Assembly (NCBI RefSeq): GCF_023498005.1
Contig: NZ_CP097289.1
Location: 6,138,001 to 6,202,000, forward strand
Length of the DNA: 64,000 nucleotides
Direction of reading: 5' to 3'
Source: Streptomyces durmitorensis
GTDB taxonomy: Bacteria > Actinomycetota > Actinomycetes > Streptomycetales > Streptomycetaceae
A model generated the notes under the pieces. It made no database searches, was not told the DNA's origin, and saw only the letters and a list, made by a program, of their open reading frames with translations. This document shows, piece by piece, positions 1 through 64,000 of the stretch; the stretch's first letter is position 1, and every line of letters starts with the position of its first letter. The position numbers and the translations under genes are program-made.

Positions 1-365
1 GCCACCGGCGGGGCGAGGTAGGGGAGGTAGAAGGCGGTGCGGAAGAACCCGGCGCCCGTCTTGATCTTCGTGATGAGCAGCCCGAGTGAGAGCCCGAAGA
101 CCACCCGCACGGCCACCATGATCACGACCAGCCAGAGGGTGTTCCACAGGGCCGGGCCGAACAGGGGCATCTGGTCGAACACGTACTTCCAGTTCCGCAG
201 GCCCACGAAGGTGGGCTCCTTGATCTGGTTGTAGTGCATGAACGAGAAGTAGACGGTGGCGATCAGCGGATACGCGAAGAAGACGCTGAAGCCGACCAGC
301 CAGGGGGAGAGGAATCCGAGCGTGCGCAGTCTGCGGCGCGCCGGGTTGGAGAGGGAAAGTGCCAT
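1..365 (-). CDS. Sugar ABC transporter permease, 3' part missing (window edge)
   Basis: Inner-membrane permease subunit of a carbohydrate ABC importer (MalF/UgpA type, binding-protein-dependent transport family). About 121 codons are visible. The N-terminus has a basic stretch (NPARRRLRTLGF) followed by a first membrane segment (about residues 17-40), then the periplasmic loop with the family-typical FVGLRNW, and a second membrane segment around residues 76-98. The conserved AFYLPYLAPPVA lies at the window edge. The ATG is 15 bp after the stop of the binding-protein gene, so the two are co-transcribed. The EAA loop and the remaining segments lie outside the window. Family is secure; the sugar is unknown. 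Confidence 0.9.
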   Translation of the reverse strand, partial: MALSLSNPARRRLRTLGFLSPWLVGFSVFFAYPLIATVYFSFMHYNQIKEPTFVGLRNWKYVFDQMPLFGPALWNTLWLVVIMVAVRVVFGLSLGLLITKIKTGAGFFRTAFYLPYLAPPV

Positions 366-380
366 GGCGGGGTCCTCAGC

Positions 381-1721
381 TCAGCTCTTCGACTGGAGGG
401 TGTCGGCGTCGATCTGCTCGTCGAGCTTCTTCAGGCGCCCTCGCAGATCACCCACGCGTCCGGCCTCGACGGCGTACGAGAAGTCCCCGAGCGAGACGAC
501 GTAGGCGCCGCCGTTGACGGAGGGCGGCAGGGCCTTGCTGTGCTTGTTCCGCAGGATGTCGAAGAAGGTCCGGAAGGTCGGATCGGCGTCCAGGTCCGGC
601 GACTTGAGCGCCGCGAACGTGGAGGGCACGTTGTGGATGGCGTTCGCGAAGTTCACGACCTGCTTGGTGTCGGCGGTCAGGAACCGCACCAGCTCCCACG
701 CGGCGTTCTGGTGCTTGCTGCTGTGCGCGATCCCGGCGACGGTGCCGGTGATGAAGCCGCGTCCGTAGGTGTCGGCCTGGTCGTCGGGGACGGGCAGCGG
801 CGCCACGCCCCAGTCGAACTTCGCCTTCGCCTCGTCCAGCATCAGGCCGCGCCACTCACCGTCCAGGTGCATGGCGACCTTGCCGGTCAGGAAGGCGTTC
901 TGGGTGGACATCTCGTCGCCGAAGGTCAGCCGGAACCGCTCCAGGTCGTCGAATCCGCCCTGGGCCGCGGCGAGTTGCCGGGCGGTCTTGAAGAACTGGT
1001 ACGTCTTCGGCTCCTCGGCGAGGCGCGAATTTCCTTCGGAGTCGAAGTACTGGGGGCCCCACTGCGCGAAGAGGCGGTCAGGGCTGTTCTGGTAGAAGCG
1101 GAAGTTGGGGAGATACCCGACCTGCTTGTACGAGTTCCTGCCGCTGCGCACGGTCAGCTTCTTGGCGACCTTCTTGAACTCGGACATCGTGCGCGGCGGG
1201 CGCTCGATCCCCGCCTTCTTGTAGGCGTCCTTGTTGTAGTACATCCCGTAGGCGTCGGCGAGCAGGGGCAGGGCGCACTGGTTGCCGCGGTAACTCGTGT
1301 AGTCGAGCAGGGTCTTGGGGAACACCTTGCGCTTGTCGAGGCCGGTCTTCTTCATGAACGGATCGAGGTCCGCCCACATCCCGGAGTCGCAGTACTGGCC
1401 CACGTTGTTGGTGGTGAAGGACGACACCACGTCCGGGGCCTTGTCGCCGCCCGCCCGCAGGGCCTGGTTGACGGTCTCGTCGGAGACGTTCCCGGTGGCC
1501 TTCACCTTGATGTTCGGGTGCAGCTTCTCGAAGCGGTCGATGCTGTCGTTGACGGCCTTGACCTCGCCGGGCGTCGACCAGCCGTGCCAGAACTTCAGGG
1601 TGACCGGCTTGGTCGGGTCGTCGTTCGCGCTGCCGACGCTCGGGTTGGCGCAGCCGGAGAGCAAGAGGCCGGCTGCGGCGAGCGCCGCGGACGCGCAGGT
1701 GGGCATGCGCCATCGCGGCAT
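381..1721 (-). CDS. Extracellular sugar-binding lipoprotein of ABC importer
   Basis: 446-aa solute-binding protein, family 1 (MalE/UgpB-like). It should be anchored outside the membrane and deliver a sugar or oligosaccharide to the permease encoded just downstream. It has a lipoprotein signal peptide with lipobox LSGC, Cys24 being the lipidated residue. The mature protein begins with the typical VTLKFWHGWSTPGE strand and has ALPLLADAYGMYYNKDAYKK, characteristic of this fold. The start ATG is preceded by AAAGGAAG at good spacing. It sits between a ROK regulator gene and a permease gene, which suggests a small sugar-uptake operon controlled by the ROK protein. Substrate cannot be read from the sequence. 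Confidence 0.92.
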   Translation of the reverse strand: MPRWRMPTCASAALAAAGLLLSGCANPSVGSANDDPTKPVTLKFWHGWSTPGEVKAVNDSIDRFEKLHPNIKVKATGNVSDETVNQALRAGGDKAPDVVSSFTTNNVGQYCDSGMWADLDPFMKKTGLDKRKVFPKTLLDYTSYRGNQCALPLLADAYGMYYNKDAYKKAGIERPPRTMSEFKKVAKKLTVRSGRNSYKQVGYLPNFRFYQNSPDRLFAQWGPQYFDSEGNSRLAEEPKTYQFFKTARQLAAAQGGFDDLERFRLTFGDEMSTQNAFLTGKVAMHLDGEWRGLMLDEAKAKFDWGVAPLPVPDDQADTYGRGFITGTVAGIAHSSKHQNAAWELVRFLTADTKQVVNFANAIHNVPSTFAALKSPDLDADPTFRTFFDILRNKHSKALPPSVNGGAYVVSLGDFSYAVEAGRVGDLRGRLKKLDEQIDADTLQSKS

Positions 1722-1790
1722 GGCGGACTTCCTTTACGGGGGAGGGGAGTTGAGGTGCGGGGAGGGGCAGGGAGGGGCAGGCCGTCGTGC

Positions 1791-2963
1791 TCAGGCCGTG
1801 TCGAAGACCTGGTCGCGGGCCTGGGTGAGCGCCGAGCGCAGGGCGCCGGTGAGGATCGGGTCGCCGTCGAGTTCGCTGATCCGGATCTGCGGGCGAGGCA
1901 GGGCGAGCCCGGTCAGCTCCTCCTCGACCCTGGCGCGCAGCTTGTCGCCGCCCGCCTGGGCCACCGAGCCGGAGAGCACGACGAGTTCGGGGTCCACGAC
2001 GGCGACGACCGCGGCGATGCCGGTGGCGATGCGCCGTGCGACCTCGCCGAGCGCGGCGTCGTCGGCCATGACCTGCGCCAACGTCGCCCCGCCGCCGGTG
2101 AGTTCGCGCACGACGTACGCGGAGACGAGGCTCTCGAAGCCGCCCCCGCCCCCGCCGCCGTCCTGAGGGCCGGTGCGCACCAGGGGAGCGCCCGGCAGCG
2201 GCATGTAGCCGATCTCGCCCGCGCCGCCGGTCGCGCCCCGCAGCAGGGTGCCGCCGAGCACGATGGCGGCGCCGACGCCCTCGTCGAGCCAGGTCAGCAC
2301 GTAGTTGTCGTTGTCCTGCGCCGCGCCCTCGTACTGCTCGGCGACAGCGGCCAGATTCACGTCGTTCTCGATGTCGACCGGCGTGCCGAGCACCGCGGCG
2401 AGGTCGTCGCGCAGGGTGCGGGAGTGCCAGCCCGGCAGGTGCGGGGCGTACCGCAGCGCACCGGTGTGGGGGTCGATGGCGCCGGGGGTGCCGATCACCG
2501 CGGCCCGCAGGTCCTCGTGGCCGAGGCCCGCCTGGCGCAGCGCCTCGTCGACGGCCTCGGTGACCAGCTGGGCGGTGCGGTGGCGCACGTCCTCGGCGAC
2601 GGCGACGGCCTCGACGCGTGCCTGGCCGAGAACGGTGCCGGTGATGTCGGCGACGAGCGCGGTGATCCCGGTGGGGTTCGCGGACAGCGCGGCGACATGG
2701 CCGGCGCCCGGGTCGATCTCGTACAGCAGGGCGTTGGGCCCCGGACGTCCGCTGAGGCTGCCCGTGGTGTGCACGAGACCTGCTGCCTCCAGGCGCCCGA
2801 GCAGCTGCGAGGTGGTGGGCTTGGAGAGCCCGGTCAGCTCGCCGATGCGGGTGCGGGTGAGCGGGCCGTGCGCGACGAGCAGGTCGAGCACCGCCCGGTC
2901 GTTCATGGCGCGCAGGACGCTCGGCGTGCCCGGGGTCCCCGGAGTGCTGCCTGCTGCTGCCAT
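1791..2963 (-). CDS. ROK-family transcriptional regulator
   Basis: 390 aa. It has an N-terminal winged helix-turn-helix (about residues 18-75, with LTRTRIGELTGLSKPTTSQL) followed by a ROK sugar-kinase-like domain with IENDVNLAA and GAAIVLGGTLLRGATGGAGEIG. The cysteine cluster of the usual ROK zinc site (CxCGxxGC) is absent; a glycine run (GPQDGGGGGGGFES) occupies that place. It is therefore probably a sensor without that zinc site and not an active kinase. The start is placed at the ATG preceded by GGCAGG; an in-frame start ten codons upstream exists. It is the first gene of the leftward sugar ABC operon and likely represses it through the palindrome at 2997-3012. Confidence 0.9.
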   Translation of the reverse strand: MAAAGSTPGTPGTPSVLRAMNDRAVLDLLVAHGPLTRTRIGELTGLSKPTTSQLLGRLEAAGLVHTTGSLSGRPGPNALLYEIDPGAGHVAALSANPTGITALVADITGTVLGQARVEAVAVAEDVRHRTAQLVTEAVDEALRQAGLGHEDLRAAVIGTPGAIDPHTGALRYAPHLPGWHSRTLRDDLAAVLGTPVDIENDVNLAAVAEQYEGAAQDNDNYVLTWLDEGVGAAIVLGGTLLRGATGGAGEIGYMPLPGAPLVRTGPQDGGGGGGGFESLVSAYVVRELTGGGATLAQVMADDAALGEVARRIATGIAAVVAVVDPELVVLSGSVAQAGGDKLRARVEEELTGLALPRPQIRISELDGDPILTGALRSALTQARDQVFDTA

Positions 2964-3268
2964 CACGACACCTGCCTCTTGCCTCTTGTGCAACTGTTAG
3001 GAAACTTTCCAATTCGTGAGGACCGTACGGCTGGCGTGAATGAGGCGTCAATAGCGGATGCTCCTGCGGCAACCAAGTCGTTACCTGGTGGAGCCGGTGT
3101 TGCACAGGGTGCACGCGAGGCGTTCGGCCAGGGGGCCCGCCGCGGGCCGGGAACTCCACTCGGCCACCGCCCAGTTGGCCACCACCACGCTTCACCGCGG
3201 AGATCCCCGGCGCATATCCTCACGTCTGTTCGACCGACCAGGCAGGACGACCGGGGGACAAGACCACC
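2964..3268. other. Divergent intergenic region, ROK operon / Ser-Thr kinase
   Basis: About 305 bp between divergently read genes; it must hold both promoters. Apart from the palindrome at 2997-3012 I see no RNA gene, repeat or credible small gene. The kinase Shine-Dalgarno (GGGGGA near 3253) is at its right end. Confidence 0.6.
2997..3012. promoter_or_regulatory. Probable ROK operator
   Basis: TTAGGAAACTTTCCAA contains the perfect 11-bp palindrome GGAAA-C-TTTCC. It lies 34 bp upstream of the ROK start, where an autoregulatory operator is expected. ROK repressors commonly bind AT-rich palindromes of this shape. Assignment is by position and form only. Confidence 0.5.
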
Positions 3269-5200
3269 ATGACCAGTGCGACCGGCGGGGGCCACGCCGA
3301 CGAGGGTGCCGAAGACACCGGGGGAGGCATCAAGCCGCTCACGGCGGGCGATCCGCCCCGGATAGGGCCCTATCTCCTGCTCGGGAGGCTGGGGGCGGGC
3401 GGCATGGGCCGGGTCTACCTCGCCCGTTCCGAGAGCGGCCGCACCGTCGCGGTGAAGGTCGTCCACGAAGAGCACGTCACGAACGCTCAGTTCAGGGCCC
3501 GCTTCCGCCGGGAGATCGACGCCGCGCGGCGCGTCGGCGAGCGCTACACCGCGCCCGTGCTCGACTCGGACCCGGACGCCGAGCACCCCTGGGTGGCCAC
3601 GGGGTACGTCCCCGGCCTCTCCCTCGAACAGGTCGTACGCGGCCACGGCCCGCTCCCGGCGAAGTCCGTGCACGCGCTCGCCGACGGCCTGCTGCACGCG
3701 CTCCAGGACATCCACACGGCCGGGATCGTCCACCGCGACCTCAAGCCGTCCAACGTGATGCTCACCGTGGACGGCCCCCGCGTCATCGACTTCGGCATCG
3801 CCCGCGCCATGCGGACCTCGTCCGTCGAGTCGCTCCTCACCAGCACCGGCATGGTCATCGGCTCGCCCGGCTTCATGGCCCCCGAGCAGATCCGCGGCCA
3901 GAGCGCGGGCCCGGGGAGCGACGTGTTCACGCTGGGCTGCGTGCTCACGTACGCGGCCACGGGCGTCCTGCCCTTCGGGCACGGGGTCACCAACCAGCAC
4001 GCCGTGATGTACCAGATCGTCGAGGCCGAACCCGACCTCGACAAGGTGCGCGACGACGGACTGCGTACGCTCATCGCCCGCTGCCTGGCCAAGAATCCCG
4101 ACGAACGTCCCACCGTGGACGAGCTGTTGGCGGACCCGGAGCGGACCCGCCCCCAGCCCTCGGCGGCCGCGTGGCTGCCCGCCGAGGTCGTGACGCGCCT
4201 CGCCCAGCAGGCGGCAAGGCTCCTGGACGCGGAGGCGGCGGAGCCCGTGCGCGAGGAGGCGCCGCCCGCCGCCGGGGTCCCCGACCGGGAGACGGCGCGG
4301 CTGCGCGCGGAGCCGGGCATCCCCGAGGTCGTGGCGGTGGCCGCGTCCGGTGACACCCCGGCGGTCACCTCCGACCAGGAGCGGAAGCGGGCCCGCCGGC
4401 GCCGCCCGCTGGTGATCGGGCTCCCGGTGGTCGCCGTGCTCTCCGTGGGAGGCGGCACGTTCGTGGTGATGCAGCCGTTCGGCGGCGACAGCGGAGACCA
4501 GGCGTCGCCGCCGTCCAGCAGCTCCCCGGCGGCGCCGGGCCAGGACGCCTCGCCCAGCGGCTCACCGGCCGATGACGGCAAGGGGGACAAGGACGACAAG
4601 GGCAAGGGGGACGAGAAGGGGGAGAAGGACGAGAACGGCAAGGACGGGGCGGACGGCAAGGACGGCGAGAGCGCGGCCGACGGCCAGGGCGGGGAGGACT
4701 CCAAGGGCTCCGCGGGCTCCTCGGACGGTGCCGCGGGCTCCGACGGGGGCGACGGCACGTCACCCGGCGGCTCGTCCGGCAGCGACTCCGATGCGGGCTC
4801 GTCCAGCGGCGCGGGCTCCGGCGACGGCTCGGGCGACCCCGGCTCCGGCTCCGGCGGGGACGGCTCGGACGGCACGGGCGGGGTCCCGTCGTTCTTCGCC
4901 GACACCTGGAGGTTCGGCGGCGACTACAACATCGGTCAGCCGGACAAGGTGACCATCTCCGCGAGCGGCTCCGTCCGCCTGGTCCTCGACCAGCAGACCG
5001 CCTGCACGTACGCCGCGAAGGTGACGTCGACGACGAGCCAGGGCAGCCGCATCAACGTCGGGACGGCCAGCTTCGTCGGGAGCAGGCCCGCCTACTGCCA
5101 CCCGACCCTGGACCCCTCGTACTTCACCATCAACGGCAGCGGCGTCCAGCACAACGTGGGCCCCTCCCACGGCGAGGGGTACTACTACAAGCGGGCCTGA
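3269..5200 (+). CDS. Membrane-anchored serine/threonine protein kinase
   Basis: 643-aa Hanks-type (PknB-like) kinase. The kinase domain spans about residues 32-290, with the glycine loop GRLGAGGMGRVY, catalytic Lys63, the HRDLKPSN loop with Asp157, and DFG at 174-176, so it should be active. A basic stretch (RKRARRRR) precedes one membrane segment at about 380-403. Then comes a low-complexity extracellular linker of roughly 140 residues, first Lys/Asp/Glu/Gly-rich and then Gly/Ser/Asp-rich. It ends in an unrecognised domain of about 100 residues with two cysteines (in TACTY and AYCHP) that could form a disulfide. There are no PASTA repeats. The C-terminal domain is probably the sensor. ATG with GGGGGA upstream. 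Confidence 0.92.
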   Translation: MTSATGGGHADEGAEDTGGGIKPLTAGDPPRIGPYLLLGRLGAGGMGRVYLARSESGRTVAVKVVHEEHVTNAQFRARFRREIDAARRVGERYTAPVLDSDPDAEHPWVATGYVPGLSLEQVVRGHGPLPAKSVHALADGLLHALQDIHTAGIVHRDLKPSNVMLTVDGPRVIDFGIARAMRTSSVESLLTSTGMVIGSPGFMAPEQIRGQSAGPGSDVFTLGCVLTYAATGVLPFGHGVTNQHAVMYQIVEAEPDLDKVRDDGLRTLIARCLAKNPDERPTVDELLADPERTRPQPSAAAWLPAEVVTRLAQQAARLLDAEAAEPVREEAPPAAGVPDRETARLRAEPGIPEVVAVAASGDTPAVTSDQERKRARRRRPLVIGLPVVAVLSVGGGTFVVMQPFGGDSGDQASPPSSSSPAAPGQDASPSGSPADDGKGDKDDKGKGDEKGEKDENGKDGADGKDGESAADGQGGEDSKGSAGSSDGAAGSDGGDGTSPGGSSGSDSDAGSSSGAGSGDGSGDPGSGSGGDGSDGTGGVPSFFADTWRFGGDYNIGQPDKVTISASGSVRLVLDQQTACTYAAKVTSTTSQGSRINVGTASFVGSRPAYCHPTLDPSYFTINGSGVQHNVGPSHGEGYYYKRA

Positions 5201-5215
5201 GCCCCCGCGCCGCCG

Positions 5216-6298
5216 CTACTTCGCCAGGTTCGGCGGCGGCGCTATCGGGGAGGCCGCCAGCGACTGCGGCGAGGTCGCGGAGGCGTACGCCGACGGCGCC
5301 GCGACACCCGCGGACGGGTCGGCGGGCGCCTCCTCCGTCGCCTGGAGCGGCAGGCCGCCCACGATGCGGATGCCCGCCTCGTCGAAGGCCCGCTTGATGC
5401 GCCAGCGCAGCTCGCGCTCCACGCCGAGGGCGTTGCCCGGCATCGTCTTCGCGGAGACCCGCACGACCATCGACTCCAGCAGCACGCTGTCCAGGCCGAG
5501 TACCTCGACCGGGCCCCAGAGGCGCTCGTTCCACGGCTCGTCCTTGGCCATGGACTCGCCGACCTCGAGCAGCTTCGCCTGGACCTTCTCCAGGTCCTCG
5601 TCCGGGCGCACGGTGACGTCGACGCCCGCCGTGGACCAGCCCTGGCTGAGGTTGCCGATGCGCTTGACCTCGCCGTTGCGGACGTACCAGATCTCGCCGT
5701 TGTCGCCGCGCAGCTTGGTGACGCGCAGACCGACCTCGATGACCTCGCCGGACGCCACGCCCGCGTCGATGGAGTCGCCCACGCCGTACTGGTCCTCCAG
5801 GATCATGAAGACGCCGGAGAGGAAGTCCGTGACGAGGTTGCGGGCGCCGAAACCGATCGCCACACCCGCGACACCCGCCGAGGCGAGCAGCGGGGCGAGG
5901 TTGATCTGGAATGTGCCCAGGATCATCAGCGCGGCCGTGCCCAGGATCAGGAACGACGCCACCGAGCGCAGCACGGAGCCGATGGCCTGCGAGCGCTGGC
6001 GGCGGCGCTCCACGTTCACGAGGAGACCGCCGAGCGCCGTGCCGTTCACGGACTGCGCCGTGCGGTTCATGCGATCTATGAGCTTGGTGATGGAACGCCG
6101 GATGACCACGCGAAGGACGACGGCGACGGCGACGATCAGCAGGATGCGGAGCCCGATGCCCAGCCACGCCGACCAGTTCTGCTCGACCCAGCTCGCGGCG
6201 TTCGTCGCGCTCTCCTGGGCGTCTTCCAAGGTCGGGGACTTCGGCGTCGTCTTGTCGTCCGGGTCCGTTCCGGCTGCTGTCAGGACGGACAGGAACAC
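5216..6298 (-). CDS. Small-conductance mechanosensitive channel (MscS family)
   Basis: About 360 aa. Membrane segments occupy residues near 40-70 and 110-170, followed by the pore-lining helix and the MscS beta domain (GVAGVAIGFGARNLVTDFLSG, then DQYGVGDSIDAG and RNGEV). It should release solutes when membrane tension rises under osmotic downshock. I start it at the GTG preceded by GGAGG eight bases upstream rather than at an ATG 14 codons earlier, which has no good ribosome site. The C-terminus is a Pro/Ala-rich tail. It converges with the kinase gene; the stops are 15 bp apart. Confidence 0.92.
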   Translation of the reverse strand: MFLSVLTAAGTDPDDKTTPKSPTLEDAQESATNAASWVEQNWSAWLGIGLRILLIVAVAVVLRVVIRRSITKLIDRMNRTAQSVNGTALGGLLVNVERRRQRSQAIGSVLRSVASFLILGTAALMILGTFQINLAPLLASAGVAGVAIGFGARNLVTDFLSGVFMILEDQYGVGDSIDAGVASGEVIEVGLRVTKLRGDNGEIWYVRNGEVKRIGNLSQGWSTAGVDVTVRPDEDLEKVQAKLLEVGESMAKDEPWNERLWGPVEVLGLDSVLLESMVVRVSAKTMPGNALGVERELRWRIKRAFDEAGIRIVGGLPLQATEEAPADPSAGVAAPSAYASATSPQSLAASPIAPPPNLAK

Positions 6299-6564
6299 GG
6301 CAGGTACCTCCAGGCATAGCGGCCTGCCCAGGAGATGCACCGGGCAGAGTCACCACACTAACGGGGCATTGTGTGTGGATCGTTGTCATGTTCGAGGGAG
6401 AGACGGTGCTCACCTGGGGAAGATGAGGGTGTCGCACTGGTGTGGTCGAAAACACTCCGAGCCCGTTACCAGCGGATGGTGGCGCTTGGACCAGGCATGA
6501 GGGGAGACTGGCTACAGATCGTCCCGGCGCGAGCCACGCGCCGCCGGCGTAATAGGAGGCATCC

Positions 6565-7101
6565 GTGCCGCACGTCCTGGTCCTCAATGCGTCGTACGAG
6601 CCATTGGGTGTCGTACCGCTCCGCCGCGCGCTCGTCCTCGTCCTGGAGAACAAGGCTCTCTGCCTCGAGGAATCCGGCGCCTTCATGCACAGCGCAACGC
6701 GCACTGTCCCCGCACCCAGCGTGGTCCGCCTCAAGCGGTTCGTCCGGGTCCCTTACAGGGGGCCCGTTCCTCTGACCAGGCGGGCGCTCTTCGCCCGCGA
6801 CGGCGGTCGGTGTGCGTACTGCGGTGGCGTCGCAACCAGCGTCGACCACGTCATTCCGAAGAGCCGTGGCGGTCAGCACGCCTGGGAGAACGTGGTGGCT
6901 TCATGCCGCCGCTGCAACCACACCAAGGCGGACCGCCATCTCCTGGAGCTGGGGTGGCGCCTGCGTCACAAGCCCGCGCCGCCCTCGGGGCTCGCGTGGC
7001 GCATCATCGGGACCGGGCACAGGGATCCGCGCTGGCTGCCGTACTTGCAGCCGTTCGGCGCGGATGACGCGATGGCCCGGATCGATGGCATTTCAGCCTA
7101 G
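6565..7101 (+). CDS. HNH endonuclease
   Basis: 178 aa, GTG start behind a strong AGGAGG. An N-terminal domain (HVLVLNASYEPLGVVPLRRA) is followed by an HNH nuclease domain (about residues 75-130) with CAYCGG, the DHVIPKSRGG catalytic strand, the ENVVASCRRCN helix and paired CxxC zinc knuckles. The catalytic His follows Asp in SVDHVIP. Proteins of this build are widespread single-copy genes in Streptomyces and other actinobacteria; the cellular role is not established. A strong hairpin overlaps the 3' end. Confidence 0.9.
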   Translation: MPHVLVLNASYEPLGVVPLRRALVLVLENKALCLEESGAFMHSATRTVPAPSVVRLKRFVRVPYRGPVPLTRRALFARDGGRCAYCGGVATSVDHVIPKSRGGQHAWENVVASCRRCNHTKADRHLLELGWRLRHKPAPPSGLAWRIIGTGHRDPRWLPYLQPFGADDAMARIDGISA

Positions 7102-7121
7102 AAATCGATCCGGGCTCTGTT
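7075..7121 (+). terminator. Intrinsic-type terminator of the HNH gene
   Basis: A 12-bp inverted repeat: GCCCGGATCGAT at 7075-7086 pairs perfectly with ATCGATCCGGGC at 7104-7115, loop 17 nt, followed by TCTGTT. The left arm lies within the last codons of the HNH gene. Confidence 0.65.
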
Positions 7122-7167
7122 GTACGCGGCCGCCTGCGCGGGGCCTGTACGTGGCCGTCGGCCGCCG

Positions 7168-10131
7168 TCACTCCTCGGCGGCCGCGGCCACGGCGTACGC
7201 CTCGACCGACCACAGCGAGTAGCCGAACCGCGTGGCCCGCTTGTCGCCCTGCACCCGGATGTAACGAGTGTCACGGGCGTCCATGCGCACCGCCTCGCGG
7301 CCGCCCTTGCCGTCCTTCACGGTGGCCGCCGTGCGCCAGGTCTTCCCGTCGGCGGAGGTCTGCACGCGGTAGCCCGCCGCGTACGCGTCCTGCCAGCGCA
7401 GGACCACCTGGCCGAGCCTGACCGGCTCGTCGAGCTCCAGCTGCCACCAGGCGCCGTCCTCGGCCGGTGAGGACCAGCGGGTCGTGGGGTCGCCGTCATT
7501 GGCGCCGGACGCCGGGAAGTCCTTCGTCTCGTCGCCCGACGAGGAGGCCTTCGCGCCGCGTGCCAGGTCGCGCCCTTCGGTGCGCGGGTAGGCGCGCACC
7601 GAGACCGTCCGGGTCTGGCCGTCGAAGGTGACCGGGATCTCGTACGTCCCCGAGCGCGTGCCCGCCGGGACCGTGACGTCGACCGGGACGTCCACCTGCG
7701 TGCCGCGCGGCAGCGTGGACTTCTGAGGGGTGCGTACCTCGATGCCCTTGGGGGCCTTCGCCGTGACCTTGCCCTCCACGTCGCCGGGGCGCAGGGACGT
7801 CAGCTTCGCCGTGACCCGCTGCGGGCCGCCGCCGATCTCCACGTCGGCCTCGGTGCGGCCCAGCGAGAAGCGGGCGTCGGGGGAGTCGGCGTACCAGGGG
7901 ACGACGTGGCGGACGGTGCCCTCGATGACCGTGACGCGGACGGCGTCGGCGCGCGGGGCGGTGTCCTTGGACTCGGCGGACTCGGCGGGCTTGGCCTCGG
8001 TGAAGCCCGTGCCGGACAGGGCGGCGATGCGGCGCCAGCCCTCGCCCGGGACGTGGGCCTCGATGCTGCCCTTCGTGCCGGGGTCGGTCAGGGCCGTCAC
8101 CGCCGTGAGGGGGCGGGCGCGGGGGACGCGGACCGTCGCGCGGTCCGACGCCTGCTCGCTGTCGAGCCCCGCCCACGTGCCGTACGCCTTCTGCGACCGC
8201 GTCAGGAAGGGCGCGAGGACGCCCTTGCCGACGGTCACCCTGCTCGCCTTCAGGTCCTTCTGGAGCCCGGTCAGGGTGCGCGACGCGCGCCAGGCGGCCG
8301 CGCCGTCGCCGGTGGACTGCGCGCGCAGCATGTCGACCGCCGTCTCGCCGGCCTCCCCATAGCGCGCCAACTGCTGCACCCAGGGACGCACCTCGGTGTC
8401 GAGGTCGCTGTCGGCGAGCCGCCGCGGCGCCTCCTTCATGACGGTGAAGGCATCCCGCAGGGCCTGTGCGGACTTCTCGATGCGGGCGCCGTCCGTCGTC
8501 GTGCGCGCGCGCCAGAAGTCGTCCATGAGCGGGCGCAGGTACGCCGATTCGTCGGCGCCGAGCACGGAGGACGCGTCATTGCCCGCGAGGGCACGCAGGG
8601 CGCCGCGCGCCTTCGCGTCGCCGCTCGAGAGGTCGTCGATCGCGGCGAGCCAGGACTCGTGCGGGCGGTAGGCGCGGGGGTTCCAGGCGTAGTCGGCGGC
8701 CGTGAACAGGGGGATGCGGGAGGCCGATGGCTGCTCCATGGCGTTGCCGAGCAGCGCCGCCGAGCCGGTGGCCACGGCGGGCTCACGGCCGGTGTAGGGG
8801 CCGAGGAAGATACGGTCCTGCGCGAAGTCGTTGACGGGGTAGTTGTCCATCGTCACCAGCGGATGCGAGCCGAACGCCTTGCGGGCGCCCGCCAGTTCAC
8901 GCCCGGTGATGGTCTTGGGGACCACGCCCACGCCGGTCCACGCCACCTCGATGCCCTCGTCGAGGCGGTCCGCGATGGCGTCGCGGTACTCGGTGGAGCC
9001 GTCCTGGTAGTACTCCGTGGGCATCAGCGAGAGCGGCTTCGCGCCGGGGTGGCGCTCGGCCAGGTGCGCCGATACGGCGTTGGCGACGCGGGACTGCGCC
9101 TTCGCGGCGGCGTCGGGCCCCGAACCGAAGGCGTCGGCGTCCGCGTCGCAGTGCCACTCGCTGTAGCTGACGTCCTGGAACTGCAGCTGGAAGGCGCGCA
9201 CGCCCAGGGCCCACATCGCGTCGATCTTGCGGTTCAGGGCCTTGATGTCCTTGTCGGACGACATGCACATGGCCTGGCCGGGGGCGACGGCCCAGGCGAG
9301 CGTCACGTGGTTCTGCTTGGCCCGCTCGGCTAGGGCGCGGAAGTCGGCGCGCTGCTCCGCGGGGTACGGCTCGCGCCAGCGTGCCTGGCGGTAGAGGTCG
9401 TCGCCGGGGGCGTAGAGATAGCGGTTCTGCTTCGTGCGGCCCATGAAGTCCAGCTGGTCCAGGCGCTGCTCACGGGTCCACGGGGTCCCGTAGAAGCCCT
9501 CTGTCATGCCGCGGACCGCGGTGCCGGGCCAGTCGCGGATCTGCACGCCGGGGACGGTGCTCCTGGCGCTGCCCTTCGTGACCAGCTGGCGCAGGGTCTG
9601 CACGCCGTGGAAGAGACCGTCCTCTCCCGCGCCCGCGAGGGCGATGGTGTCCTGGCCGCCGATCCGGCCCACCGCGAGGCGGTAGCCGCCGGAGGGCAGG
9701 TCGCCGCGGGCACGGGCGCCGAGGGTGCGCAGGGCCTGGTCGGCTCCCGTGCCGTCGGCGCGGACGACGAGCCTCCCGCCGCCCGCGGGCAGCGGGTCGC
9801 CGTCCTTGACCTCGGTGATCTCGCGGGCCCCCGCGTCACGCAGGAGGGCACGCAGGGCGTCCATGGCGTACGGGTCCGGGTCCCGGCCGGTGGCCAGGAC
9901 GACCTCGTCGGTGACGGTGACCTGCGTCCCGGCCGTGGTCATCGACTGGGGGCGGGGCCAGACCGGCGGGAGGGTGCCGTCGCTCTCCCGGTCGTCGTCC
10001 GGGGACGTGGCCGGGGTGCCGGGCTTTCCGGGGAGGCCGGGGGCGGCGATGGCGCCGGGGGCACCGGTGAGGGCGCCTGCGATGACGGCGACGGCGATGG
10101 CCGCCGCGCCCTTCCTGCGCCGCAGTTGCAC
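7168..10131 (-). CDS. Secreted GH84-type beta-N-acetylglucosaminidase with F5/8-type C domain
   Basis: About 987 aa. Signal peptide (basic RRRKG, then AAAIAVAVIAGALTG). A GH20b/GH84-like N-domain (PVWPRPQSM) spans about residues 55-200. The GH84 catalytic barrel spans about 205-510 (RGMTEGFYGTPWTREQRLDQ, LMPTEYYQDG, VAWTGVGVVP, TMDNYPVND, TAADYAWNP). A helical region follows, and the end is a discoidin-like F5/8 type C domain (about 850-980). GH84 enzymes use two adjacent Asp; here the pair is Gln319-Asp320 (FQDVSYSEW), so the first is replaced. Activity on GlcNAc glycosides is therefore open. GTG start with GAGGAGAG six bases upstream. Confidence 0.88.
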   Translation of the reverse strand: MQLRRRKGAAAIAVAVIAGALTGAPGAIAAPGLPGKPGTPATSPDDDRESDGTLPPVWPRPQSMTTAGTQVTVTDEVVLATGRDPDPYAMDALRALLRDAGAREITEVKDGDPLPAGGGRLVVRADGTGADQALRTLGARARGDLPSGGYRLAVGRIGGQDTIALAGAGEDGLFHGVQTLRQLVTKGSARSTVPGVQIRDWPGTAVRGMTEGFYGTPWTREQRLDQLDFMGRTKQNRYLYAPGDDLYRQARWREPYPAEQRADFRALAERAKQNHVTLAWAVAPGQAMCMSSDKDIKALNRKIDAMWALGVRAFQLQFQDVSYSEWHCDADADAFGSGPDAAAKAQSRVANAVSAHLAERHPGAKPLSLMPTEYYQDGSTEYRDAIADRLDEGIEVAWTGVGVVPKTITGRELAGARKAFGSHPLVTMDNYPVNDFAQDRIFLGPYTGREPAVATGSAALLGNAMEQPSASRIPLFTAADYAWNPRAYRPHESWLAAIDDLSSGDAKARGALRALAGNDASSVLGADESAYLRPLMDDFWRARTTTDGARIEKSAQALRDAFTVMKEAPRRLADSDLDTEVRPWVQQLARYGEAGETAVDMLRAQSTGDGAAAWRASRTLTGLQKDLKASRVTVGKGVLAPFLTRSQKAYGTWAGLDSEQASDRATVRVPRARPLTAVTALTDPGTKGSIEAHVPGEGWRRIAALSGTGFTEAKPAESAESKDTAPRADAVRVTVIEGTVRHVVPWYADSPDARFSLGRTEADVEIGGGPQRVTAKLTSLRPGDVEGKVTAKAPKGIEVRTPQKSTLPRGTQVDVPVDVTVPAGTRSGTYEIPVTFDGQTRTVSVRAYPRTEGRDLARGAKASSSGDETKDFPASGANDGDPTTRWSSPAEDGAWWQLELDEPVRLGQVVLRWQDAYAAGYRVQTSADGKTWRTAATVKDGKGGREAVRMDARDTRYIRVQGDKRATRFGYSLWSVEAYAVAAAAEE

Positions 10132-10527
10132 GGCCCTCTCCTCGTTGTCCCTCGTCCTGGTGATCACGTGTGGTGCGTCGGTTGTCTCAGGGTGTCACTG
10201 AGCCCACCACTCGCGTGGTGGGAGTGTCAACGGGCGTGGGTGTTGTGGGGGTTTTCTTCCCTGTGACATTGGCGGGCCAGGGCCGTGGTCATGGCCGGTG
10301 TCATGTCCGGTGTCATGGCCCGGTTCGCTCAAAAGTGCTGGAGGGGCTTGGAATGACTGCCCCGGATCGGGGCAGGGACGGGAGCGGGGAAAAGGAAGAT
10401 CTTGCGTCCGGGCCCCCACTCAGAGAAACGAATGTGAGTACGCGCACGTTCATACAACGGATATGTCTGCGATCCCGCGTACTGGGTAGGTCTGCCGAAG
10501 ACCTGCCCCCTGACATTGGAGCCCTAC
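10132..10527. other. 396-bp intergenic region with hairpin and 12-bp tandem repeats
   Basis: Divergent region between the GH84 gene and the small gene ahead of malQ. It holds a hairpin CCCACCAC-TCGC-GTGGTGGG (10203-10222) and three tandem 12-bp units of the form G(G/T)GTCATG(G/T)CC, with one base varying, at 10285-10320. The stretch just before the small gene (10420-10480) is relatively AT-rich and is the likely promoter area. No DasR-type site is recognisable. No credible gene. Confidence 0.5.
10203..10222. repeat. Hairpin / inverted repeat upstream of the GH84 gene
   Basis: Perfect 8-bp inverted repeat CCCACCAC / GTGGTGGG with TCGC between, about 72 bp upstream of the GH84 start. It could be a regulator site for that gene; no known factor is matched. 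Confidence 0.4.
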
Positions 10528-10764
10528 GTGCCCGCTTCCGCGAATCTCCTCCTCGACGCCCTCTCCAAACAGGTGTCCGGTCCCGACTCGGGACTCGACG
10601 GATCCTGCGCCTGCGGCTGCCTGGAGCCGCCCCTGACCAGCGAGCCCCCGCTGGCCGACGCCGCACCCCTGACCAGTGAGCCTCCGCTCGCCGACGCCGC
10701 CCCGCTGACCAGCGAGCCCACCTCCACCGGCACCGCGTCGGGTCTGGCCTACATGGGGGTCTAA
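10528..10764 (+). CDS. Unrecognised 78-aa repeat protein preceding malQ
   Basis: Starts at GTG with GGAG six bases upstream and ends at TAA immediately before the malQ GTG, so the two genes are translationally coupled. It has three parts: an N-terminal stretch PASANLLLDALSKQVSG, a Cys-rich centre SCACGC (three cysteines), and an acidic Pro-rich tail made of the 12-residue unit PLTSEPPLADAA repeated two and a half times (DNA units at 10633, 10669 and 10705, 36 bp each). No signal peptide or membrane segment. I do not recognise a family. It might be a metal-binding or scaffold peptide, a translational leader for malQ, or a modified-peptide precursor, though no modifying enzyme is nearby. Confidence 0.6.
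   Translation: MPASANLLLDALSKQVSGPDSGLDGSCACGCLEPPLTSEPPLADAAPLTSEPPLADAAPLTSEPTSTGTASGLAYMGV
10633..10719 (+). repeat. 36-bp tandem repeat in coding sequence (2.4 copies)
   Basis: Units begin at 10633, 10669 and 10705. Copies differ mainly at third codon positions (AGC/AGT, CCC/CCT, CTG/CTC), so the protein repeat is kept while the DNA drifts, which supports translation of this frame. Confidence 0.85.
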
Positions 10765-13005
10765 GTGGCCCCACCCGGAGCGACCGGACCCACGACCGGC
10801 TCCACCGCCGGGCCCACCGGCCCCACCGGCCCCACCGGACTTTCCCGCCTTGCCGACCTGCATGGCGTGGCGACTTCTTACTCCCCGTCCCCGGACCGAA
10901 CGGTTCCGGCCGCCGACGCCGCGGTGATCGCGGCCCTGGCCGCCCTCGACGTGGACGCGAGCACCCCCGATGCGGTGCGGCGTGCCCTCACGTCCCGCGA
11001 GGCCGAGCTGGCCGCCCGCCTGCTGCCGCCGACGGTCGTGGTGTGGCAGGGGACCCCTGAGGCACCCCCGCCCTGGGCCGGGCTGCCGCCGGGGACGCGG
11101 GTGTGGGTGGAGACGGAGTGGGGGGAGCGGGTGGAGTTCCCGGAGATCGCGCCGCGGGGCAATCGGGTGGGTGGGAGGGAGACATCGCCGCGAAGCGGCG
11201 CACAGGCAGAGCCACGAGAGGCGCCGCCCCTGCCACTGGGCGTACACCGGCTCCGAGCCACGACCCCGGACGCCCAAACAGCCACCGCCCACTTAATAGT
11301 CGCCCCGCACCGCTTACCGCCCCCGCGCGAGAAATCGTACGGAATTCTCGTCCAGCTCTACTCCCTCCTCTCCCGCCGCTCCTGGGGCATGGGCGACCTC
11401 GGGGACCTCGCCGAGCTCGCCGCCTGGTCAGGGCGGGCTCTTGGCGCGGGATTCGTGCAGGTCAACCCTTTGCACGCAGCGGTCCCGAAGCCCCAGGACG
11501 GAGCGTCCGACCCCTCTCCGTACCGCCCGTCGTCGCGCCGCTTCCCCGACCCCGTCCACCTGCGGGTCGAGGACATTCCCGAGTACGCCCACCTGGAGGG
11601 CGAGGCCCGCGATCTGGCCGCGCATCTCACGCGCCGAGCCGCCGCGCTGCGCGAATCCGTCCTCCAGCAGGGCCAGTTGATCGACCGCGACACGGTCTGG
11701 GCGCTCAAGCTCAAGGCCCTGGAGCTGATCCGCGAGGTCCCGCTCGGACCCGGACGGCGCGCCGCCTACAACGACTTCCTCGCCGAGCACGGCGAAGCCC
11801 TTGAGGACCACGCCACTTGGTACGCGCTCGCCGAGCGGTACGGCCCCGACTGGCACACCTGGCCCGCGCCCCTGCGCGACCCCGCATCGCCCCGGACCGC
11901 CCGCGCCCGCCGCGAGTTGATGGATCGCGTGGACTTCCACTGCCGTCTCGCCTGGCTCACCGACGCCCAACTCGCCGCCGCGCAGCGCTCCGCGCGCGAC
12001 GCCGGCATGGGCATCGGCCTCGTGCACGACCTCGCGGTCGGCGTGCACCCGGCGGGAGCCGACGCCTGGGCGCAGCAGCGGCACTTCGCCGCGGGCATGT
12101 CGGCGGGCGCCCCGCCGGACGCGTTCAACGCGCGCGGCCAGGACTGGGGCCTGCCGCCCTGGCGCCCCGACCGCCTGGCCGAGTCCGGGTACGCCCCCTA
12201 CCGCGCCCTCCTGCGCGCACTGCTGCGCAACGCGGGCGCGATCCGCATCGACCACGTGATGGGGCTCTTCCGGCTCTGGTGGGTCCCGGAGGGCCGCGCG
12301 CCCACCGAGGGAACGTATGTCCGGTACGACGCCGATGCGATGCTCGCCGTCCTCGCCCTGGAGGCGCACCGCGCGGGCGCCCTCGTCATCGGCGAGGACC
12401 TCGGCACCGTGGAGCCGGGCGTCCGCGAGACCCTCCAGCGGCACGGCGTGCTCGGCACCTCCGTGCTCTGGTTCGAGCGGGACTGGACCGGCACGGGACG
12501 GCCGCTGCCGCCCGAGCGGTGGCGCGCGGACTGCCTGGCCACCGCCACCACCCACGACCTGCCGTCCACCGCGGCCCGCATCACCGGTGAGCACGTCCAA
12601 CTCCGGGACAGGCTCGGCCTGCTCGCCCGCCCCGCGGCCTTCGAGCGGGCCGAGGCGGCGGCCGATGTGGCGGAGTGGCTCGCGCTGCTCTCCCGCCTCG
12701 GGATGCTGCCCGGCGGCGGTGGCAACGAGCAGGAGGAGATCCGCGCCGTCCACCGCTTCCTGCTCGCCACCCCGGCCCGCATGATCGGCGTATGGCTGCC
12801 GGACGCGGTCGGCGACCGCCGCCCGCAGAACCTCCCCGGCACCTGGGACCAGTACCCCAACTGGCGGCTGCCGGTCGCCGACGCCGAAGGCCGCCCCGTC
12901 ACCCTGGAGGAACTCGCCGCCTCACCCCGCGTGCACGCGTTCATGGACGTGTTCCGCACCCGCGGGGAGCCCCGTACGGCACCCCCGGGCGCGCGGCCCG
13001 TTTAG
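10765..13005 (+). CDS. malQ: 4-alpha-glucanotransferase (amylomaltase)
   Basis: 746-aa GH77 enzyme that transfers maltosyl and longer glucan chains between 1,4-alpha-glucans in cytoplasmic maltodextrin and glycogen metabolism. It belongs to the long MalQ type with an N-terminal extension. Catalytic residues are recognisable: nucleophile Asp496 in RIDHVMGLFRLWWVP, acid/base Glu544 in GEDLGT, and Asp598 in THDLPS. The N-terminus carries a collagen-like GPTGPTGPTG stretch. Residues about 131-146 (GNRVGGRETSPRSGAQ) are encoded by an in-frame copy of the dispersed G-quadruplex/hairpin repeat, a recent-looking insertion between an FPEIA strand and the PLPLGVHRLR strand. GTG start abuts the preceding TAA. 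Confidence 0.93.
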   Translation: MAPPGATGPTTGSTAGPTGPTGPTGLSRLADLHGVATSYSPSPDRTVPAADAAVIAALAALDVDASTPDAVRRALTSREAELAARLLPPTVVVWQGTPEAPPPWAGLPPGTRVWVETEWGERVEFPEIAPRGNRVGGRETSPRSGAQAEPREAPPLPLGVHRLRATTPDAQTATAHLIVAPHRLPPPREKSYGILVQLYSLLSRRSWGMGDLGDLAELAAWSGRALGAGFVQVNPLHAAVPKPQDGASDPSPYRPSSRRFPDPVHLRVEDIPEYAHLEGEARDLAAHLTRRAAALRESVLQQGQLIDRDTVWALKLKALELIREVPLGPGRRAAYNDFLAEHGEALEDHATWYALAERYGPDWHTWPAPLRDPASPRTARARRELMDRVDFHCRLAWLTDAQLAAAQRSARDAGMGIGLVHDLAVGVHPAGADAWAQQRHFAAGMSAGAPPDAFNARGQDWGLPPWRPDRLAESGYAPYRALLRALLRNAGAIRIDHVMGLFRLWWVPEGRAPTEGTYVRYDADAMLAVLALEAHRAGALVIGEDLGTVEPGVRETLQRHGVLGTSVLWFERDWTGTGRPLPPERWRADCLATATTHDLPSTAARITGEHVQLRDRLGLLARPAAFERAEAAADVAEWLALLSRLGMLPGGGGNEQEEIRAVHRFLLATPARMIGVWLPDAVGDRRPQNLPGTWDQYPNWRLPVADAEGRPVTLEELAASPRVHAFMDVFRTRGEPRTAPPGARPV
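11155..11200 (+). repeat. G-quadruplex/hairpin repeat copy inside malQ
   Basis: The first 21 bases (11155-11175) are identical to 18153-18173 in the intergenic repeat block. The copy has GGGTGGGTGGGAGGG at 11165-11179 and a hairpin CGCCGC-GAA-GCGGCG at 11186-11200. It is in frame and codes through, G-rich strand in the sense of the gene. Confidence 0.85.
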
Positions 13006-13025
13006 CAGTTCGCTACGTTGGCACC

Positions 13026-13265
13026 GTGGACAAGAAGAACGCCCTGCGCGCCGGCGCCCTGGCTTCCGGTACGACGCTGATGATGCTGCTCATGTCGTCC
13101 CCCGCGCTCGCGCTCACGCGCGACGACGGTGACGACCCGGGTCCCGGTCTGAGTGTGATCGACACGCTCGGCCTCTATGTCGTGGCACCCATCGTGCTGT
13201 TCCTGGTGATCGCGGGCCTGGTCATGGTCGGTGACAAGTCCCGCAAGCAGGAGAAGCAGGGCTGA
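13026..13265 (+). CDS. Small membrane protein, unknown function
   Basis: 79 aa from a GTG start 20 bp after malQ. An N-terminal signal-like segment (about residues 8-30, GALASGTTLMMLLMSSPALA) is followed by a short acidic loop (TRDDGDDPGPG) and a second membrane helix (about 45-68, LYVVAPIVLFLVIAGLVMV), ending in a basic tail GDKSRKQEKQG. I recognise it only as a conserved-looking small Streptomyces membrane protein. It may be cleaved after ALA or keep both helices. Confidence 0.75.
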   Translation: MDKKNALRAGALASGTTLMMLLMSSPALALTRDDGDDPGPGLSVIDTLGLYVVAPIVLFLVIAGLVMVGDKSRKQEKQG

Positions 13266-13298
13266 CGCCACTTCGCTTCCAGAGTTCCCGCAGTTCTC

Positions 13299-13356
13299 CG
13301 TAGGGGCTCTTCGCCGACGTACGCACGCGTGCACACATCGACGAAGAGCCCCTACG
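13299..13356. terminator. Long stem-loop between convergent genes
   Basis: CGTAGGGGCTCTTCG (13299-13313) pairs perfectly over 15 bp with CGAAGAGCCCCTACG (13342-13356). The 28-nt loop itself contains the palindrome GCACGCGTGC. It lies between the small membrane gene and the TetR gene and can serve both. Confidence 0.7.
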
Positions 13357-13416
13357 TGTGTGTCACGCGGGCGTGCGCGTAAGGCCGCGTACGTCTCAGG
13401 CCGCGTACGTCTCGTC

Positions 13417-14046
13417 TCAGGGCCGCTCGGCCGTGAGGTAGCGCTGGACCGTCGGTCCGGCCCAGTCCACGACCTCCTCGCCGGACAGCGCGACCACCGG
13501 CGGAAACCGCAGCACATAGCGGGTCAGCGCCATGCCGAGGATCTGTGAGGCACAGAGCCCGGCCCGCGCGGGGGCGTCGGCGGGGTCGGGGCAGACGTGG
13601 CGCGCGACCGGCAGCAGCTGGTCCTTGAAGATGCCCTGCATGCGCTCGGCACCCGCCTCGTTCGTGATGCCGACGCGGAGCATCGCGGTCAGCACCTCGT
13701 CGGTCTCCCAGACGTCGAGGAAGTGCCTCACCAGGGCCCGTCCGACGTCCTCGCGCGGCACCGCGCCGAGATCGGGCAGCCGCAGATCGATGGCGCAGGC
13801 CGCGGCGAACAGGCCCTCCTTGTTGCCGTAATAGCGCATCACCATCGACGGATCGATCCGCGCGTCCTTGGCGATGGCGCGGATGGTGGCCCGTTCATAG
13901 CCGTCGGCGGCGAACCGCTCACGGGCGGCGGCCAGGATCGCGCCGCGGGTCGCATCGGAGCGGCGGGGTGGTGCCGCGGGTGCTGTGGGTGCCGCGGGCG
14001 CTTCGACGGCCGTCCGAGTCGCTGGAGCGGGTGCACTTTCAGTCAT
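13417..14046 (-). CDS. TetR-family repressor
   Basis: 209 aa. The N-terminal helix-turn-helix (about residues 33-75, ILAAARERFAADGYERATIR, then IDPSMVMRYYGNKEGLF) is typical of TetR; the C-terminal part is a ligand-binding, dimerising domain of the TetR_C actinobacterial kind (ALVRHFLDVWETDEVLTAMLR). It is divergent from an FAD monooxygenase gene, and the 106 bp between them hold four CAACA-type boxes, one close to each start. It most likely represses the monooxygenase and itself, released by a hydrophobic or aromatic ligand. An Ala/Pro-rich leader precedes the HTH. Confidence 0.9.
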   Translation of the reverse strand: MTESAPAPATRTAVEAPAAPTAPAAPPRRSDATRGAILAAARERFAADGYERATIRAIAKDARIDPSMVMRYYGNKEGLFAAACAIDLRLPDLGAVPREDVGRALVRHFLDVWETDEVLTAMLRVGITNEAGAERMQGIFKDQLLPVARHVCPDPADAPARAGLCASQILGMALTRYVLRFPPVVALSGEEVVDWAGPTVQRYLTAERP

Positions 14047-14048
14047 GC

Positions 14049-14130
14049 CAACAAGCGTAGGCCAACATGTGTTGACAGTCCAGGACGCCGGCCCTACGTT
14101 AGCCAACAAGCGTTGACCAACAGTTGTTGG
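14049..14130. promoter_or_regulatory. Operator array, four CAACA-NN-TGTTG boxes
   Basis: Boxes at 14049-14060 (degenerate), 14063-14074 (CAACATGTGTTG, perfect arms), 14104-14115 (CAACAAGCGTTG, one mismatch) and 14117-14130 (CCAACA-GT-TGTTGG, perfect arms). Centres within each pair are 14 bp apart; the pairs flank the middle of the intergenic region. Likely bound by the adjacent TetR protein. Confidence 0.75.
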
Positions 14131-14152
14131 CACAAGCCACGAGGAGGCCGCC

Positions 14153-15607
14153 ATGAACGGAACCCAGGACACGACCGGCACCGCGAACCCTGCCGTGATC
14201 GTCGTCGGCTCCGGTCCCACCGGGCTGCTGCTCGCCGGGGACCTGGCCGCCGCGGGCGTCCCCGTCACCCTGCTGGAGAAGCGGCCGCACGAGATCAGCA
14301 ACCTCTCGCGCGCCCTCGTGCTGCATGCCCGCACCCTCGAACAGCTCGACGCGCGCGGTCTCGCCGACGAGCTGGAGGCCAAGGGCAGGACGCTCGACCG
14401 CCTGCGCCTCTTCGCCCGCCTCGAAGTGGGCCTCGACAAACTGCCCTCGCGCTACAACCACCTCCTGGTCCTTCCGCAGTACGAGGTGGAGCGGGTCCTG
14501 GAGCGTCGGGCGATCGCGGCCGGCGTCGACTTCCGGTACGAGAACGAGGTCACCGGGCTCACCCAGGACGCGGACGGCGTGACGCTCGAAGTCCGGGGCC
14601 CCGGTGGGGAGTCGGGCACGCGAAGGGCCGCGTACGTCGTCGGCGCGGACGGACTGCACAGCCCGGTCCGCAAGGCCATCGGCCTGCCCTTCCCCGGGAA
14701 GTCCGCGATCCGCTCCCTTGTCCTCGCCGACGTGAAGCTCGCCGAGAAGCCCGAGTCGGTCCTCACGGTGAACGCCGCAGGTGACGCCTTCGCCTTCATC
14801 GCGCCCTTCGCCGACGGCTATTACCGCGTCATCGGCTGGAACCGCGCCCACAACGTCCCCGACAGCGAGCCCCTTGACCTCGAAGAGGTCAAGGAGATCA
14901 CCCGCCTCGCGCTCGGCCGCGACTACGGCATGCACGACGCCCGCTGGATGTCCCGCTTCCACAGCGACGAGCGCCAGGCGCCCGAGTACCGGGTCGGCCG
15001 GGTCTTCCTCGCCGGTGACGCCGCGCACGTCCACACCCCGGCGGGCGCGCAGGGCATGAACACCGGCCTCCAGGACGCCGTGAACCTGAGCTGGAAGCTG
15101 GTGGCGGCGGTCGAGGGCCGTGCGCCGGAAGGCCTCCTCGACACCTACCAGTCGGAGCGGCACCCCATCGGCAAGGCGGTCCTGCGCAGCAGCGGCGGGA
15201 TCGTGCGGCTCGCGATGGCCAAGCGCCCGTGGTCGATCGCGGCCCGCGCCGTGCTCGCGTCCTTCATCAACGCCGTGTCCCCGATCCGGGACAAGGCGAT
15301 CGGCCAGATCACCGGCATCGGTTACGCCTACCCGGCCCCGAAGGGCGCCCACCGCATGGCCGGGCGCCGCGCTCCGGACGTCGCGCTCAAGGAGGGGCGG
15401 CTGTACGAGGTTCTGCGCGAGGGCGAGTTCGTGCTGATCGCTCCGGAGGGGGCGGAGTACGACGCGGGGCGTGCGGTCGTGACGCACTGGGCGATTGGGC
15501 GGGGTACGACTGTCCTGGTCCGGCCCGACGGGTATGTGGCGTGGGCGGCGGACGGGGCGGATGCGGGGGCGGTGCGGGCGGCGCTGGGGGAGTGGGGCGC
15601 GGCGTAG
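14153..15607 (+). CDS. FAD-dependent aromatic monooxygenase (PHBH family)
   Basis: 484 aa. Group A flavin monooxygenase: N-terminal dinucleotide fold GSGPTGLLLAGDLAAAGVPV, the middle GADGLHSPVRKA strand (DG motif), and the FAD-ribityl motif RVFLAGDAAHVHTPAGAQGM. The C-terminal thioredoxin-like region seen in phenol hydroxylases is short here. It should hydroxylate or inactivate an aromatic compound with NAD(P)H and O2; some family members give antibiotic resistance. Strong AGGAGG before the ATG. Controlled, by context, by the divergent TetR gene. Confidence 0.9.
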   Translation: MNGTQDTTGTANPAVIVVGSGPTGLLLAGDLAAAGVPVTLLEKRPHEISNLSRALVLHARTLEQLDARGLADELEAKGRTLDRLRLFARLEVGLDKLPSRYNHLLVLPQYEVERVLERRAIAAGVDFRYENEVTGLTQDADGVTLEVRGPGGESGTRRAAYVVGADGLHSPVRKAIGLPFPGKSAIRSLVLADVKLAEKPESVLTVNAAGDAFAFIAPFADGYYRVIGWNRAHNVPDSEPLDLEEVKEITRLALGRDYGMHDARWMSRFHSDERQAPEYRVGRVFLAGDAAHVHTPAGAQGMNTGLQDAVNLSWKLVAAVEGRAPEGLLDTYQSERHPIGKAVLRSSGGIVRLAMAKRPWSIAARAVLASFINAVSPIRDKAIGQITGIGYAYPAPKGAHRMAGRRAPDVALKEGRLYEVLREGEFVLIAPEGAEYDAGRAVVTHWAIGRGTTVLVRPDGYVAWAADGADAGAVRAALGEWGAA

Positions 15608-15611
15608 AGCA

Positions 15612-15671
15612 GGAACCGTTCGGTCCGGAACCGTTCGGTCTGGAACCGTTCAGTCCGGAACCGTTCAGTCC
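15612..15671. repeat. Four tandem 15-bp repeats
   Basis: GGAACCGTTC followed by GGTCC/GGTCT/AGTCC, four units exactly 15 bp apart directly after the monooxygenase stop. Each unit carries the palindrome GAAC-C-GTTC. They lie 170-230 bp upstream of the DMT transporter start. Confidence 0.9.
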
Positions 15672-15838
15672 AGCTTCAAAGAATCCTCGAAAAGATTCGA
15701 TGGACCTGATGGGTGTGGGAGTGCAACGGTAGTCCCGCAACCAACCAAGAGATCAGCCAAGAGATCCCCGCCGGGTGGTGCCCACCCAGGCGGGGTTCGT
15801 GTTTCCCGGGCCGACCGGGAGAGAGACAAGGGATATCA

Positions 15839-16828
15839 GTGACTGTCCTGGACCGGACGCCCCCCATCCGCACCGCGTCACCCGCGTCACCCGCGTCACC
15901 CGCGTCACCCGCGTCGACGGCGGTGGGCGCGGCGCAGCGGGCCGCAGGCCCCATCGGTATCGGCCTCGCCCTCGCGGCGCTCGCCACGGTCGTCTGGTCG
16001 GGCAGCTTCGTCACTTCGCGCGCCCTGGCCGACAGCGTGCCGCCCATCCAGCACGCGTTCTGGCGCTGGATCATCGCGATCGTGGCGGTGGCGCCGTTCG
16101 CGGCGCGCCAGACGTGGCGGCAGCGGGCCCTGCTCCGCAAGCACATCGGCTTCCTGCTCGCCGCCTCGCTCCTCGGCGTCACCATCTACAACACCCTGGT
16201 CAACCAGGCGGGCGTCACCACCACCGCGGGCAACATGGGCATGATCATGGCGGCGTCACCGGTCCTGATGGCGGTGTACGAGCGTCTCGGCGGCGCGAGG
16301 CTCGGCGCGCGCCGCGTGACCGGCATGCTGATCGCCTGCGCGGGCGTCCTGGTCCTGGTCTCCGGGGGATCGCTCTCCATGGACTTCGCGGTGGGTGACC
16401 TGTGGGTGATCGCGGGGGCCGTCTCCTTCGGCTCGTACAGCGCGCTGCTCAAGCGCAAGCCGGCGGAGATCGGCGGACTGCCGTTCCTGTTCGCGACGTT
16501 CACGCTCGGCGCGCTGATGCTGCTTCCGGTGTTCGTGGCCAGCTATGTACTCCAGGGCGGCTTCGAGCCGACCGTCGGCACCATCTCCCTACTCCTGTAC
16601 GTCGGTGTCGTCTCCTCCGCGATCGCCTTCTTCGCCTGGAACAAGGCGATCTCGATCATCGGCGCCGCGCGTGCCGGGGTCATCTACTACCTCCAGCCGG
16701 TGTGCGTCGCCCTGCTCTCCTTCGCGGTGCTCGGCGAGGCGATGGGGTGGTTGCAGGTGATGTGCATGGCGCTGATCCTGGGCGGGGTCGTGCTGGGCGC
16801 GGCACGCGCGAAGCCGCGCTCGGAGTAG
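15839..16828 (+). CDS. DMT-superfamily (EamA) exporter
   Basis: About 329 aa with ten predicted membrane segments in two EamA halves (ALAALATVVWSGSFVTSRAL starts the first; FAVGDLWVIAGAVSFGSYSA the second; VIYYLQPVCVALLSFAVLGE near the end is typical). Drug/metabolite or amino-acid exporter, substrate unknown. The start is the GTG with AAGGGA five bases upstream. The leader contains five tandem ASP units encoded by 9-bp repeats (about 15873-15917). The LysR gene 51 bp downstream may regulate it. Confidence 0.88.
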   Translation: MTVLDRTPPIRTASPASPASPASPASTAVGAAQRAAGPIGIGLALAALATVVWSGSFVTSRALADSVPPIQHAFWRWIIAIVAVAPFAARQTWRQRALLRKHIGFLLAASLLGVTIYNTLVNQAGVTTTAGNMGMIMAASPVLMAVYERLGGARLGARRVTGMLIACAGVLVLVSGGSLSMDFAVGDLWVIAGAVSFGSYSALLKRKPAEIGGLPFLFATFTLGALMLLPVFVASYVLQGGFEPTVGTISLLLYVGVVSSAIAFFAWNKAISIIGAARAGVIYYLQPVCVALLSFAVLGEAMGWLQVMCMALILGGVVLGAARAKPRSE

Positions 16829-16879
16829 GGGGCGCGTCCCGTGGGATCACCTCTCCTGACCAGTCGGTACGTTGACTCC

Positions 16880-17797
16880 ATGAGTGAGTGGGACATCAAG
16901 AAGCTGCAGATCCTGCGTACGTTGAGTGAGCGGGGCACGGTCACGGCGACGGCGCAGGCGCTGCGGATGACGCCGTCGGCGGTGTCGCAGCAGCTGTCCA
17001 ACCTCGCGAAGCAGCTGGGGGTGCCGCTCCTTGAGGCGCACGGGCGGCGGGTCCGCCTGACGGACGCGGCGCACCTCGTGCTGCGTCACGCGGAGGCGGT
17101 CTTCGCCCAACTTGAGCTGGCTGACGCGGAGTTGGCCGCGTACGCGCAGGGTGAGGCGGGGGAGGTGCGGGTCGGGGCGTTCTCGACCGCGGTGCCCGCG
17201 CTGGTCGTACCCGCGGTGCGGGAGCTGAGGGCCGCGGCGCCGGGGATCTCGGTGCGGGTTCGTGAGGTGGAGGCGGCGGAGGCGTACGAGTTGCTGGCCG
17301 CGGGGGAGGTGGACGTGGCCCTCTCCTTGGCGGTGACGGCGCCGGCCGCGGCGGACGCGGACACGCGCTTCACGCGGGAGTCGCTGCTCGCGGACCCGCT
17401 GGACGTGGCACTTCCGGTGGATCACGCGCTGGCGGAGGTGGAGGGTCTGAGGCTCGCGGATTTGGCGGCGGAGCCGTGGATCTTCGGGGGGAGCGGTCCC
17501 TGGTCGGAGATCACGCGGGCGGCGTGCGAGGGGGCCGGGTTCACGCCCGAGCAGGCGCATTCCGCCTCCGGCTGGACGGCGATCCTGGCGATGGTGGAGG
17601 CGGGGATGGGGGTCGCTCTGGTCCCACGGATGGCGGCGGTCCGCCGTGACGGCGTGGTGATGCGGTCCCTGTCCGCGGACCGGCCCCGCCGCCATGTGGT
17701 GGCGGCGGTTCGCCGCGGGGCCGCGGGGGGCGCGGCGGTCAGCAGGGTCTTGTCGGCGCTCCGGGCGGTTCCCCTGCGGGGGGCGGAGGCGGAGTAA
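16880..17797 (+). CDS. LysR-family transcriptional regulator
   Basis: 305 aa. Winged HTH at about residues 5-62 (LQILRTLSERGTVTATAQAL, then MTPSAVSQQLSNLAKQLGV), followed by the LysR substrate-binding domain (GEVRVGAFSTAVPALVVPAV). It is read in the same direction as and close behind the DMT exporter, so it may control that exporter, although LysR genes are more often divergent from targets. Start taken at ATG in DSM-SEWD; an upstream in-frame start would add 13 unlikely residues. It ends at the edge of the repeat block. Confidence 0.9.
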   Translation: MSEWDIKKLQILRTLSERGTVTATAQALRMTPSAVSQQLSNLAKQLGVPLLEAHGRRVRLTDAAHLVLRHAEAVFAQLELADAELAAYAQGEAGEVRVGAFSTAVPALVVPAVRELRAAAPGISVRVREVEAAEAYELLAAGEVDVALSLAVTAPAAADADTRFTRESLLADPLDVALPVDHALAEVEGLRLADLAAEPWIFGGSGPWSEITRAACEGAGFTPEQAHSASGWTAILAMVEAGMGVALVPRMAAVRRDGVVMRSLSADRPRRHVVAAVRRGAAGGAAVSRVLSALRAVPLRGAEAE

Positions 17798-17844
17798 CTC
17801 CGCGGCGGGGGTGCGCCGCGGCTCGGGGGCGGTCCGGGCCCCTC

Positions 17845-18146
17845 GCCTGCGGGCCGCCTTCCGACTCCCGCGCGGATCTCTCCCACCCACCCGCCCGATA
17901 CTCCGCAGTGCCAGCGTGGCCGGATCCTGCGTCTGCGGGCCGCCCCCGACTTCCCGCGCTTCGCGCGGATCTTTCCCGCCCGCCCGCCCGATACTCCGCA
18001 GTGGATGGGTGGTCGGGTTCTGCGTCTGCGGGCCGCCTTCCGACTCCCGCGCTTCGCGCGGATCTTCCCCACCCGCCCACCCGATACTCCGTGGCTGACG
18101 CCTGCCTTTCCGCGCTGCGCGCGGATTCTCCCGCCCGCCCACCCGA
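17845..18146 (-). repeat. Array A: four G-quadruplex/hairpin repeats
   Basis: C-rich on the + strand. Four-tract motifs lie at 17882-17896, 17975-17989, 18068-18082 and 18130-18144, each CCCnCCCnCCCnCCC. Hairpins CCGCGC-TTC-GCGCGG or CCGCGC-TGC-GCGCGG precede copies 2, 3 and 4; copy 1 has lost the loop and part of the arms. Copies 1-3 also share the leader CTGCGGGCCGCC, with periods of 86 and 93 bp. Confidence 0.9.
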
Positions 18147-18152
18147 TCACCC

Positions 18153-18399
18153 CGGGGCAATCGGGTGGGTGGGTGGGAAGGATCCGCGCGCAGCGCGGGA
18201 AGTTGGGAAGTCGGGGGGCGGCGCTCAGGCAGTAGTCCCGATCACCCTGTGGCTGCGGGGCAGTCGGGTGGGTGGGTGGGAGAGATCCGCGCGCAGCGCG
18301 GGAAGGTGGGCTGTGGCGCTCAGGCGGTGGTCCCGATCACCCTGTGGCCGTGGGGTGATCGGGCGGGTGGGTGGGCGCATCCGCGCGGAGCGCGGGAAG
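18153..18399 (+). repeat. Array B: three inverted G-quadruplex/hairpin repeats
   Basis: G-rich on the + strand. Four-tract motifs lie at 18163-18177, 18266-18280 (both GGGTGGGTGGGTGGG) and 18361-18375 (GGGCGGGTGGGTGGG), each followed by CCGCGC-nnn-GCGCGG. The units are spaced about 95-103 bp. The spacers also repeat: a 33-bp block at 18221-18253 recurs at 18316-18348 with few changes. Confidence 0.9.
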
Positions 18400-18475
18400 G
18401 GGCAGATGGCCGGTAGGCGGGGGCTGGTGGCCGAGGCCGGCGGGGGTGGCGGGAGCCGCCGGCCTCGGCGGTGGG

Positions 18476-21043
18476 TCAGGCGTCCGCCGACTGGGCCCGC
18501 AGGGCCCTTTCCACGCCCGCGCGGGACTCCGTGATCAGGCGGCGCAGGGCCGCCGACGGGGAGGCCGAGGCCAGCCACGCGTCCGTCGAGTCCAGCGTGG
18601 CCTGGGACACCTGGAGCGACGGGTACAGGCCCACCGCGATCTGCTGCGCCATCTCGTGCGAGCGCGAGTCCCACGCCCCCTTGACCGCGGCGAAGAACTT
18701 CTCCGTGTACGGGGCGAGGAGTTCGCGCTGGTCCGTCTGGACGAAGCCGCCGATCACGGACTCCTGGATCGCGTTCGGCAGCTTGTCGGACTCGACGACC
18801 GAGGCCCACGCCTCCGCCTTCGCCTCCGGCGTGGGCCGCGCCGCCCGCGCCGAAGCGGCGTGCCGCTCGCCCGCGGCCGTCTTGTCGCGGTCGAGCTCCG
18901 CCGTGATCCCGGCCTCGTCGAGCCGCCCCGTCGCCGCGAGCCGGTGCACGAAGGCCCAGCGCAGCTCCGTGTCCACCGCGAGGCCCTCGATGGCCTGCTT
19001 GCCCGACACCAGCTCCTCGATCAGCGTCAGCTGCTCTTCCGTACGCGCCGTCGCCGCGAACGCCCGTGCCCACGCCAGCTGGTGGTCACTGCCCGGCTCC
19101 GCCGAGCGGAGGTGCGCGAGCGTCGCCTCCGTCCAACGGGCCAGCGCCTCGTCCCGCCCCGCCGGAGCCGCGTACAGCTCAAGGGCCATCTTCACCTGGC
19201 GGTGCAGCGACTGCACGACCCCGATGTCCGACTCCTTGGCGATGCCGGAGAGGACCAGCGACAGGTACTCCCGCGTGGGCAGTTCCGCGTCCCGCGTCAT
19301 GTCCCACGCCGAAGCCCACGACAGCGCACGCGGCAGCGAGGCCTCGAAGTCGCCGATGTGCTCCGTCACGAAGGCGAGCGACTCCGTGTCCATGCGGACC
19401 TTCGCGTACGACAGGTCGTCGTCGTTCAGGAGGATCACCGCGGGGCGCCTGCGGCCCACCAGCTCGTCCACGGCCGTCAGTTCGCCGTCCACGTCCAGCT
19501 CCACGCGGTCCGTGCGCAGCAGCTTGCCGCTCGCGTCGTCGAGGTCGTAGAAGCCGATCGCGATCCGATGGGGGCGCAGTGTCGGCTCACCCTTCGCGCC
19601 CGCCGGGAGCGCCGGTGCCTCCTGCTTGACCGCGAACGACGTGATCTTGCCCGTCGTGTCGACGTCCACCACCGGACGCAGGACGTTGATGCCCGCCGTC
19701 TCCAGCCACTTCTTCGACCACGTCTTCAGGTCGCGCCCGCTGGTCTCCTCAAGCGCGCCGAGCAGGTCGGACAGGCGCGTGTTGCCGAACGCGTGCGCCT
19801 TGAAGTACGCCTGCACGCCCCGGAAGAACTCGTCCATGCCGACGTACGCGACGAGCTGCTTGAGCACGCTCGCGCCCTTGGCGTACGTGATGCCGTCGAA
19901 GTTGACGAGCACGTCGTCGAGGTCGCGGATGTCCGCCATGATCGGGTGCGTGGAGGGAAGCTGGTCCTGGCGGTACGCCCACGTCTTCATGGAGTTGGCG
20001 AACGTCGTCCAGGAGTGCGGCCAGCGCGAGTTCTCCGCGTACGCCTGGCAGGCGATGGACGTGTACGTGGCGAACGACTCGTTCAGCCAGAGGTCGTTCC
20101 ACCACTCCATCGTCACCAGGTCGCCGAACCACATGTGGGCCAGCTCGTGGAGGATGGTCTCCGCGCGCGTCTCGTACGCCGCGTCCGTCACCTTCGAACG
20201 GAACACGTACTGGTCGCGGATGGTCACCGCGCCCGCGTTCTCCATCGCGCCCGCGTTGAACTCCGGCACGAAGAGCTGGTCGTACTTCGCGAAGGGGTAC
20301 GCGTAGTCGAACTTCTCCTGGAACCAGTCGAAGCCCTGCCGGGTGACCTCGAAGATCGCGTCCGAGTCGAGGAACTCGGCCAGCGAGGGACGGCAGTAGA
20401 TGCCGAGCGGAACCGACTGGCCGCCAGGACCCTCGTACGAGCTGTGGACCGAGTGATACGGACCGACGATGAGCGCCGTGATGTACGTCGACATGCGCGG
20501 CGTGGGCTCGAAGACCCAGACGTCACCGCTGGGCTCGGGCGTCGGCGAATTCGAGACGACCGTCCAGCCGGACGGCGCCTTCACGGTGAACTGGAACGTC
20601 GCCTTGAGATCGGGCTGCTCGAACGACGCGAAGACGCGGCGCGCGTCCGGGACCTCGAACTGCGTGTAGAGATAGGCCTGTTGGTCGACCGGGTCGACGA
20701 ACCGGTGCAGACCCTCACCCGTGTTGGTGTAGTCGCAGTCGGCGACCACCTTGAGCTCGTTGGGTCCCGCCTCCAGGTGCTTCAGCGCGATGCGCGCGTC
20801 ACGGAAGACGGCGGCGACGTCCAGCGAGTGGCCGTTCAGGACGACCTCGTGGACCGCGGGGGCCACCAGGTCGATGAACGTCTCGGCGCCCGCCTCCGCG
20901 GAGTCGAAGCGCACCGTGGTCACCGACCGGTAGGTGCCGCCCTCTTGCGCGCCGGAGAGGTCGAGATCGATCTCGTACGAGTCAACGGTGAGCAGCTTCG
21001 CCCGCTGCTGCGCCTCTTCGCGGGTCAGATTGGTGCCGGGCAC
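18476..21043 (-). CDS. pepN: Aminopeptidase N
   Basis: 855-aa M1 zinc aminopeptidase, cytoplasmic, removing N-terminal residues from peptides. The substrate-anchoring GAMENAG motif is present, as is the zinc site HELAH followed 18 residues on by Glu in LNESF. The N-terminal saddle domain begins MPGTNLTREEAQ, and the ERAP1-like C-terminal helical domain (about 520-850) is complete. Length is normal for the actinobacterial PepN group. A paralogue of the same build is encoded at 38.7-41.3 kb. The 3' end faces array B of the repeats. Confidence 0.95.
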   Translation of the reverse strand: MPGTNLTREEAQQRAKLLTVDSYEIDLDLSGAQEGGTYRSVTTVRFDSAEAGAETFIDLVAPAVHEVVLNGHSLDVAAVFRDARIALKHLEAGPNELKVVADCDYTNTGEGLHRFVDPVDQQAYLYTQFEVPDARRVFASFEQPDLKATFQFTVKAPSGWTVVSNSPTPEPSGDVWVFEPTPRMSTYITALIVGPYHSVHSSYEGPGGQSVPLGIYCRPSLAEFLDSDAIFEVTRQGFDWFQEKFDYAYPFAKYDQLFVPEFNAGAMENAGAVTIRDQYVFRSKVTDAAYETRAETILHELAHMWFGDLVTMEWWNDLWLNESFATYTSIACQAYAENSRWPHSWTTFANSMKTWAYRQDQLPSTHPIMADIRDLDDVLVNFDGITYAKGASVLKQLVAYVGMDEFFRGVQAYFKAHAFGNTRLSDLLGALEETSGRDLKTWSKKWLETAGINVLRPVVDVDTTGKITSFAVKQEAPALPAGAKGEPTLRPHRIAIGFYDLDDASGKLLRTDRVELDVDGELTAVDELVGRRRPAVILLNDDDLSYAKVRMDTESLAFVTEHIGDFEASLPRALSWASAWDMTRDAELPTREYLSLVLSGIAKESDIGVVQSLHRQVKMALELYAAPAGRDEALARWTEATLAHLRSAEPGSDHQLAWARAFAATARTEEQLTLIEELVSGKQAIEGLAVDTELRWAFVHRLAATGRLDEAGITAELDRDKTAAGERHAASARAARPTPEAKAEAWASVVESDKLPNAIQESVIGGFVQTDQRELLAPYTEKFFAAVKGAWDSRSHEMAQQIAVGLYPSLQVSQATLDSTDAWLASASPSAALRRLITESRAGVERALRAQSADA

Positions 21044-21297
21044 GCGGTCATCTCCTCAGGAACGTCAGGTACGACTTGTGGCGTTTCCGGCCATCCTTCC
21101 ACGTGGGTCGGCGGGAGTGCCCGGCCATTGTCCGGCGGCCGCCGTGCGGCATTGTTCGCAGGCTGCGGTGCCGCTAGCATCCGCGCGTCGACTCACGCCC
21201 CGGGGGGAGCGTTCATGGGACTCCGACGGTCACTGCGATTACCGCGTCAACCGCGATTACCGAGCCTGCCGCGCCTGCCTGGCGCGAGGTGCGCCCC

Positions 21298-22545
21298 ATG
21301 ATCGACGTACTCGTCGTGGGAGCCGGGATCGGCGGGCTCACCACCGCGCTCAGCCTGCATGCGGCGGGCATCGGGGTACGGGTCGTCGACGCGGTGGACG
21401 AGCTGCGGCCCGTCGGGGTCGGCATCAACCTTCTCCCGCACGCCGTCCAGGTGTTGACGGAGCTCGGCCTCGGCGCCGAACTGGCCGCCACGGCCGTGCC
21501 GACCGCCGAGACCGTCCACTTCGACCGGCACGGCAACCACATCTGGGGCGAGCCGCTCGGCCTCGCGCGCGGCCACCCCTGGCCGCAGTACTCCCTGCAC
21601 CGCGGCGCCCTGCAGCTGATCCTCCTTGCCGCGGTGCGCGACCGCCTCGGTGACAACGCTGTCCAGACCGGTACGGCCTTCGTGCGGTACGCGGAGCCTG
21701 AGGGGTCCGGGGCGCTGCGGGTGACCCTGCGGGATGTACGGCGCGGGCGGGAGTTCGCGGTGCCGGTGCGGGCCCTGATCGGGGCCGACGGGCTGTACTC
21801 GGCGGTGCGGGCCCGGCTGCACCCCGGGGAGGGCCCGCCGCTGTGGAACGGCATCCGGATGTGGCGGGGCGTCACCGAGTGGGATCCGGTGCTCGGCGGC
21901 CGGACGATGGCGTTCGCGGGCAGCAACGCGACCGCGAAGCTCGTCGTCTACCCGATCTCGCGGGAGGCGGAGACGCGGGGGCGTGCGCTGCTCAACTGGG
22001 TGGCGGAGGTGCGCTTTCCGAGGCATCACCACGGGGCGCCGGGCCCGGTGGACTGGAACCGCTCGGGCCGCCTCTCCGATGTCCTTCCGCACTTCTCGGG
22101 CTGGCGGATCGGCGACTTGGACGTGCCCGCGCTCCTCGCCGCGACCGGGGCGACGAGCCGGATCCTGGAGTACCCGATGGTGGACAGGGACCCCCTGCCG
22201 TGGTGGGGCCGCGGCCCCGTGACACTCCTGGGCGACGCGGCCCATCCGATGTACCCCGTGGGGTCGAGCGGGGGCTCGGAGGCGGTACTTGACGCGCGGG
22301 TGCTCGCGCAGTGCGTGGCCCTTGCCGGGGTGGACCGGGTGAACGGGCTGCGGGCCTACGAGGCACAGCGGTGGGGCCCCGCCAATGCCGTGGCCCTGGC
22401 CAATCGGTCGATGCCGGTGGACGCGGTGCTGCGCGCCGTGGCGGAGAGGGCGCCGGAGGGGTTCGTGCGGGTGGAGGACGTGTTGACGGGGGAGGAGCTG
22501 GCGGGGTTGGGGGAGGGGTATCGGCGGATGCGGGGGTGTTGGTAG
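21298..22545 (+). CDS. FAD-dependent monooxygenase
   Basis: 415 aa. Rossmann FAD motif VLVVGAGIGGLTTALSLHAA at the very N-terminus, IGADGLYSAVRARL in the middle and VTLLGDAAHPMYPVGSSGGS near the C-terminus: the salicylate/3-hydroxybenzoate hydroxylase-like branch of group A flavin monooxygenases. The substrate is unknown. I chose the ATG nine bases downstream of an in-frame GTG because GAGG is better placed for it. It stands alone in a 250-bp gap from divergent pepN, followed by a dense stretch of intergenic repeats. Confidence 0.88.
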   Translation: MIDVLVVGAGIGGLTTALSLHAAGIGVRVVDAVDELRPVGVGINLLPHAVQVLTELGLGAELAATAVPTAETVHFDRHGNHIWGEPLGLARGHPWPQYSLHRGALQLILLAAVRDRLGDNAVQTGTAFVRYAEPEGSGALRVTLRDVRRGREFAVPVRALIGADGLYSAVRARLHPGEGPPLWNGIRMWRGVTEWDPVLGGRTMAFAGSNATAKLVVYPISREAETRGRALLNWVAEVRFPRHHHGAPGPVDWNRSGRLSDVLPHFSGWRIGDLDVPALLAATGATSRILEYPMVDRDPLPWWGRGPVTLLGDAAHPMYPVGSSGGSEAVLDARVLAQCVALAGVDRVNGLRAYEAQRWGPANAVALANRSMPVDAVLRAVAERAPEGFVRVEDVLTGEELAGLGEGYRRMRGCW

Positions 22546-22580
22546 CGGTCGTCCGCCCCCCCTGGACCTCCAAGAGATGG

Positions 22581-22629
22581 CCTCAAACGCCGGACGGGCT
22601 GAGAATCTCAGCCCGTCCGGCGTTTGAGG
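22581..22629. repeat. 49-bp near-perfect palindrome (Streptomyces-type intergenic repeat)
   Basis: CCTCAAACGCCGGACGGGCT... at 22581-22604 pairs with 22606-22629 over 24 bp around a single central base. The core (A/G)CGCCGGACGGGCTG recurs at 51858-51900 and as a half copy at 60148-60169. Elements of this sequence are, to my knowledge, common between Streptomyces genes. It can act as terminator of the monooxygenase gene. Confidence 0.88.
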
Positions 22630-22654
22630 ACGAACTCGGCGGAGCCGGTGATGG

Positions 22655-22740
22655 CGGCGACCAAGGCCCCCGCGCCGGCGGCCCGCGGCGGAGCCGCCAA
22701 TAGATGCAGCCGGGAAGGGGCGGGGTTGGGGAAAACGACG
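22655..22740. repeat. Second intergenic repeat type, GCGGAGCCGC... element
   Basis: Contains GGCGGAGCCGCCAATAGATG followed by CAGCCGGGAAGGGGCGGGG, a composite I recognise from memory as a recurring Streptomyces intergenic repeat. It follows the palindrome directly, so two repeat families are stacked between the monooxygenase and DUF1203 genes. Confidence 0.6.
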
Positions 22741-22787
22741 TCTGAAATCCGCCAGCCCCACCCATCCCCACGCGCGACCCTCAACCC

Positions 22788-23288
22788 ATGACGTACATCC
22801 CTCGCCCCATAACCCCCCTCGCCCTCAAGCAACTCCGCGTAACCGACGACGCAGGCCGCCCCTGCAACCCCTACGTGGACACGGAAGGCGGCGCCCCCCT
22901 CCGCTGCTGCCTCCGCCCCACCGCCCCCGGCGAACACGTCGCCCTCGTCTCGTACGCCCCCCTCCGCCGCTGGGCCGAGGAGACCGGCGCCACCCCCGGC
23001 GCCTACGACGAACAGGGCCCCGTCTTCATCCACGCACAGGACTGCGAGGGCCCGGCTCCCGGCGGCGACGGCGCGTACCCCTTCGCCCGCCCCGGAGCCC
23101 TCCGCACCCTCCGCCGCTACAACGCCGAAGGCCACATCGTCGGCGGCCGCCTCATGGAGATCCCGGACCCCGCGACGGAAGGCTTCGACGCCGCCTTCGC
23201 GGAGGCCTTCGCCGACCCGCAGGTCGCCCTCGTGCACGTCAGGGCCGTGGAGTACGGCTGCTTCCACTTCGAGGTACGCCGCCCCTAG
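22788..23288 (+). CDS. DUF1203 family protein
   Basis: 166 aa matching the DUF1203 pattern: an N-terminal RPITPLALKQLRVTDDAGRP, the central RCCLRPTAPGEHVALVSYAP, GPVFIHAQDCEG (possible metal or redox cysteine) and a C-terminal YGCFHFEV. Small soluble protein of unknown biochemical role. It ends overlapping the stop of the convergent LysR gene by 3 bp. Codon choice in this gene is unusually C-rich (CCC, CTC) even for the neighbourhood. Confidence 0.8.
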   Translation: MTYIPRPITPLALKQLRVTDDAGRPCNPYVDTEGGAPLRCCLRPTAPGEHVALVSYAPLRRWAEETGATPGAYDEQGPVFIHAQDCEGPAPGGDGAYPFARPGALRTLRRYNAEGHIVGGRLMEIPDPATEGFDAAFAEAFADPQVALVHVRAVEYGCFHFEVRRP

Positions 23289-24175
23289 ACGACTGCCCCC
23301 ACCGCCCGCGCGAACTCCCGCACCCGCTCCGTCTCCCCGTCCCGGCGCCACACCATCCCGAGCACCGAATCCGGCACCCCCTCCACCGGCACGAACGTGA
23401 CGTCACTCCGCCCGTGGTACTCCGCCGTGGGGCGGCACAGCAGCATCGCCCCACGCCCGGCCGCGACCAGCGTCAGCCCCTCCTGGAGGGTGCGCACCTG
23501 AGGCGCGGGGGCGGGAGAGGGCGCCTGCGCCGCGCGCCAGTAGGCCGGTGCCGGCGCCGTCGCGGAGATCAGCGGCGTCCCCGTCAGCTCGTCCGCGCGC
23601 AGCGACGCACGGCCCGCGAAGGGATGGCGTACCGACACCGCGACCGTCTGCTGCTGGCGCGAGAAGAGCGGGCCGAGCACCAGGTCGGGCTCCTCGACGG
23701 GAAGGAGCACGATCGCCGTGTCCACGTCCCCGTGCCGCACCGCCCCGAAGGGATCCGCGAACGGCACCTCCACGATCTCCGTCACGCAGCCCGGATGCCG
23801 CTCCTGGAAACCGGTGATCGCCCCCATCAGACGCGCGTCCGCCGTCCCCTGGAAGCCGATCCGCAGCCGCCCGGTGACTCCCCGCGCAGACTCCCGCGCC
23901 GCGTCCACCGTGGCGCTCAACACCTCGTACGCAGGGCGCAGTTCGGCCAAGAAGCGCTCGCCCGCCGGAGTCAGCCGCACCCGTCGGCTCGACCGCTCCA
24001 CGAGCTGGGTGCCGATCCGCCGCTCCAGGTTCCGCAGCAGCTGGCTGACGCGGCTCTGCGAGACGTAGAGCCGCTCGCCCGCGCGGCCGAAGTGCAGCTC
24101 GTCGGCGAGTGCCATGAAGCACTCCAGCTCGCGTATCTCAAGCCCGCTCAAGCGGCACACCCCCTTCTCATCCAT
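23285..24175 (-). CDS. LysR-family transcriptional regulator
   Basis: 296 aa. HTH at about residues 12-70 (LECFMALADELHFGRAGERL, then YVSQSRVSQLLRNLERRIGT), followed by the effector-binding domain (GRLRIGFQGTADARLMGAIT). It is of the CatR/BenM-like branch. Divergent from an MFS exporter with only 69 bp between starts, the classic arrangement for a LysR activator controlling its neighbour. Confidence 0.9.
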   Translation of the reverse strand: MDEKGVCRLSGLEIRELECFMALADELHFGRAGERLYVSQSRVSQLLRNLERRIGTQLVERSSRRVRLTPAGERFLAELRPAYEVLSATVDAARESARGVTGRLRIGFQGTADARLMGAITGFQERHPGCVTEIVEVPFADPFGAVRHGDVDTAIVLLPVEEPDLVLGPLFSRQQQTVAVSVRHPFAGRASLRADELTGTPLISATAPAPAYWRAAQAPSPAPAPQVRTLQEGLTLVAAGRGAMLLCRPTAEYHGRSDVTFVPVEGVPDSVLGMVWRRDGETERVREFARAVGAVV

Positions 24176-24244
24176 GAGCCCCGCTCATTCAAGGATGAGA
24201 TCTTCGCCGTTGTTCCCGGCAGGCGTCCGACGAAGGCTTGACCC

Positions 24245-25477
24245 ATGAACGCCACCCCGGACACATCCCCCGAACTCCCCGAAGTCGCCGAACTCCCCGA
24301 GCCGCAGCGCTCCCTGCCCCTGTCCGTCCTCACCGTCGCCGCCACCACCTTCTCCGTCGTCACCACGGAAATGCTGCCGGTCGGCCTCCTCACCTCCCTC
24401 TCCTCCGGGCTCGGCGTGTCCGACGGGAGCGCGGGCCTGACCGTCACGCTGCCCGGCGTGGTCGCGGCGCTCGCCGCCCTGCTCCTTCCCGTCGCCGTGC
24501 GGCGCGCCGACCGGCGGACGGTGCTGTGCGCGCTGATGGTCCTGCTCGCCGCCGCCAACGTTCTCTCCGCCCTCGCGCCCGCCTTCGGCGTGCTGCTCGC
24601 CGCGCGGGTTCTTGTGGGGGTCTGCATCGGGGGCGTGTGGGCGATCGCGGCCGGGCTCGGCGTACGGCTCGTGCGTGAGGAGTCAGCGGGGCGGGCCACC
24701 ACGGTGATCTTCAGCGGGATCGCGGTGGCGTCCGTGCTCGGCGTCCCCGCCGGTACGTTCCTCGGTGAACTCGCGGGCTGGCGCTGGGCGTTCGCCGTGA
24801 TGGGGGCGTTCGCGCTCGCCGTGGCCGGGCTGCTCGCGGCGACGCTTCCGCCACTGCCGTCCTCGGCGGCGATACGGCTCGGCGCGTTCCCCGGGCTGCT
24901 GCGGGGCGCGCGGCTGCGGGCCGGGCTCCTGGTGGTGCTGCTCCTGGTGACCGGGCACTTCGCCGCGTACACCTACGTACGCCCCGTCCTTGAACGGGTG
25001 CCCGACCTGGGCGCCGGGCTGATCAGCGGGCTGCTCCTCGCGTACGGGATCGCGGGCATCGTCGGCAACTTCGCGGGCGGCGCGCTCGCTGCCCGCGACC
25101 CGCGCCGGGCGCTGCTCGCCATCAGCGCGGGCCTCGCCGCCGTGGTCCTGCTCCTGGGCCCCGCGGGCGGCTCGCTCCTCGCGTCGGTGGCGCTCCTGGT
25201 CGCGTGGGGCCTGGCCTACGGCGGGGTCTCGGTCTCCACCCAGCAGTGGGTGCTCGCCGCGGCCCCCCGCGCCCGTGAGGCGGCGTCGGCGCTCTTCGCC
25301 GGGGTGTTCAACGCGGCGATAGCCCTGGGCGCGCTGACCGGCGGCCTGGTCGCGGACGGCTTCGGGACGACGGACGTGCTGTGGCTCGGGGGCGGCCTCG
25401 CGGCGCTGGCCTTGCTTGTCGTGGCGTACGCGAAGGGGGCGGACGCCGGGCATGCGAAGGGGGCGGCCACCGGATGA
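24245..25477 (+). CDS. MFS drug/arabinose-type efflux transporter
   Basis: 410 aa with 12 membrane helices. The DHA1 pattern is clear: FSVVTTEMLPVGLLTSLSSG near the N-terminus, the RRADRRTVLCALM loop, and RVLVGVCIGGVWAIAAGLGV (motif C region). It resembles the AraJ/PbuE-like group of sugar or drug exporters. Likely regulated by the divergent LysR protein. A hairpin overlaps its stop codon. Confidence 0.88.
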   Translation: MNATPDTSPELPEVAELPEPQRSLPLSVLTVAATTFSVVTTEMLPVGLLTSLSSGLGVSDGSAGLTVTLPGVVAALAALLLPVAVRRADRRTVLCALMVLLAAANVLSALAPAFGVLLAARVLVGVCIGGVWAIAAGLGVRLVREESAGRATTVIFSGIAVASVLGVPAGTFLGELAGWRWAFAVMGAFALAVAGLLAATLPPLPSSAAIRLGAFPGLLRGARLRAGLLVVLLLVTGHFAAYTYVRPVLERVPDLGAGLISGLLLAYGIAGIVGNFAGGALAARDPRRALLAISAGLAAVVLLLGPAGGSLLASVALLVAWGLAYGGVSVSTQQWVLAAAPRAREAASALFAGVFNAAIALGALTGGLVADGFGTTDVLWLGGGLAALALLVVAYAKGADAGHAKGAATG

Positions 25478-25494
25478 AGACCGGTGTCCGCCCC
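25460..25494. terminator. Hairpin overlapping the MFS stop
   Basis: GGGGCGGCCACCGG (25460-25473), loop ATGAAGA containing the TGA stop, then CCGGTGTCCGCCCC (25481-25494); 13 of 14 pairs. It lies between convergent MFS and asd genes and can serve both. Confidence 0.65.
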
Positions 25495-25522
25495 TGTCGG
25501 CGTACGTGAGACGAGGTGGGAC

Positions 25523-26704
<1,182 letters not shown>

Positions 26705-26735
26705 CTAGGGGAAACGCGGGGACGGGAGGGGTGTC

Positions 26736-27263
26736 TTGCTGCGCGGAAGAATGCGACGGGACCGGCGGGAGAGGGCGGATCCGCTCGACGCGGCCCAGGA
26801 GGACCGGGTGCGGGCGGTGCTCGCGCTCGGCGGGGTGCCGCACGCCGATCTGCCCGACGGCGTCCAGCAGGTCAGGCTCAAGCTCCTGGAGAGGGCGGCG
26901 GACGGGCGCGAGGCGCCGCGTGACGTGTCCGCGTGGGCGGCGGTCGTCGCCTCCAACCTGGCCATGGACTGGCACCGGGCGCGCCGCAGGCAGGAGCGGC
27001 TCGGGGAGCGGCTCGCCGTGCTGTGGCGGGAGGCGACGGACGAGGACGGGGCGGAGTCGCGGGCACTGTCGATGGCCGTGACGCAGGGCCTGGACGCGCT
27101 GCCCGACACACAGCGGCAGGTCGTCGTCCTGCGCTTCTACGCCGATCTGCCGGTACGGGCGATAGCCGACGAGCTGGGCATTCCGGAGGGCACGGTCAAG
27201 AGCAGGCTGCATACGGCGGTACGGGTGCTGCGGACGCGGCTGCACGAGGGCGAGGTGGTGTGA
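26736..27263 (+). CDS. ECF-type RNA polymerase sigma factor
   Basis: About 175 aa. Region 2 is recognisable (HADLPDGVQQVRLKLLERAA, then WAAVVASNLAMDWHRARRRQ). Region 4 is clear: LPDTQRQVVVLRFYADLPVR followed by the HTH AIADELGIPEGTVKSRLHTA. The start is uncertain: a TTG with GGGAGGGG at ideal distance is used, an ATG lies five codons in. It overlaps the following membrane-protein gene by 4 bp (GTGA), so the two are coupled and the partner may modulate the sigma factor. Confidence 0.88.
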   Translation: MLRGRMRRDRRERADPLDAAQEDRVRAVLALGGVPHADLPDGVQQVRLKLLERAADGREAPRDVSAWAAVVASNLAMDWHRARRRQERLGERLAVLWREATDEDGAESRALSMAVTQGLDALPDTQRQVVVLRFYADLPVRAIADELGIPEGTVKSRLHTAVRVLRTRLHEGEVV

Positions 27264-28015
27264 CGGTGGCCAAGGACGAGTACGAGTACGACCCCTCCTA
27301 CGACCACGACGCGCTGATGCTCGCCCTCACGGACGAGCCGCTGCCCGAGGACTCCGGCCGGGATCCGGAGCTCGTGACGGAGCATGCCGAGGCCCTGGCG
27401 GATGTCGCACTGCTCCGGGAGCACATCGGGCTGGTCGGGCGGGCGCTGGCGGCTCCGGAGAGGGCGGCCCCGAGGCCGGTCGTCGCCGTACGCCCCGCCG
27501 GTCTCCGGCGTCGGCGCTTCACGGCGGCGCTCGGAGTGGCCGCGGCCACCGCGGCGGCCTCGCTGGTGGGCGGGCTCGCCTGGCTCGCGATGGAGAGCGG
27601 GGGCGGGATGACCGAGAGCTCCGACTCCGACGCGGCGAAGGGGGTGGCTCCGGGGGATGAGAAGGAGAACGGGGGCGGGGCCGCCGAGGATCTCTCGCCC
27701 GAGGGGTACGTGGCGTGCGCGCGGCTCATCGTGGAGGGCTCGGTGAGGCGGGTCGAACCGATCCCCGGCGGCGTCCAGGACCGGATCGTCCTGGACGTAT
27801 CCCGCTACTACAAGCCGAGCAAGGGGGAGAAACAGATCACGTTCGTGATGAACGTGGACGTGGACCCGCGGCTCCGCCCGGGCGACCGGACCCTGATCGG
27901 CATCGCGAAGGGCGAGGCGACGCCGGACATCTGGTCCACCGGCGCGAAGGACATCGCCAAGGACCGGGAGTGGATCGAGCGGGCGCTGCCGCGGGCGGAG
28001 GGGATGCGGTGCTGA
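27260..28015 (+). CDS. Membrane protein coupled to the ECF sigma factor (possible anti-sigma)
   Basis: About 251 aa. An acidic cytoplasmic N-terminus (DEYEYDPSYDHDALMLALTD) is followed by a helical stretch, a basic flank RRRR and one membrane segment (about residues 91-112, FTAALGVAAATAAASLVGGL). The outer part of about 140 residues has an acidic linker and then a folded domain (GYVACARLIVEGSVRRVEPI, later TLIGIAKGEATPDIW). Layout, direction and overlap fit an anti-sigma factor. The zinc-type HxxxCxxC motif is absent. No family recognised. Confidence 0.7.
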   Translation: MTVAKDEYEYDPSYDHDALMLALTDEPLPEDSGRDPELVTEHAEALADVALLREHIGLVGRALAAPERAAPRPVVAVRPAGLRRRRFTAALGVAAATAAASLVGGLAWLAMESGGGMTESSDSDAAKGVAPGDEKENGGGAAEDLSPEGYVACARLIVEGSVRRVEPIPGGVQDRIVLDVSRYYKPSKGEKQITFVMNVDVDPRLRPGDRTLIGIAKGEATPDIWSTGAKDIAKDREWIERALPRAEGMRC

Positions 28016-28045
28016 GCGGCGCGGACACGCGCCGGGAGTAACGCA

Positions 28046-28075
28046 CCGGCCGGGCTGGAGAACCAGCCCGGCCGG
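28046..28075. terminator. Strong bidirectional terminator hairpin
   Basis: CCGGCCGGGCTGG, loop AGAA, CCAGCCCGGCCGG: a perfect 13-bp stem, followed on the + strand by AGTCTTGT. It lies between the convergent anti-sigma-like and subtilase genes. Confidence 0.8.
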
Positions 28076-28097
28076 AGTCTTGTCACAGGAGAGGCCC

Positions 28098-31000
28098 CTA
28101 CGAGGCGACCTTCTCGATGATCACGCTGCCGGTCCCGGCAACCGTGCCCCGGCCGTTCAGCAGAGACACCTCGCCGAACAGCTGACGCCCCTCGGCCGCC
28201 GGCGCATCCGCCGCGACCTGGGCGGAGACCTCCGCGGAAGCCCCGTTCGCCAGCTTCACCGGCGCCGACTCGTCGACCTTCACCGAGCCGAGCGCGCCCG
28301 AGAAGAAGACGTCACGGTAGTCGTACGCCGTGGTGCCGGACGGGATCGAGTAGCCCGCCACCTCGATCTCGTACGTACCCGCCGCGGGCTTCGTGAGGCT
28401 GACCGACTCCTCCGAGTCGCCGTCCGCCGACGAACCCACGACAGCGCCGTCCTTCGAGACCGACAGGTCGAGGTCCGCGGCGGTGTCCGCCGTCGAACCG
28501 ATGGCGACGTCGAGCCGCTCCGCGCCCTCGGGCACGACCACGGTCGTCGTCTGCGTCTCACCCTGCTTGATCGACGGCTTCGCTGCCTTCGCGGAGCCGA
28601 GCGGGCCGCCCTTCAACTTGCCGTCCACCGCGGCGAAGTTGTTGGTGACCTTCCAGGAGACGGGCGCCGGAGTACCGACCTTCGCCTCCGGCACCGTCTG
28701 CACGGCGGGGTCGAAGGCGACACCCAGCGCGGAGACGTCCAGCTTGTAGGGGTTGTCCAGGAGCGGCGACGTCCTGCGCGACTCGACCTCGATCTCCCAC
28801 ACGCCCGCCTGCGGCTCGGGGTACGAACGCAGGTCGGGGCGGCAGGTGTTGGCCGGGTTGTCGTAGTTCGCGTAGCAGGTCAGCGACGACGTCGAGTCGA
28901 CCGGGACACCGTAGGGGTGCACCGCGATGAACCGCGTCTGGCTCTTGTCCTTCAGGCCGCCGAGCGCCACCTCCAGGGACTTGGCGCCCTTGGGGACCGT
29001 CACGAAGTACGACTTGGTGCTGTTGCGCTGCACGGAGTCGGACGCCGAGAACGTGTACGCGGGCTTGGCCAGCGGCTTCGAGACGACGACCGTCGACATG
29101 ATCTGCTGGTCGATGCCCTCGGAGCGCTCGTCGTCGACCGTCAGGATCGCGCTGTGCACGCCCGCCGACTTGGCCTTCGCCTGCACCTTGACCGTGACCG
29201 GCTTGTTCAGGGGCAGCGTCACCGCGCCCTTGCCGAGCAGCTCGAAGGTGCGCTCGTGGTTGTTGACCAGGTCCAGCTCGTGGCGGATGCCGCGGTCCGG
29301 GCCCGAGGTGCGGGTGATCGTGACGTCGTACGTCCGCTTCTCGCCGGTCTTCAGACCGCCCTCACGGTCGTAGATGCCGGTGCCGGGCTTCTTCAGCTCC
29401 TGCTCCAGGGCGGTGTCGACCGGGGCCTTCACCGTGTACGTGTGCGCCTTCGCGTCGTCCTCGATGGCGTTCCAGGCGTCGACCACGTTGATCAGGCCGG
29501 TGCCCTGCGCGTACGCCTGCTCGCCGCGGATGCGGTCCGCCGTCGAGGTCAGCGCCGTGCGCAGCTTCGCCGGGGTCAGGTCGACGCCCTCGCGCTTCGC
29601 GGCGGAGAGCAGCAGCGCCGAGGCGCCCGCGGCCTGCGGGGACGCCATCGACGTACCCTGCAACATCGAGTAACCGGCGGGCAGTTGGTAGCCCGCCTCG
29701 GCGACCGGGGAGCCCGGCAGCCAGGTCTGCGTGGTGTTGATGGCCGAGCCGGGCGCGGAGATGATCGGCGCGAAGCCGCCGTCCTCGCGCGGGCCGCGCG
29801 AGGAGAAGTTCATCATCGCGTACGACTTCTCCACGGCGGAGCCGTAGTTGGCGGCCCAGGTCTCCTTGGAGATGGAGGCGCCGACCGAGATGACCTTGTC
29901 GGCCAGGCTCGGGTCGCCGATGGTGTTCGCGCCGGGGCCCGAGTTGCCCGCGGAGATCACCAGCTGGACGCCGTACTCGTCGATGAGGCGCTTGTAGAGC
30001 TCGGCGCGCGCGTTGTTGCCGTCGTTCAGGGCCGGGAGGCCGCCGATCGACATGTTCACGATGTCGACGCCGCGCTTCGTGACGAGGTCGATCATGCCCT
30101 CGGTGAGCGCGACGTTCGTGCAGCCGCCGGTCCAGGTGCAGGCGCGCGACGAGACGAGCTTGGCGCCGGGCGCCGCGCCGTTCATCTTGCCGCCGAACAG
30201 GCCGTTGGCCGCGGTGATGCCCGCGACGTGCGTGCCGTGCTCGGACTCGATGACGCCGATGTTGACGAAGTCGGCCTTCTTGCCGACCCAGTCGCCGCCG
30301 TACGGGTCGGTCGGCACGTCCTTGCGGATCTCGACGACGAAGGGGACGCGCTCGACGACGTCGGTCGCCGGGTCGTCCTTGCCGAAGTAGGCGACCTGAT
30401 GGCCGTCCTTGTACGGCTTCATCGTCTCGTCGTCGGTGAAGTCGTTGTTGTCGTTCAGGTCGACGCGGACCGTGCCCGCGGCCGGGTCGTAGAGCACGCC
30501 CCAGCTGTCGGTGGTGTCGCCGTCGCGGTTGATGTCGCCCTTGGCGTCGCCGCCGGTGGTGGCCGACTCGCGGAAGCGGTTGACCTGGAAGGAGCCCGCC
30601 GGGGCCTTCCACGTCTCGCTGTCCCAGGTGAAGACGGGTCCTGTGACGGGGTTGGTCATGCGCCGCCAGGTGGCGTCCGCGTCCACGATCGGGTCGGTCG
30701 CGGTCACCCAGTCGGTGATCTTCCGCTCGCCCGTGGTGGTCTTCTGGAGCGCGGGGTGCCCCAGGTCGACGCCGGAGTCGAGGATGCCGATGGTGGTGCC
30801 GCGGCCGTCCGCCTTCGGGTGCTTCTTCACGAAGTCGACGGCGCCCGTCTCGAAGGACGGGTTGTACGGGTTCTTCGCCGGGGTGTCCTTGCCGGGCCCG
30901 GCGTACGTCCCCTCGGCCGCAGTCTTCGCGCCCTTGGCGCGGTCGGCGGCGGGCGTCGGGTCGTCGAGCTCGATCTCGTGCCGCAGGTCGATGCCGTGCA

Positions 31001-31391
31001 CGGACGACAGCTTCCCGGCGGCCTCGATGGCGGCCTCGGCCTTCGCGGTGGGCACGGTGGCGCGTACGTAGCCGAGCTTGTCGTACGTCTGCCCGACCGA
31101 ACCGCCCTTGACGGCGTCGAGCTGGCCGGCGACCTGCTCGGTGGCGCCGGGAGCGGTGGCGACCATCATCGTGACGGTCTTCTCGCCGTCCGCCTTCGCG
31201 TCCGCGAGGAGATCGGCGTCGGCCGAGCCGAGCTTCTTCTCCGCGGACTTGGGGGTGCTCTGGCCTCCAGGGCCCCCGGGGTCCCCGTCGGCCGCGAAGG
31301 CCATGGGTATGGGCCCGGCGGCGGAGAGCGCGGCGGTCAGGCCGACGGCTATCGCGAGACGGGTCGTGCGTCTAGCACTGGATCTGTGCAT
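28098..31391 (-). CDS. Secreted subtilisin-like (S8) serine protease, large
   Basis: About 1097 aa. Signal peptide (SSARRTTRLAIAVGL... to PMAFAADG), a propeptide of roughly 170 residues, then the S8 catalytic domain with Asp in TIGILDSGVDLG, His in HGTHVAGITAANG, oxyanion Asn in ISAGNSGPGANT, and Ser in LQGTSMASPQAAGA. A long insert (about residues 240-390) separates the Asp and His motifs. The C-terminal 450 residues are beta-rich repeats with FSASDSVQRNSTKSYFVTVP and TYEIEVAGY-type pre-peptidase-like domains. Extracellular protein degradation is likely. Start at the second ATG, which has AGGG six bases upstream. Confidence 0.92.
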   Translation of the reverse strand: MHRSSARRTTRLAIAVGLTAALSAAGPIPMAFAADGDPGGPGGQSTPKSAEKKLGSADADLLADAKADGEKTVTMMVATAPGATEQVAGQLDAVKGGSVGQTYDKLGYVRATVPTAKAEAAIEAAGKLSSVHGIDLRHEIELDDPTPAADRAKGAKTAAEGTYAGPGKDTPAKNPYNPSFETGAVDFVKKHPKADGRGTTIGILDSGVDLGHPALQKTTTGERKITDWVTATDPIVDADATWRRMTNPVTGPVFTWDSETWKAPAGSFQVNRFRESATTGGDAKGDINRDGDTTDSWGVLYDPAAGTVRVDLNDNNDFTDDETMKPYKDGHQVAYFGKDDPATDVVERVPFVVEIRKDVPTDPYGGDWVGKKADFVNIGVIESEHGTHVAGITAANGLFGGKMNGAAPGAKLVSSRACTWTGGCTNVALTEGMIDLVTKRGVDIVNMSIGGLPALNDGNNARAELYKRLIDEYGVQLVISAGNSGPGANTIGDPSLADKVISVGASISKETWAANYGSAVEKSYAMMNFSSRGPREDGGFAPIISAPGSAINTTQTWLPGSPVAEAGYQLPAGYSMLQGTSMASPQAAGASALLLSAAKREGVDLTPAKLRTALTSTADRIRGEQAYAQGTGLINVVDAWNAIEDDAKAHTYTVKAPVDTALEQELKKPGTGIYDREGGLKTGEKRTYDVTITRTSGPDRGIRHELDLVNNHERTFELLGKGAVTLPLNKPVTVKVQAKAKSAGVHSAILTVDDERSEGIDQQIMSTVVVSKPLAKPAYTFSASDSVQRNSTKSYFVTVPKGAKSLEVALGGLKDKSQTRFIAVHPYGVPVDSTSSLTCYANYDNPANTCRPDLRSYPEPQAGVWEIEVESRRTSPLLDNPYKLDVSALGVAFDPAVQTVPEAKVGTPAPVSWKVTNNFAAVDGKLKGGPLGSAKAAKPSIKQGETQTTTVVVPEGAERLDVAIGSTADTAADLDLSVSKDGAVVGSSADGDSEESVSLTKPAAGTYEIEVAGYSIPSGTTAYDYRDVFFSGALGSVKVDESAPVKLANGASAEVSAQVAADAPAAEGRQLFGEVSLLNGRGTVAGTGSVIIEKVAS

Positions 31392-31568
31392 CAGCATCCC
31401 TGTACGTAAAGGTCGAAAAGGTCCGGAATCCGGAACCGGATGACCGCTCAGCCTTACGTAAGTGACCGCTGATTGGGGAGAGTTGTCAGGTTACGATCGC
31501 GGCGTGACGCAATCCCGCCATACGCCATCGACGACATAGCGGGTGATTACCCTCGGGCCCCGCTAGGC

Positions 31569-32117
31569 CTAGGCCTCGCGGCCCCGTGCGTAATGGCGTG
31601 AGGCCTTCGCCCGATTGCCGCAGGCGGCCATGGAGCACCACCGCCGCGTGCCGTTGCGCGAGGTGTCGAAGAAGTGCAGGACGCACGCCTCGTGGGCGCA
31701 GGGCCTGATCCGGTCCGGTGCGGTGGCGAGCAGCGTCAGATAGTCCCGGGCCGCAAGCCAGGCCGCGCCCCAGGTCGCGTCCCTGAACTCGGGCTCCTCG
31801 CCCGGCCCTTGCGCGGTCAGGGTCGCCCGGATCCGCCCGTGCCCGAGGATCTTGTTGACACGGGCGATCCCGGCGGCGGTGTCCGGGCCGTCCACGACGG
31901 TGGAGATCGCGTCGCGCGCCCGCAGCACGTGCTCCAGCGTCGCCTCGTCCGCGCCGAACCGGTCGTCGAGTCCGTTGGCGGCGAGCCAGACGGTGAGCCC
32001 GTCGACATCGGTCAGCAGATCCTGGCGCGCGCCGTCCGCCATCCACCGGGTGTTGAGCAGGTCCAGGGAGAGCGGCTCGCCGACGAGAGGGCGCGGATCG
32101 CGGGGTGCGGCGGACAT
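31569..32117 (-). CDS. CGNR zinc-finger / ABATE-domain regulator
   Basis: 182 aa. An N-terminal ABATE domain (GEPLSLDLLNTRWM) is followed by the C-terminal CGNR zinc finger: CAHEACVLHFFD, then SRNGTRRWCSMAACGNRAKA. Such proteins are stress-type DNA-binding regulators. It is divergent from a VOC-family gene, and the 113 bp between holds two inverted repeats, which suggests autoregulation and control of the VOC gene. Confidence 0.88.
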   Translation of the reverse strand: MSAAPRDPRPLVGEPLSLDLLNTRWMADGARQDLLTDVDGLTVWLAANGLDDRFGADEATLEHVLRARDAISTVVDGPDTAAGIARVNKILGHGRIRATLTAQGPGEEPEFRDATWGAAWLAARDYLTLLATAPDRIRPCAHEACVLHFFDTSRNGTRRWCSMAACGNRAKASRHYARGREA

Positions 32118-32136
32118 GGAGGCTCCCTTCAGGGCT

Positions 32137-32206
32137 AACCAGCAAAGAGTACGTGACTGGTTGACGCCCTCTCCTTCTAACCTCTAAAGTCACTTTCACA
32201 GGTTAG
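32137..32206. promoter_or_regulatory. Two inverted repeats in the CGNR/VOC intergenic region
   Basis: AACCAG (32137-32142) with CTGGTT (32157-32162), and CTAACCT (32177-32183) with AGGTTAG (32200-32206). Both pairs centre on GGTTA/TAACC half-sites with 14-16 bp between them. Probably the operators of the CGNR protein. Confidence 0.55.
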
Positions 32207-32230
32207 TTTTCTTCGGGCAAAAGGAGAGTC

Positions 32231-32689
32231 ATGACCGCGACCGGCACACTCCGCACCGGCCACATCGGCCTGAACGTCACGGACATCGAGCGCTCGCTCG
32301 CCTTCTACCGCGACGTCATCGGCTACGGCGTGATCAGCGAGGGCAAGGAAGAGGGCCGCAGGTTCGCCTTCCTGGGCGAGGGCGGGAGCCCCGCGCTCAC
32401 GCTCTGGCAGCAGGCGGACGCGGCATACGCGGCTTCGAACGCGGGCCTGCACCACCTGGCGCTGGAGGTGGACACCATCGAGGAGGTGCGGGCGTACGAG
32501 AGTGCTCTGCGCGCGTACGGGGTGGAGTTCGCCTACGAGGGAGTCGTCTCGCACGGCGAGGGTGCCGCGTCAGGCGGGATCTTCTTCCATGACCCGGACG
32601 GCACGCGCCTCGAAATCTACGCGGCATCTGGCGTGGGCGCCTCGGATCGTGCCCCGGTGGTTGCCGCGCCGACCTGTGGGTTCTTCTGA
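32231..32689 (+). CDS. VOC-family (glyoxalase-fold) protein
   Basis: 152 aa with two VOC half-domains: TGHIGLNVTDIERSLAFYRD and, in the second, AGLHHLALEVDTIEEVRAYE, ending FFHDPDGTRLEIYA. Metal ligands (His13 and the His and Glu of the second half) are in place, so a metal-dependent dioxygenase or glyoxalase-type reaction is possible; it could also be a resistance protein that binds a drug. Strong AAGGAG before the ATG. Divergent from the CGNR gene. Confidence 0.88.
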   Translation: MTATGTLRTGHIGLNVTDIERSLAFYRDVIGYGVISEGKEEGRRFAFLGEGGSPALTLWQQADAAYAASNAGLHHLALEVDTIEEVRAYESALRAYGVEFAYEGVVSHGEGAASGGIFFHDPDGTRLEIYAASGVGASDRAPVVAAPTCGFF

Positions 32690-32710
32690 GCCCCCTGCCC
32701 CCTAGACCCG

Positions 32711-32756
32711 CCTGACCCGCCGCTTCGCGGCGGAGTTCTCCCGCCCACCCACCCGT
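32711..32756 (-). repeat. Isolated G-quadruplex/hairpin repeat copy
   Basis: Hairpin CCGCCGC-TTC-GCGGCGG (32717-32733), then CCCGCCCACCCACCC (32740-32754). Same order and strand as array A, between the VOC and PNPOx-like genes, 22 bp after the VOC stop. The stem differs from that of the arrays on both arms. Confidence 0.85.
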
Positions 32757-32770
32757 CACTCAGGAGCGAC

Positions 32771-33664
32771 ATGGTCCCGCACGTCCCGTACCACCACGGT
32801 TCCCGCGCCGTTCAGGACCTCGTCGGCGTGCGGGAGGCGGCCGATCACGTGGGCCGGTCCATCGGCGACGGCATCCGCCCCGTCGCCGCAGCCTTCCTGG
32901 AGATCCAGCCCATGCTGGTGATCGGCGGCGCGGACCCGGCGGGCGCCGTCTGGGCCTCGCTGCTCACCGGTGAACCCGGGTTCGTGCGGGCCACGGGGCC
33001 GCACCAGATATCGGTCGCGGGCGGCCCGCGCCGAGCCGACCCCCTCGCGGGGGCCCTCGCCCAGGAGGGCACCCCCGTGGGCACCATCGCCCTGGACCCC
33101 CGCACCAGGCGCCGCATGCGCCTGAACGGACGGGCCCGGCCGACCCCCCGCGGCCTGGCGATCGAGGCCGACCAGGTCTTCTCGAACTGCCCCAAGTACA
33201 TCCAGAAGCGGGAGCTGCCGCCGGGCGCCATGCCGGGCCGCCCGTCCGCGCCCCGCCATGGAGTGAAGCTCACCGGCGACCAGCGTGCGTTCCTGGCCGA
33301 GGCGGACACCTTCTTCCTCGCCACCGTCCACGCGGAAGGCGCCGACGCAAGCCACCGGGGCGGCAACCCCGGCTTCGTCCACGTCCCTTCCCCCTATGAA
33401 CTCGTGTGGCGGGACTACCCCGGCAACTCCATGTTCCTGTCCCTCGGCAACCTCACCACCGACCCCCGCGCCGGCCTCCTCTTCCTCGACTGGGTGACCG
33501 GCATGACCCTCCAGCTCACCGGCACGGCCCGCACCGAGTACGCGGACGACGGCTCCCGCACGGTCCGCTTCACCCTCACCGAGGCGGTGGAGACCTTCGG
33601 CGCGAGCCCCTGGAGCTGGACCGCTCCGGAGTACTCCCCTGCCAATCCGGGCCAGGAGGACTAG
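32771..33664 (+). CDS. Pyridoxamine 5'-phosphate oxidase-family (split-barrel flavin) protein
   Basis: 297 aa. An N-terminal region of about 160 residues (IQPMLVIGGADPAGAVWASL, then GTIALDPRTRRRMRLNGRAR) belongs to one FMN-binding split barrel; the C-terminal barrel has AEADTFFLATVHAEGADASH, HRGGNPGFV and GNSMFLSLGNLTTDPRAGLL. A flavin- or F420-dependent oxidoreductase; the substrate is unknown. AGGAG is close before the ATG. The NUDIX gene follows after 9 bp, so the two are likely co-transcribed. Confidence 0.85.
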   Translation: MVPHVPYHHGSRAVQDLVGVREAADHVGRSIGDGIRPVAAAFLEIQPMLVIGGADPAGAVWASLLTGEPGFVRATGPHQISVAGGPRRADPLAGALAQEGTPVGTIALDPRTRRRMRLNGRARPTPRGLAIEADQVFSNCPKYIQKRELPPGAMPGRPSAPRHGVKLTGDQRAFLAEADTFFLATVHAEGADASHRGGNPGFVHVPSPYELVWRDYPGNSMFLSLGNLTTDPRAGLLFLDWVTGMTLQLTGTARTEYADDGSRTVRFTLTEAVETFGASPWSWTAPEYSPANPGQED

Positions 33665-33673
33665 CGTCACTCT

Positions 33674-34129
33674 GTGAACAAAGAGCTTCGGGTGGCGGCC
33701 TACGCCGTATGCGTGCAGGACGGGCAGCTGCTGCTCGCCCGCTGGGTGGCGGGCGACGGCAGCAAGCGCTGGACGCTGCCCGGCGGCGGGATGGACCACG
33801 GCGAGGACCCGTACGACACGGTGATCCGTGAGGCCGACGAGGAGACGGGGTATGTCATCGAGCCCGTCGGGCTGCTCGGTGTCGACTCCCTGCGGCGCCG
33901 CTATCCGCGCAAGCTCGGCGCCGTCGCCGACTTCCACGGCCTGCGCATCGTCTACGAGGCGCGCATCACCGGCGGCGAGCTGCGTCACGAGCGGGACGGT
34001 TCGACCGATCTCGCGGCCTGGCACGCGCTGGACGCGGTCGCCGACCTCGACCGGGTCGGACTCGTCGACATCGGGCTCGACCTGTGGCGGACCCGCCCCG
34101 GCGACGGTCACCTGGCGGTCCCCTCCTGA
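33674..34129 (+). CDS. NUDIX hydrolase
   Basis: 151 aa, GTG start. The Nudix box is intact: GGGMDHGEDPYDTVIREADE followed by ETGY matches GX5EX7REUXEEXGU. It hydrolyses a nucleoside diphosphate linked to some group; the exact substrate is not predictable. The ribosome site is poor; the GGAGG within the end of the preceding gene may serve by coupling. Confidence 0.9.
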   Translation: MNKELRVAAYAVCVQDGQLLLARWVAGDGSKRWTLPGGGMDHGEDPYDTVIREADEETGYVIEPVGLLGVDSLRRRYPRKLGAVADFHGLRIVYEARITGGELRHERDGSTDLAAWHALDAVADLDRVGLVDIGLDLWRTRPGDGHLAVPS

Positions 34130-34180
34130 GCCTGTCCAGGACCTTCCCTTCCCCGGAAGATGAACGTGGAGTGACCGCCT

Positions 34181-34198
34181 CCTCTCCGGCCGGAGAGG
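34181..34198. terminator. Palindromic hairpin after the NUDIX gene
   Basis: CCTCTCCGG|CCGGAGAGG is a perfect 18-bp palindrome about 50 bp past the NUDIX stop, a plausible terminator. The remaining 180 bp to the metallophosphoesterase gene show nothing else. Confidence 0.5.
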
Positions 34199-34377
34199 GG
34201 TTCATGACTGCACAGGGTGCCTGATGATCCACGTACGGTGATCGGCGTTGCCCGTTGCGGTCTCGTTAACGTGCAGGTCATCCCGGATGTCAACGATCCA
34301 GTACGAGCGGGAATTTCGCCCACTGCGGAGCTGCCCGCGACCACTGCCGACGCGTTTGCAATCGGGGAGACCGCGCC

Positions 34378-36180
34378 ATGTCGCGCACACGCTCTGTCGC
34401 CACCGCCGCCCAGACCGCCACCCACGCGGCCTCTCGTGCCGCATCCCGTGCCGCTTCCTCCGTGGACCGCCGGGCCTTCCTCGCGACCACCGGAGCCGTC
34501 TCCCTCTCCGCGGGCATCGGCTACGCCCTGCGGCCCGCCACCAGCCACGCCGCCGCCAGCGGACCCGCCCCCGTCGCGCTCTCCCGGCAGGCGCCCGCCG
34601 CGCCCCTGATGCCCTACCGGGGCGGCACCACGCTGGGCACCGTCGCCGCCCCGCGCGGCGCATCCGGCTACCGGCGTCTTGGGGACGGGCCCGCCTGGGA
34701 CCGGGTGGTCCGCGGTGACCTCGCCGCGGCCAAGAGCGGCCGCGAGGGGCGGCGCACCCCGCTCGCCGCGTTCGTCCAGTTCACCGACCTGCACCTGGTC
34801 GACGTGCAGCATCCGCTGCGGTACGAGTACCTGCGCGCCCAGACCGCGAGCGCCTGGCGCCCGCAGGAAGCCCTCTCGGTGGCCGGCGCGGTCGCGCTCG
34901 TCGAGCGGGTCAACGCGCTGCGCGGCGCGCCCGCCACCGGATCGCCGCTGCACTGCGTGGTGACGACGGGCGACAACACGGACAACAACTCACGCTCCGA
35001 GCTCGACTGGTTCCTCAAGGCCATGAGCGGCGGGCGCATCAATCCCAACACCGGTGACCCGCGCCGCTACGAAGGCGTCCAGGACAGCGGCCTGAAGCTG
35101 TACTGGCACCCGGACGACCGCCGCCGCGACTCCGACAAGGCCCTCGGCTTCCCGCAGATCGACGGCTTCCTGGAGGCCGCGCTCCGCGAGGTCAACAGCC
35201 CCGGGCTCGGCCTTCCCTGGTACTCGACCGTCGGCAACCACGACGCGCTGCCCGGCGGCTGCTGGGGACCCGGCGACTCGTACTTCTCCGAATTCGCCGT
35301 CGGCGGCCGGAAGTTGATGTCCCTCGACGAGTCGCGCGGCGCCGCCCTGTGGAAGGCCGTCAAGAAGGGCCGCGACCCCAAGGGCGCACAGTTCAAGGAG
35401 CTCCTGAAGAGCGAGGCGCGGCGGATGCGCTCGGTGACCCCGGACGAGAGCCGCGCGCCCTTCACCCCCGCCGAGTACGTCAAGGCCCACCTCGACCCCG
35501 CGTACAAGGGCCACGGCCCCGCGGGCCACGGCTACACGCAGGAGAACCTCGAATCCGGCACCCAGTACTACTCCTTCCGCATCAGCGACGACGTACTGGG
35601 CATCAGCCTGGACTCGACGGACCCCGGCGGCCACTACGAGGGCTCGCTCGGCACGGCCCAGATGGAGTGGCTGGAGCGGGAGTTGAAGGCCAACGAGGAG
35701 AAGGACGGCGGCGGTTCGTACGTCGTCGTCTTCAGCCACCACACCAGCAGGACCATGCGCAATCTGCGCCAGGACCCGGACCGTCCGCGCGAGGGCAGGC
35801 ACGGCGGCGACGAGATCGTCTCCCTGCTGGGCCGCCACTCCGCCGTCCTCGCCTGGGTCAACGGGCACAGCCACAAGAACGCCATCACCGCGCACCAGAC
35901 CCCGCGCGGTTCGTTCTGGGAGGTCTCCACGGCCTCGCACATCGACTTCCCGCAGCTGGCCCGCGTGGTGGAGCTGAGCGACAACCACGACGGCACGATC
36001 TCCCTCTTCACCACCCTCATCGAGTCGTCGGCCCCGCACCGCACGGACTACGCGGACCTCTCCCAGACCGGCCTCGCCGCGCTCTACCGCGAACTGTCCT
36101 TCAACGCCCCCGGCGCCAAGCCCGCGCTGGGCGGCGAGCCGGGCGACCGGAACACGGAACTGATCCTCAAGAAGGGCTGA
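34378..36180 (+). CDS. Tat-exported metallophosphoesterase (TIGR03767-like)
   Basis: 600 aa. Twin-arginine signal VDRRAFLATTGAVSLSAG at about residues 29-46 after an Ala-rich leader. Calcineurin-type phosphoesterase motifs in order: FTDLHLVD, TTGDNTDNNS, VGNHDA, VVFSHHTS and VNGHSHKNAI, so both metal sites look complete. A secreted phosphatase or phosphodiesterase of the actinobacterial TIGR03767 type. A beta-lactamase-fold gene follows. Confidence 0.9.
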   Translation: MSRTRSVATAAQTATHAASRAASRAASSVDRRAFLATTGAVSLSAGIGYALRPATSHAAASGPAPVALSRQAPAAPLMPYRGGTTLGTVAAPRGASGYRRLGDGPAWDRVVRGDLAAAKSGREGRRTPLAAFVQFTDLHLVDVQHPLRYEYLRAQTASAWRPQEALSVAGAVALVERVNALRGAPATGSPLHCVVTTGDNTDNNSRSELDWFLKAMSGGRINPNTGDPRRYEGVQDSGLKLYWHPDDRRRDSDKALGFPQIDGFLEAALREVNSPGLGLPWYSTVGNHDALPGGCWGPGDSYFSEFAVGGRKLMSLDESRGAALWKAVKKGRDPKGAQFKELLKSEARRMRSVTPDESRAPFTPAEYVKAHLDPAYKGHGPAGHGYTQENLESGTQYYSFRISDDVLGISLDSTDPGGHYEGSLGTAQMEWLERELKANEEKDGGGSYVVVFSHHTSRTMRNLRQDPDRPREGRHGGDEIVSLLGRHSAVLAWVNGHSHKNAITAHQTPRGSFWEVSTASHIDFPQLARVVELSDNHDGTISLFTTLIESSAPHRTDYADLSQTGLAALYRELSFNAPGAKPALGGEPGDRNTELILKKG

Positions 36181-36270
36181 AAACCGCCCAACCCGCCCGC
36201 GGTGGTCAACCTCCGCACCAGTCCCACGAGTCCCTCCCGCCGACAGCACGTGGTGAGCAGAGGGGGAAAT

Positions 36271-37440
36271 ATGGCAGTGCGCGGAAGAGGGCTGGTGGGG
36301 GTGGCCGCGGTGGTGGCCATGGCGGTGGCGGCGGGGGCGTTCGGGGCGCCCGCGTTCGCGCTCGCAGGGGAGTCCGGTGGTGGCGGGCACGGCGACCGGC
36401 ACCGGGCGACACAGAAGGCGATGGAGGCCGCCGTCGGCGAGAACGCCCCCGGCGTCACCGCCCAGGTCAGGGACAAGCACGGAACCTGGAACTCCGCGGC
36501 GGGCATCGGCGACCTCGAACGGCGGACCCCGCGCGGCGCCCACGACCGCTACCGCGTCGGCAGTATCACCAAGACCTTCGTCTCGACGGTGATGCTCCAG
36601 CTGGTGGCCGAGGGCGAGCTGAGCCTCGACGACAAGGTGGGCCGGTGGCTGCCGGGCGTGGTCGAGGGCAACGGCCACGACGGCGACCGCGTCACGGTGC
36701 GCCGGCTCCTCAACCACACGAGCGGCATCTACGACGTACTGTCCGACCCCGGCTACCAGGAGAAGATGTTCACCGAGAAGTTCCTCGCGCACCGCTACGA
36801 CACCTGGACCCCCGAGCAGCAGGTCGCCATCGCCATGCGCCACGAGCCGGACTTCGAACCCGGTGAGGGCTGGAACTACTCCAACACCAACTACCTCCTC
36901 GCAGGCATGATCATCAAGAAGGTGACGGGGGAGTCGTACGCGGACGAGATCAAGCGCCGCATCATCGAGCCGCTCGGCCTGGACGCCACCAGCGTGCCGG
37001 AGACGGACTCCTCGATGCCTCAGCCGAGTTCACGGGCGTACATGAAGCTGTCCAAGGCCCCGGACGCCACGTTTCACGACGTCACGGAGCTCAATCCGTC
37101 CATGGCAGGCTCGTCGGGCGGGATGATCTCCGACACGGCCGACCTGAACCGCTTCTACACGGCCCTGCTGCGCGGCAAGCTCCTGCCCAAGAAGCAGCTC
37201 GCCGAGATGAAGAAGACCGTCGTGCTGGACCCGGACAAGCCCCACGACGGTTACGGACTCGGCCTGGTGAGCCGCGAGACCTCCTGCGGCACAGTCGTCT
37301 GGGGCAACGGTGGCGACATCCAGGGCTCGACGTCCATGACCCTGGTGACCGAGCGCGGCGGCCATGCGCTCTCCGCGAACTTCAACAGTCTGGACGGCGA
37401 CTTGTTCGCGATCCGGGACGCGGAGTTCTGCGGGAAGTGA
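36271..37440 (+). CDS. Secreted serine hydrolase (beta-lactamase / D,D-peptidase family)
   Basis: 389 aa. Signal peptide to about residue 30 (GVAAVVAMAVAAGAFGAPAF). Class-C-like motifs: catalytic SITK (RVGSITKTFVS), the Tyr-Ser-Asn motif in WNYSNTNYLL, and WGNGGDIQG in place of the KTG/HxG motif. Most such Streptomyces proteins are D-alanyl-D-alanine carboxypeptidases or esterases acting outside the membrane. The start is the ATG with AGGGGGAA upstream, not the more distal in-frame codon. Confidence 0.9.
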   Translation: MAVRGRGLVGVAAVVAMAVAAGAFGAPAFALAGESGGGGHGDRHRATQKAMEAAVGENAPGVTAQVRDKHGTWNSAAGIGDLERRTPRGAHDRYRVGSITKTFVSTVMLQLVAEGELSLDDKVGRWLPGVVEGNGHDGDRVTVRRLLNHTSGIYDVLSDPGYQEKMFTEKFLAHRYDTWTPEQQVAIAMRHEPDFEPGEGWNYSNTNYLLAGMIIKKVTGESYADEIKRRIIEPLGLDATSVPETDSSMPQPSSRAYMKLSKAPDATFHDVTELNPSMAGSSGGMISDTADLNRFYTALLRGKLLPKKQLAEMKKTVVLDPDKPHDGYGLGLVSRETSCGTVVWGNGGDIQGSTSMTLVTERGGHALSANFNSLDGDLFAIRDAEFCGK

Positions 37441-37493
37441 CCCGTGGCCGGCGGGGCCCGACGTGCGGGTCCCGCCCCCCTCCCGCCCGGTGG

Positions 37494-38549
37494 TTATCGC
37501 GGCAGCACCACCACATACGCGGCCGGATCGCGGTCGGCCGATGCCATCAGGGCGGTGCGTACGACGGTCGCCTGCTGTTCGAGCGACTCGCGCAGCTTCT
37601 TGGGCGTCAGATGGACGACGGTGATGCCGAGCCGCTCCAAGTGCTCGCGCTTGCGGGCGTATTCGGACCACAGCGCGTCGTCGTCCTGCCGGAATCCCTG
37701 CCGGGGCGCCCGCGTGTCCAGCTCGACCGCGACGGCCAGATCCGGCCAGTAGGCGTCGACGCCCCCCAGGTGCGGCCCACCGGGCAATCGCAGGTCGACG
37801 TTCCACAGGGGGTCGGGCAGGCCGTGCTCGGCGACCATCTGGTAGAGCCGGTCCTCGGCGATGGCCCGCCCCTCGGCGAGCAGCGAGTCCACCGCGTCCA
37901 CGACATGGGGGCGGGTCAGCAGCCGCGCGTGGTTCAACTCCCGGACGACGGCGGCCGGTTCGCAGTGCCCGCCGCGCACCGCCTCGGTGAGCAGTCTGCG
38001 CACCGCGCCCGCGTCGGTGAGCCCCGCCACGGCGTCGGCGAGCGCGCGCGGCACCGGGGCCACGGGAACTCCGCCGATCTGTACGGCGGTCGGCAGCGCC
38101 GGGGGCCGCACGAGCCGGACGAACCCGGTGGAGCGCAGCCGCCGGGTGCGCGGGACGAGGACGTCGATGCGGTCCAGGGAGAGCAGCGGGGGAGCCGACG
38201 AGAAGCGGTGCAGGGCGAGCGCCGCGAGTCCGGTGATCAGGGCGTCGGCGTACGGGGCGTGGGGCTCGCCCGCTCCGGGCTGCGCGGGCACGGTCTTCGC
38301 CGCCCTGGCCGGCGGCCGCCCCGCGAACAACAGGGCGCCGTGCAGGCGCTCTTCACTGGTCGGCGGCCCCGGGTGCAGCAGGCAGACCCCTGGCAGCAGC
38401 TGCTGCCAGGGCCCTTCCGGGCGGCAGTGGGCGGAGACGTCGGCAGGGGAGACGCCGTGGGCGCGGAGCTGGGCGGTGCTCATGACGCGCCGCTGGACGT
38501 CGGCGAGGTGACGGAGGGGGCGGGGGGAGAGCGGGGTGTTGTGGTTCAT
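37494..38549 (-). CDS. AbiEi-like / DUF559-type endonuclease-fold protein
   Basis: 351 aa. An N-terminal winged-helix-like segment (RRVMSTAQLRAHGVSPADVS) and GPWQQLLPGVCLLHPG resemble the AbiEi antitoxin N-domain. The C-terminus (about 250-345) has a Vsr/DUF559 nuclease-like core: LAVAVELDTRAPRQGF, then a DDDALWSEYARKREHLERLG helix and ITVVHLTPKKL. No toxin gene is adjacent, so a toxin-antitoxin role is not supported. Such proteins are frequent orphans in actinobacteria. Start at the ATG of NHNTPLSP. Confidence 0.75.
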   Translation of the reverse strand: MNHNTPLSPRPLRHLADVQRRVMSTAQLRAHGVSPADVSAHCRPEGPWQQLLPGVCLLHPGPPTSEERLHGALLFAGRPPARAAKTVPAQPGAGEPHAPYADALITGLAALALHRFSSAPPLLSLDRIDVLVPRTRRLRSTGFVRLVRPPALPTAVQIGGVPVAPVPRALADAVAGLTDAGAVRRLLTEAVRGGHCEPAAVVRELNHARLLTRPHVVDAVDSLLAEGRAIAEDRLYQMVAEHGLPDPLWNVDLRLPGGPHLGGVDAYWPDLAVAVELDTRAPRQGFRQDDDALWSEYARKREHLERLGITVVHLTPKKLRESLEQQATVVRTALMASADRDPAAYVVVLPR

Positions 38550-38740
38550 GACCGGGCCATTCCCGCTGCCGATCCGCCCCCTAACCGCTGTTACACGCCC
38601 GTCGACATAACCGGACAACCCCGCACTAAAGTGCAGACGTTCGACTGCCGAAAAGGTCCGTTTGTGCGCGGTACGTTCCGGGGCGGGCGCCACGCCGAAG
38701 CTGCCGAGCAGCGATCGGCGGGCACCCCGCCCCGGTTCGC

Positions 38741-41317
38741 CTAGGAAACGGCGGCCGCGTCGCAGGCCTGCGCCCGCAGCGACCGCGCGAGGTCGTCCCT
38801 GGCTTCCAGCACGAGCCGCCGCAGCGCGGGCGCGGCCGACTCGTGCGAGGCGAGCCACGCGTCGGCGGCGTCCACCGTGGACCGGCTGTCCTGGAGGTGC
38901 GGGAACAGCCCCTTCACCACGTCCATCCCGATCTGGATGGACCGCTCGGCCCACACCCGCTCGATGGCGGCGAAGTACCGCTCCGCGTAAGGAGCGGTCA
39001 GCTCCCGCTGCGAGGACTGGGCGAAGCCGGAGATCGTCGCCCCCACCAGCGCGTTGGACAGGGAGTCGGACTCCACCACGGAGGCCCACGCCTGCGCCTT
39101 GACCGCCTCGGAAGGCCGCGCGGCCAGGCACCGCACCTGGTGCCGCTTGCCCGATGCCGTGTCGTCCCGGACCAGCTCGGCGGCGAGCATCTGCTCGTCG
39201 GCGACGCCGTGCGCGGCCAGCGGGCCGAGGAAGGCCCAGCGCAGCTCCTGGTCGACGTCCAGGCCGTCGATCTTCGCCGTCCCCTCAAGGAGGGTCCGCA
39301 GCAGCTGAAGATCGGCCTCGGATGAGGCCACCGCGGCGAAGAACCTCGCCCACGTCAGCTGGTTCTGGCTGCCGGGCTCCGCGATCCGCAGCTCCCGCAG
39401 CGCGCCCTCGGCGAGCGCGCGCCCGCCCTCCTCGCGCCACTCGGGGGCCGCGTAGAACGTGAGGGCCGAGTCCGCCCACGAGTGCAGCATCTGCAGGACC
39501 CCGATGTCGCTCTCGCGCCCCGCGAACCGCAGCACGAGCCCGATGAAGTCCCGCGCGGGCATGAGCCCGTCCCGGGTGAGGCTCCACAGCGCGGACCAGC
39601 ACAGCGCGCGGGCCAGCGGGTCGGTGATGTCGCCGAGGTGCGCCCGCAGCGTGTCGAGGGAGGTCTCATCGAAGCGGATCTTGCAGTAGGTCAGGTCGTC
39701 GTCGTTGACCAGGACCAGGTCGGGAGCCTCCTCGCCGGCCAGCTCGGACACGACCGTGCGCGGCCCGTCGACGTCCACCTCCGCGCGTGCGTACCGCGTC
39801 AGCTCGCCCTCGGGGGAGCGGCGGTACAGACCCACCGCCACGCGGTGCGGCCGCAGTTCGGGGTGGGACTCGGCGGCCTCCTGCACCACGGAGAGCTCGG
39901 TGATCCGGCCCTCCGCGTTCAGAATGACCTGCGGAGTAAGGGAGTTGACGCCCGCCGTCTGCAGCCAGGCCTGCGACCAGGACGCCATGTCGCGCCCGGA
40001 GGTCTCCTCAAGGACCGAGAGGAGGTCGCCGAGCCGGGTGTTCCCGTACGCGTGGCGCTTGAAGTAGCGCCGGGCGCCTTCGAGGAACGCGTCACGGCCC
40101 ACGTAGGCGACGAGCTGCTTCAGTACTGATGCGCCCTTCGCGTACGTGATCCCGTCGAAGTTGAGCTTGGCGTCCTCCAGGTCGCGGATGTCGGCCGTGA
40201 CCGGGTGCGTGGAGGGCAGCTGGTCGGCGCGGTAGGCCCACGCCTTGCGGTTGTTGGCGAAGGTGATCCAGCCGTTGGTGAAGCGCGTCGCCTCGACCAT
40301 CGAGAAGGAGCCCATGAAGTCGGCGAAGGACTCCTTGAGCCACAGGTCGTCCCACCAGCGCATCGTGACCAGGTCGCCGAACCACATGTGCGCCATCTCG
40401 TGCAGGATGACGTTGGCCCGGCGCTCGTACGACGCCTGGGTGACCTTGCCGCGGAAGATGAACTCCTCGCGGAAGGTCACGCAGCCGGGGTTCTCCATCG
40501 CGCCCAGGTTGTACTCGGGGACGAAGGCCTGGTCGTACTTCCCGAAGGGGTAGGGGTAGTCGAAGTGGTCGTGGAAGAAGTCGAGCCCCTGCTTGGTGAC
40601 CAGGAAGACGTCGTCCGCGTCGAAGTGCTTGGCCAGGCCCTTCCTGCACATCGCGCCGAGCGGGATGTCCAGCGTCGTGCCGTCGTCGAACGTGCGGCTG
40701 TAGGAATCCGTCACGTAGTGGTACGGACCCGCGACGACAGCCGTGATGTACGTCGAGATCGGCTTCGTCTCGGCGAACTTCCATACGCCGTCGACCAGTT
40801 CACCGGAGCCGTTCGACCAGGCGGTCCAGCCGTCGGGGGCCTGCACCGAGAACCGGAAAGGCGCCTTCAGGTCGGGCTGCTCGAAGTTGGCGAAGACGCG
40901 CCGTGAGTCCGCCGGTTCGTACTGCGTGTAGAGATAGACCTCGCCGTCCTCCGGGTCGACGAAGCGGTGCATGCCCTCGCCGGTGCGGCTGTAGGCGCAC
41001 TGGGCGTCCACCACCAGTTCGTTCTCCGCGGCCAGGTCCTCAAGCGTGATCCGGGTGCCGTCGAAGACCTCGGAGGGGTCCAGGTCCTTGCCGTTGAGGG
41101 AGAGTGCCGTGACGCTCGGGGCGATCAGATCGGCGAAGCTCGCGGCGCCGGGTTCGGCGGAGCGGAAGCGGATCGTGGTGACGGAGCGGAACGTGCGCGG
41201 CTCCTGGACGCTCTCGCCGATCGCGGAGCGCAGGTCGAGAAAGACCTCGTACCCGTCGACGGACAACAGCGCGGCCCTCTCCTGGGCCTCGTCGCGGGAA
41301 AGATTCTCACCGGGCAC
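38741..41317 (-). CDS. pepN: Aminopeptidase N, second copy
   Basis: About 858-aa M1 zinc aminopeptidase, homologous over its whole length to the protein at 18.5-21.0 kb. LGAMENPG and HEMAH with the downstream Glu in LKESF are intact, so it should be active. I start it at a GTG preceded by AGGGAG eight bases upstream, giving (M)PGENLSRDEAQ, which aligns with the paralogue start MPGTNLTREEAQ; an in-frame codon 15 residues upstream has no good ribosome site. Monocistronic. Confidence 0.93.
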   Translation of the reverse strand: MPGENLSRDEAQERAALLSVDGYEVFLDLRSAIGESVQEPRTFRSVTTIRFRSAEPGAASFADLIAPSVTALSLNGKDLDPSEVFDGTRITLEDLAAENELVVDAQCAYSRTGEGMHRFVDPEDGEVYLYTQYEPADSRRVFANFEQPDLKAPFRFSVQAPDGWTAWSNGSGELVDGVWKFAETKPISTYITAVVAGPYHYVTDSYSRTFDDGTTLDIPLGAMCRKGLAKHFDADDVFLVTKQGLDFFHDHFDYPYPFGKYDQAFVPEYNLGAMENPGCVTFREEFIFRGKVTQASYERRANVILHEMAHMWFGDLVTMRWWDDLWLKESFADFMGSFSMVEATRFTNGWITFANNRKAWAYRADQLPSTHPVTADIRDLEDAKLNFDGITYAKGASVLKQLVAYVGRDAFLEGARRYFKRHAYGNTRLGDLLSVLEETSGRDMASWSQAWLQTAGVNSLTPQVILNAEGRITELSVVQEAAESHPELRPHRVAVGLYRRSPEGELTRYARAEVDVDGPRTVVSELAGEEAPDLVLVNDDDLTYCKIRFDETSLDTLRAHLGDITDPLARALCWSALWSLTRDGLMPARDFIGLVLRFAGRESDIGVLQMLHSWADSALTFYAAPEWREEGGRALAEGALRELRIAEPGSQNQLTWARFFAAVASSEADLQLLRTLLEGTAKIDGLDVDQELRWAFLGPLAAHGVADEQMLAAELVRDDTASGKRHQVRCLAARPSEAVKAQAWASVVESDSLSNALVGATISGFAQSSQRELTAPYAERYFAAIERVWAERSIQIGMDVVKGLFPHLQDSRSTVDAADAWLASHESAAPALRRLVLEARDDLARSLRAQACDAAAVS

Positions 41318-41480
41318 GGGCGGTACTCCCTTGTACTCGCAGGGGGAAGTCGTGGATCGCACGACCTGTACGAATGTCTACGATCCTCGCATGTGCCCCC
41401 AGCACGCGGTATCCGGGAATGCCCGGGTAGATCACTGACGTTCCCCTGGCCAAGCGCGCACGCATTCCCTAGGGAGAGAC

Positions 41481-42119
41481 ATGTCCGAGAACGGCAAGAC
41501 CCCTGTTGACTTCTGGTTCGACCCGCTGTGCCCGTGGGCCTGGATGACCTCGCGCTGGATGCTCGAGGTGGAGAAGGTCCGCGATGTCGAGGTCCGCTGG
41601 CACGTCATGAGCCTCGCCGTGCTGAACGAGGACAGGCTCGACGAGCTGCCCGAGGAGTACCGCGAGATGCTGGCGACGAAGGCCTGGGGCCCGGTCCGCG
41701 TGGTCATCGCCGCCCAGCAGAAGCACGGCGACGAATACACCGGCAAGCTCTACACCGCCCTTGGCACCCGCTTCCACAACCTCGGCGAGGGCCCGACCCG
41801 CGAGGCGGTCGTCTCCGCGCTCAAGGATGTCGGCCTGCCCGAGGAGCTCGCCGACTACGCGGACTCGGACGAGTACGACACCCAGCTGCGCGCCTCCCAC
41901 CAGGAGGGCATCGACAAGGTCGGCCAGGACGTGGGCACGCCCGTCATCGCGGTCCCCGGCGCGGACGGCGAGCAGGTCGCCTTCTTCGGCCCCGTAGTGA
42001 CGCCCGCCCCGAAGGGCGAGGCGGCGGCGAAGCTGTGGGACGGCACGCTGCTCGTGGCGTCGACGCCGGGCTTCTACGAGATCAAGCGGACCCGGACGCA
42101 GGGGCCGATCTTCGACTGA
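41481..42119 (+). CDS. DsbA-family protein, mycothiol-dependent nitroreductase-like
   Basis: 212 aa. The thioredoxin-fold DsbA-like motif VDFWFDPLCPWAWMTSRWML places it with the Mycobacterium Rv2466c family, which uses mycothiol. The active site reads CPWA, so the resolving cysteine of a CxxC pair is missing and a monothiol mechanism is implied. The cis-Pro region VGTPVIAVPG is present. Ribosome site AGGGAGAG. The small zinc-ribbon gene is convergent one base away. Confidence 0.85.
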   Translation: MSENGKTPVDFWFDPLCPWAWMTSRWMLEVEKVRDVEVRWHVMSLAVLNEDRLDELPEEYREMLATKAWGPVRVVIAAQQKHGDEYTGKLYTALGTRFHNLGEGPTREAVVSALKDVGLPEELADYADSDEYDTQLRASHQEGIDKVGQDVGTPVIAVPGADGEQVAFFGPVVTPAPKGEAAAKLWDGTLLVASTPGFYEIKRTRTQGPIFD

Positions 42120-42120
42120 C

Positions 42121-42330
42121 CTAGCCGAAGGACACGGGGAGCTGACGGCCCTTGCCCTGGTTGAGGTGCGGCTGTACCCAACGGCACCCCGCACCCTGAC
42201 AGCGCCAGTGGCCCTGTGCCTCGGTCCGGGGCATCAGCGTGGCCAGATAGTCCTCTTCGGCCTGATTGACCGGCCGGAAGTCCTGCGGTTTGCCGCCGCA
42301 TGGCGGGCAGTGCCTGGAAGCAGTCGCCAT
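42121..42330 (-). CDS. Small zinc-ribbon-like protein
   Basis: About 69 aa with two Cys pairs, CPPCGG and CQGAGC, forming a probable zinc ribbon, and a C-terminal GRQLPVSFG. Function unknown. GGAGG upstream is 12 bases from this ATG and 3 from a GTG three codons earlier, so the exact start is open. The very strong hairpin at 42362-42402 separates it from the sodF side. Confidence 0.65.
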   Translation of the reverse strand: MATASRHCPPCGGKPQDFRPVNQAEEDYLATLMPRTEAQGHWRCQGAGCRWVQPHLNQGKGRQLPVSFG

Positions 42331-42361
42331 GGACCACACCGTCCTCCGGAACCCGGCCTAC

Positions 42362-42402
42362 CGAAAGACCCCCGTGAGTCATGTCCTCACGGGGGTCTTT
42401 CG
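42362..42402. terminator. Very strong terminator hairpin
   Basis: CGAAAGACCCCCGTGAG pairs perfectly over 17 bp with CTCACGGGGGTCTTTCG; loop TCATGTC. It lies downstream of sodF (leftward). Confidence 0.85.
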
Positions 42403-42468
42403 TCCATCCGCCTGCCTCGGCGAAAGTTGAGAAGACGATCACGAGGCAGGACGTCTCAGGGCATCGGA

Positions 42469-43119
42469 TCAGGGGGTCAGCAGCAGGCTGTTCACCCGCT
42501 GCTTCGCGGCGTCGTAACGCTTGGCCACGTCCTGCCAGTTGACGACCTGCCACATGGCCTCGATGAAGTCCACCTTCTGGTTCTTGTACTGAAGGTAGAA
42601 GGCGTGCTCCCAGGCGTCGAAGACCAGGATCGGCGTCGAGCCCTGGCCGACGTTGCCCTGGTGGTCGTAGACCTGCTCGACGATGAGGCGGTTGCTGAGC
42701 GGCTCGTAGGCGAGCACGCCCCAGCCCGATCCCTGCGTGGTCGCCGAGGCCTTGGTCAGCTGGGCCTTGAACTTGGCGAAGGAGCCGAAGGACTCGGTGA
42801 TGGCGTCCGCGAGGTCACCGACACCGTCCGCGGCCAGCGGCTCACCGCCGCCGCCGTCCTTCGGGCTGTTCATGTTGTGCCAGTAAATGCTGTGCAGGAT
42901 GTGGCCGGAGAGGTGGAAGGCCAGGTTCTTCTCCAGGCCGTTGATGGCGCCCCACGTCTCCTTGTCGCGCGCCTCCTCCAGCTGCTCAAGGGTGTCGTTC
43001 GCGCCCTTCACGTACGCCGCGTGGTGCTTGTCGTGGTGCAGCTCGACGATCTGGGGATTGATGACCGGTTCGAGCGCCGCGTAGTCGTACGGAAGTTCAG
43101 GAAGCGTGTAAATGGCCAT
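42469..43119 (-). CDS. sodF: Iron (Fe/Zn-type) superoxide dismutase
   Basis: 216 aa. Detoxifies superoxide in the cytoplasm. All four metal ligands are visible: His in [11 protein letters not shown], His in [12 protein letters not shown], and Asp and His in [27 protein letters not shown] is the family N-terminus. In Streptomyces the iron enzyme is repressed by Nur when nickel supports the nickel enzyme SodN; a Nur-like site lies 44 bp upstream of the start. ATG preceded by a GGAAG site. Confidence 0.95.
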
Positions 43120-43162
43120 GTCCGAGCCCTCCGACTGCTGCTCTGCTGTAGTGCAACGCTTA

Positions 43163-43179
43163 TTGCAACCTATATGCAA
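43163..43179. promoter_or_regulatory. Probable Nur (nickel regulator) box of sodF
   Basis: TTGCAA-CCTAT-ATGCAA matches the TTGCAA-N5-TTGCAA form described for the Fur-family nickel sensor Nur at 11 of 12 arm positions. A further GTGCAA half-site lies at 43151-43156. The region also falls in the AT-richest part of the promoter. Confidence 0.7.
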
Positions 43180-43267
43180 GTGCAGGCTAGCAGCAGGAGT
43201 GGGTCGGAGTTGATCAGCCCTTCGTCCTAGGTCCGCGGGCCGGGGACGGTGGCCGGGGCCCGGGAAA

Positions 43268-43309
43268 CGCGAGAGGGCCCCGAGTCGATCGACTCGGGGC
43301 CCTCTCGCG
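43268..43309. terminator. 42-bp perfect palindrome, permease terminator
   Basis: CGCGAGAGGGCCCCGAGTCG at 43268-43287 continues into its exact reverse complement, centred on AT. It lies 16 bp beyond the stop of the leftward permease gene and upstream of sodF, and forms an extremely stable hairpin. Confidence 0.8.
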
Positions 43310-43325
43310 CGAACGCGCAGGTGTC

Positions 43326-44762
43326 CTACTCGGCGGCGATCGCCGCACGCTTCTCCGCCGTCTTCTGGCGGACGAAACCGATCACGGCGAGCACCAGCGT
43401 CAGCGTGCCCGTGGCCAGGAGCTGCTTGCGCGTGTCCGGCTGTTCGGTCATCAGGTAGAAGATGTACGCCATCGCGGCGAGCGCCACCCACGTCAGGAAC
43501 GGGTAGGCCCACATCTTCACGACCAGCTTCTGCGGCTCCTCGCGCTCCGTCCTGCGGCGCAGGATCAGCTGCGAGGCGGCGATGAAGATCCAGACGACCA
43601 GGATCATCGCGCCGATCATGTTCAGGAGCCAGGGGAAGACGTCGTCCGGGCGCCAGTAGCTGAGCAGGACGCAGACGAAGCCGAAGACCGAGGAGGCGAG
43701 GACCGCGAGGCGCGGGACGCCGCTGTGGACGCGGCCGAGCACCTTGGGGCCCTGGCCGCGCGCGATCAGGGAGTACGACATGCGCGATGCGCCGTAGATG
43801 TTGGCGTTCATCGCGGAGAGCAGGGCGATCAGGACGATGACGTTCATGATCTGGCCGGCGCCGGGGATGCCCAGGTGGTCGAGCGTGGCGACGTACGGGC
43901 CCTTCGCGACGACCTCCTTGTTGTCCCACGGGAGCAGCGTGACGACGACGAGCATCGAGCCGACGTAGAAGAGGGCGATGCGCCACATCGCCGTGCGCAC
44001 GGCCTTGGCGACGGACTGGACCGGGTTCTCGGACTCCGCGGCCGCGATCGTGACGGTCTCCAGACCGCCGTACGCGAAGACGGACGCGAGGAGGCCGATG
44101 ATCAGGCCGTCCGTGCCGTTCGGCATGAACCCGCCCTCACCGGTGAGGTTGGCCGTGCCGGGGGCGGAGACGTCCGAGCCGGGCAGGATGCCCAGGATCG
44201 CGAGCACGCCGATGCCCAGGAAGAGCGCAATCGCGCCGACCTTCAGGGCGGCGAACCAGAACTCGAACTCGCCGAAGTTCTTCACGGCCGTCAGGTTGGC
44301 CCCGCAGAACACCAGCATGAACAGCGCGACCCAGGCCCACTCGGGGCTGTCGGGGAACCAACCCACCATGATCTTCGCGGCGCCGATGCCTTCGAGGCCG
44401 ACGGCGACGCAGAGCAGGAACCAGAAGCCCCAGCCCGCCGTGAAGCCCGCCCAGGGGCCGATCGCGCGCTCGGCGTGGACCGAGAAGGAGCCGGACGCCG
44501 GGTTGGCCGCGGACATCTCACCGAGCATGCGCATCACGAGCATGACGAGCGCGCCGGATATCGCGTAGGCGAGGACGATCGAGGGTCCTGCCGCGGCGAT
44601 GCCCGCTCCGGAGCCCACGAAGAGACCGGCGCCGATGACGCCGCCGAGGGCGATCATCGAGAGATGCCGCTGCTTGAGGCCGTGGACGAGCGGTGAATCG
44701 ACCTTGGGGGCCTCGGGGGCCTCGTCGGGTGATGCGTCCTGGGGAGTGGACGTCCGAGACAT
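43326..44762 (-). CDS. Amino-acid permease (APC superfamily), copy 1
   Basis: 478 aa with 12 membrane helices. [20 protein letters not shown] at residues about 29-48 is the first helix of the AAT/GABA-permease branch, followed by [20 protein letters not shown] and [18 protein letters not shown]+-coupled uptake of an amino acid, possibly GABA, Phe, Asp or similar. Two paralogues are at 44.9-46.3 and 49.7-51.2 kb. A strong palindrome terminates it. Confidence 0.9.
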
Positions 44763-44897
44763 GGGCGTGCCCTGTTCAGTAGCTGAGACGGGGGAGCGAG
44801 CGGCCCACAGTCTGAAGTCCGGTACCGCTGACAGGGAACACCTGACCGCTATACGGACACGACGCTCACACGTTGTGAAGAAGTGGGCACGAGTTGT

Positions 44898-46316
44898 TCA
44901 CACGCGTTTCATCCGCGCCTCGCGCCACTCCCGCAGCCCCGCGACCGCCAGGACGAGCCCTGTCGCACCCGCCGACCACAGCAGCTGCGGCCGTGCCCCG
45001 TCATCGGTCAGCATCAGCCCGAGCACGGCCGCCATCGCCGCGAGCGCGGCCCACGTCAGGTAGGGGAACGCCCACATCCGCAGGACGAGCCGCTCCGGCG
45101 CCTCGCGCTCGATGCGGCGGCGCAGGCGCAGCTGCGAGACCGCGATCAGCGCCCACACGAAGAGGAGCACCGCGCCGACCGAGTTGAGCATGTAGAGGAA
45201 GACCGAGTCCGGCCACTTCAGATTGAGTACGACGGACACGAAGCCGAAGGCCACCGACGCGAGGACCGCCCGGCGCGGGACCCCGCCGCCCGACACCTTG
45301 AGCAGGGCCTTGGGGGCCTCGCCGCGCTCGGCAAGCGAGAAGACCATCCGGGACGAGCCGTAGAGATTGGCGTTCAGCGCCGAGAGCAGCGCCACGAACA
45401 CCACGATGTTCATGATCGTGCCGGCGGACGGCACCCCGATCGAGTCGAGGACCGTCACATAGGGGCTGACGCCGGCCTTCTCCGCCGTCCACGGCAGGAC
45501 CGTCACGATGACCAGCATCGAGCCGACGTAGAAGAAGAGGATGCGGTAGACGGCACTGCGCACGGCGCGGGCGACCGAGCGCACCGGGTCGTCGGACTCG
45601 GCGGCCGCGATCGTCACGACCTCAAGGCCGCCGAAGGCGAAGACGACGGCGAGCACGCCGGAGGTGACGCCCTCCCAGCCGTGGGGCAGGAAACCGCCGT
45701 GCCCGGTGAGGTTGGTGAGGCCTACGGGATCGGTGTCGGGGAGCACCCCGAAGATCGCGAGCAGCCCGAGGACCAGGAACGCGACGATCGCGAAGACCTT
45801 CAGGGCGGCGAACCAGAACTCGAACTCGCCGAAGTTCTTCACGGCGGCGAGGTTGGCCGCCGTGAACACCAGCATGAAGATCAGCACCCAGGCCCACTGC
45901 GGAACGCCCGGCGCCCAGCTGTTGGCGATCTGCGCGGCACCGGTCGCCTCCACGGCGAGCACGACGACGAGCAGGAACCAGTAGAGCCAGCCCACGCTGA
46001 ACCCCGCCCAGCGGCCCAGGGCGCGCTCGGCGTGCACGGAGAAGGACCCGGAGGCGGGCATCGCGGCCGACATCTCGCCCAGCATCCGCATCACGCACAT
46101 CGCGAGCGCACCGGCGATGAGGTACGAGACGACGATGCCGGGCCCGGCCACGGCGATTCCGGCCCCCGACCCGACGAAGAGTCCGGCCCCGATGACACCG
46201 CCGAGCCCGAGCATGGTCAGATGCCGCTGCTTGAGCCCACCGCCGAGCGGCTCGGGTTCCGCCGCCGTCGTGCCCACCCTGCTGGGTGCCGATTCATCGG
46301 GGGGTGCGTCGTGCAT
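44898..46316 (-). CDS. Amino-acid permease (APC superfamily), copy 2
   Basis: 472 aa, same family as copy 1 and adjacent to it (135 bp apart, same direction), probably an old tandem duplication. [40 protein letters not shown] and [20 protein letters not shown] show the same helices. No terminator is obvious between copies 2 and 1, so read-through is possible. Confidence 0.9.
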   Translation of the reverse strand: MHDAPPDESAPSRVGTTAAEPEPLGGGLKQRHLTMLGLGGVIGAGLFVGSGAGIAVAGPGIVVSYLIAGALAMCVMRMLGEMSAAMPASGSFSVHAERALGRWAGFSVGWLYWFLLVVVLAVEATGAAQIANSWAPGVPQWAWVLIFMLVFTAANLAAVKNFGEFEFWFAALKVFAIVAFLVLGLLAIFGVLPDTDPVGLTNLTGHGGFLPHGWEGVTSGVLAVVFAFGGLEVVTIAAAESDDPVRSVARAVRSAVYRILFFYVGSMLVIVTVLPWTAEKAGVSPYVTVLDSIGVPSAGTIMNIVVFVALLSALNANLYGSSRMVFSLAERGEAPKALLKVSGGGVPRRAVLASVAFGFVSVVLNLKWPDSVFLYMLNSVGAVLLFVWALIAVSQLRLRRRIEREAPERLVLRMWAFPYLTWAALAAMAAVLGLMLTDDGARPQLLWSAGATGLVLAVAGLREWREARMKRV

Positions 46317-46585
46317 GCGTGCTCAAGCTGCTCTCGGGATCACAAAAAACTTGGCGGGAACCTACAGTCTCGCCGGGCGGCATCCCTGTACGCAAAACGG
46401 GGCCCACGCACCGCCGACCTCAGTGACGAGCATCACGCCCCCCGCAGGGGTACCCCCCACGCTTTGTGCAGAGCCCACCACCGGGGCACCCGGCACCTTG
46501 TCACCCGCCACCGGTGAAACGCGCCCCCCGCCTGAGATAGCGTCCTGGGGTCCCATCTGCCCGTCCCAGAACCCGCGGAGTCCCG

Positions 46586-47164
46586 ATGAGCATCGCCGCC
46601 GTCTCTTCCCGTCCCGGCCAGGTCCTCGCGGACCTGCTGCCCGCGTCCCGCGTGAAGGACGCGGCCTTCGTCCTCGGCGGCGCCGCCCTGACCGGCATAG
46701 CGGCCCAGATCGCCGTGCCCGTCCCGGGCTCGCCCGTGCCGGTGACGGGACAGACCTTCGCCGCCCTCCTCGTCGGCACCGCCCTCGGCGCCCGCCGCGG
46801 CTTCCTCTCCCTCGCCGTGTACGCCCTCGTCGGCATGGCCGGCATGCCGTGGTTCGCCGAGGCGGGCTCCGGCGTCGCCGCGCCGTCCCTCGGGTACGTC
46901 CTTGGCATGCTGCTCGCCGCCACCGTGGTCGGCGCCCTCGCCCGCCGCGGCGGCGACCGCTCCGTCCTGCGCACCGCGGGCACGATGGTGCTCGGCTCCG
47001 CGATCATCTACGCGGTCGGCGTCCCGTACCTCGCCGCCGCGACCGGCATGTCGCTGACCCAGGCCGTCGCCGCCGGGCTCACGCCCTTCCTGATCGGCGA
47101 CGCCCTGAAGGCCGCGCTCGCGATGGGCGCGCTGCCCACGGCGTGGAAGTTCCTCAACCGCTAG
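46586..47164 (+). CDS. bioY: Biotin transporter substrate-binding subunit BioY
   Basis: 192 aa, six membrane helices. S-component of the ECF biotin importer: FVLGGAALTGIAAQIAVPVP, the PVTGQTFAALLVGTALGARR motif with RGFLSLAVYALVGMAGMPWF, and C-terminal GDALKAALAMGALPTAW are typical. No bioM/bioN genes are adjacent. The 3' end overlaps the convergent FAD-oxidase gene by 11 bp. Upstream (46317-46585) I see no clear biotin-repressor site. Confidence 0.93.
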   Translation: MSIAAVSSRPGQVLADLLPASRVKDAAFVLGGAALTGIAAQIAVPVPGSPVPVTGQTFAALLVGTALGARRGFLSLAVYALVGMAGMPWFAEAGSGVAAPSLGYVLGMLLAATVVGALARRGGDRSVLRTAGTMVLGSAIIYAVGVPYLAAATGMSLTQAVAAGLTPFLIGDALKAALAMGALPTAWKFLNR

Positions 47165-48485
47165 CGGCGACACCGTAGTTGCGCCTGAAGAGGTTCGCCG
47201 GGTCGTACGTGGCCTTGAGTCCGGCGAGCCTCTTCCGGGTTTCCGCGTCGTACAGGCCACCCGCCCGGTCCGCGGCGGCGAAGGCGAAGTTGAGCAACCG
47301 CCCCTCACCCGCGAACAGCCCGAACGCCCGCGCCTGCACCGCCCGCACCGCGTCGAGGTCCGTGCCCTCCAGCGGCGAGAGCACCCGCACAAGCCACCCC
47401 GCGTCCCGGTACGGCACCGCGTTGCCCACCGGCTTCGCGAGGGCCCCGCCCAACTGGTTGATCTGCACGACGTGCATCTTCTCGGCGGCCGGACCGGTCA
47501 GCGCGAACAGCTCCTCCGCCGCCGCCAGGTCCAGCTCCCGCACGACCACACTGTCCCCGTAGTAGGAGTGCGGGAAGTCCGGGTCGCTGTGGATCGTGTG
47601 GCTGTCGGTGTACGGCATCTCCCGAAGCGAGTCCGACACCACGGGCCCGATCTCCCGCAGCGGCGCCACGAGCCGCTCGCCCGCCGCCTCGGAGCCGGTG
47701 TAGGCGACCCGGACCGTCACGAGATAGCGGCCCCGCAGATGGGGCGGCAGCTGCGGCATGTCCGGATAGACGAGCGCGGCCACCGACGAGGTCAGCTCGT
47801 CCGGCACCGTCCGCGTCCACGCCTCGTAGGCCCGGAGCACCCGGCCTGGATCGACCTCGCGCCCGTCGAACTCGATCGCCCCGCCGTACAGCCGCGCCAC
47901 CGGCACCAGGCCGATCTCCAGGGCCGTCACCACCCCGAGGTTCGCGCCACCGCCGAGCAGCCCCCAGAAGAGCTCGGGCTCGCTCTCGGCCGTGACGTGC
48001 CGCAGGATGCCGTCCGCCGTGACGACGTCGAGCCGGCGCACGTGGTCAGCGGCGTATCCGAACTCCCGCGCCAGGATCCCGAGACCGCCGCCCAGCGTGT
48101 ACGAGACGGCTCCCACGCCCGGCGCCGAGCCGTTCAGCGGCGCGAGCCCGTGCGCCGCCGCCGCCTCGACGACCTGGCCCCAGCGGACCCCCGCGCCCAC
48201 GGTCACCGTGCGCGCGTCGGCATCGATCCGGACGGAGTCCATCCGCCGGGTGCTGATCAGTACGCCGCCCTCCGACGGCCCCGGCAGCCCGTGCCCGGTG
48301 GCCTGTACGCCGATGGGCAGCCCCGCGTCGGCGGCGTACGACACGGCGGCGACGACGTCATCGGCGCTCCCGGCCGCGAAGACGATCGCGGGCCGCTGCG
48401 CGAAACCGGTCTGGAATCCGGCGATCTCCTCTTCGTAGCCGTCGTCGCCGGGCCGGAACACGAGTCGCTGATCGGTGAAGTCCAC
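47154..48485 (-). CDS. FAD-linked oxidase (berberine-bridge-enzyme type)
   Basis: About 443 aa. PCMH-type FAD-binding domain (PIGVQATGHGLPGPSEGGVL, then GAGVRWGQVVEAAAAHGLAP and YTLGGGLGILAREFGYAADH) and the C-terminal BBE segment TYDPANLFRRNYGV. The His of GHG can carry 8-alpha FAD; the Cys that would make a second covalent bond is replaced (GSAPGVGAVSY), so single attachment is expected. Substrate unknown. GTG start with GGAGG six bases upstream. Confidence 0.88.
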   Translation of the reverse strand: MDFTDQRLVFRPGDDGYEEEIAGFQTGFAQRPAIVFAAGSADDVVAAVSYAADAGLPIGVQATGHGLPGPSEGGVLISTRRMDSVRIDADARTVTVGAGVRWGQVVEAAAAHGLAPLNGSAPGVGAVSYTLGGGLGILAREFGYAADHVRRLDVVTADGILRHVTAESEPELFWGLLGGGANLGVVTALEIGLVPVARLYGGAIEFDGREVDPGRVLRAYEAWTRTVPDELTSSVAALVYPDMPQLPPHLRGRYLVTVRVAYTGSEAAGERLVAPLREIGPVVSDSLREMPYTDSHTIHSDPDFPHSYYGDSVVVRELDLAAAEELFALTGPAAEKMHVVQINQLGGALAKPVGNAVPYRDAGWLVRVLSPLEGTDLDAVRAVQARAFGLFAGEGRLLNFAFAAADRAGGLYDAETRKRLAGLKATYDPANLFRRNYGVAASG

Positions 48486-48628
48486 GGTGATCCTCCAAGA
48501 AGTGCTGGCTGACGCCTCAGAGCTTCCCCGGAAAACCTGACATCGGCCGTCAAGTTTTCCCGGTCGTCCCGGGCCTTCGGGAATCCGCGTGAACTGTGCT
48601 GTCATGAAAGGAGGTTGGGGGTGCACCC

Positions 48629-49678
48629 ATGCCGGAGCTTCGCGTGGTCGCGGGCCGCTATCGCCTGCTCGACGTCATCGGCCAGGGCGGCATGGGCCGC
48701 GTGTGGCGCGCGGTCGACGAGCTGCTCGACCGCGATGTCGCGGTCAAGGAGATGCGGATCGACGGAGCCTTCGAGGGCCCCGAGACTCAGGACGCCCGCG
48801 TCCGCAGAGAACGCGCGCTGCGCGAGGCGCGGGCCAGCGCGCGGATCGACCACCCCGGTGTCGTACGCGTCTATGACGTCGCCGAGGAGGACGGCCGCCT
48901 CTGGATCGTCATGGAGCTGGTCGACGCCCGGTCGCTCGCCCGGTACGTCGACGACGAGGGGCCCCTGGACGAGCGCGACGCGGCGCGCGTCGGCCTCGCC
49001 CTGGTGGCGGCGCTGCGCCGGGTGCACGGGGCGGGCGTCCTGCACCGTGACATCAAGCCGGAGAACGTCCTGCTCGGCCACGGAGGGCCTGCCGACCGGG
49101 TCGTCCTCACCGACTTCGGCATCGCCGCGCTCCAGGACACGGGCCGCCTCACGCAGACGGGCCAACTGGTGGGTTCGCCCGAGTACATGGCGCCCGAGCG
49201 GGTCTCGGGGGCGGAGCAGGGACCGCCGTCCGATCTCTGGTCCCTGGGGGCGACGCTCTGCACGGCGCTGCGCGGCAGCTCGCCGTTCGCCCGCGAGTCG
49301 GCGCTGAACACGCTGGTCGCGGTCCTGCACGAGGCGCCTGAACTGCCGCCGGAATCAAGCGCGTTGTATCCGGTGCTGGCCGCGCTCCTGGCCAAGGAGC
49401 CGCAGCGGCGGCCGGGTCTCGACGAGACGGAGGCGGCTCTGCGGGCGGTGCTCGCGGCACCACCGAGGCCGCCGGAGGGGCCAGGGAACCAGCAAGGGGA
49501 CACCGACTGGCGCTCCCGTGTCCTGACCGCCCTGGTCCTGCTGGTGGCGGCCGCCGTGGCGGCCGTCATGTTCTTCACCGCGCGCGATCCCGGCGGCAGT
49601 GAGCCACCGGGACCGGGCACGCCTCCGCCGACGGTGGCGGGTACGTCGACCACGCCACCGCCGGACGGCACCGGCTAG
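48629..49678 (+). CDS. Membrane Ser/Thr protein kinase
   Basis: 349 aa. Kinase domain at about residues 8-270: IGQGGMGRVWRAVDELLDRD, VAVKEMRI with the catalytic Lys, HRDIKPENVLLG, TDFGIAAL and PEYMAPERVSG. A single membrane segment at about 293-313 (VLTALVLLVAAAVAAVMFFT) and a short Pro/Thr-rich outer tail. All catalytic residues are present. It lacks a sensor domain, so it may act with a partner. It overlaps the convergent permease stop by 4 bp. Confidence 0.92.
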   Translation: MPELRVVAGRYRLLDVIGQGGMGRVWRAVDELLDRDVAVKEMRIDGAFEGPETQDARVRRERALREARASARIDHPGVVRVYDVAEEDGRLWIVMELVDARSLARYVDDEGPLDERDAARVGLALVAALRRVHGAGVLHRDIKPENVLLGHGGPADRVVLTDFGIAALQDTGRLTQTGQLVGSPEYMAPERVSGAEQGPPSDLWSLGATLCTALRGSSPFARESALNTLVAVLHEAPELPPESSALYPVLAALLAKEPQRRPGLDETEAALRAVLAAPPRPPEGPGNQQGDTDWRSRVLTALVLLVAAAVAAVMFFTARDPGGSEPPGPGTPPPTVAGTSTTPPPDGTG

Positions 49679-51165
49679 GCGTCGACGGTGTCCGAGTCGA
49701 CGTCAAGATCGGTGTCGGTGTCGTTGTCGGTGTCGACGCGGGGCCGCACCTTGTCCCGTACGAGGGAGAACACGACCACGAACGCCGCGGCGAGCAGCGA
49801 GAGCAGCACCTGCTTGCGCCCGGTCTCGTCGGTCAGCATGTAGACGAGCACGAACGAGATCATCGCGATCGTGACCCAGGTCAGGTACGGGAAGAGCCAC
49901 ATCTTCACGACCAGCTTCTCCGGCTGCTCGCGCAGGATGATGCCGCGCATCCGCAGCTGCGTGAACGCGATCATCAGCCAGACGAAGAGGGCCACCGCGC
50001 CCGACGAGTTCAGGAGGAAGTCGAAGACGGTGTCCTGCCACTGGTAGTTGAACCAGACGGCGATGAAGCCGAAGACGACGGACCCGAGGATCGCGGCCTG
50101 CGGCACACCGCGCGCGTTGGTGCGCGCGAAGGCCTTGGGCGCGTCACCGCGCTGGCCGAGCGAGAAGGCCATGCGGGAAGCGGTGTAGAGGCCGGAGTTG
50201 AGACAGGAGAGGACGGCGGTGAGGACGATGACGTTCATGACCTGACCGGCGTGCGGAATGCCGATCGAGTTCAGTGCGGCGACGTACGAACCGTCCTTGA
50301 CGATCGACTTGTCGTCCCACGGAAGCAGCGTGATGACGACGAAGATCGAGCCCAGGTAGAAGACGCCGATACGCCAGATGACGCTGTTGGTCGCCTTGGT
50401 GACGGCGCGCTGCGGGTCCTCGGACTCACCGGCGGCGAGCGTGACGATCTCGGAGCCCATGAAGGAGAAGACGACCATCAGTACGCCGGTGAGGATGGCG
50501 CCCGCGCCGTTGGGCATGAATCCGCCCGCGTCGGTGAGGTGCGCGAATCCGGCGCCGGGGTTGTCGGAGCCGGGCAGCACGCCGAAGACGGCGAGCAGAC
50601 CGATGATCACGAACCCGCCGATGGCGACGACCTTGATGCCGGCGAACCAGAACTCGAACTCACCGTAGGAGCCGACCGAGACGAGGTTCGTCGCGGTGAG
50701 CACCACCATCACGATGAGCGCCCAGCCCCACTGCGGGACGGCCGGTATCCACCCGTTGAGGATGACGGCACCGGCGGTGGCCTCCACCGCGAGTACCACG
50801 ACCCAGAAGAACCAGTAGAGCCAGCCGATGGAGAAACCGGCCCAGCGGCCGAGCGCCTGGTCCGCGTAGGTGGAGAAGGAACCCGACGTGGGCCGTGCGG
50901 CGGCCATCTCGCCGAGCATCCGCATCACGAGGACGACCATCGTGCCGACGAGGGCGTACGAGACGAGGATGGCGGGTCCTGCGGCGGCGATTCCGGAGCT
51001 GGAGCCGACGAAGAGTCCCGCTCCGATGACGCCACCGATGGCGATCATGGAGAGGTGGCGGTTCTTCAGCCCGGCCTTGAGGCCGTCACCGGTGTCTCCA
51101 GACTGCGGATCCCCAGGTTCGTTGGGGCTGCGGTCTGCCTTCGCAAGGGAGGGTTGCGAGGTCAT
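49675..51165 (-). CDS. Amino-acid permease (APC superfamily), copy 3
   Basis: 496 aa. Same AAT-type family: [40 protein letters not shown] and EFEFWFAGIKVVAIGGFVII. It ends in an unusual Asp-rich tail (DTDNDTDTDLDVDSDTVDA) encoded by GTCGGTGTC-type tandem repeats near 49680-49740. Start at the ATG with AAGGA upstream, not an earlier in-frame codon. Confidence 0.9.
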   Translation of the reverse strand: MTSQPSLAKADRSPNEPGDPQSGDTGDGLKAGLKNRHLSMIAIGGVIGAGLFVGSSSGIAAAGPAILVSYALVGTMVVLVMRMLGEMAAARPTSGSFSTYADQALGRWAGFSIGWLYWFFWVVVLAVEATAGAVILNGWIPAVPQWGWALIVMVVLTATNLVSVGSYGEFEFWFAGIKVVAIGGFVIIGLLAVFGVLPGSDNPGAGFAHLTDAGGFMPNGAGAILTGVLMVVFSFMGSEIVTLAAGESEDPQRAVTKATNSVIWRIGVFYLGSIFVVITLLPWDDKSIVKDGSYVAALNSIGIPHAGQVMNVIVLTAVLSCLNSGLYTASRMAFSLGQRGDAPKAFARTNARGVPQAAILGSVVFGFIAVWFNYQWQDTVFDFLLNSSGAVALFVWLMIAFTQLRMRGIILREQPEKLVVKMWLFPYLTWVTIAMISFVLVYMLTDETGRKQVLLSLLAAAFVVVFSLVRDKVRPRVDTDNDTDTDLDVDSDTVDA

Positions 51166-51339
51166 GGACGAATCCTTAAGTTCTCGGGTCACGAGCCCCC
51201 GCATTCAAACTCAGGGGTGTACGTGACGGAAGTCCTGACTCCGGATCGTGATATTCCGGCCCGATGGCCCAGACCTGGGTGACCAAGGTCCCGGCCCCGG
51301 TCGCCGCTACCCGCCCCGCGACGTGCCACACTCAGTCGC

Positions 51340-51825
51340 ATGCGCGTGTACCTCGGCTCGGATCATGCCGGCTACGAACTGAAGAACCACCTGGTCGAGT
51401 GGCTCAAGAGCCACGGCCACGAGCCCGTCGACTGCGGGCCCCACATCTATGACGCCCAGGACGACTACCCCCCCTTCTGCCTCCGCGCCGCGGAGAAGAC
51501 GGCGGCGGACCCCCAGTCGCTCGGCATCGTGATCGGGGGCTCCGGCAACGGAGAGCAGATCGCCGCGAACAAGGTGAAGGGGGTCCGTGCGGCCCTCGCC
51601 TGGAGCGAGCAGACGGCCGCGCTCGGCCGTGAGCACAACGACGCGAACGTGGTGTCGATCGGCGGCCGGATGCACACGCAGGAGGAGGCGACGAAGTTCG
51701 TCGAGATCTTCCTGTCGACGCCGTACTCGGGTGAGGAGCGCCACACTCGCCGCATCGAGATGCTGTCCGCGTACGAGACGACGGGCGATCTCCCGCCCAT
51801 CCCGGCCGGCCACCCGCAGCAGTAG
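51340..51825 (+). CDS. rpiB: Ribose-5-phosphate isomerase B
   Basis: 161 aa. Interconverts ribose 5-phosphate and ribulose 5-phosphate in the pentose phosphate pathway. MRVYLGSDHAGYELKNHLVE at the N-terminus, GIVIGGSGNGEQIAANKVKG (the Glu-type active site of actinobacteria, where E. coli RpiB has Cys) and NVVSIGGRMHTQEEATKFVE are diagnostic. The C-terminus is slightly longer than in E. coli. Confidence 0.95.
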   Translation: MRVYLGSDHAGYELKNHLVEWLKSHGHEPVDCGPHIYDAQDDYPPFCLRAAEKTAADPQSLGIVIGGSGNGEQIAANKVKGVRAALAWSEQTAALGREHNDANVVSIGGRMHTQEEATKFVEIFLSTPYSGEERHTRRIEMLSAYETTGDLPPIPAGHPQQ

Positions 51826-51857
51826 CTTCCTGGGGCTCCGCCCCGGACCCCGCTCCT

Positions 51858-51900
51858 TCAAGCGCCGGACGGGCTGATTTCCAGCCCGTCCGGCGCTTGA
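51858..51900. repeat. Intergenic palindromic repeat, Streptomyces-type
   Basis: TCAAGCGCCGGACGGGCTG (51858-51876), loop ATTTC, CAGCCCGTCCGGCGCTTGA (51882-51900): a perfect 19-bp stem, same family as 22581-22629. It probably terminates rpiB. Confidence 0.88.
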
Positions 51901-51948
51901 GGACGAGCCCTCAAAGCGATTTGCCCGCACCCACCCCCGGAGGGACCC

Positions 51949-52809
51949 GTGCCGGAGGGGCACACCATTCACCGGCTGGCAGCCGACCACCGGGAGCGGT
52001 TCCAGGACTGCGGCCCCCTGAGGGTCACCAGCCCCCAGGGCAAGTTCTCCGACAGCGCGGCCCTGCTCGACGGCCAGGAGATGGACACCGCCGAGGCCCA
52101 CGGCAAGCACCTCTTCCTGGGCTTCGCCGACACCGGCTGGATCCACATCCACCTGGGCCTCTTCGGCAAGGTCAACTTCGGCACCGCGGCCGCCGCGAAC
52201 CCGCCCACGGACACCGTCCGCCTCCGCCTGGCCACCAAGGACGCGTACGTGGACCTGCGGGGCCCCACGACCTGCGCCCTCATCACGGACGAGGAGAAGC
52301 AGGCGATACACGAGCGGCTCGGCCCGGATCCCCTGCGCCCGCAGGACGACCCTGCCCCCGCCTACGCCCGCATCACCCGCAGCCGCACCACCATCGCCGC
52401 CCTCCTCATGGACCAGAAGGTCATCGCGGGCGTCGGCAACGTCTACCGCGCCGAGGTCCTCTTCCGGCACCGCATCGACCCGTACACCCCGGGCAAGGAC
52501 ATCCGCCCCGCCCAGTGGACGGCGATCTGGGACGACCTGGTCGCCCTGATGCGCGAGGGCGTGCGCCTCAACCGCATCGACACCGTCAGGCCCGAGCACA
52601 CGCCGGAGGCGATGGGCCGCCCGCCGCGCGTGGACGACCACGGGGGCGAGGTGTACGTGTACCGCAGGGCCACCATGCCCTGCCACATCTGTGGCGGCGA
52701 GATCCGCACCGCCGATCTCGCCGCCCGCAATCTCTTCTGGTGCCCGAAGTGCCAGCGCCCCGCCCGTTCCCGCCGCAAGGCCGAGGCCCCGCTGCCCCGA
52801 CCCGCCTGA
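51949..52809 (+). CDS. nei: Fpg/Nei-family DNA glycosylase
   Basis: 286 aa. N-terminal PEGHTIHRLA with catalytic Pro2-Glu3 (after Met removal), the GVGNVYRAEVLFRHRIDPYT H2TH region and a C-terminal zinc finger with CHICGG and CPKC. It removes oxidised pyrimidines and nicks abasic sites in base-excision repair. GTG start with GGAGGG upstream. Confidence 0.93.
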   Translation: MPEGHTIHRLAADHRERFQDCGPLRVTSPQGKFSDSAALLDGQEMDTAEAHGKHLFLGFADTGWIHIHLGLFGKVNFGTAAAANPPTDTVRLRLATKDAYVDLRGPTTCALITDEEKQAIHERLGPDPLRPQDDPAPAYARITRSRTTIAALLMDQKVIAGVGNVYRAEVLFRHRIDPYTPGKDIRPAQWTAIWDDLVALMREGVRLNRIDTVRPEHTPEAMGRPPRVDDHGGEVYVYRRATMPCHICGGEIRTADLAARNLFWCPKCQRPARSRRKAEAPLPRPA

Positions 52810-52818
52810 AGCCCCCGG

Positions 52819-54048
52819 CTAGAACCCGTGCGGCAGCCACGGCGCGACGTCAGAGCCGAAGGCCAGCGTCGCCTCGGCCAGCGCGCCGGGACGCAGTTCC
52901 CGTACTCGGCCCGCGGCCGCCAGTGACGTCAGGGACACACCGCCGAGGTAGGCCGAGCCCAAGTCCCGTACGGACAGGGCGAGATCGGCGTCGTCCTCGG
53001 TGCGCTCGCAGGTCGCGCCCTTCAGGTCGCCCTTGAGCCGCCAACGGCCCGCGTTCCAGGGGCAGAAGGCGTCCTCGACCTCCAGCACCAGGTTCACCGG
53101 GGCCCGGTAGGTGCGTGCCTCCAGCGCGGCGCCCACCTCCACCAGACGTACGTGCAGCGCGTCCTTCACCTGGACCCGGCAGCGCCGCACGTCCGAGACG
53201 AGCTGGAGGATCGCGTCGTCCATCGGACGGCTGTGCGCGTCGATCACCGACGTCAGGTCGATGCCGAAGAGGAACTGCCACAGCGCCGCGTTCGCCGCCG
53301 GGTCGAGGGCCTCCAGGTCGCGCAGCTTGACCGTGCCCTTGGGGCCGGCCGCGTCCCAGTCCGGCTTCACGCTGTAGCGCGCGTACCCGACGAGCTCCCC
53401 GTCGCGCTCGGCGACCACGCACTGCAGCGGTGACGCGCCGTGCCGCTCGCTCTCCGGGTCGAGCAGGCCGAGCCGCTCCCAGCCGGGCTGCCTGGCCAGC
53501 ATCCCCGGGCGCTCGATCACCCGCCGTGCGTACAGCGCCTCGCACGCCGCGTGGACGTCGGCGGGCTTGGCGTACCGAAGACGTACGTCATCGGTGCCGG
53601 CCGGGACCGACAGGCGTACGCGTGTCGTGTCGATCTCGGCCTTCAGCTGCTGCGTGGCCGCGCCGTACCCGAACCGTCCGTAGATGGCGGGCTCGGAGGC
53701 CGTGAGCACGGCCAGAGACTCGCCCTTCGCGCGTACGTCGTCCAGCTGGCGCCGCATCATCGACGTCAGGATGCCCCGCCGCCGGTGCGTCGCCGCGACG
53801 CTGACCATCGTCACACCGGCCGCGTCCACCAGGGAGCCGCCCGGCACGCAGAGGCGGAAGCTGAAGGCTCCCGTCGTGCCGACGCAGGTCCCGCCCTCCC
53901 AGGTGCCGAAGAAGCGGTCGAACTCGGTCAGCGCGTTCCAGAGCTCGCTCTCCTCCTCGGCCTCGGCGACGCCACCGAAGGCGAGCTCAAGGGTTCCGTA
54001 GTACTCGTCCCAGTCTTCCTGGCGCAACTCCCGCAATTCCGTCGTCAT
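52819..54048 (-). CDS. Eis-like GNAT N-acetyltransferase with SCP2-like tail
   Basis: 409 aa. N-terminal GNAT fold (GSLVDAAGVTMVSVAATHRR, then RGILTSMMRRQLDDVRAKGE), a second GNAT-like domain and a C-terminal sterol-carrier-like domain, ending PWLPHGF. This three-domain build is that of Mycobacterium Eis, which acetylates many amines including aminoglycosides; the natural substrate here is unknown. The C-terminal Phe carboxylate, catalytic in Eis, is preserved. Confidence 0.9.
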   Translation of the reverse strand: MTTELRELRQEDWDEYYGTLELAFGGVAEAEEESELWNALTEFDRFFGTWEGGTCVGTTGAFSFRLCVPGGSLVDAAGVTMVSVAATHRRRGILTSMMRRQLDDVRAKGESLAVLTASEPAIYGRFGYGAATQQLKAEIDTTRVRLSVPAGTDDVRLRYAKPADVHAACEALYARRVIERPGMLARQPGWERLGLLDPESERHGASPLQCVVAERDGELVGYARYSVKPDWDAAGPKGTVKLRDLEALDPAANAALWQFLFGIDLTSVIDAHSRPMDDAILQLVSDVRRCRVQVKDALHVRLVEVGAALEARTYRAPVNLVLEVEDAFCPWNAGRWRLKGDLKGATCERTEDDADLALSVRDLGSAYLGGVSLTSLAAAGRVRELRPGALAEATLAFGSDVAPWLPHGF

Positions 54049-54177
54049 ATGCCATGCCTACCAGGGTGAAGCGGACGGAGCGACAGGATTTACGCGCGCT
54101 GACGGCATGCCTCTGATGGGGGACAACGGGCACCTCCCGTGCGAAGTGCCTGGCACGGTGGATAGGGTCCGGGAGCA

Positions 54178-55338
54178 ATGGCAGGCAGGCGAGCGGAAGC
54201 CGAGACGTTTACAGCCCGGATGAAGAAGCGGATCCACCGGGCTCGCATAGGGCTGCGCAAATCCGGGGTGGACTACTTCAGAGGCGACGGTTCGGACTGG
54301 ATCGCGCTCGCGGGCCTGCTCGTCACCATCCCGGTGATCACCTTCTGCACCATCGTCAACAACGTGTGGTTCGCGCCCTCCGCGCTCGTCCTGCCCATCG
54401 TGGCCGGCGGCCTGCTCCTTCGGCCCTCCAGCCTGCTCGGCCTGTACGCGACGGCCGCCGCCGCGCTCATCGTGGAGTCCGTCCAGCTCGGCCCGTACAC
54501 GCAAGGGACCTCGCGGGTCACGCCCGGCGTGGTCCTCGTCGTCGCGGCCTGCGGCTTCTTCGGTCTCGTCATCGCGCAGTTCCGCAGCCGGGTCGGCGTG
54601 CCGTGGCGCGGTGGCGGGACGATGCTCTTCGACCTGCGCGAACGTATCCGCGTGCAGAGCAAGCTGCCGAAGCTGCCCCGGGGCTGGCACCGCGAGATGG
54701 CCCTGCGGCCCGCGGGCGGCCAGTCCTTCTCGGGCGACTTCGTGGTCGCGGCCCGCACGAACGGCGGCCGCACCCTGGAGGTCGTCCTCACGGACGTCTC
54801 GGGCAAGGGCATGGACGCGGGCTCCCGCGCCCTGCTCCTGTCGGGCGCCTTCGGCGGCCTGCTGGGCTCGCTCCCGCCGCACGCGTTCCTGACCGCCGCC
54901 AACGGCTACCTCCTGCGCCAGGACTGGGACGAGGGCTTCGCGACCTCCATCCACCTGGTCCTGGACCTGGAGACCGGTGACTACGAACTCTTCACGGCGG
55001 GCCACCCGCCGGGCCTCCAGCTCAGCGCGGGCAGCGGCCACTGGGAGGAGAAGGCCGCGGAGGGACCGCTCCTGGGTGTGTACGACGGGGCGCAGTTCGA
55101 CCCGGTGAAGGGCTCCCTGCGCCCCGGCGACGTACTGATGCTGTTCACCGACGGCCTCGTGGAGACCTCCGACCGCGACATCAGCGAGGGCATCGACCGC
55201 CTCACCGGGGAAGCCGACCGCTATGTGGCGGGCGGCTTCCACGGCGCGGCGTGGCACCTGATCGAGGCGGTCGCGAAGGACGTCAACGACGACCGGGCGC
55301 TGCTGCTGATCTGCCGGGAGCCGTCAGCGGGCGCCTGA
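54178..55338 (+). CDS. SpoIIE-type PP2C protein phosphatase, membrane
   Basis: 386 aa. Three or four membrane segments near residues 40-130 (SDWIALAGLLVTIPVITFCT), then a PP2C-SpoIIE phosphatase domain: FSGDFVVAARTNGGRTLEVV, TDVSGKGMDAGSRALLLSGA, FTAGHPPGLQL and LFTDGLVETSD. The four metal-binding acidic residues appear present. In actinobacteria these phosphatases usually act on anti-sigma antagonists. The ATG is preceded by a GGGAGCA site. It overlaps the antiporter gene tail to tail by 15 bp. Confidence 0.92.
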   Translation: MAGRRAEAETFTARMKKRIHRARIGLRKSGVDYFRGDGSDWIALAGLLVTIPVITFCTIVNNVWFAPSALVLPIVAGGLLLRPSSLLGLYATAAAALIVESVQLGPYTQGTSRVTPGVVLVVAACGFFGLVIAQFRSRVGVPWRGGGTMLFDLRERIRVQSKLPKLPRGWHREMALRPAGGQSFSGDFVVAARTNGGRTLEVVLTDVSGKGMDAGSRALLLSGAFGGLLGSLPPHAFLTAANGYLLRQDWDEGFATSIHLVLDLETGDYELFTAGHPPGLQLSAGSGHWEEKAAEGPLLGVYDGAQFDPVKGSLRPGDVLMLFTDGLVETSDRDISEGIDRLTGEADRYVAGGFHGAAWHLIEAVAKDVNDDRALLLICREPSAGA

Positions 55339-56532
55339 CATCTCGGGCTCCGGCTCCGGCACGGGATCGCGCTTGCCCGGCAGGATCCGGGCCAGCCACT
55401 GGGACCGTCCCGCCGCGAGCGGTCCGAGCACCGCGAGCAGCAGCACGTACCCCGCGATGAAGGGGGACAGACGTTCGTCGAGGCCCGCGGTGGCCGCCAT
55501 CGTCGCCAGGATCAGGGCGAACTCGCCGCGCGCGAGCAGGGTGGTGGAGATGTTCGCCGCGGGTCCTGCCCCGAAGCCGTAGATGCGCGCCGCACCGAGT
55601 CCCGCGAGGACGTTCATGAGCAGCGTCACGGCCACGGCCGCGAGCACAGGCCAGAGGACGACGGGCAGGTCGCCGGGGTCGATCGAGAGCCCGAACGCGA
55701 AGAAGAAGATCGCCCCGAACGCGTCCCGCAGGGGGTGCACGAGCTTGCGGACGCGCTCGCCGGACGCCGTGCTGCCGACCATCAGGCCGACCATGAACGC
55801 GCCGATCGCGTCCGCGACCCCGAACCACTCGGAGACCCCGGCCACGAAGACCGCCGCCCCGAGGAAGGAGATGACGAGCAGCTCGTCGTCCCGGGTGTCC
55901 ATGAGCCGCCCGACGACCTTGGTGCCGAAGCGCGCCACGAGGGCGAGCAGCAGCAGGAAGCCGAAGGCCTTGCCGCCGTCCATGACGGCCGCCGCGAGGC
56001 TGTCGGCGCCGGACAGGACGGGTTGCAGCGCCGCCAGATAGAGCGCCAGGAAGATGTCCTCGACGACGATGATGCCGAGGATCGGTTTCGTCTCGGGATT
56101 GCCCAGGCGTCCGGTGTCGACGAGCACCTTCGTGACGATCGCCGACGAGGAGATGCCGAGCACCCCGGCGAGGACCAGCGCCTCGGAGGTGCCCCAGCCG
56201 AGGGCGAATCCGAAGCCCAGGCCCGCGCCGACGTTCAGCGCGAGATACGTCCCTCCGGCGAGGGCCATCTTGCGGCCGCCCGTCTTGAGGTCGTCCATGT
56301 GGAACTCGAGGCCGAGGTAGAAGAGCAGGAGCACCAGGCCGAGCGCCGAGAGCATCTCCAGGTCGTGGGGGTCGGAGAGCAGGACCACGCCGGGAGTGTG
56401 CGGGCCGAGGAGGATCCCGGCCAGGATGAAGAGCGGAATGGTGGGGAGTCCGATGCGGCCGCCCACGCGGGCGAGCACGGCGGCGGCGAGAAAGGCGCCG
56501 CCCATGGCTATCAGGGTGTCTGCGTGTCCGAT
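55324..56532 (-). CDS. Kef-type cation:proton antiporter, probable ATC start
   Basis: About 402 aa with 12-13 membrane helices, CPA2 Na/H-exchanger family: ARVGGRIGLPTIPLFILAGI, LALVLLLFYLGLEFHMDDLK and GISSSAIVTKVLVDTG. It exchanges K+ or Na+ for H+. No TrkA domain. The first ATG is at 56505 but has no ribosome site. Nine codons upstream an ATC follows a perfect AGGAGG (56539-56544) by six bases, giving IGHADTLIA before MGGAFLAA. I extend the gene to the ATC; if it is not used the gene starts at 56505. Confidence 0.85.
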   Translation of the reverse strand: MGHADTLIAMGGAFLAAAVLARVGGRIGLPTIPLFILAGILLGPHTPGVVLLSDPHDLEMLSALGLVLLLFYLGLEFHMDDLKTGGRKMALAGGTYLALNVGAGLGFGFALGWGTSEALVLAGVLGISSSAIVTKVLVDTGRLGNPETKPILGIIVVEDIFLALYLAALQPVLSGADSLAAAVMDGGKAFGFLLLLALVARFGTKVVGRLMDTRDDELLVISFLGAAVFVAGVSEWFGVADAIGAFMVGLMVGSTASGERVRKLVHPLRDAFGAIFFFAFGLSIDPGDLPVVLWPVLAAVAVTLLMNVLAGLGAARIYGFGAGPAANISTTLLARGEFALILATMAATAGLDERLSPFIAGYVLLLAVLGPLAAGRSQWLARILPGKRDPVPEPEPEMSGAR

Positions 56533-56538
56533 GCCGTT

Positions 56539-56544
56539 CCTCCT
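56539..56544 (-). promoter_or_regulatory. Ideal Shine-Dalgarno placed for an ATC start
   Basis: AGGAGG on the minus strand, six bases before ATC at 56532-56530 and 33 bases before the first ATG. No ATG, GTG or TTG occurs in frame near it. This is the main evidence for the non-canonical start. Confidence 0.65.
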
Positions 56545-56763
56545 GGTGATCCGAGACGCACACTCCGCACGTTATTGGCAAAGGGAGCGTCAAGAACGCG
56601 TCAATAGTTAGCTTACCAAAGGATTTACGCGGCAACTGTGTAGGGCGTACATCCGCTCCCTGCGGGGGCTATCCCCACCCCCGATTCGCCAGGGGACCTC
56701 ATGGTTCGCAGACCCCCGGAATCCGTACGTTCGAGGCATCACCTACGGAAGGCGGAGAGAGCC

Positions 56764-57621
56764 ATGGGGCTGCGGCGCAAGAAGCGATCCGAGGCGGACG
56801 CGCAGGGCGAGCGGAGCGGGGCCGCGATGCCTCCCCTGCCCCCCATGCCCGGCGGGGCGCCCCGCGGCGCCGACTGGGCCGTCGAACTGCACGGCGTACG
56901 CCGCAAGTACGGCAAGGGCTCCGGCGCGGTGCACGCGCTCAGCGGCATCGACCTCGCCCTCGAACGCGGCAGCTTCACCGCGGTCATGGGTCCCTCGGGC
57001 TCCGGCAAGTCCACCTTCCTGCAGTGCGCCGCCGGACTCGACCGGCCGAGCCAGGGCACGGTGCACCTGGGCGGCACGGAGATCACCTCCATGAGCGAGA
57101 ACAAGCTGACCGCCCTGCGCCGCACCCGCCTCGGCTTCGTCTTCCAGGCCTTCAACCTGCTGCCCTCGCTGACCGTCGAGCAGAACGTGGTCCTGCCGAT
57201 GCGCCTCGCGGGCCACCGCCCCGACCGCCGCAGGGCCGCCGACATCCTCAGCCGCGTCGGCCTCGGCGCCGACAAGCACAAGCGCCGCCCCGGCGAGCTC
57301 TCCGGCGGCCAGCAGCAGCGCGTCGCGATCGCCCGCGCCCTGGTCACGAACCCGGACGTGATCTTCGCCGACGAGCCGACCGGCGCCCTGGACACCACCA
57401 CGGCCTCCGAGATCCTCGGCCTGCTCCGCTCGGCCGTCGACGGCATGGGCGCCACAGTCGTCATGGTCACCCACGACCCGGCGGCCGCGGCCTACGCCGA
57501 CCGGGTCCTCTTCCTCGCGGACGGCGCGATCGTGGACCGCCTTGAGCGTGCCTCTGCCGAGCAGATCGCGAGGCGTATGACGACGCTGACGGCTCCTGCG
57601 CGCGTGGCTGCCGCGGCTTGA
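56764..57621 (+). CDS. ABC transporter ATP-binding protein (MacB/LolD type)
   Basis: 285 aa. Walker [12 protein letters not shown], signature [15 protein letters not shown], Walker [13 protein letters not shown] and the switch His in VTHDP. A 50-residue charged and Pro-rich leader precedes the domain. It pairs with the FtsX-type permease 79 bp downstream. Such pairs export lipids, peptides or drugs or regulate cell-wall hydrolases. Start at the ATG with GGAGAG. Confidence 0.92.
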
Positions 57622-57624
57622 GTA

Positions 57625-57690
57625 CACCTGCGGGCCGGATGTGGCTGGTCGCGCAGTTCCCCGCGCCCCTTCGGGGGCGCCCCAAACTCC
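57625..57690. repeat. Intergenic repeat GTGGCTGGTCGCGCAGTTCC type
   Basis: GTGGCTGGTCGCGCAGTTCC followed by CCGCGCCCCTTCGGGG, which I recognise from memory as one of the commonest Streptomyces intergenic repeats. It sits inside the ABC operon between the ATPase and permease genes. CGCGCCCCTTCGGGGGCGCC can form a small hairpin and may lower read-through. Confidence 0.7.
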
Positions 57691-57700
57691 GGAGAAGTTC

Positions 57701-60166
57701 ATGCCCAACGGCCTCGCCCGCGCCGCCATCCGCTTCAAACCCTCCGCCTTCGTGGGTACGTTCGTCGCGCTGATGATGGCCGCGATGATCGTGTCCGCGT
57801 GCGGCATCCTCCTGGAGACGGGGGCGCGCGCATCGGTGCCGCCCACCCGCTACGCCGACGCCCCCGTGGTGGCCGCCGCCGACCAGCGGGCCCACTTCGT
57901 CGCGGGCAGCGGAGACAGCCGTTCCGAGTCGGCCACGCCACTGCCCGACCGGGCCCGCATCGACAACTCCCTGGTGAAGAAGGCGGGTTCGGTGCCCGGC
58001 GCGCGCACCGCCGTCGCGGACGTCACCTTCCCCGTGCAGTCCGGCGGCAGGAGCGTCACCGCGCACGGCTGGGGCTCCACGTCCTTCACCGGCGAGAAGC
58101 TGACCGCGGGCCGCGCCCCGCAGCCCGGCGAGGTCGTCCTGGCCGCGCCCGGCGCCTCCGTGGGCGAGCGCACCACGCTGACCACGGCGGACGGACCGCG
58201 CGACTTCCGGGTCTCCGGAACCGTCCGGGCCGCCGACGGCGCCCCCACGGCCTGGCTCGCCGACTCCGACGCCGTACGCCTCTCCGGCCACCCCGGCCGC
58301 ATCGACGCCATCGCCGTCCTGCCCAAGGACGGCGTCACGGACGACGCCCTCAAGTCCCAGGTGGCCCGCGCCCTCGGCACCAAGGCCGACGTCCACACCG
58401 GCGACGACCGCAGCGAGGCCGAGGGCTCCGAGGTCGCCTACGCCCAGGAGATGCTCACCGGCATCGGCGGCTCCTTCGGAGGCATCGCCACCATGGTCGC
58501 CATGTTCACCGCGGCGGGCACGGTGGCGCTCTCCGTCGGACAGCGGGCCCGTGAGTACGCGCTGCTGCGGGCCATCGGCACCACGCCCCGCCAGATCCGC
58601 CGCACCATCGCCACCGAGGCCCTGCTCGTGGCACCCCTCGCGGGAGCGGTCGGCGTACTGCCCGGAATCGCCCTGGCCGGCTGGTGGTTCGGGCAGCTGA
58701 AGGAGAAGGGCGCGATCCCCGGGGGCCTCGACCTCTCGGTCTCCTTCATCCCCCTCGTCTCGGCCGTCGGCGCCGCGGTGCTCACCGCGCTGCTCGCCGG
58801 CTACGCGGCGGCCCGCCGCCCCTCCCGCATCAGGCCGGGCCAGGCGCTGAGCGAGTCCTCGGTGGAACGCCTGCGCTTCGGCTGGATCCGTACGCCGCTG
58901 GGCATCGCGGCGGCCGTCGGCGGCTGCGTCTTCGCCGGGGTCGCCTCCTCCCTGACGGGCGACGACGCGGCCAACGCGGCGCTCGGCATCGTCATGCTGT
59001 TCATGCTCGCCGTGGCCCTGCTCGGCCCACTGGTCGCCCGCGGCTGCGCGGCCCTGTTCGGACTTCCGCTGCGCGGGGCGGGCGCTTCGGCCTCGCTCGC
59101 GGCGGCCAACTCCCGTACGAACGCGCGCCGTCTGGCCTCGGCGATCACCCCGATCGTCCTCGCCATGGCGTTCTCGTCGACCCTCGTCTTCATGCACACC
59201 AGCGAGGACCGGGTGGCGGCCGACCAGCAGCGCGAGGGCATCACGGCGGACCACATCGTCTCCGCCTCAGGGGCCGGAGTGACCTCCGACGGGGTGACGA
59301 AGGCGGCGCGGGCCCCGGGAGTCACCTCGGCCGTCGGCCTCCTCAAGACCTCCGTCCTGGTGCCGGTGGGCTCGGGCGGCGACCGCTGGCTGGAGTCGGC
59401 GTCGACGCAGGGCCTGACGGGCTCGTCCCGTGACCTGGCCAAGGTCCAGGACCTGGACGTCAAGGCGGGCACGATGGCCTCGCTCGGCAAGGGCGAGATC
59501 GCCGTCGACGCGAAGCTCGCGGACTCCGCGCACGTGAGGACGGGCGAGCGCATGACGCTGCGCATGCCCGACGGCACGAAGGCGTCACCGAAGGTGGTGG
59601 CGACGTACGGCAGGGGCCTTGGCCTCTCCCAGGTCACGCTCCCCTCAACGGACTTGAAGCACCACGTGACGTCGTCCTTCTCCTCGGAGATCTGGACGAA
59701 GGGAGCGGCCCCGGCGGCCCTCACCTCCCTGGGCACGCTCCAGGACCGCGAGGGCTACGCCACCGCCCAGTCCACGGACCGCCAGGTCAACGCCTGGGCG
59801 AACGCGGTGATGGCGGCGGTACTCGGAGGATTCGCGGCGATCGCCGCGGCCAACACCCTGGTGATGACGGTCCTGGACCGCCGCCGGGAGCTCGGCACAC
59901 TGCGCCTGATCGGCTCCACCCGGCGTCAGGTGATGCGGATGGTGCGGTGGGAGGCGCTCCTGGTCGCCGGCGCGGGCATCGTGATCGGCTCGGCGATCGC
60001 GCTGGCGACGCTGGTCCCCATGATGAACGGCCTGACGGGGGAGTCCCCGTACATCCCGCCACTCCTGTACGGCTCCTTCGCGGCCGCAGCCCTGGCCCTG
60101 GGCCTGGCGGCAACGGCCTTGCCGGCGAGGGCGGCGCTGAGGGAATCCAGCCCGTCCGGCGCCTGA
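57701..60166 (+). CDS. FtsX/MacB-type ABC transporter permease
   Basis: About 821 aa with two FtsX domains. N-terminal helix (FVGTFVALMMAAMIVSACGI), an extracellular domain, three helices (about 255-385), a middle helix group (about 405-500), a second outer domain and a last helix group (about 690-815) with VMTVLDRRRELGTLRLIGST. Partner of the ATPase just upstream. The last codons (ESSPSGA and the stop) are encoded by a half copy of the palindromic repeat at 60148-60169. ATG with GGAGAAG. Confidence 0.92.
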   Translation: MPNGLARAAIRFKPSAFVGTFVALMMAAMIVSACGILLETGARASVPPTRYADAPVVAAADQRAHFVAGSGDSRSESATPLPDRARIDNSLVKKAGSVPGARTAVADVTFPVQSGGRSVTAHGWGSTSFTGEKLTAGRAPQPGEVVLAAPGASVGERTTLTTADGPRDFRVSGTVRAADGAPTAWLADSDAVRLSGHPGRIDAIAVLPKDGVTDDALKSQVARALGTKADVHTGDDRSEAEGSEVAYAQEMLTGIGGSFGGIATMVAMFTAAGTVALSVGQRAREYALLRAIGTTPRQIRRTIATEALLVAPLAGAVGVLPGIALAGWWFGQLKEKGAIPGGLDLSVSFIPLVSAVGAAVLTALLAGYAAARRPSRIRPGQALSESSVERLRFGWIRTPLGIAAAVGGCVFAGVASSLTGDDAANAALGIVMLFMLAVALLGPLVARGCAALFGLPLRGAGASASLAAANSRTNARRLASAITPIVLAMAFSSTLVFMHTSEDRVAADQQREGITADHIVSASGAGVTSDGVTKAARAPGVTSAVGLLKTSVLVPVGSGGDRWLESASTQGLTGSSRDLAKVQDLDVKAGTMASLGKGEIAVDAKLADSAHVRTGERMTLRMPDGTKASPKVVATYGRGLGLSQVTLPSTDLKHHVTSSFSSEIWTKGAAPAALTSLGTLQDREGYATAQSTDRQVNAWANAVMAAVLGGFAAIAAANTLVMTVLDRRRELGTLRLIGSTRRQVMRMVRWEALLVAGAGIVIGSAIALATLVPMMNGLTGESPYIPPLLYGSFAAAALALGLAATALPARAALRESSPSGA

Positions 60167-60169
60167 GGA
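60148..60169. repeat. Half copy of the palindromic repeat at a gene end
   Basis: CAGCCCGTCCGGCGCCTGAG at 60148-60167 equals one arm of the repeats at 22581 and 51858 apart from single-base changes. It supplies the permease stop codon (TGA at 60164-60166). The partner arm is missing. Confidence 0.8.
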
Positions 60170-60180
60170 AGAATCCCCGC

Positions 60181-60630
60181 ATGAACTCCAGCCCCACCCT
60201 GTCCCTCGCCGAGGTAGAGGCAATAGCCCGCCAGGCCCACGCCACCCAGCAGGACAAAGCGGGCCGCCCCTACGCGGAGCACCTGCAAGCCGTGGCCGAG
60301 GGCGTCCGCGCCAGAAACGGCTCGGCGGAACAGATCGCCGCGGCCTGGCTCCACGACGCGATAGAGGACAACGCCCTCACCGAGGAGTGGCTGCGGGACG
60401 CCGCACTCACCCCACGTACGAAGGACATCGTCCGCGCCCTCACCAAGCACCCGGGCGAGCCCCCTCAGGCGTACGCCCGGCGCATCCTCGAAACCCCCGG
60501 CGCCCGCCTGGTGAAGGAGGCGGACCTGGCCCACAACGCGAATCCGGCCCGCCTAGCAGAGCTAGACGGGCCGACCCGCACTCGCCTCACGGCGAAGTAC
60601 ACCAACATGCGCGCCCTGTTGGGCCTGTGA
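60181..60630 (+). CDS. HD-domain phosphohydrolase (small RelA/SpoT-hydrolase-like)
   Basis: 149 aa. HD motif set: KAGRPYAEHLQAVAEGV, AAWLHDAIEDNALT (HD then ED) and KEADLAHNANPARL with a final Asp. Size and motifs resemble the small alarmone hydrolases (Mesh1-like) but the substrate is not proved. It begins 14 bp after the ABC permease, so the three genes may be one transcript. ATG with GAGGAAG upstream. Confidence 0.85.
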   Translation: MNSSPTLSLAEVEAIARQAHATQQDKAGRPYAEHLQAVAEGVRARNGSAEQIAAAWLHDAIEDNALTEEWLRDAALTPRTKDIVRALTKHPGEPPQAYARRILETPGARLVKEADLAHNANPARLAELDGPTRTRLTAKYTNMRALLGL

Positions 60631-60639
60631 ACCGAGCGG

Positions 60640-61902
60640 TCAAGCCGAGGACTTGGCCCGCTCCCGAGCCAACGCCGCGGCATCCCGCTTGAACGCCCAC
60701 TCCATCTTCGGCTCCATGGCGAAGCGGAACATCCGCTGCACCGGAGGCGTACAGAGGAGCGTCACCACAGCCGCGGCCACCAGTGACACGAGCACCTCGC
60801 CGGAAGGCGTGTGCATCCACGCGTAGTCGTCGAACCAGCCCCAGAAACGCGAGCCCTTGGCGAGGAAGCCGTGCAGCAGGTAGCCGTACAGCGTGCCCGC
60901 GCCGAGCACCGTGAACCACATCTTCCGGCGCGGAACCCACGCGAAGAAGCACGCGGTCAGGATCGCCGAGCAGCCGAACAGCGCCAGCGTCATCACGACA
61001 CCGGCCCACCACGGCGCACCCAACTCCTGGGCGCTGTCCCGGCGGTAGAACCATGCCGAGGTCATCCGCGGTCCCGCCCAGTACGCGAGGAGCAGTGCGC
61101 TCGCGAAGATCGGGATGGAGAGCAGCCGCACCTCGCGGCGCCGCACCAGCTGGAAGTACTCGGGCTTCATGATCAGGCCGAGCACGAAGAAGGGCAGGAA
61201 CTGCAGCACCCGCTGCAGATCGAGATCGTCACCGATGTCCGGAGAGATCGTGGCGAGCACGGCGATGGCGAGCGCGAGCGGCAGCGGCCAGCGCACCAGC
61301 TTCCACAGCGGGGTCGTCAGACGCCAGACGAAGAGCGCGACCAGGAACCAGGTGAGGTACCAGGGGTCGAGCAGACTGATCGGCTGCGTCGGGTCGTCGT
61401 CCGCGTAGCGCTTGAAGATGGTGTACGCGACTTCGAAGATGACGTACGGCACGGCGACGCCGGTCACCAGGCGCTTGAGCCGGTCTGACCGCATGTCGAA
61501 GCTGCGTGAGAAATAGCCGGAGATGAGGATGAACGCCGGCATGTGGAAGGTGTAGACGGTCATGTACAGCGCCTCTGCGGCGCGACTGCCGTCGGTCAAC
61601 GGCTCCCAGGCGTGCGCCATCGCGACCAGGACGATCGCCAGGTACTTGGCGTTGTCGAAGAAGGAGTCGCGCTGCTTGGTGGGTTGACCCGTGGAGACGG
61701 GTCTGTCCGAGGAACCGGTGTGGCCCGTGGAGCCTGAGTGGCCCGTCGAGCCGGGTCGAGCGGTGGTGCCGGCCGGGGCGTGGGGAACGGTCGCGGCCAT
61801 GGTGGACTGGGGGGCGCGGGGGCCAGGTACTCCGTCCGCCGGCACATGTGCCGGGGGGAGCGGCGCCCGGTGGCGGCCGTGCGGGTGAACCGAGTTCGTC
61901 AC
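60640..61902 (-). CDS. Membrane acyltransferase (acyltransferase 3 family)
   Basis: About 420 aa. DSFFDNAKYLAIVLVAMAHA begins the family domain, with ten or more helices (LDPWYLTWFLVALFVWRLTT, FFVLGLIMKPEYF, LGAGTLYGYLLHGFLAKGSR). It O-acylates a surface glycan, lipid or small molecule. The N-terminal 90 residues are low-complexity Gly/Ser/Thr/Pro with repeated STGHSG-like units encoded by short tandem repeats (about 61690-61770). The start is a GTG with GGGAGG upstream; an in-frame codon five residues earlier is less well placed. Confidence 0.88.
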   Translation of the reverse strand: MTNSVHPHGRHRAPLPPAHVPADGVPGPRAPQSTMAATVPHAPAGTTARPGSTGHSGSTGHTGSSDRPVSTGQPTKQRDSFFDNAKYLAIVLVAMAHAWEPLTDGSRAAEALYMTVYTFHMPAFILISGYFSRSFDMRSDRLKRLVTGVAVPYVIFEVAYTIFKRYADDDPTQPISLLDPWYLTWFLVALFVWRLTTPLWKLVRWPLPLALAIAVLATISPDIGDDLDLQRVLQFLPFFVLGLIMKPEYFQLVRRREVRLLSIPIFASALLLAYWAGPRMTSAWFYRRDSAQELGAPWWAGVVMTLALFGCSAILTACFFAWVPRRKMWFTVLGAGTLYGYLLHGFLAKGSRFWGWFDDYAWMHTPSGEVLVSLVAAAVVTLLCTPPVQRMFRFAMEPKMEWAFKRDAAALARERAKSSA

Positions 61903-62523
61903 AGGCCCTCCCACCAAGAGCTCGGTGAGACGATCCGGGACCGCACTGCGCTTGCGGGGATGGTGGCAGCGTGGAACATCTGAGGCACCCTAGCGTCGCT
62001 TGCGTGTATTCGTAAAACCCTCAACTCGGCTGTCAGCTCAATCACAGACGGTTCGTGGCTATTGGGGTCCGAGTACCCAGGAATCACGGAAGTCGACATG
62101 GAGATTCACCTCCTGTCACCTCGTATTACAGGGGGTTGGATGTCCTTTACGTCACAACTCATCCCCCTTAAACGGCGCATAACGCCTGCGGGCGACTCTG
62201 GTGAAATGTCCGATTGATCGGCCCTTTGTGGCGCCGGTGATGTGTGTCCGGCAACAATTCGAATTTCTGGCGAACGAGTTGTGTGGCGATGGAAACGATC
62301 AAGCCGAATTAGTGGCCGTGCGCGGGCTTCGAATTGCCGTGCGGGAGCGCGGTGTTCATGTGCCCCAAGGGCGACCCCGTGTGCCGGACCCGTGCCGGAC
62401 GCGTGCGGCGGTGGCCGACGATGTGTCACCGGCCGCATACAGAAGGCGCGTTGGTGGCACGATGGTCCTGGCGGGGGTGTGCGGGGTCGTACCCCCCGGG
62501 CCGGGGAGAGACCGACCTAGGGT
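61903..62523. other. 621-bp intergenic region, no gene seen
   Basis: Divergent region between the acyltransferase and a small membrane protein. The part 62000-62340 is clearly less GC-rich than the rest of the window, as expected for promoters. I found no RNA gene, repeat or credible coding frame; the short frames lack ribosome sites and normal codon bias. Confidence 0.55.
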
Positions 62524-62727
62524 GTGATCAGTGTGGCCATTTCGCTGTCAGTGGTGTTGCTGTTGGCGATCATCCTCATCGTGCTGATCCGCGGGGGATC
62601 GATCAAAGCGGGGCCCGCGGTCGTCGCGGTGCTCTTCGGGTTCTTCCTCGCCTCAACCGGAATGGCACCCTCCATAAACCGCTTCCTCAATGAAGTGGCC
62701 GAGACGATCAACTCGATCAGCTTCTGA
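62524..62727 (+). CDS. Small membrane protein, unknown function
   Basis: 67 aa from a GTG (an alternative GTG three codons in). Two membrane helices: VAISLSVVLLLAIILIVLIR and AGPAVVAVLFGFFLASTGM, then an amphipathic tail PSINRFLNEVAETINSISF. I know no function for it. Followed by a strong terminator. Confidence 0.7.
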   Translation: MISVAISLSVVLLLAIILIVLIRGGSIKAGPAVVAVLFGFFLASTGMAPSINRFLNEVAETINSISF

Positions 62728-62822
62728 CCGGCGTACGCGGTCCGCTCGGCCGAGGCCCGGACCCGGCGTCCGCGGTCCGCTCCGCCCGGCGGTCCGACCC
62801 CCGGAGACCCGAACGCAGAAAA

Positions 62823-62858
62823 GCCTCCGGCCCGGTTCCGAGGAACCGGGCCGGAGGC
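62823..62858. terminator. Strong terminator between the small membrane gene and tRNA-Gly
   Basis: GCCTCCGGCCCGGTTCC (62823-62839) pairs perfectly over 17 bp with GGAACCGGGCCGGAGGC (62842-62858). It is preceded by AAAA on the + strand (TTTT on the minus strand), fitting termination of the leftward tRNA-Gly. Confidence 0.85.
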
Positions 62859-62863
62859 CACCG

Positions 62864-62934
62864 AGCGGGTGACGGGAATCGAACCCGCGTAGCTAGTTTG
62901 GAAGACTAGGGCTCTACCATTGAGCTACACCCGC
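62864..62934 (-). tRNA. tRNA-Gly (anticodon TCC)
   Basis: 71 nt cloverleaf on the minus strand. Acceptor GCGGGTG/CACCCGC, D-arm with AGCTCAATGGTAGAGC, anticodon arm CTAGT-CTTCCAA-ACTAG (TCC), and T-arm GCGGG-TTCGATT-CCCGT. CCA is not encoded. Confidence 0.95.
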
Positions 62935-63084
62935 ATGCTTCGCACCACAGGACATCGCTGGTCAGCGACTGCGGCACGGCAAGCATCGTAGCGGGTCGGA
63001 GCCCCTCGCCGCACACCCCGTACGTACTCGCGATTAAGCGGGCGTCGCACTGCCTGCGGGCATGTACCCTACGTCTCGCACCGA

Positions 63085-63161
63085 CGGGGTGTGGCGCAGC
63101 TTGGTAGCGCGTCCGCTTTGGGAGCGGAAGGCCGTGGGTTCAAATCCCGCCACCCCGACCA
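63085..63161 (+). tRNA. tRNA-Pro (anticodon TGG)
   Basis: 74-nt cloverleaf plus encoded CCA. Acceptor CGGGGTG/CACCCCG, D-arm GGCGCAGCTTGGTAGCGC, anticodon arm TCCGC-TTTGGGA-GCGGA (TGG), and T-arm with GGTTCAAATCC. It lies 139 bp before tig. Confidence 0.95.
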
Positions 63162-63299
63162 GCAGGATCTCTTCCAGGATCTCCTTCACAAGATCGCATT
63201 GTGGGTCGGCTCCCGCTTGCCGTTACTATGCAAGCTGTGTGCCCGTGTGTCTCTGAGCCGGGCTCAATCCCAAGAAGTCAGCCCCAAGGAGACCGAACC

Positions 63300-64000
63300 G
63301 TGAAGAGCGCCGTGGAGACCCTGAACCCGACCCGGGTTCGGCTCACTGTTGAGGTGCCCTTCGAGGAGCTCAAGGACAGCCTCGACGCGGCCTACAAGAA
63401 GATCAACCAGCAGGTCACGGTGAAGGGCTTCCGCAAGGGCAAGATCCCGGCCCGAGTCATCGACCAGCGGTTCGGCCGCGGCGCCGTCCTCGAAGAGGCC
63501 GTCAACGACGCGCTCCCGAAGTTCTACACCGAGGCCGTGAACGAGGCCGAGCTCAACGTCCTGGGCCAGCCCGAGGTGGACATCACCGAGCTGAAGGACA
63601 ACGAGACCCTCAACTTCACCGCTGAGGTCGACATCCGTCCCGCGATCGAGATCCCGGACTACTCCGGCATCGAGGTCGAGGTGGACGCGGTCGAGGTCAG
63701 CGATGAGGACGTCGAGAAGGCCGTCGAGGAGCTCCGTGAGCGCTTCGCGTCCACCTCGCCGGTCGAGCGTGCCGCCGAGGACGGCGACGTCGTGACGATC
63801 GACCTGGAGGCCAAGGTCGACGGCGAGGTCCTGGAGGACGGCGTCGCGTCCGGCGTCTCCTACACGATCGGCTCCGGCGAGCTCCTCGAGGGCATCGACG
63901 AGGCCGTCAAGGGCCTGGAGGCCGGTGGCGAGGCCACCTTCACCTCCGAGCTCAAGGGCGGCTCCGCCGCGGGCAAGGAGTCCGAGGTGACCGTCAAGGT
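63300..64000 (+). CDS. tig: Trigger factor, N-terminal part (window edge)
   Basis: Ribosome-bound chaperone and prolyl isomerase. The first 233 codons are seen. The ribosome-binding domain is present with [19 protein letters not shown] (the trigger-factor signature that contacts the ribosomal tunnel exit), then the start of the FKBP-type domain ([20 protein letters not shown]). GTG start with AAGGAG eight bases upstream. In Streptomyces clp genes usually follow, outside this window. Confidence 0.97.

Follow-up and report, generated by a model that had tools for sequence, protein, structure and literature searches.

A dispersed Streptomyces repeat joining a four-tract G-quadruplex motif to a GC hairpin at gene 3' ends: a candidate terminator-like cassette

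Among described bacterial repeats, the closest in kind to the element reported here are the GGGNATC quadruplex-forming repeats of Xanthomonas and Nostoc (Rehm et al. 2015, PMC4692102). As presented in the available part of that paper, these are dispersed and mainly intergenic, prefer four G-tract units, are under-represented between divergent genes and in many cases lie near stop codons, all of which holds for the Streptomyces element as well. Unlike the GGGNATC heptamer, the Streptomyces unit is GGGN with one-base loops. About half of its copies carry a GC hairpin with a U-rich spacer, and no hairpin is mentioned for the GGGNATC repeats in that part of the paper; furthermore, the element forms inverted pairs and differs in the strand found near stop codons.

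REP sequences and BIMEs, as described in the accessible sections of Nunvar et al. (2010, PMC2817692), are likewise short palindromes present in more than 100 copies, extragenic and lineage-specific, and they share with the Streptomyces element inverted pairs, arrays and turnover, although in Streptomyces the palindrome is found in only about half of the copies. Unlike REP/BIME systems with a RAYT, the element has no Y1 transposase in eight of ten carrier genomes and no GTAG-type head, and it adds a G-tract and an orientation towards stop codons.

How transcripts are brought to an end in GC-rich Streptomyces, with their few U-tracts, is an open question in the available text of two recent studies (PMC12207403, PMC8269248). 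The element resembles the weak-U intrinsic terminators described there in its GC hairpin, its three to four or so U and its location soon past the stop codon; it differs from them in its conserved downstream tract, in being a multicopy family and in its spread and loss between close relatives. Surveys of bacterial quadruplexes report a general intergenic enrichment and, in the portions available, describe no such Streptomyces family (PMC12563890, PMC12581993). The original prediction, made from the sequence of this locus, knew of no named Streptomyces element with this architecture, and none was found in the open-access literature, subscription papers being outside the search.

The locus lies in a window of 64,000 nucleotides, the whole stretch of DNA that was analysed, from the genome of Streptomyces durmitorensis (9.86 Mb in two contigs; hereafter G000, the other G numbers being relatives' genomes). 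A motif search on both strands located nine perfect GGGNGGGNGGGNGGG motifs, i.e. four G3 tracts with one-base spacers (G3N1 x4), and all nine predicted copies were among them (Table 1). The positions 11155 and 32711 originally given for two of them are correct as starts of whole copies, the tracts themselves beginning at 11165 and 32740. A hairpin was also confirmed near eight of the nine, with a 6-7-bp stem and a 3-nt loop, 4-6 nt from the tract; in the 17882 copy one arm is gone. Seven motifs form an array between a convergent LysR-family gene and an M1 aminopeptidase gene (pepN), and the separate 14-bp hairpin at 18430..18469 is evidence against the array being the sole terminator at pepN. 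Tandem copies with a period of 93-94 bp occur at different loci and in different species (17882/17975/18068 in the window, 5603741-5603927 in G000 and the pepN site of G093), with filler sequence that differs.

Table 1. Positions of repeat copies and neighbouring features in the window
Feature	Position	Strand	Basis
Core inverted pair: hairpin, C3 tracts, GATCACCCC/GGGGCAATC centre (18 bp), G3 tracts, hairpin	18109..18198	.	sequence, coordinates
G3N1 x4 tract	18163..18177	+	motif search
Hairpin of 18163 copy, 6-bp stem, 3-nt loop	18184..18198	+	
G3N1 x4 tract	18266..18280	+	motif search
Hairpin of 18266 copy	18287..18301	+	
G3N1 x4 tract, array copy closest to pepN stop	18361..18375	+	motif search
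Hairpin of 18361 copy	18381..18395	+	
G3N1 x4 tract	18130..18144	-	motif search
Hairpin of 18130 copy, 7-bp stem	18109..18125	-	
G3N1 x4 tract, 93 bp from 17975 copy	18068..18082	-	motif search
Hairpin of 18068 copy	18047..18061	-	
G3N1 x4 tract, 93 bp from both 17882 and 18068 copies	17975..17989	-	motif search
Hairpin of 17975 copy	17954..17968	-	
G3N1 x4 tract, one hairpin arm lost, array copy closest to LysR-gene stop	17882..17896	-	motif search
G3N1 x4 tract within malQ, in frame	11165..11179	+	motif search
Hairpin of malQ copy, 6-bp stem	11186..11200	+	
G3N1 x4 tract, 50 bp past stop of ORF 32231-32689 (+)	32740..32754	-	motif search
Hairpin of 32740 copy, 7-bp stem, on stop-codon side of upstream gene	32717..32733	-	RNA fold
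LysR-family regulator, left neighbour of array, convergent with pepN	16880..17797	+	ORF, Pfam
pepN-type M1 aminopeptidase, right neighbour of array	18476..21043	-	Pfam
Separate 14-bp hairpin directly past pepN stop, ahead of array	18430..18469	-	RNA fold
malQ, 4-alpha-glucanotransferase, Glyco_hydro_77, one in-frame copy	10765..13005	+	ORF, Pfam

The description of the element as a dispersed repeat stands with some amendments: the 11165 copy is not intergenic but inside malQ, and the unit is longer than tract plus hairpin. The malQ copy lies in frame in a variable linker, where it contributes the peptide RG.RVGG.E (window 10765-13005; loci L189 and L190), and represents a repeat adding residues to a protein. 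It is present in three of 15 genomes (G000, G093 and G247) and absent from the other 12 examined.

Genome-wide, G000 holds 223 perfect motifs, overlapping registers being counted separately. An unselected contiguous 848 kb including the window contains 51, against 0-5 in each of 24 simulated Markov sequences (orders 1, 2, 3 and 5, six each), which bears out the enrichment on which the original prediction depended. Fifty of these 51 lie outside called genes, or 49 after malQ is extended, in a stretch of which 84% is called coding; the gene calls come from a simple script, not from annotation. The 848 kb and a stretch of G280 were not chosen for copies, while 20-kb pieces and 3-kb loci were selected for holding them. 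Removal of identical sequences from 173 rows gave 150 distinct G000 copies, four of which are the second register of a neighbouring run, and 20 copies from relatives. A KOPS/AIMS-like replication-strand bias was dropped, having been seen only among the matches listed, with the two strands listed to different positions; strand counts in the complete 848 kb are 19 plus and 32 minus.

On the G-rich strand, a full copy runs from GCGGGGYRAWC through GGGYGGGYGGGNGGG and about six bases (AARSAT) to a GC stem of 6-7 bp. The leading word, directly 5' of the tract, is conserved in G000; the loops of GGGYGGGYGGGNGGG are mostly T, T and C, and the loop of the stem is mostly GNA. A stem of at least 5 bp is found in 81 of the 150 distinct G000 copies, i.e. 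about half, and the copies without one include members of 51-bp tandem units. Single spacer bases had been described as varying: their one-base length is kept in tract-keeping copies with rare exceptions, but loops 1 and 2 are exclusively T or C in the hairpin-type copies (81/81). Among the 69 other copies, loop 2 is A in three and loop 1 is G in one. Loop 3 is mainly C or T. Pyrimidines stabilise one-base quadruplex loops more than A does; common ancestry could be an alternative cause of the all-pyrimidine loops 1 and 2.

The stems vary between copies yet tend to remain paired. With the stem position held fixed across the full set of 150 copies, standard pairs fill 690 of 1050 pair cells, against a shuffle maximum of 613; with the pairing shifted one base 5' the count is 554 (shuffle 525), and one base 3' it is 492 (shuffle 502). 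G-C/C-G exchanges occur at stem pairs 3 and 4. The fixed-position count replaces a figure of 541/560, which was discarded because those copies had been chosen for being paired. In the position table, AAASAT stands before the stem on one strand and approximately CTGTC on the other. As to identity with known RNA families, Rfam returned only microRNA-precursor families on the inverted pair, below gathering scores, and these were taken as chance matches.

Clusters of mixed orientation (copies within 400 nt) follow a fixed order, minus then plus, in 21 of 21 cases in stretches of G000, G123 and G093 and in all four G280 clusters; by eye, it is also seen in 17 of 17 G093 clusters among the matches listed. 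In such clusters the hairpins lie outside and the G-tracts face outwards from a common centre, which in the tightest inverted pairs (e.g. 18109-18198) is palindromic and 17-20 bp long. A C2 stretch of G329 has a G3N1 x4 tract followed by the spacer AGAAAC and half of the other palindrome treated below, in the place that the hairpin normally takes, as though the tract were a separable module.

The claim that none of the 36 tracts in the window is broken is biased, since the window copies were picked for perfection, but it held up in an unbiased form. A search of the 848 kb with three exact hairpin types alone gave 31 distinct matches, 29 of which have a perfect tract, one a broken tract and one no tract. 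Within the 30 tract-keeping matches only 2 of 360 tract positions are not G, compared with 74 of 270 positions in the adjoining 9-nt flank, where columns -8 and -7, both G, equal the tract in fixity. A search with the 5' half, allowing at most one mismatch, returned 30 intergenic sites with a perfect tract, one with 10/12 G and 44 others with at most 8/12, the latter being read as background. A low-stringency conservation count was discarded in favour of the hairpin-only test because chance matches contaminated it. Moreover, at the pepN 3' end of the relatives G213 and G351 a G3N1 tract and a hairpin are present though the 5' half differs. The four G-tracts are conserved beyond the flanking sequence as a whole. 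Selection had been proposed to act on a quadruplex and not on a sequence word: the tighter conservation of the tract than of its flank agrees with this, but the GCGGGGYRAWC word is itself conserved in G000. Recognition by a protein with a 4-bp period would account for the spacing equally well, so the exclusion of a sequence word is half right.

Intergenic regions of at least 20 bp in the 848 kb contain copies in 7 of 79 convergent, 12 of 325 tandem and none of 115 divergent cases. The corresponding figures in a mostly orthologous 880 kb of G280, where all 33 motifs are intergenic, are 7/83, 12/354 and 0/119. In the whole material, relatives included, 11 of 168 intergenic copies were called divergent. 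Among element-bearing regions of G000 six of 72 were called so, all of them in selected smaller pieces with provisional short-piece gene calls.

Orientation was assessed on the copy nearest to each gene end in all G000 material (72 regions), and the hairpin side is directed towards the stop codon at 64 of 88 gene ends. Within 150 nt of the stop, a cut chosen after the distances were known, 53 of 63 nearest copies are oriented in this way (p 3.4e-8) and the other ten point away, while beyond 150 nt the count is 11/25. Between tandem genes, 26 of 31 copies within 150 nt have the hairpin towards the stop; at any distance this applies to 20 of 24 with a stem of at least 5 bp and to 11 of 20 without such a stem, so that the bias in tandem pairs is carried by the stem-bearing copies. 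When every hairpin copy in tandem pairs is counted, 24 point to the stop and 19 away from it, and the bias is weaker in G280 (15/21 within 150 nt, p 0.08; 17/26 overall, p 0.17). A GC hairpin soon past the stop codon in sense orientation, as in a terminator, is what these copies present, and about half of all copies have no clear hairpin.

Read as RNA from the upstream gene, the order is hairpin, a U-rich hexanucleotide (AUSUYU) and C3 tracts, and the template is the G-rich strand. At least three U within the 8 nt after the stem are found in 57 of 73 copies with a well-placed stem, compared with 36/102 (stems of at least 7 bp) and 51/173 (at least 6 bp) for control sense-strand stems up to 150 nt from a stop; the copies share ancestry and are not independent, so p-values for the spacer overstate the case. 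A first control count, 66/242, had mixed both strands and was replaced. In G280, 16 of 17 copies have the U-rich spacer. Three U is also the U-rich criterion of a Term-seq study of S. clavuligerus (PMC8269248, available part), and the accessible text on TERMITe terminators gives 3-4 U in 10 nt for Streptomyces, weaker than in most other bacteria, with transcript ends at a median distance of 4-5 nt from the stem and with 3' UTRs that are 66-76 nt long (PMC12207403). Judged on these figures, hairpin and spacer together resemble an ordinary terminator of Streptomyces, and the unusual part would be the tract just past the expected transcript end. The gene-end placement, the orientation to the stop, the U-rich spacer and the fixed order in mixed clusters are new beyond the original prediction.

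As the copies are mostly located past gene ends and face the gene like a stop signal, they may constitute a combined hairpin/quadruplex stop signal. On balance, the family is probably a clade-specific dispersed 3'-end element which acts as a transcription-terminator-like cassette with a quadruplex motif downstream; termination, folding of the quadruplex and its contribution to the stop are what we infer from the arrangement. A polymerase leaving the gene would transcribe the short GC hairpin, then AUSUYU, and would then meet CCCNCCCNCCCNCCC, with the G3N1 x4 motif on the template strand. Together, the hairpin and U-stretch would make up a weak-U intrinsic terminator, the usual kind in Streptomyces, and the motif would be located where downstream DNA enters the polymerase at the transcript end; if it folded, or slowed the polymerase in some other way, it could strengthen the stop. 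Inverted pairs between convergent genes would provide one copy per gene. There, a polymerase passing its own copy would meet the opposing one in the G-rich-RNA orientation, and an inverted pair could therefore block read-through from both sides in two ways. Copies would be spread and lost by a route independent of a resident Y1 transposase, together with local duplication.

Several observations stand against the terminator reading. The pepN gene has its own 14-bp hairpin ahead of the array, a terminator would not need arrays with as many as eight copies, about half of the copies are without a clear hairpin, and the malQ copy is inside coding sequence. Furthermore, (G3T)4 is reported to fold into a quadruplex, but transcription of (G3T) repeats on a supercoiled plasmid gave a quadruplex only with G-rich RNA and not with C-rich RNA, the latter being the orientation expected here (PMC7023247, in the part available). 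A bolder version, in which the template-strand quadruplex replaces a strong U-tract as pausing signal and the composite terminator spreads in a GC-rich genome as a mobile cassette that resets gene ends, is tentative and rather unlikely.

The distribution of the family bears on how it spreads. The strict element (5' half plus tract) is present in 15 of 150 Streptomyces genomes, and at high copy only in G000 (143), G093 (90) and G123 (53), the other 12 positives having one to four; a reversed-pattern control matches six of the 150, so single matches mean little. The tract-plus-hairpin pattern matches 15 of 392 genomes, against five matches in five genomes for the control. At least three matches are found in G000 (20), G329 (15), G093 (13), G213 (11), G247 (7), G280 (7), G123 (5), G163 (4), G351 (4) and G040 (3), and five other genomes have one each. 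Of the eleven genomes closest to G000 by PepN, eight belong to the ten with at least three matches; G081, G161 and G312 do not. Raw motif counts, poly-G runs included, are 54-479 in G280, G123, G093, G247, G329, G351 and G213 and 2-43 in 28 other genomes (11 in G040). The draft genome G163 has 2787 perfect motifs, far over other carriers; either poly-G runs from assembly or a genuine expansion may account for this. A scan with one exact consensus gave no match; a looser tract-hairpin pattern, still narrow enough to miss variants, returned 65 stretches among 84,980 species genomes, all in Streptomyces records, including Streptomyces sp. WAC 01529, S. longisporoflavus, sp. G44, S. aurantiacus, S. 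alboflavus, S. aureoverticillatus, S. aureocirculatus and S. typhae. Taken as a whole, the family belongs mainly to a single Streptomyces clade, in which the copies number dozens to hundreds.

Turnover is evident between G000 and G280, whose proteins have a median identity of 91% and which conserve 399 adjacent gene pairs. Elements are found at nine conserved pairs in both genomes, at six in G000 only and at four in G280 only, so that presence differs at 10 of 19. The pepN comparison covered 30 loci (29 relatives), among which 16 relatives were inspected; seven (G123, G093, G247, G163, G351, G213 and G280) have tracts of their own at the pepN end, with differing 5' halves and hairpins that are partly different or weaker, whereas the remaining nine lack tracts there. 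Insertion borders and target-site duplications could not be placed, the intergenic sequence being too diverged in the relatives examined. An array in G000 (C1:5445540-5446083) contains several diverged units (GCGCAGGTGGGCGGG) beside intact ones, the largest decayed set noticed.

The patchy high copy number across the genus, the differing presence at 10 of 19 element-bearing pairs and the inverted pairs and tandem arrays similar to BIMEs would also suit a REP/BIME-like non-autonomous mobile DNA, the hairpin and tract of which are recognised by a mobilising enzyme while 3' ends merely tolerate insertion; so would the in-frame malQ copy, found in G000, G093 and G247 and not in the 12 others examined. 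We regard this explanation as unlikely, although it and the terminator reading are not mutually exclusive. The original prediction suggested looking for a linked RAYT gene. Matches to Y1_Tnp (PF01797) occur in the carriers G123 (three, all partial) and G040 (four), but none was found in G000, G093, G280, G247, G163, G329, G351 and G213, i.e. eight of ten carriers checked, some with more than 150 tracts, and G161 has nine matches and yet two tracts. A resident RAYT/Y1 mobiliser was dropped on these grounds despite the matches in G123 and G040. The position table of copies reveals no GTAG-type head beside the palindrome, and the U-rich spacer and a stop-facing orientation that accompanies the hairpin are further points against this origin.

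That the C-rich RNA is itself the working part, as a rut-like Rho-loading stretch or a Rho stop behind a protective hairpin, appears improbable: the RNA AUCUUUCCCGCCCACCCACCCGAUUACCCCGC is rich in C and poor in G, as such a function would have it, but this leaves the exact C3 tracts and their single purine spacers (RNA loops 1 and 2, 81/81) unexplained, and rut sites tolerate U. In its favour, the available texts indicate that Streptomyces might make more frequent use of Rho (PMC12207403) and that REPs facilitate Rho-dependent termination (PMC2817692).

Equally improbable is a word read in duplex DNA by a nucleoid or roadblock protein at GGG every 4 bp, with no quadruplex involved; the nearly invariant spacing, where quadruplexes tolerate longer loops, and the conserved GCGGGGYRAWC beside the tract in G000 speak for it, but the pepN copies of G213 and G351 keep the tract and not the adjoining word.

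With termination in GC-rich Streptomyces in mind, the family supplies a naturally multicopy system for altering hairpin, spacer and G-tracts singly. It would be a clear bacterial case of a strongly constrained quadruplex motif at gene ends, as well as a dispersed repeat that thrives in genomes lacking a transposase of the REP type.

A second Streptomyces 3'-end palindrome (GCCCGTCCGGCGTTTGAGGAC) occupies some sites where relatives have the quadruplex element. At the convergent pair 222/223 the element is present in G000 and a GCCGGACGGGC...GCCCGTCCGGC palindrome in G280, and at the tandem pair 12/13 the element is present in G280 while G000 and G123 carry copies of the other 3'-end repeat. Both occur together at 42/43 in G280 and at 218/219 in G000, so the element and the other palindrome are not strict alternatives.
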